This document shows, in pieces, positions 1-11,711 of a stretch of DNA of 11,711 bases (within the stretch, counting starts at the first letter, position 1; every line of letters begins with the position of its first letter). The DNA is taken from NCBI GenBank assembly GCA_945483525.1, contig CALYRV010000058.1:1-11711 (forward strand). The letters run 5' to 3'. Below the pieces are notes generated by a model. The model was not told where the DNA came from and did no database searches. It saw nothing but the letters and a program-made list of their open reading frames with translations. The DNA comes from an uncultured Verrucomicrobiota bacterium. GTDB lineage: Bacteria; Verrucomicrobiota; Kiritimatiellia; RFP12; UBA1067. The translations under genes and the position numbers were made by a program.

Positions 1-104
1 GCTGCTCCGTTCACCGTGACATAACCACCCTTAATCAGTCCCTCAATGCGAGAACGAGAGAAGTCCGGATACAGGGTTAGGAGATGTTTGTCGAGGCGGA
101 TCAT
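1..104 (-). CDS. S4-domain RNA-modification protein, N-terminal fragment
   Basis: Only the first 34 codons and two bases are inside the window; the gene runs off the left edge. The visible protein begins MIRLDKHL and continues through a SRSRIEGLIKGGYVTVNG segment. This is the classic S4 RNA-binding fold start: RLDxxL, then a helix ending in a basic patch, then the VxVNG strand. S4 domains sit at the N-terminus of RluA/RluD-type 23S rRNA pseudouridine synthases and of TlyA-type rRNA 2'-O-methyltransferases. The PDFSRSRI stretch is slightly more RluD-like, but the catalytic domain is not visible and I cannot decide. The ATG at 104-102 is the only sensible start because the S4 fold begins at residue 2. 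The upstream leader is a pyrimidine-rich heptamer array on the coding strand with no Shine-Dalgarno match. Translation may therefore depend on coupling to the glycosyltransferase gene, which ends 34 bases upstream. Confidence 0.75.
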   Translation of the reverse strand, partial: MIRLDKHLLTLYPDFSRSRIEGLIKGGYVTVNGA

Positions 105-108
105 GTGA

Positions 109-136
109 GGGGAATGGGGAGTGGGGAATGGGGAGA
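109..136. repeat. Heptamer tandem array, GGGGAAT family (4 units)
   Basis: Four consecutive 7-base units are read on the plus strand: GGGGAAT, GGGGAGT, GGGGAAT and GGGGAGA. They occupy nearly all of the 34-base gap between the glycosyltransferase stop (139) and the S4-protein start (104). The same family recurs in the opposite orientation at 1193-1227 inside the glycosyltransferase gene. The array leaves no room for a normal ribosome binding site for the downstream gene. Confidence 0.9.
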
Positions 137-138
137 GA

Positions 139-1386
139 TTAGAGTTTTTCAACTTCGGCGACGTAATCGCGATAGATGCGGGTGGCATCGAGTTCGGAGA
201 GGAGAGACGGGAAGTCAGGTGGCAGGTGGCAGGTGGCAGGTGGCACAGTGGAATTTAAATTCCTTTCTCCAACTCCAACTTCTTTCTCCAACTTCTCGAC
301 CAAAGAGCTCGGATCGCCATGGGTGTAGAGCGCTCCGCAATGATACTTATCGAGCAGCGCGGCGGATTCGCCGCGGAGAGAAGAGAGAATGTGGAGTCCG
401 AAACGCGCGTAGTCCGCGAACTTGTAGGGAATGCCGACACAAGATTCATCGGACATCGGGATGAGTCCGTAGGAGCAGGTAGCCGCCAGTTCAGCAAGCG
501 CCGATTCGTTAAGGTAGCCATGGAAACGAACACGGTCCGTGACGCCCTTCTCCGCGGTAAACTCCTTGAGAGCATCCTCCTGTTCGCCCTTTCCTGCGAT
601 ATCAAGCGTCAGCTGCGGATCAAGCGCCACCGCCTCGATCGCGGTGCGAAGATCATAGGTGCGTCCGAGGTTGCCGAGGTAGAGCAGTTTTTTAGTTGGT
701 GTTTTGAGTTGGAGTTGGAGAGTGGAATCAGAAAGCTTTATGCCGTGGTAGAAGCGGAGATAACGCTTCGCACCAGCGGACAGCGCGAGATCGGCATAAC
801 GATCGGCGACGCCGGTAACGAGATCGGCATGGGCGTAAAGATAGCGGACGTTGCGGCGGGAGCCGGAAAACAGCAACGGACCCAGCCAGCGTAACCCGCG
901 CGGCAGCAGACGGTAGAACGTTCCCGGCCAGTCGTCCATGATATCGACCACGAACTTCGCACCAACGGAATCGGCATAAGCCTTAGCGAACAAAGGCAGT
1001 CTGATCGGCGGCAGCGAGGCGATGACAACGTCGGGCTTCTTCTCCACTTTCGTCGCACAGGCAAGCCAGTTCGAGGCGAGCTTGCGGTGGGAAACGACGC
1101 GTGCAATGGATACGTTGTGGAAGTAAGGGCGAGTAGGAATGAATCGGACGGAAAAATTTTCCGACACCCTCGCTAGGTCGCTCGGGATACGACATTCTCC
1201 ATTCCCTATTCCCCGTTCCCCATTCCCCAACACCCGCTTCTGTTTTGTCGTGTGATTAAAATCGCTGGTGAAAAGCGTGACATCGTGTCCGGCATCCGCG
1301 AATGCTCGGGACATCATCCAGTACCGCTGGGGGCGATAGCCTTCCAGCGGCAGATTGTCGAAGGGATTGACGATCCAGACAGTCAC
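139..1386 (-). CDS. GT-B fold glycosyltransferase (GT4-like) with in-frame repeat insertions
   Basis: This 415-residue protein probably transfers a sugar from a nucleotide donor in cell-surface polysaccharide or glycan synthesis; the substrate is unknown. The N-terminal Rossmann half opens WIVNPFDNLPLEGYRPQRY (residues 4-22) with a GHDVTLFTSDFNH strand at 33-45. This is typical of GT4-type enzymes acting on lipid-linked acceptors. The C-terminal donor-binding half contains LLYLGNLGRTYDL (234-246), DIAGKGEQED (262-271), RVRFHGYL (285-292) and SCVGIPYKFADYARFG (315-330). The GTG start at 1386 overlaps the folD stop by four bases, which suggests translational coupling. Three segments look foreign to the family and coincide with tandem repeats in the DNA: about residues 52-79, 219-232 and 369-392. 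All fall between expected secondary-structure elements and keep the frame open, so the enzyme may still work. The TAA stop is at 141-139. Confidence 0.85.
   Translation of the reverse strand: MTVWIVNPFDNLPLEGYRPQRYWMMSRAFADAGHDVTLFTSDFNHTTKQKRVLGNGERGIGNGECRIPSDLARVSENFSVRFIPTRPYFHNVSIARVVSHRKLASNWLACATKVEKKPDVVIASLPPIRLPLFAKAYADSVGAKFVVDIMDDWPGTFYRLLPRGLRWLGPLLFSGSRRNVRYLYAHADLVTGVADRYADLALSAGAKRYLRFYHGIKLSDSTLQLQLKTPTKKLLYLGNLGRTYDLRTAIEAVALDPQLTLDIAGKGEQEDALKEFTAEKGVTDRVRFHGYLNESALAELAATCSYGLIPMSDESCVGIPYKFADYARFGLHILSSLRGESAALLDKYHCGALYTHGDPSSLVEKLEKEVGVGERNLNSTVPPATCHLPPDFPSLLSELDATRIYRDYVAEVEKL
216..243. repeat. Perfect heptamer array (CAGGTGG)x4 inside the glycosyltransferase gene
   Basis: Four identical CAGGTGG units stand head to tail (CCACCTG on the coding strand). 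They encode roughly residues 382-390 of the glycosyltransferase, a Pro/Thr/Cys/His-rich stretch just before the last helix. This is the only array in the window with four identical copies, which makes it the best candidate for slippage. A degenerate unit, CACAGTGG, follows and runs into the palindrome at 250-263. Confidence 0.92.
250..297. repeat. 14-base palindrome plus inverted TTGGAG-type repeat
   Basis: GGAATTTAAATTCC (250-263) is a perfect palindrome. To its right, 264-297 holds repeats of CTCCAACT/TTTCTCCAACTTC, which on the minus strand read GTTGGAG and AAGTTGGAGAAAG. To its left stands the CAGGTGG array. The two G-rich arrays therefore point inward from opposite strands towards the palindrome. 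The block encodes about residues 369-380 of the glycosyltransferase (VGVGERNLNSTV), a segment unlike normal GT4 sequence. Confidence 0.75.
693..731. repeat. Degenerate AGTTGG-type tandem repeat ending GTGGAATCAG
   Basis: Read on the plus strand, the units are TAGTTGG, TGTTTTG, AGTTGG, AGTTGG and AGAGTGG, followed by AATCAG. Unit lengths are 7, 7, 6, 6 and 7. The unit order and the terminal GTGGAATCAG match the element at 2277-2317, so the two look like copies of one dispersed element. Here it is translated as residues 219-232 of the glycosyltransferase (SDSTLQLQLKTPTK), in the linker between the two halves of the enzyme. Confidence 0.7.
1149..1192. repeat. In-frame palindromic insert in the glycosyltransferase gene
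   Basis: CGGAAAAATTTTCCG at 1149-1163 is a perfect inverted repeat: 7-base arms around one central base. It is followed at 1164-1192 by a GC-rich stretch holding a direct TCGCT repeat (1170-1174 and 1178-1182). The stretch abuts the heptamer array at 1193. It is translated without stops as CRIPSDLARVSENFS, between the first beta-alpha unit and the VRFIPTRPY strand of the enzyme, where GT4 relatives usually have a short loop. The layout recalls palindromic elements that insert into coding genes in frame, as in Rickettsia. I cannot tell whether it recurs elsewhere in this genome. Confidence 0.55.
1193..1227. repeat. Heptamer tandem array, GGGGAAT family (5 units), inside coding sequence
   Basis: The five plus-strand units are CATTCTC, CATTCCC, TATTCCC, CGTTCCC and CATTCCC, so the coding strand reads G-rich GGGAATG-type units. 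They encode the Gly/Asn/Glu-rich stretch LGNGERGIGNGE (about residues 53-64) of the glycosyltransferase. This is the same family as the array at 109-136 but in opposite orientation. Confidence 0.9.
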
Positions 1387-2261
1387 TTGGCCGCACGCCT
1401 AGCGGATTCGAGAGTGTTCCAGAGGAGCATGGTGATGGTCATCGGACCAACCCCGCCAGGAACGGGGGTAATGGCGCCAGCGACCTTAGAGCAGCTTTCG
1501 AAATCGGCGTCGCCGGCAAGGCGGAAGCCCTTCGGCTTCGTCGCATCGGGAATACGGTTCACACCGACGTCAATGACAACCGCACCAGGCTTCAGCATGT
1601 CGCCATTCACGGTGTCCGGACGCCCAGCGGCGACGACGACGATATCGGCCTGCCTGGTAAAGACCGAGATATCGGGCGTACCGGTGTGACACAGAGTGAC
1701 GGTCGCATTGGTCTGCCTACGCGCCAAGAGCGCGGCGACGGGTTTGCCGACGATATTGCTGCGTCCGATGACGACTGCGTGCTTGCCCTTGATATCCATT
1801 CCCGAAAATTCGATCAGCTTAATGATCCCGTGCGGAGTGCAGGGAAGGAAGCATTCGTCGCCGATCATCATCTTGCCGACATTGACGGGCGTGAAGCCGT
1901 CCACATCCTTCTCCGGAGCAATCGCGTCGATCACCGCCTTTTCGCGAATATGCTTCGGAACTGGGAGCTGGACGAGGATTCCGTGAATAGAGGTATCGAC
2001 GTTAAGCTCTTGAATCAACTTGATGAGCTCGGCCTCGGTCGTCTCCGCGGAGAGCCGAATCTCACGCGAATACATGCCGGCCTCGTTGCAAGCCTTCTCC
2101 TTCGCAGTCACGTAACTTACGCTTGCGGGATTGTCGCCGACGAGGATAACGGCGAGTCCGGGCGTCACGCTCTTCTCCGCCTTGAGCGCGGCGGTTCCCG
2201 CGGCGATTTCGGCACGCAGGTTAGCGGCCAGTTGTTTTCCATCAATGATCTTCGCACTCAC
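1383..2261 (-). CDS. folD: Bifunctional methylenetetrahydrofolate dehydrogenase / methenyltetrahydrofolate cyclohydrolase
   Basis: FolD interconverts 5,10-methylene-, 5,10-methenyl- and 10-formyl-tetrahydrofolate in the cytoplasm, using NADP+, and so feeds purine and formyl-methionine synthesis. Numbered from the chosen GTG, the protein has 292 residues, a normal length. Visible signatures are VGDNPASVSYVTAKEKAC (41-58), with the active-site Tyr50 and Lys54; GILVQLPVP (94-102); DVDGFTPVNVGK (119-130); the dinucleotide-binding VVIGRSNIVGKP (163-174); and GAITPVPGGVGPMTI (262-276). The frame stays open for another 37 codons upstream (to 2372), but that part overlaps gspK and translates a repeat array. 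The GTG at 2261 has GAGAGG about 8 bases upstream and begins exactly at the conserved AKIIDGK motif, so I choose it. The 3' end overlaps the glycosyltransferase start by four bases. The enzyme has no obvious link to the secretion genes before it and is probably simply co-transcribed. Confidence 0.96.
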   Translation of the reverse strand: MSAKIIDGKQLAANLRAEIAAGTAALKAEKSVTPGLAVILVGDNPASVSYVTAKEKACNEAGMYSREIRLSAETTEAELIKLIQELNVDTSIHGILVQLPVPKHIREKAVIDAIAPEKDVDGFTPVNVGKMMIGDECFLPCTPHGIIKLIEFSGMDIKGKHAVVIGRSNIVGKPVAALLARRQTNATVTLCHTGTPDISVFTRQADIVVVAAGRPDTVNGDMLKPGAVVIDVGVNRIPDATKPKGFRLAGDADFESCSKVAGAITPVPGGVGPMTITMLLWNTLESARRAAK

Positions 2262-2276
2262 TTGTTGATCCTCTCG

Positions 2277-2317
2277 CAGTTGGTTTTTAACAGTTGGTTG
2301 TTGGAAGGTGGAATCAG
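2277..2317. repeat. Heptamer array, CAGTTGG family, at the gspK/folD junction
   Basis: Five plus-strand 7-base units, CAGTTGG, TTTTTAA, CAGTTGG, TTGTTGG and AAGGTGG (2277-2311), are followed by AATCAG. The array fills most of the 52-base gap between gspK and folD, and its conserved tail contains the gspK TGA stop (2316-2314). The folD ribosome binding site lies just beyond the array. The unit pattern parallels the element at 693-731. Confidence 0.75.
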
Positions 2318-3534
2318 TCTTCACGCCATTTGATGTAACGAACCTTCTTATCCTTGACATAGGCCTCGGCATTCACCTCACGGAACATACCGCGAGACTC
2401 GCCGATGATCTTAACCTTGAAAACACTGTTCTGATCGGGAACAAACACCAGATACTGACTAGCATCATTACCGATCTGCACGCTGGAATCATAGTCATGA
2501 ACGCGCTCCAACATGTCGTTAAAATCACGATACGGCCACCAGGTGCGGGATTTATCGAAATCATCCCGCCCCTCCGGCGGCTCTTTCAATGCGGCGATGA
2601 TAGCATCAGCACGCTCCTGAGCGTCCTCATCATCATCCTCATCCGCGCCGGCTATACCAGGGATGGTCAGTAACTGTTCAACCGAACAGCTATTGGCGTT
2701 AAGCTTGGCGGTGCCGGAAGTACAGAAGAGATCCATGATACCACGGACATAGATCCGGTCCTCTTCCTTTTCATCAGGATTAAGGCATCCGCCCTTCAGC
2801 ACTGCCTGCCCGAAAGCATCTCTCCATCCGCGAATATAGGACATCTCCTTGATGTCAGGAATCGCAGCATTACGAGGATAACGCTTATCTTCGTCATCCA
2901 CCTTATCATCTTCGTAGAGCTCCTCGTACCACGACTCTTCGGCACCGAGTTCGCGTCCGTCGATTGCGGTCGTGACCGTATCCTCATCTCGCCAGTCATT
3001 CCAAGATGCGATCAATAAATCCATCAGGCGCTGGCGTCCGTCATCCTTAGTATCGACCTCAAAGTCTTCTGGGACTCCGTGAGAGCGCATGATCATCTCC
3101 CAGCGGAGGCGAAAGTTCTGGTCGCCACCTTCATAAAGGTCATTGACGTTGATGGCGTTCTTCTCTCCAGCATTGACAAGTTCGATTTCAACCTTGATCG
3201 TACCGTTACCGGGATTATCGGGATCTAGCAGGATCGGACCGATCGTGCACTTCGAGTCGCTCTTAAGAGCGCGTTTCTCACGTATCCAGCGATCATCCTT
3301 CAGCAGTTCTTCAATGTCGTCGTCTTCCGACCAGTCCCGAGCTTCAGAATAACCGGTCAGAACGACTTCCGCAAGCGCCTGTCCGGCATCCATCAGTCGG
3401 TTAACACGATTACGTTCGCGAACATAGACGTTGACACCAGTCTGCAACCGCGCCTCATAGGCAAAGCTTACCACCATCACGGAAAGCACCGCAATTATCC
3501 ACAGCACCAGCATGAGAATCGAGCCGCGTCTCAT
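2314..3534 (-). CDS. gspK: Type II secretion minor pseudopilin GspK
   Basis: GspK caps the pseudopilus tip together with GspI and GspJ in the periplasm. The 406-residue protein starts MRRG followed by SILMLVLWIIAVLSVMVVSF, a prepilin leader and membrane helix. As in known GspK proteins, the residue at mature position 5 is not Glu. The body shows the family landmarks AGEKNAINVNDL (122-133), a long insert region with an IASWNDWRDEDT stretch (175-186), and KLNANSCSVEQLLTIPGI (277-294), the helix-hairpin-like segment common to this family. The protein is very acidic, with runs such as DEDDDED near residues 298-304 encoded by a GAT/GAG-rich tract. The ATG at 3534 overlaps the gspJ stop by four bases. 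A length above the usual ~300-330 residues reflects acidic insertions. Assignment is by N-terminus, gene order and these motifs. Confidence 0.85.
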   Translation of the reverse strand: MRRGSILMLVLWIIAVLSVMVVSFAYEARLQTGVNVYVRERNRVNRLMDAGQALAEVVLTGYSEARDWSEDDDIEELLKDDRWIREKRALKSDSKCTIGPILLDPDNPGNGTIKVEIELVNAGEKNAINVNDLYEGGDQNFRLRWEMIMRSHGVPEDFEVDTKDDGRQRLMDLLIASWNDWRDEDTVTTAIDGRELGAEESWYEELYEDDKVDDEDKRYPRNAAIPDIKEMSYIRGWRDAFGQAVLKGGCLNPDEKEEDRIYVRGIMDLFCTSGTAKLNANSCSVEQLLTIPGIAGADEDDDEDAQERADAIIAALKEPPEGRDDFDKSRTWWPYRDFNDMLERVHDYDSSVQIGNDASQYLVFVPDQNSVFKVKIIGESRGMFREVNAEAYVKDKKVRYIKWRED

Positions 3535-4370
3535 TTGCGCCCCCTCCGCTTGTTGTCACCACTGGTTTTTTTAGCGCCCTTTGCATCTTCACTTGGAATC
3601 GACGCTCCATCCAGCGACTGTTCGTGGATCGGAATCCTAACGATGCGCATTACCGGAGCGGTGTTAGAGCGATAGCTCTTACCTTCGGGATCTGCGATAT
3701 GAAAAGTAAGCTCAACCTTATACGGAACGGAATTGGACTCAGAAAACTCGTCCTCGAACTTCCGCTTGTCGTTTTCTGAATCCTTGACTTCATCTGCACT
3801 TTTAAGCACCCTGCAGTTGAAGCCCACGATGCCGTCCGCGATCAGTACCGGTTCATACATCTCGTCATTGCTGAAGGTGTAATCCACAGAATTCTCGTTG
3901 TTGACAGGCCTGAGCGCAGTATCGGGGCAGCGACGGGCGTAAAGCCCAGTAGTTTGAATTTCAATGCACCGTCCGTTAACATCCCGATATTTACTGTTTC
4001 CCTCTTCAAGAACCATCACCTGCACGCGATGAACAGTATCGGCCACGGCGGACTTGGTGCCGACGATAGACGGACCAGTCTTGGACCATTCAATGACGTC
4101 AGAGCTGTCCGGATCATCGCCGTCTCCGTTATCAATCAGAACGAACCCATAGTTTTCATTCTGCTTGCCATCATGCGGATAGTACATACTACGGAGACCA
4201 GTGATGATCTGATCCAACGCATAATCGGAGCGTTGGGTCTTATCAATATAATCGGTAGATAGCTGCCACCCCGTCGAAACGGCGTCGAAAGTCATTATCG
4301 CGAGAACCGTGATAATGCCAGTCAGCATTACCGCGAACATCAGCTCCAGCAATGTAAACGCCTTCTTCAT
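3531..4370 (-). CDS. gspJ: Type II secretion minor pseudopilin GspJ
   Basis: The 279-residue protein begins MKKA followed by FTLLELMFAVMLTGIITVLAIMTF. This is a prepilin signal with Ala rather than Gly before the cleavage site and the conserved Glu at mature position 5, then a single membrane helix. The C-terminal half has EPVLIADGIVGFNCRVL and PYKVELTFHI, which correspond to the strand pair seen in GspJ proteins, and the protein ends in a Lys/Arg-rich tail. GspJ forms the tip complex with I and K. An in-frame GTG at 4382 would add MQSE, but the ATG at 4370 gives the standard short leader and is preferred. Its upstream region is a GTGCAGA-type heptamer array, leaving only a weak purine stretch as a ribosome binding site. 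The stop overlaps the gspK start by four bases. Confidence 0.85.
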   Translation of the reverse strand: MKKAFTLLELMFAVMLTGIITVLAIMTFDAVSTGWQLSTDYIDKTQRSDYALDQIITGLRSMYYPHDGKQNENYGFVLIDNGDGDDPDSSDVIEWSKTGPSIVGTKSAVADTVHRVQVMVLEEGNSKYRDVNGRCIEIQTTGLYARRCPDTALRPVNNENSVDYTFSNDEMYEPVLIADGIVGFNCRVLKSADEVKDSENDKRKFEDEFSESNSVPYKVELTFHIADPEGKSYRSNTAPVMRIVRIPIHEQSLDGASIPSEDAKGAKKTSGDNKRRGRK

Positions 4371-4372
4371 TT

Positions 4373-4407
4373 CACTCTGCACTCTGCACTACGCACTCTA
4401 CACTACT
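4373..4407. repeat. Heptamer tandem array, CACTCTG family (5 units), at the gspI/gspJ junction
   Basis: The plus-strand units are CACTCTG twice, then CACTACG, CACTCTA and CACTACT. On the coding strand this is the CAGAGTG family, a rotation of GTGCAGA. The array fills the gap between gspI and gspJ, contains the gspI TAG stop (4405-4403) and reaches to within two bases of the gspJ ATG. The other pseudopilin junctions are four-base overlaps, so the array probably entered here and separated two formerly overlapping genes (inference). The same family occurs inverted at 6410-6437. Confidence 0.9.
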
Positions 4408-4855
4408 CCTCTACTTTTCTCCAAAACGTGACGTAACTCTCCTCCTGATGGTTTCCGCGCAAGTCGTCGCCCCAGCGGACGGTAATACGAACAGTGTAGA
4501 GGTTGCCGATTCGCCTAATCTCGTCTTCGCTGGCATGCTTATTCAGCGCCTCTCGTTCCCAGGTGTAACCGTGATACCGGTCTTCCTGCTCGTTCGACAA
4601 CCGTTCTTCCGAAATCATTTCCCAGAGCTCTGTCGCCTTGGTCTCACGAACATCAAGGTCGCGTTCAGGGTCCTGAACGTCCGCCAGAGGATAAGCCATT
4701 TCCCCGAGGTCCATAACCTCTTGTGCGGTCTGCAGTTCAGTGGACGCGAGCATCATCTTCTGACTTGAAGAAAGCGACATCAAGATTCCAGTGATCCCCA
4801 ATCCCAGGATAATCGATGCCAGCAGCACTTCCAGCAAAGTAAATCCTGACTTCAT
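4403..4855 (-). CDS. gspI: Type II secretion minor pseudopilin GspI
   Basis: The 150-residue protein starts MKSG followed by FTLLEVLLASIILGLGITGILMSL. This is a short prepilin leader with Gly before the cleavage site, Glu at mature position 5 and one hydrophobic helix. The following ELQTAQEVMDLGEMAY segment (about residues 40-55) matches the amphipathic helix of GspI, where Ala/Gln/Glu-rich sequence follows the membrane segment. The C-terminus (YTVRITVRWGD) is the usual beta-sheet end of this small pseudopilin. GspI nucleates the I-J-K tip complex at the inner membrane. The start overlaps the gspH stop by four bases. The stop lies inside the heptamer array that separates this gene from gspJ. 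Confidence 0.85.
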   Translation of the reverse strand: MKSGFTLLEVLLASIILGLGITGILMSLSSSQKMMLASTELQTAQEVMDLGEMAYPLADVQDPERDLDVRETKATELWEMISEERLSNEQEDRYHGYTWEREALNKHASEDEIRRIGNLYTVRITVRWGDDLRGNHQEESYVTFWRKVEE

Positions 4856-5679
4856 CGTTCATCCTCCGGATCAAACACCTTAGCCGCGCCAAAACGGTCG
4901 ACGGAAATACAGAGCCCGTCATCATACTTCGTTCCCGATCGATAAAACCAGACCTTGTGCGGCTCCACACGTCCGTTAACCTCCCACACAAAACTGACAG
5001 GATTCTGCGACTCCTCGACCTTCACGGGTTCGGAAGACAGATCGGGTGATGCCTGCTCTGACTGCTTCTTCTTGGCACGATTTTCATCGAACTTGTTCAG
5101 CCAGAAATCTGCGGTAGAGAACACCGAGATCTTGGGCTTCGCACGTTCTTCGCGGAAATCCGCAAGCTCATCGCCGTCCTTGATCACCTTAAGCGCGATA
5201 CCGTGAAACACCTCGTTATCCGCCGGCTCGAACAGATAATCCTCAGTGGATTTACCCTCGCCGTCCTTGATCAACGGCTCATCAGCGTCATCGCCAATCT
5301 GCTGCGACTTAGCATCCAACACCTCCCCGCCATCCTCGGACAAATACACCTTCTCACCATCGAGGGTCTCTGCAACCATCGCCGGAGAATCGCTGAACGC
5401 CTTAGAGGTATGAACCTCAATACGTGCGCAAGTCTCACCATCTTCAACGACCGTGGAATACGTGATGATGCTCGGCTGCTTTGAGACCAACGCCATTGAT
5501 CGCGCAAGGCGAATCGTTGCAAAAGCGTCACGGACAGAGCCCTTAATCCGCGCACTATCCTGCCCCGCTCTTATGCTGACGACAGCGGTACTGGTCATCG
5601 CCGCGATAATCGCAACGATAACCAGAATCTCAATCAGTGTAAACGCCCTGCGCATAAAGACAGGGTCAACGAAGGTCAT
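4852..5679 (-). CDS. gspH: Type II secretion minor pseudopilin GspH-like
   Basis: The 275-residue protein has the prepilin signal MRRA followed by FTLIEILVIVAIIAAMTSTAVVS, with Ala before the cleavage site (residues 12/13 from the first ATG) and the conserved Glu at 17. The next part, ARIKGSVRDAFATIRLARSMALVSKQPSIITY, fits the GspH pattern of a helix running into the first beta strand. GspH links the tip complex to the GspG shaft. It is clearly longer than a typical GspH (about 150-200 residues), with a charged middle and C-terminal part. The first ATG (5679) overlaps the gspG stop by four bases and is favoured by coupling, with AAGGA almost touching it. The ATG at 5655 would give a minimal MRRA leader and cannot be excluded. 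The identification as H rests on gene order and the N-terminal half. Confidence 0.75.
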   Translation of the reverse strand: MTFVDPVFMRRAFTLIEILVIVAIIAAMTSTAVVSIRAGQDSARIKGSVRDAFATIRLARSMALVSKQPSIITYSTVVEDGETCARIEVHTSKAFSDSPAMVAETLDGEKVYLSEDGGEVLDAKSQQIGDDADEPLIKDGEGKSTEDYLFEPADNEVFHGIALKVIKDGDELADFREERAKPKISVFSTADFWLNKFDENRAKKKQSEQASPDLSSEPVKVEESQNPVSFVWEVNGRVEPHKVWFYRSGTKYDDGLCISVDRFGAAKVFDPEDER

Positions 5680-6107
5680 TCCTTAGACGCCTGCTTCGGC
5701 TTCTTGTCGGAACGGACGTCATCTTCAGTGTTGAACTGCCCGTCCGGACCAGCGGAAACGATGACGTAGTTCCTGCCCTTCTTCTCAAGACGGCAATCCG
5801 TCCCCCACGGATCGACCAGCGCATCCTCGCCGCCAGAGAGTATCGACTCGCCCTCGGAATCCTCCTTGACCAGATCCTTAAGATCAGTAATGTTCTTCTG
5901 GTGATTAAGATTATACGTGACGACTGCGTTCTGGATGGTGTCGACCGTACTCTTGGCTGCGGTAATCTTCGCTCCTTCGGATAGCCCTCCGAGATTCATC
6001 ACCGCCACAGTACTAAGGATACCGACAATTGCAACGGCGACCAGAATTTCAATAAGGGTGAAACCAGCACGCATCGCAACCGCAATCTCATTTTCTTCTT
6101 TACGCAT
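5676..6107 (-). CDS. gspG: Type II secretion major pseudopilin GspG
   Basis: GspG is the main subunit of the periplasmic pseudopilus that drives secretion of folded proteins through the outer-membrane secretin. The 143-residue protein has a 15-residue leader ending MRAG, cleaved before FTLIEILVAVAIVGILSTVAVMNL, with Glu20 as mature Glu5. The C-terminal part has the GspG hallmarks DALVDPWGTDCRL (95-107), containing the DPWG motif, and VIVSAGPDGQFNTEDDV (114-130), the loop that binds calcium in GspG proteins. The ATG at 6107 is backed by a strong AAAGGAGT ribosome binding site. An internal ATG at 6074 would give only an MRAG leader and has no such site. The gene is first in the G-H-I-J-K block and its stop overlaps gspH by four bases. 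The strong ribosome site fits the high expression needed for the shaft subunit. Confidence 0.93.
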   Translation of the reverse strand: MRKEENEIAVAMRAGFTLIEILVAVAIVGILSTVAVMNLGGLSEGAKITAAKSTVDTIQNAVVTYNLNHQKNITDLKDLVKEDSEGESILSGGEDALVDPWGTDCRLEKKGRNYVIVSAGPDGQFNTEDDVRSDKKPKQASKE

Positions 6108-6110
6108 TTT

Positions 6111-6118
6111 ACTCCTTT
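6111..6118 (-). promoter_or_regulatory. Strong ribosome binding site of gspG
   Basis: The minus strand reads AAAGGAGT, then AAA and the ATG at 6107. This is the best Shine-Dalgarno match in the window and fixes the longer gspG leader as the likely start. Confidence 0.85.
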
Positions 6119-6155
6119 CAATAAACCAATGTCAGCTCGTCGAAACTCGCTAAAC

Positions 6156-7082
6156 TCACGAATCGGATTTCCTACTAGATATTATATCAAAAATCTGCGT
6201 GAAAACCGCAGCAAAGAACACCATGATACAGCCAGCGGACTGCGCCGCCGTCATTCTATCACCCAGAACCACATAACCAGACAGCGCGGCAAAGACGGAC
6301 TCCATCGAAAGAATGACTCCGGCGACCGCTGGCGACGTGCGGGACTGTCCGAAATTCTGAAGCGTATAGGCGATACCGGACGAGAACACGCCGAGATAGA
6401 AAACGGGAAGTGCTGAGCGCAGGGTGCAGAGTGCAGAGAGGGACAGACGGGAGGATTCGGAGTGCAGGAAGAGGAACGGGACGGACAGGAATGCGGCGGT
6501 GAGGAGCTGAACCGCGGACATCACCAGTACGTCGCAGCGTTTGGCGTAATGATCCACCACCAGCATCTGCACAGCGAAGAGGAACGCGCACAGGATGGTC
6601 CAGAGCTCTCCCCGTCCGACCGTCATCCGCTCGTCCGTCATGCAGATGAGATACGTGCCGGCGATAGCAGCCGCCACCCCCACCCAGATATGCCATCCCG
6701 GCAGCTTGCGGTAAAGCACCAGGCACAGCACAGGGATGACGAACATGTAGTTCGTCGTGAGGAAACCGGAAATCCCTGGGGTGGTGTAGCCGATTCCTAT
6801 CTGCTGTGCGGCCATTGCGGCGAAGAGCGGGACACCGCAGAGGAAACCGGCGAGAAGCGAGCCGGAAGCGCGGAACCCGGAACGCGGAGAGGTGCCGCGA
6901 TTACGGCTAGTGAGATTGCGGAAGAAGATGCAGAGAAAGAGGAAGAGTCCACCGAGAATATTGCGAAAGCAGGTGACTGCGAACGGACCCAGAGCCTCTC
7001 CTCCGACCTTCTGGGCGAGAAAAGCCGTTCCCCAGATGAAAGTGGTCAACAGTAGAATCAGCGCACCCATAAGAGAAGCCAT
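6156..7082 (-). CDS. EamA/DMT-family 10-helix membrane exporter
   Basis: The 308-residue inner-membrane protein consists of two EamA repeats of five helices each. The first begins ALILLLTTFIWGTAFLAQKVGG, carrying the typical TFIWGTAF helix and a proline in GPFAVTCFRNILGGLFLF. The repeat ends with GVAAAIAGTYLICM. The second opens GELWTILCAFLFAVQMLVVD and ends with the family's SPAVAGVILSMESVFAALSGYVVLGDRMT segment. DMT transporters export amino acids, metabolites or drugs; the substrate cannot be read from sequence. The position after amino acid importers makes amino acid handling plausible (inference). Two inter-helix loops carry heptamer-derived inserts, near residues 64-74 and 216-225. The ATG at 7082 is chosen. 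A TTG one codon upstream and an ATG at 7070 are alternatives, and none has a clear ribosome binding site. A 6-base-stem inverted repeat (ACTGAC/GTCAGT, 7088-7103) lies across the junction with the upstream permease stop. Confidence 0.88.
   Translation of the reverse strand: MASLMGALILLLTTFIWGTAFLAQKVGGEALGPFAVTCFRNILGGLFLFLCIFFRNLTSRNRGTSPRSGFRASGSLLAGFLCGVPLFAAMAAQQIGIGYTTPGISGFLTTNYMFVIPVLCLVLYRKLPGWHIWVGVAAAIAGTYLICMTDERMTVGRGELWTILCAFLFAVQMLVVDHYAKRCDVLVMSAVQLLTAAFLSVPFLFLHSESSRLSLSALCTLRSALPVFYLGVFSSGIAYTLQNFGQSRTSPAVAGVILSMESVFAALSGYVVLGDRMTAAQSAGCIMVFFAAVFTQIFDIISSRKSDS
6410..6437. repeat. Heptamer tandem array, GTGCAGA family (4 units), inside the EamA gene
   Basis: The plus-strand units are GTGCTGA, GCGCAGG, GTGCAGA and GTGCAGA. 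This is the same family as 4373-4407 in opposite orientation. It encodes SALCTLRSAL in the loop before the helix PVFYLGVFSSGIAY, so the exporter carries a repeat-derived loop insert. Confidence 0.8.
6863..6891. repeat. Heptamer tandem array, CGGAACC family (about 4 units), inside the EamA gene
   Basis: The plus-strand units are CGGAAGCG (8 bases), CGGAACC, CGGAACG and CGGAGAG. It encodes a Ser/Gly/Arg-rich stretch (TSPRSGFRASG) between the second and third membrane helices of the exporter. It is more degenerate than the other arrays, so the family assignment is less certain. Confidence 0.65.
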
Positions 7083-7098
7083 CAAACACTGACAATGG

Positions 7099-7749
7099 TC
7101 AGTTGTAGTAACTGTAACGCTTCTCCAGACGTTCCATCGTAAAAGCGACGATATAGTTGAAGATATAGTAGAAGACGCCGGCGGCGATGAGCGGAGTCAT
7201 TGTGGTGTTAGCGGACGAAAGCTGCTTGGCAATGGTGAACATCTCCGTTACCGCGATGGTGAACGCAAGCGACGTATCCTTGACGAGCGTTATCACCTCA
7301 TTGCCGACCGCGGGAATGATGCGTTTGACCACCTGTGGAAGGATAATCTTGAAGAAAGTGTGACCACGAGAGAAACCGAGCGCCGAAGCCGCCTCGTACT
7401 GTCCGACATCGATGGACTGGATGCCTCCGCGGTAGATTTCACCGAAATACGCCGCATAGTTAAGCCCGAAGGCAAGGACTGTTGCAAGAATACGCGGGTA
7501 GGTCGCAAGCGGGAGCCCGAACAGGATGTATGGCGCAAAATAAACGAAGATAATCTGCAGCATCAACGGCGTGCCGCGGACAACCGAGATGAAGAGGCAG
7601 AAAAAACTACTGATCAGCGAATTCTTTGACATCCGCCCGAGAGCGACGACGAAACCGAGGGGCAGTGCAATTAGCAGTGTGAACACAAAAATCTCCACGG
7701 AGACCACCAGGCCCCCGAGGAGATCAGATATCATCGCCCAGATATTCAC
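7099..7749 (-). CDS. Polar amino acid ABC transporter permease (second system)
   Basis: This 216-residue inner-membrane subunit belongs to the HisM/GlnP family. The N-terminal helix region is followed by SVVRGTPLMLQIIFVYF (55-71), the RGTP motif typical of amino acid permeases. The cytoplasmic EAA loop, EAASALGFSRGHTFFKIILPQ (119-139), docks onto the ATPase, and AVGNEVITLVKDTSLAFTIA follows it. Five membrane helices are expected. The GTG start at 7749 overlaps the stop of the binding-protein gene by four bases. There is no ATPase gene after it, so it probably uses the ATPase encoded just upstream (8516-9370). The substrate is a polar amino acid of unknown identity. Confidence 0.92.
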   Translation of the reverse strand: MNIWAMISDLLGGLVVSVEIFVFTLLIALPLGFVVALGRMSKNSLISSFFCLFISVVRGTPLMLQIIFVYFAPYILFGLPLATYPRILATVLAFGLNYAAYFGEIYRGGIQSIDVGQYEAASALGFSRGHTFFKIILPQVVKRIIPAVGNEVITLVKDTSLAFTIAVTEMFTIAKQLSSANTTMTPLIAAGVFYYIFNYIVAFTMERLEKRYSYYN

Positions 7750-8519
7750 TTCAATATCAGCGCCGAGGGTTCGATGCCGTACTGGACGGCGATCTTCGCG
7801 GCGGTGCCATCTGCGAAGAGCTTCTTGAGCTCAGCCTCGACCTGGTTCTTGAGCTCTTCATTCCCCTTCTTGAATCCGATACCGTAGGTCTCGGTCATAA
7901 CGATATCATCGAGATAGCGGAACCGGCCCGGAAGATCAGACATCTTCTTCTTAGCAACACCAACATCCATCGCAACCGCCTCGACGCCTCCGGCGTTGAG
8001 TTCATTTACCGCCTGGTTGTAGTTAGGCATCACCACGAGTTCCTTAAAGGTGGCTCCGAGCGCAGCCTTCTCACCGTCCTTCTGAAGCGCCTTCTGGACC
8101 GGAGTGTCGGTCTGGACGCCGACGATCTTACCGGAAAGATCCGCAAGCTTCTTAATTGGGGAATCAATCTTCACGAGCACGACCTGGGAGTTGTCGACAT
8201 ATGGAGCCGACCAAGTGTAACCATCTTCACGCCCCTGCATGGTGAAGCCGTTCCAGATGCAGTCGATTGATCCGGAATTGAGCTCCATATCCTTGGAATC
8301 CCAGTTGATCGGATTGGCGACAAACTTCCACCCCTTCTTCACGCAGACAGCACGGGCGAGATCAAGGTCGAAACCCTTGTATTCGGAGCCGTCCTTGAAT
8401 CCGTAGGGAGGAAAATCAGCATCGAAACCGACAATGAACTTTCCATCGGTAAGCGTAGAACGCTGGGAACAACCACAAAGCGCCGCCGTGGCGGCGAAAA
8501 CCATCAGAAGCCGTTTCAT
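7746..8519 (-). CDS. Amino acid ABC transporter substrate-binding lipoprotein (second system)
   Basis: The 257-residue periplasmic binding protein has a signal peptide ending in the lipobox LCGC, with Cys17 as the lipidated residue. The mature part follows the family-3 binding-protein pattern. It opens [17 protein letters not shown], continues with [10 protein letters not shown] and then [23 protein letters not shown] (71-93). [12 protein letters not shown] (96-107) places Arg97 where the ligand carboxylate is usually held. [13 protein letters not shown] (133-145) and AMDVGVA (183-189) supply the second-lobe contacts, with Asp185 probably at the amino-group position. The ligand cannot be named. 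The start overlaps the ATPase stop by four bases, and the stop overlaps the permease start. A GC-rich inverted repeat (8481-8496) lies in the signal-peptide codons and could fold in the mRNA shortly after the start. Confidence 0.92.
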
Positions 8520-9370
8520 TTGTTATTCTCCTTGATTTTACTGGCAATCTTCTCAATCTCCTCAACAGTGATGCGCTTATCAGCCGCAGCATCAACGATC
8601 ATCTGGGCGAGATCGTCCGAGACAGACTGTTCACCCTTGACTTTGCCCAGAAACTCGCCTAGACGTCCGTCATGCTTCTGATCAAAGATCTCATGCGGCG
8701 TACCTTCGGCCGCGATCCGCCCGCCCTCAAGGAAGAGGACGCGCGTGGCAACATCACGCGCGAAACGCATTTCATGAGTGACGACGACCATCGTCATGCC
8801 CTTCTTCGCGAGATCCTTCATGACATCCAGCACCTCACCGACCATCTCAGGATCAAGCGCGGAAGTCGGCTCATCGAAAAGCATGACCTTCGGCTCCATG
8901 GCGAGGGAACGAACAATCGCGACACGCTGCTTCTGTCCGCCGGAAAGCTGCTGAGGATAAGCCTTAGCCTTCCCTTCAAGTCCGACCATCTTGAGCAGTT
9001 CCATCGCCTTCTTCTCTGCTCCCGCGGCGGAAACGCCGCGGACGAGCTTCGGCGCGAGAGTGATGTTGTCGATGATCGTCAGATGGGGGAAAAGATTGAA
9101 GTGTTGGAACACCATCCCCATCTCACTACGTACCAAATTCTTAGTCTGGTCATCGGCCTTCACGATGTCGATACCGTCAAAGAAGATTGAACCGTCGGTC
9201 GGCTGTTCCAGCAGATTCATGCACCTGAGGAACGTCGACTTGCCGCCTCCAGAAGGACCAATCATTACGACGACCTCGCCTTTGCTGATCGTCGTGGAGA
9301 GTCCCTTCAGCACCTCCAGGTCCCCGAAACTCTTCTTCAGTCCGTCAATTTTCAGTAATGTCTCAGCCAT
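8516..9370 (-). CDS. Polar amino acid ABC transporter ATP-binding protein with C-terminal extension
   Basis: This GlnQ/HisP-type ATPase powers amino acid import from the cytoplasmic face. From the ATG at 9370 it has 284 residues. It shows Walker [10 protein letters not shown] (38-46), the Q-loop in [13 protein letters not shown] (86-98), signature LSGGQKQR (142-149), Walker [14 protein letters not shown] (162-174) and the switch His199 in VVVTHEM. The reading frame is open 26 codons further upstream, but that extension is unlike the family and overlaps the permease gene. Relatives usually end near 240-250 residues. Here about 36 extra residues (249-284) form a predicted helical tail with [14 protein letters not shown], resembling a degenerate TerB/EF-hand-like segment. 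It lies after the first permease gene and overlaps the second binding-protein gene by four bases. It is the only ATPase in the cluster. Confidence 0.95.
9022..9041. other. Strong inverted repeat inside the ATPase gene
   Basis: CCGCGGCG and CGCCGCGG form perfect 8-base arms around a 4-base loop (GAAA on the plus strand, TTTC on the coding strand). It encodes part of the [10 protein letters not shown] stretch between the Q-loop and the signature motif. There is no T-run after it on the coding strand, so it is not an intrinsic terminator. A stable mRNA hairpin is possible but no role is shown. Confidence 0.5.
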
Positions 9371-9419
9371 ATTCAAATTTTTCTGATAACCAACTGCACC
9401 GCAGCCTAACTTCGCGCGA

Positions 9420-10130
9420 TCACGAATCATTATGCACCGGATCGGCACCGGTGTTCCTCAGATAACGTTCAAGCTTGCCCAACAACCAGGTGAAAGTCAC
9501 GACCAACACCAGGTAGATCGCCGCAACCGTGAGATACGGCAGGTAAACCGAGTATGTCTGGGAGCGGATGATGTCTCCGCCCTTGGCAAGATCGATGAGT
9601 GCGATGTAGCCGACGATCGAGGTATCTTTCATCAGCACGATGAATTCGTTACCGAGCGCCGGCAGCACGTTTCGCACCGCCTGCGGGATGACGATCTTAA
9701 CCATCGTCCTCCAGTAAGAGAGGCCGAGCGCACGCCCAGCCTCCATCTGGCCGGAATCAATAGACATAATTCCCGCCCTCAGGATCTCGGCCTGATAGGC
9801 GCCGGAATTGAGACCGAAGGCGATGATCGCAATCAGCACCTTCGAATCGACACTCCGCAAGATGATATAGTAAGTGATAAGGAGTTGAACCACCATCGGG
9901 GTTCCCCGAATCACCGTAAGGTATACCTTCGAGATCGAGCTGGCGACGGGGAAGAGCCCGTACTTGTCATGAGACGAACGGATCACCGCCACCAGGAACC
10001 CGATGAAAAGCCCGACGACAATCGAGCACAAAGCGACCTCAAGCGTTACCCCGAGACCTCCCAGGAGATATTCATACCTCGCGTTCTTTACGAAACACAG
10101 GTAGAAATCGTCATATAGGGACTGCAACAT
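9420..10130 (-). CDS. Polar amino acid ABC transporter permease (first system)
   Basis: The 236-residue inner-membrane subunit of a polar amino acid importer is in the HisM/GlnP/ArtQ family. [30 protein letters not shown] (21-50) forms the first long hydrophobic region. [19 protein letters not shown] (73-91) carries the RGTP motif, and [21 protein letters not shown] (130-150) is the EAA loop that contacts the ATPase. [24 protein letters not shown] follows, as in relatives. The ATG at 10130 has no clear Shine-Dalgarno sequence. The gene lies 46 bases after the first binding-protein gene and 49 bases before the ATPase gene. Those two gaps hold no convincing promoter or terminator, only weak 4-base-stem inverted repeats in the first. 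Confidence 0.93.
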
Positions 10131-10176
10131 TTAAACACTAACGGCTTGCAACTGAAATCAGCTTCTCAGCTCACAC

Positions 10177-10911
10177 TCACTTGTCCTTGAGCGAGTCGGA
10201 CTCCTTCGTGTACATCTCAATCCACTTGTCCAAGCGCCCATCAGCCTTACACTCAGTAATGACGGCATTGATAGTCGCCAGCAGCTCGGGCTGCCCCTTC
10301 TTGATTGCCACCGCGTACTCTTCGGACGTGATGAAATCGGAAATCGCGAGATCGGGTTCGCCCTTCACGCAGTTCTTGGCGGGATCAATGTCAGCGATAA
10401 CAAAATCGCACCGCCCGCTCTTGAGCGAAGCGCACGCCTCCGCAGGCGAATTGCAGCGTTCAGGCTCCTGCTTGAGCTCCTCGAGGACGAAGTTCTCAGA
10501 TGTGGTTCCAGCCTGGACTCCGATCCTCTTACCCTTAAGCTGAGACTTATCGGTGTAGGGATTAGACTTCTTGTAGATCACGACAATGCCCGTCTTGACA
10601 TACGGAATCGAGAAGTCAACGTTGTGCTTGCGGTCTTCAGTGATGGTGATGCCAGCGGCCGCGAGATCCGCCTTGCCGGAGACCACGGCGGGAATCACGG
10701 AATCAAAAGCAATCGTCTCCGACTGGAAGGGACGGCCAAGCTTGTCAGCGACCGCCTTGCAGATCTCGACATCAATACCGACTATCTCCTGTCCGCGCAG
10801 GAATTCATAGGGCGGGAACGTCGCCTCCGTGATCATCTTAAGCGTATTATCCTGCTTCGCGCATCCCGCGAGAAGCAACGCGCCCATCAATCCCAACATC
10901 AACTTTTTCAT
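10177..10911 (-). CDS. Amino acid ABC transporter substrate-binding lipoprotein (first system)
   Basis: This 244-residue family-3 periplasmic binding protein is anchored as a lipoprotein. The signal peptide ends in LAGC with Cys17 lipidated. The fold signatures are MITEATFPPYEFL (26-38), VGIDVEICKAVADKLG (44-59), SGKADLAAAGITITEDRKHNVDFSIPY (78-104, with Arg94 as the likely carboxylate ligand), RIGVQAGTTSENFV (129-142) and DFVIADIDPA (169-178, with Asp175 as the likely amino-group ligand). This pattern is shared by glutamine-, arginine- and lysine-type binders; I cannot choose among them. It differs clearly from the second binding protein in the cluster, so the two probably recognise different ligands. 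AGGAAG lies just upstream of the ATG at 10911 and supports the start. Confidence 0.94.
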   Translation of the reverse strand: MKKLMLGLMGALLLAGCAKQDNTLKMITEATFPPYEFLRGQEIVGIDVEICKAVADKLGRPFQSETIAFDSVIPAVVSGKADLAAAGITITEDRKHNVDFSIPYVKTGIVVIYKKSNPYTDKSQLKGKRIGVQAGTTSENFVLEELKQEPERCNSPAEACASLKSGRCDFVIADIDPAKNCVKGEPDLAISDFITSEEYAVAIKKGQPELLATINAVITECKADGRLDKWIEMYTKESDSLKDK

Positions 10912-10913
10912 TT

Positions 10914-10919
10914 CTTCCT
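10914..10919 (-). promoter_or_regulatory. Ribosome binding site of the first binding-protein gene
   Basis: AGGAAG lies 2 bases before the ATG at 10911 on the minus strand, with a second AAAGGAT further upstream. Both lie in the 34-base gap after the antiporter gene. No promoter is evident in that short gap, so co-transcription with the antiporter gene is likely. Confidence 0.6.
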
Positions 10920-10945
10920 AATCCTTTCTATTATCTTTTGATTTT

Positions 10946-11711
10946 TCACTTAATAAGTTTGCGGAGGAAGTTCTCGAGAAGCGCCGACTCCTCCATGGTG
11001 ATGACGCCGTCCGCCCGCGCGGCGGCAAGAGCCTTCTGGAACTCCTCCTGCCCTTCGATGCTCTTGAGCAGCTGCTGGAGCCGTGCGGCCTCATCCATGT
11101 CAATCTTGCCGTCGGAGAGGATTTCCTTCGCCATGCTGTTCAACGCCGTTGCAAGCGCGGTGTTGCCGACGGACTGCGAGAACTTGCGGAAGATCAGCGG
11201 CACCATGTCGTCCGAAATCGCGCCACGCAGGAAGAGACGCATGAAGAACAGTGTAACCAGCATAAGAACTATCGCGAGAGGCAACGCGCTCCAGACCGAC
11301 CCCACGAACGGCGTGAAGGCATAAGCAACGAACGAGACCGCCGCCACGACAAGCACATAGGGAAGCTGCGTGTTCACGTGTATGACGTGGTTGCACTGAG
11401 CGCCGGCGGAAGCCATGATCGTCGTGTCGGAGATCGGCGAGCAGTGATCGCCGCAAACCGCACCAGCCATGCAGGCGGAAACGGCGACGATGGTCATCGA
11501 GCTATTCGGAATCGCCGCAAGGACGATCGGAATCAGAATGCCGAACGTACCCCAGCTCGTTCCAGTTGAGAACGCGAGGATAATCGCAATCACGAAGATG
11601 ATCGCCGGCAGGAAGTTCTGAAGGCCCGCGGCAGGTCCGTTGATGATGTCGGAGATGAAGATCTTCGCGCCGAGCGAATCGGTCATCGTCTTCAGCGTCC
11701 ACGCGCAGCAG
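10946..11711 (-). CDS. NhaC-family Na+/H+ antiporter, C-terminal part, with helical tail
   Basis: The gene enters from the right edge; about 254 C-terminal residues are visible, beginning CCAWTLKTMTDSLGAKIF. The segment AWTL...LG, then IILAFSTGTSWGTFGILIPI, then MAGAVCGDHCSPISDTTIMASAGAQCNH and HVNTQLPYVLVV, is the diagnostic core of NhaC-type antiporters, with the GDHCSPISDTT motif thought to line the ion path. These inner-membrane proteins exchange Na+ for H+; some relatives (MleN) couple this to organic acids. After the last hydrophobic helices, the final 65 or so residues (10949-11143) leave the membrane. They carry two DGxIxxxE motifs, SDGKIDMDE and ADGVITMEE, each followed by a leucine-rich helix, which suggests a small TerB-like or degenerate EF-hand-like cytoplasmic domain. 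That tail is not usual for the family. An internal ATG at 11686 is not the true start. Confidence 0.9.
   Translation of the reverse strand, partial: CCAWTLKTMTDSLGAKIFISDIINGPAAGLQNFLPAIIFVIAIILAFSTGTSWGTFGILIPIVLAAIPNSSMTIVAVSACMAGAVCGDHCSPISDTTIMASAGAQCNHVIHVNTQLPYVLVVAAVSFVAYAFTPFVGSVWSALPLAIVLMLVTLFFMRLFLRGAISDDMVPLIFRKFSQSVGNTALATALNSMAKEILSDGKIDMDEAARLQQLLKSIEGQEEFQKALAAARADGVITMEESALLENFLRKLIK

What the first reader, a model, noticed from the sequence alone, without database searches (positions are those of the whole stretch)
109..6891. Heptamer tandem arrays spread through genes and gene junctions in one half of the window
Seen directly: short arrays at 109-136, 216-243, 1193-1227, 2277-2311, 4373-4407, 6410-6437 and 6863-6891 have a 7-base period, with looser relatives at 264-297 and 693-731. 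They fall into about four families and two families occur in both orientations. The transport half (7099-11711) shows none on reading. Similar heptanucleotide repeats (STRR sequences) are known from heterocystous cyanobacteria, but this gene content is not cyanobacterial. Heptamer repeats of unrelated sequence sharing only their period point to a mechanism that makes or spreads 7-base units rather than to one mobile sequence.
Basis: partly seen in the sequence, partly recalled or inferred. Interest (0 to 1): 0.75.

Follow-up and report, generated by a model that had tools for sequence, protein, structure and literature searches.

The report
Scattered seven-base DNA repeats in Kiritimatiellae
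Bacteria of the Kiritimatiellae carry many short arrays of seven-base words, between and inside genes, that differ even between close relatives; such repeats are a known but poorly understood kind, and this group would make their origin testable.

Summary
The arrays are real: of the seven listed, four are beyond chance, two are weak, and one (2277-2311) was not found by TRF. Protein relatives place the window in Kiritimatiellae; its own genome is not held, so I used relatives. In 2.24 Mb sampled from 46 genomes of one family there are 78 period-7 arrays, against 27 of period 8, 4 of period 10 and 5 of period 11. A word recurs at many places in a genome. Orthologous sites differ: arrays are present in one species and absent in two whose glycosyltransferases are 96% identical; one array differs by 28 bases (four units); glycosyltransferase loops carry different words in different relatives, some with steps of 7 or 14 residues. 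Word choice depends on lineage: GGGGAAY is common in the family searched, and the reverse-order word GGGGCGA is abundant in one genome elsewhere in the phylum. Best account: a library of heptanucleotide repeats that slips in whole units, is copied to new places (inferred), and is filtered by reading frame. This is the known STRR/LSSR kind in a new lineage; no copying enzyme was identified.

The parts
109..135 (.). GGGGAAT/GGGGAGT array, 3.7 copies, downstream of the glycosyltransferase stop codon (139-141)
   Evidence: TRF
139..1386 (-). Glycosyltransferase gene (PF00534/PF13692/PF13579) that carries four of the repeat stretches in three loops
   Evidence: alignment A1
216..245 (.). CAGGTGG array, 4.3 perfect copies, in the C-terminal loop
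   Evidence: TRF
250..263 (.). 14-base perfect palindrome GGAATTTAAATTCC between the 216-245 and 264-297 stretches; the peptide RNLNSTV recurs at this loop in several relatives
   Evidence: sequence; the 16-mer GTGGAATTTAAATTCC was found in 0 of 114 family genomes
264..297 (.). Loose CTCCAAC-like array facing the 216-245 array
   Evidence: sequence; not reported by TRF
689..720 (.). GTTGGAG-like repeat in glycosyltransferase loop 2
   Evidence: TRF (periods 13 and 6)
1193..1229 (.). GGGGAAT array (C-rich on the + strand), 5.3 copies, in glycosyltransferase loop 1
   Evidence: TRF
2277..2311 (.). Loose GTTGGTT-like repeat at the junction of the 2314-3534 gene and the folD-like gene
   Evidence: sequence; not reported by TRF
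4373..4414 (.). CACTCTG array (AGTGCAG on the other strand) between ORF 4403-4855, whose end it overlaps, and the start of the next gene
   Evidence: TRF
6409..6438 (.). AGTGCAG array in the EamA transporter gene; this loop has nearly constant length in the closest relatives
   Evidence: TRF (score 39)
6862..6888 (.). Weak CCGGAAC array in the EamA transporter gene, in a loop of variable length
   Evidence: TRF (score 31)

Best explanation
These are members of a dispersed library of heptanucleotide tandem repeats. Arrays grow and shrink in whole 7-base units (shown in DNA at one site between genes; inferred from 7- and 14-residue steps in glycosyltransferase loops). Arrays with the same word at different places are copies of one another (inferred from shared words and shared variant positions; ectopic copying such as template switching or gene conversion would do it). 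An arbitrary word can become abundant in one lineage (shown by genome counts). Within genes only lengths that keep the frame, and words without stop codons, survive, so arrays are found in loops and in short gaps between genes (partly shown). The arrays probably have no fixed function (inferred).
For: Period: 78 period-7 arrays of at least 3 copies in 2.24 Mb from 46 genomes, against 4 (period 6), 27 (8), 4 (10) and 5 (11). On the 1.84 Mb, 45-genome part: 42 against a Markov null mean of 0.4 for period 7, and 18 against 1.0 for period 8. Dispersal: three units of GGGGARY in 53 of 114 family genomes, up to 187 overlapping matches in one; reversed pattern 1 match. A re-ordered word has 6 matches in 5 of 114, its own reverse 9 matches in 2 of 114. 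A TCAGGAG pattern occurs in 13 of 114, reversed in 0. Lineage choice: GGGGARY in 20 of 387 phylum genomes, the reversed pattern 388 times in G386; in G386's family 2 of 29 hold it. Shared variant positions: position 7 C/T in 11 of 13 GGGGAAC arrays, position 4 A/G in 5 of 5 AGGAGTC arrays. Gain or loss. Unit steps: 28 bases between G006 and G087; 7 residues between P0122 and P0123 and between the window and P0124, 14 between P0136 and P0137. Different words in the same loops.
Against: Copying between places was not observed, only inferred; selection for a degenerate word (GGGGAAY) would look alike. Period 8 is also in excess. In the 57 glycosyltransferase pairs at 80% identity or more, only 29 of 235 gaps are of 7 or 14 residues (pairs overlap and are not independent); many words are replaced rather than slipped, and the DNA of those proteins was not seen. 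One array-bearing transporter loop keeps its length in the closest relatives. The reading-frame filter is partly built into the way genes were called.
Confidence: 0.62

Rival explanations
1. Each array arose on its own by replication slippage of local sequence, 7 bases being a polymerase-preferred length; no spreading.
For: Unit-wise length changes; published proposal that 7 bases match the polymerase contact (as told in PMC4679880 and PMC4692102).
Against: The same word at up to 187 overlapping matches in a genome with almost none of the reversed word; shared variant positions; word families differ by lineage.
Confidence: 0.1
2. The arrays are functional sites (protein or RNA binding, G-quadruplex, hairpin terminator) kept by selection for degenerate words.
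For: Fixed variant positions; place near gene ends; inverted pairs in L115 and L061; published G4 formation of GGGNATC repeats (PMC4692102, abstract).
Against: Presence and absence upstream of one gene among close relatives; 34 of 78 arrays lie inside called genes; the favoured word differs between lineages; many words lack G-tracts.
Confidence: 0.16
3. The arrays are carried or made by a mobile-element enzyme (reverse transcriptase or REP-type Y1 transposase).
For: Y1_Tnp found in 21 of the 22 genomes with 10 or more GGGGARY matches, against 68 of the other 92 (counted); palindrome-like motifs beside arrays in L062/L068/L073 and G088 (by eye).
Against: RVT_1 was not found in 10 of the 22 rich genomes. 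Y1_Tnp was not found in G107 (25 matches) and is common in genomes without the word; genome size and kinship confound, and completeness is unknown. The one present/absent comparison shows no clean insertion or target duplication.
Confidence: 0.07
4. Chance or ordinary low-complexity coding sequence.
For: The three loose stretches (264, 693, 2277) and the weak transporter arrays.
Confidence: 0.02

Closest known systems
Heptameric G-rich repeats GGGNATC of Xanthomonas and Nostoc (Rehm et al. 2015, PMC4692102; abstract and sections 3, 10, 14, 16 read)
   Same: 7-base unit with variable positions, dispersed, both orientations, mostly intergenic, some convergent inverted pairs, length variation between relatives
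   Different: [quoted passage not shown] here several unrelated words (plus 8-base ones) occur in one genome, many inside called genes, and different words at the same protein loop
STRR of filamentous cyanobacteria (PMC2670836, passages; PMC4692102 introduction cites three heptanucleotides of Calothrix)
   Same: Several 7-base repeat families in one organism, some hairpin-forming
   Different: Different phylum; the original STRR paper was not read and the words were not compared
TAACTGA repeats of Beggiatoaceae, some Cyanobacteria and Bacteroidetes (MacGregor 2015, PMC4679880; passages and introduction read)
   Same: Heptamer direct repeats between genes, often just upstream of start codons, patchy across phyla
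   Different: One word, whose close variants are rarely repeated there; here variants are mixed in the arrays
Long simple sequence repeats with a heptanucleotide maximum (Mrazek 2007, known only as cited in PMC4679880 and PMC4692102)
   Same: Excess of 7-base repeats among bacterial repeats
   Different: The original paper was not read

Membership tests
Dispersed heptanucleotide repeats (LSSR/STRR kind) | Tandem units of 7 bases beyond chance | tested here: met
   window; relatives
Dispersed heptanucleotide repeats (LSSR/STRR kind) | Many places per genome, both orientations | tested here: met
   (relatives; own genome not held)
Dispersed heptanucleotide repeats (LSSR/STRR kind) | Preference for places between genes | tested here: met
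   44 of 78 arrays are between called ORFs or overlap an ORF end, although ORFs cover about 92% of the sample; crude gene calls
Dispersed heptanucleotide repeats (LSSR/STRR kind) | Copy number varies between relatives at the same site | tested here: met
   28-base difference G006/G087; 7- and 14-residue steps
Cyanobacterial STRR in the strict sense | Found in cyanobacteria, with the published STRR words | tested here: not met
   named protein relatives and loci are Kiritimatiellae and neighbours; the words themselves were not compared
G4-forming heptamer repeats | Four or more G-tracts in one strand, folding shown | tested here: inconclusive
   GGGGAAY arrays could qualify by sequence; many other words do not; nothing was folded or measured
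Phase-variable contingency repeats | Copy changes switch a reading frame or promoter on and off | tested here: inconclusive
   the clear coding steps seen are 7 or 14 residues, so in frame; one array lies next to a -35-like box
Transposed element (MITE, REP, retroelement) | Clean insertion with target duplication, or a linked enzyme | tested here: not met
   the bases beside the array differ too and no duplication is seen, one site only; searches give no required enzyme

The most novel reading that the evidence does not exclude
Some of these bacteria have a copying activity with a 7- (and less often 8-) base register that takes an arbitrary seed word and multiplies it through the genome, leaving word bursts (GGGGAAY, strongest in G111 and G059; GGGGCGA in G386). 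It would be a bacterial analogue of the satellite library of eukaryotes, in which the period is set by an enzyme and the sequence by history.
Probability: 0.17. Interest if true: 0.8.

Novelty: new member of a known kind. Interest (0 to 1): 0.48.

Why it matters
Why bacterial repeats favour seven bases, and how one word comes to lie at many places, is open in the papers read here. This group offers close relatives with and without an array at the same site, unit-wise changes, word replacement at the same protein loop, and word bursts, so slippage, copying and selection can be told apart by comparison. The arrays also lengthen enzyme loops, in some cases by seven residues, a route to new protein segments. 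In ordinary annotation they explain odd repeated peptides in these genomes.

Tried and rejected
A palindromic element as carrier: GTGGAATTTAAATTCC, from the C-terminal loop, was found in 0 of 114 genomes. Reverse transcriptase as generator: not supported. Y1 transposase: association confounded. Viral spread: in IMG/VR the GGGGARY pattern gave 55 stretches and its reverse 80, so no viral excess of this word (80 may be a listing limit). Universal preference for one word: suggested, overturned, where the reversed pattern has matches in 11 of 387 genomes and is abundant in one. Cyanobacterial plasmids for a cross-phylum comparison: two accessions were not in the collection, and no cyanobacterial DNA was compared. 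Stop-free words inside genes (31 of 34, against 33 of 88 strand readings outside, Fisher 4e-8): not used as strong evidence, because a called ORF cannot hold a stop-bearing 7-base array.
Full report
The observation. The window (54% G+C) holds on one strand a glycosyltransferase gene, a folD-like gene, genes with type II secretion/pseudopilin features, an EamA transporter gene and transport genes (ten proteins were scanned against Pfam). TRF finds period-7 rows at 109-134, 216-245, 1193-1229, 4373-4404, 6409-6438, 6862-6888 and, marginally, 10333-10355. Among offsets 2-30, only 7 and its double 14 have hits in a strict test, at four places for offset 7, with none at offset 7 in 200 shuffles. 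The stretches 264-297, 693-731 and 2277-2311 are loose. Several words recur within the window.

Where it comes from. The window's own genome is not held. The few protein relatives that bear an organism name are Kiritimatiellae or Kiritimatiellia. The 27 loci are titled Kiritimatiellae, Verrucomicrobia, Lentisphaerae or uncultured bacterium, several of them from goat, sheep, yak or deer gut. That the window's species belongs to this very family is likely but was not shown; the best glycosyltransferase match there is 57% identical.

The period. In 1.84 Mb from 45 genomes there are 42 period-7 arrays of at least 3 copies against 0.4 expected from a block Markov null, 18 of period 8 against 1.0, 4 of period 10 against 1.2 and 3 of period 11 against 0.6. 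With 400 kb of G111 added (2.24 Mb, 46 genomes): 78, 27, 4 and 5. Periods 9 (31) and 12 (12) are also seen and are multiples of three. Arrays are patchy: 36 in 400 kb of G111; 10 in 400 kb of G006, 7 in 223 kb of G059, 0 in 320 kb of G097. The stretches were contig starts or lay round the glycosyltransferase, so the sample is not random.

The words. Three units of GGGGARY occur in 53 of 114 family genomes, up to 187 overlapping matches in G111; the reversed pattern has one match. A re-ordered word has six matches in 5 genomes, and the reverse of that has nine in 2 genomes. A TCAGGAG pattern occurs in 13 of 114, reversed in none. Over the phylum the picture changes: GGGGARY is found in 20 of 387 genomes, of which 8 belong to the family above and hold nearly all matches (the most outside it is 8, in G389), while the reversed pattern has 388 matches in G386, 24 in G302, 10 in G309 and 1-6 in eight others; the listed matches of G386 are mostly GGGGCGA units. 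In G386's family only 2 of 29 hold it, and the GGGGARY order occurs in 3 of those 29. So word choice follows lineage, and the period is the common property. Within word families the same unit positions vary at different places: position 7 (C/T) in 11 of 13 GGGGAAC arrays from four genomes, and position 4 (A/G) in 5 of 5 AGGAGTC arrays from three genomes.

Presence and absence at orthologous sites. Upstream of the glycosyltransferase, G087 (L061) has an inverted pair of AGGAGTC arrays of about 90 bases just before the -35-like TTGACT. G005 (L031) and G053 (L066), with glycosyltransferases 96% identical to it, have none there; the left flank is nearly identical, while on the right some 30 bases up to the -10-like box differ in part. 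G088 (L059) has its own array at the same place; G007 (L029), G006 (L028) and G094 (L058) have none. Gain seems likelier than loss, but no species tree was built. At G006 L038 1566-1626 the array is 28 bases (four units) longer than in G087 and 7 bases longer than in G053 as aligned. A second site 0.9 kb away has AACATCC/AACTTCA words in G006, CTCCAACT-like words in G087 and G053, and a palindrome-like insert in G088. The 15-copy array at G006 L054 9632-9735 stands where G053 has about 1.76 kb with an open frame of 584 codons, flanks 98% and 96% identical.

Arrays inside genes. The three glycosyltransferase loops that bear the window's repeats are where relatives differ: at loop 1 P0122 and P0123 encode TNHEPR-type peptides instead of GNGERGIGNGE, and others have short loops. 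Of the 32 glycosyltransferase loci, four (L067, L068, L073, L074) have a period-7 array inside the gene, in loop 1 (CGGGTTT) or loop 2 (CCTCTTC twice, GGGGAAC), and one (L034) a period-8 array in loop 2; L062, 92% identical to L073, has only a short loop there. Steps of 7 residues, the length of three units, separate P0122 from P0123 and the window from P0124, and 14 separate P0136 from P0137; but 206 of the 235 gaps in the 57 pairs compared have other lengths. In the EamA transporter one array-bearing loop varies in length, but the other (6410-6437) has nearly constant length in the closest relatives, so insertion is not shown there (23 of the 120 listed relatives aligned).

Position. By crude ORF of 78 arrays lie inside genes, 20 overlap a gene end and 24 lie between genes, with ORFs covering about 92% of the sample. 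Many touch a stop or start codon, as in the window at 4373-4414.

What is known. Heptamer excess, convergent inverted pairs, intergenic preference and slippage at 7 bases are in print (PMC4692102, PMC4679880, PMC2670836; parts read as stated under Closest known systems; passages of PMC6749651). A search for Kiritimatiellae with tandem repeat gave one paper, seen as a listing only, and the 25 listed of 4,023 papers hold none of the heptamer terms; so no report of these repeats in Kiritimatiellae was seen in the held library. It is therefore filed as a new member of a known kind, with unusually clear word turnover.

Limits. Copying between places is inferred. Copy-number variation of the window's own arrays was not seen at the DNA level.

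Noticed in passing
L062, L068, L073, glycosyltransferase loop 2: The loop is bracketed by GGGGACAG...CCCC-type palindromic motifs, present also in L062, which has almost no array.
   Followed up: partly
L348 (G088 C33:490-670): A palindrome-like insert different from the heptamers lies inside an array-bearing gap between two genes.
   Followed up: no
L054 9632-9735 against L343: A 15-copy array occupies the place of a gene-sized stretch in a related genome, as if it marked a deletion junction.
   Followed up: partly
G386 (phylum search): A burst of GGGGCGA repeats, 388 overlapping matches in a 4.4 Mb genome; only one other of 29 family genomes holds it.
   Followed up: partly
L115 7740-8090; L018 5880-5980: 8-base AAATGTGN units directly precede 7-base arrays in two different genomes, so composite arrays of two words recur.
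   Followed up: no
L177 13896-13990; L172 13220-13293: Facing, partly matching inverted pairs of period-10 and period-8 arrays, the same layout as the heptamer pairs.
   Followed up: no
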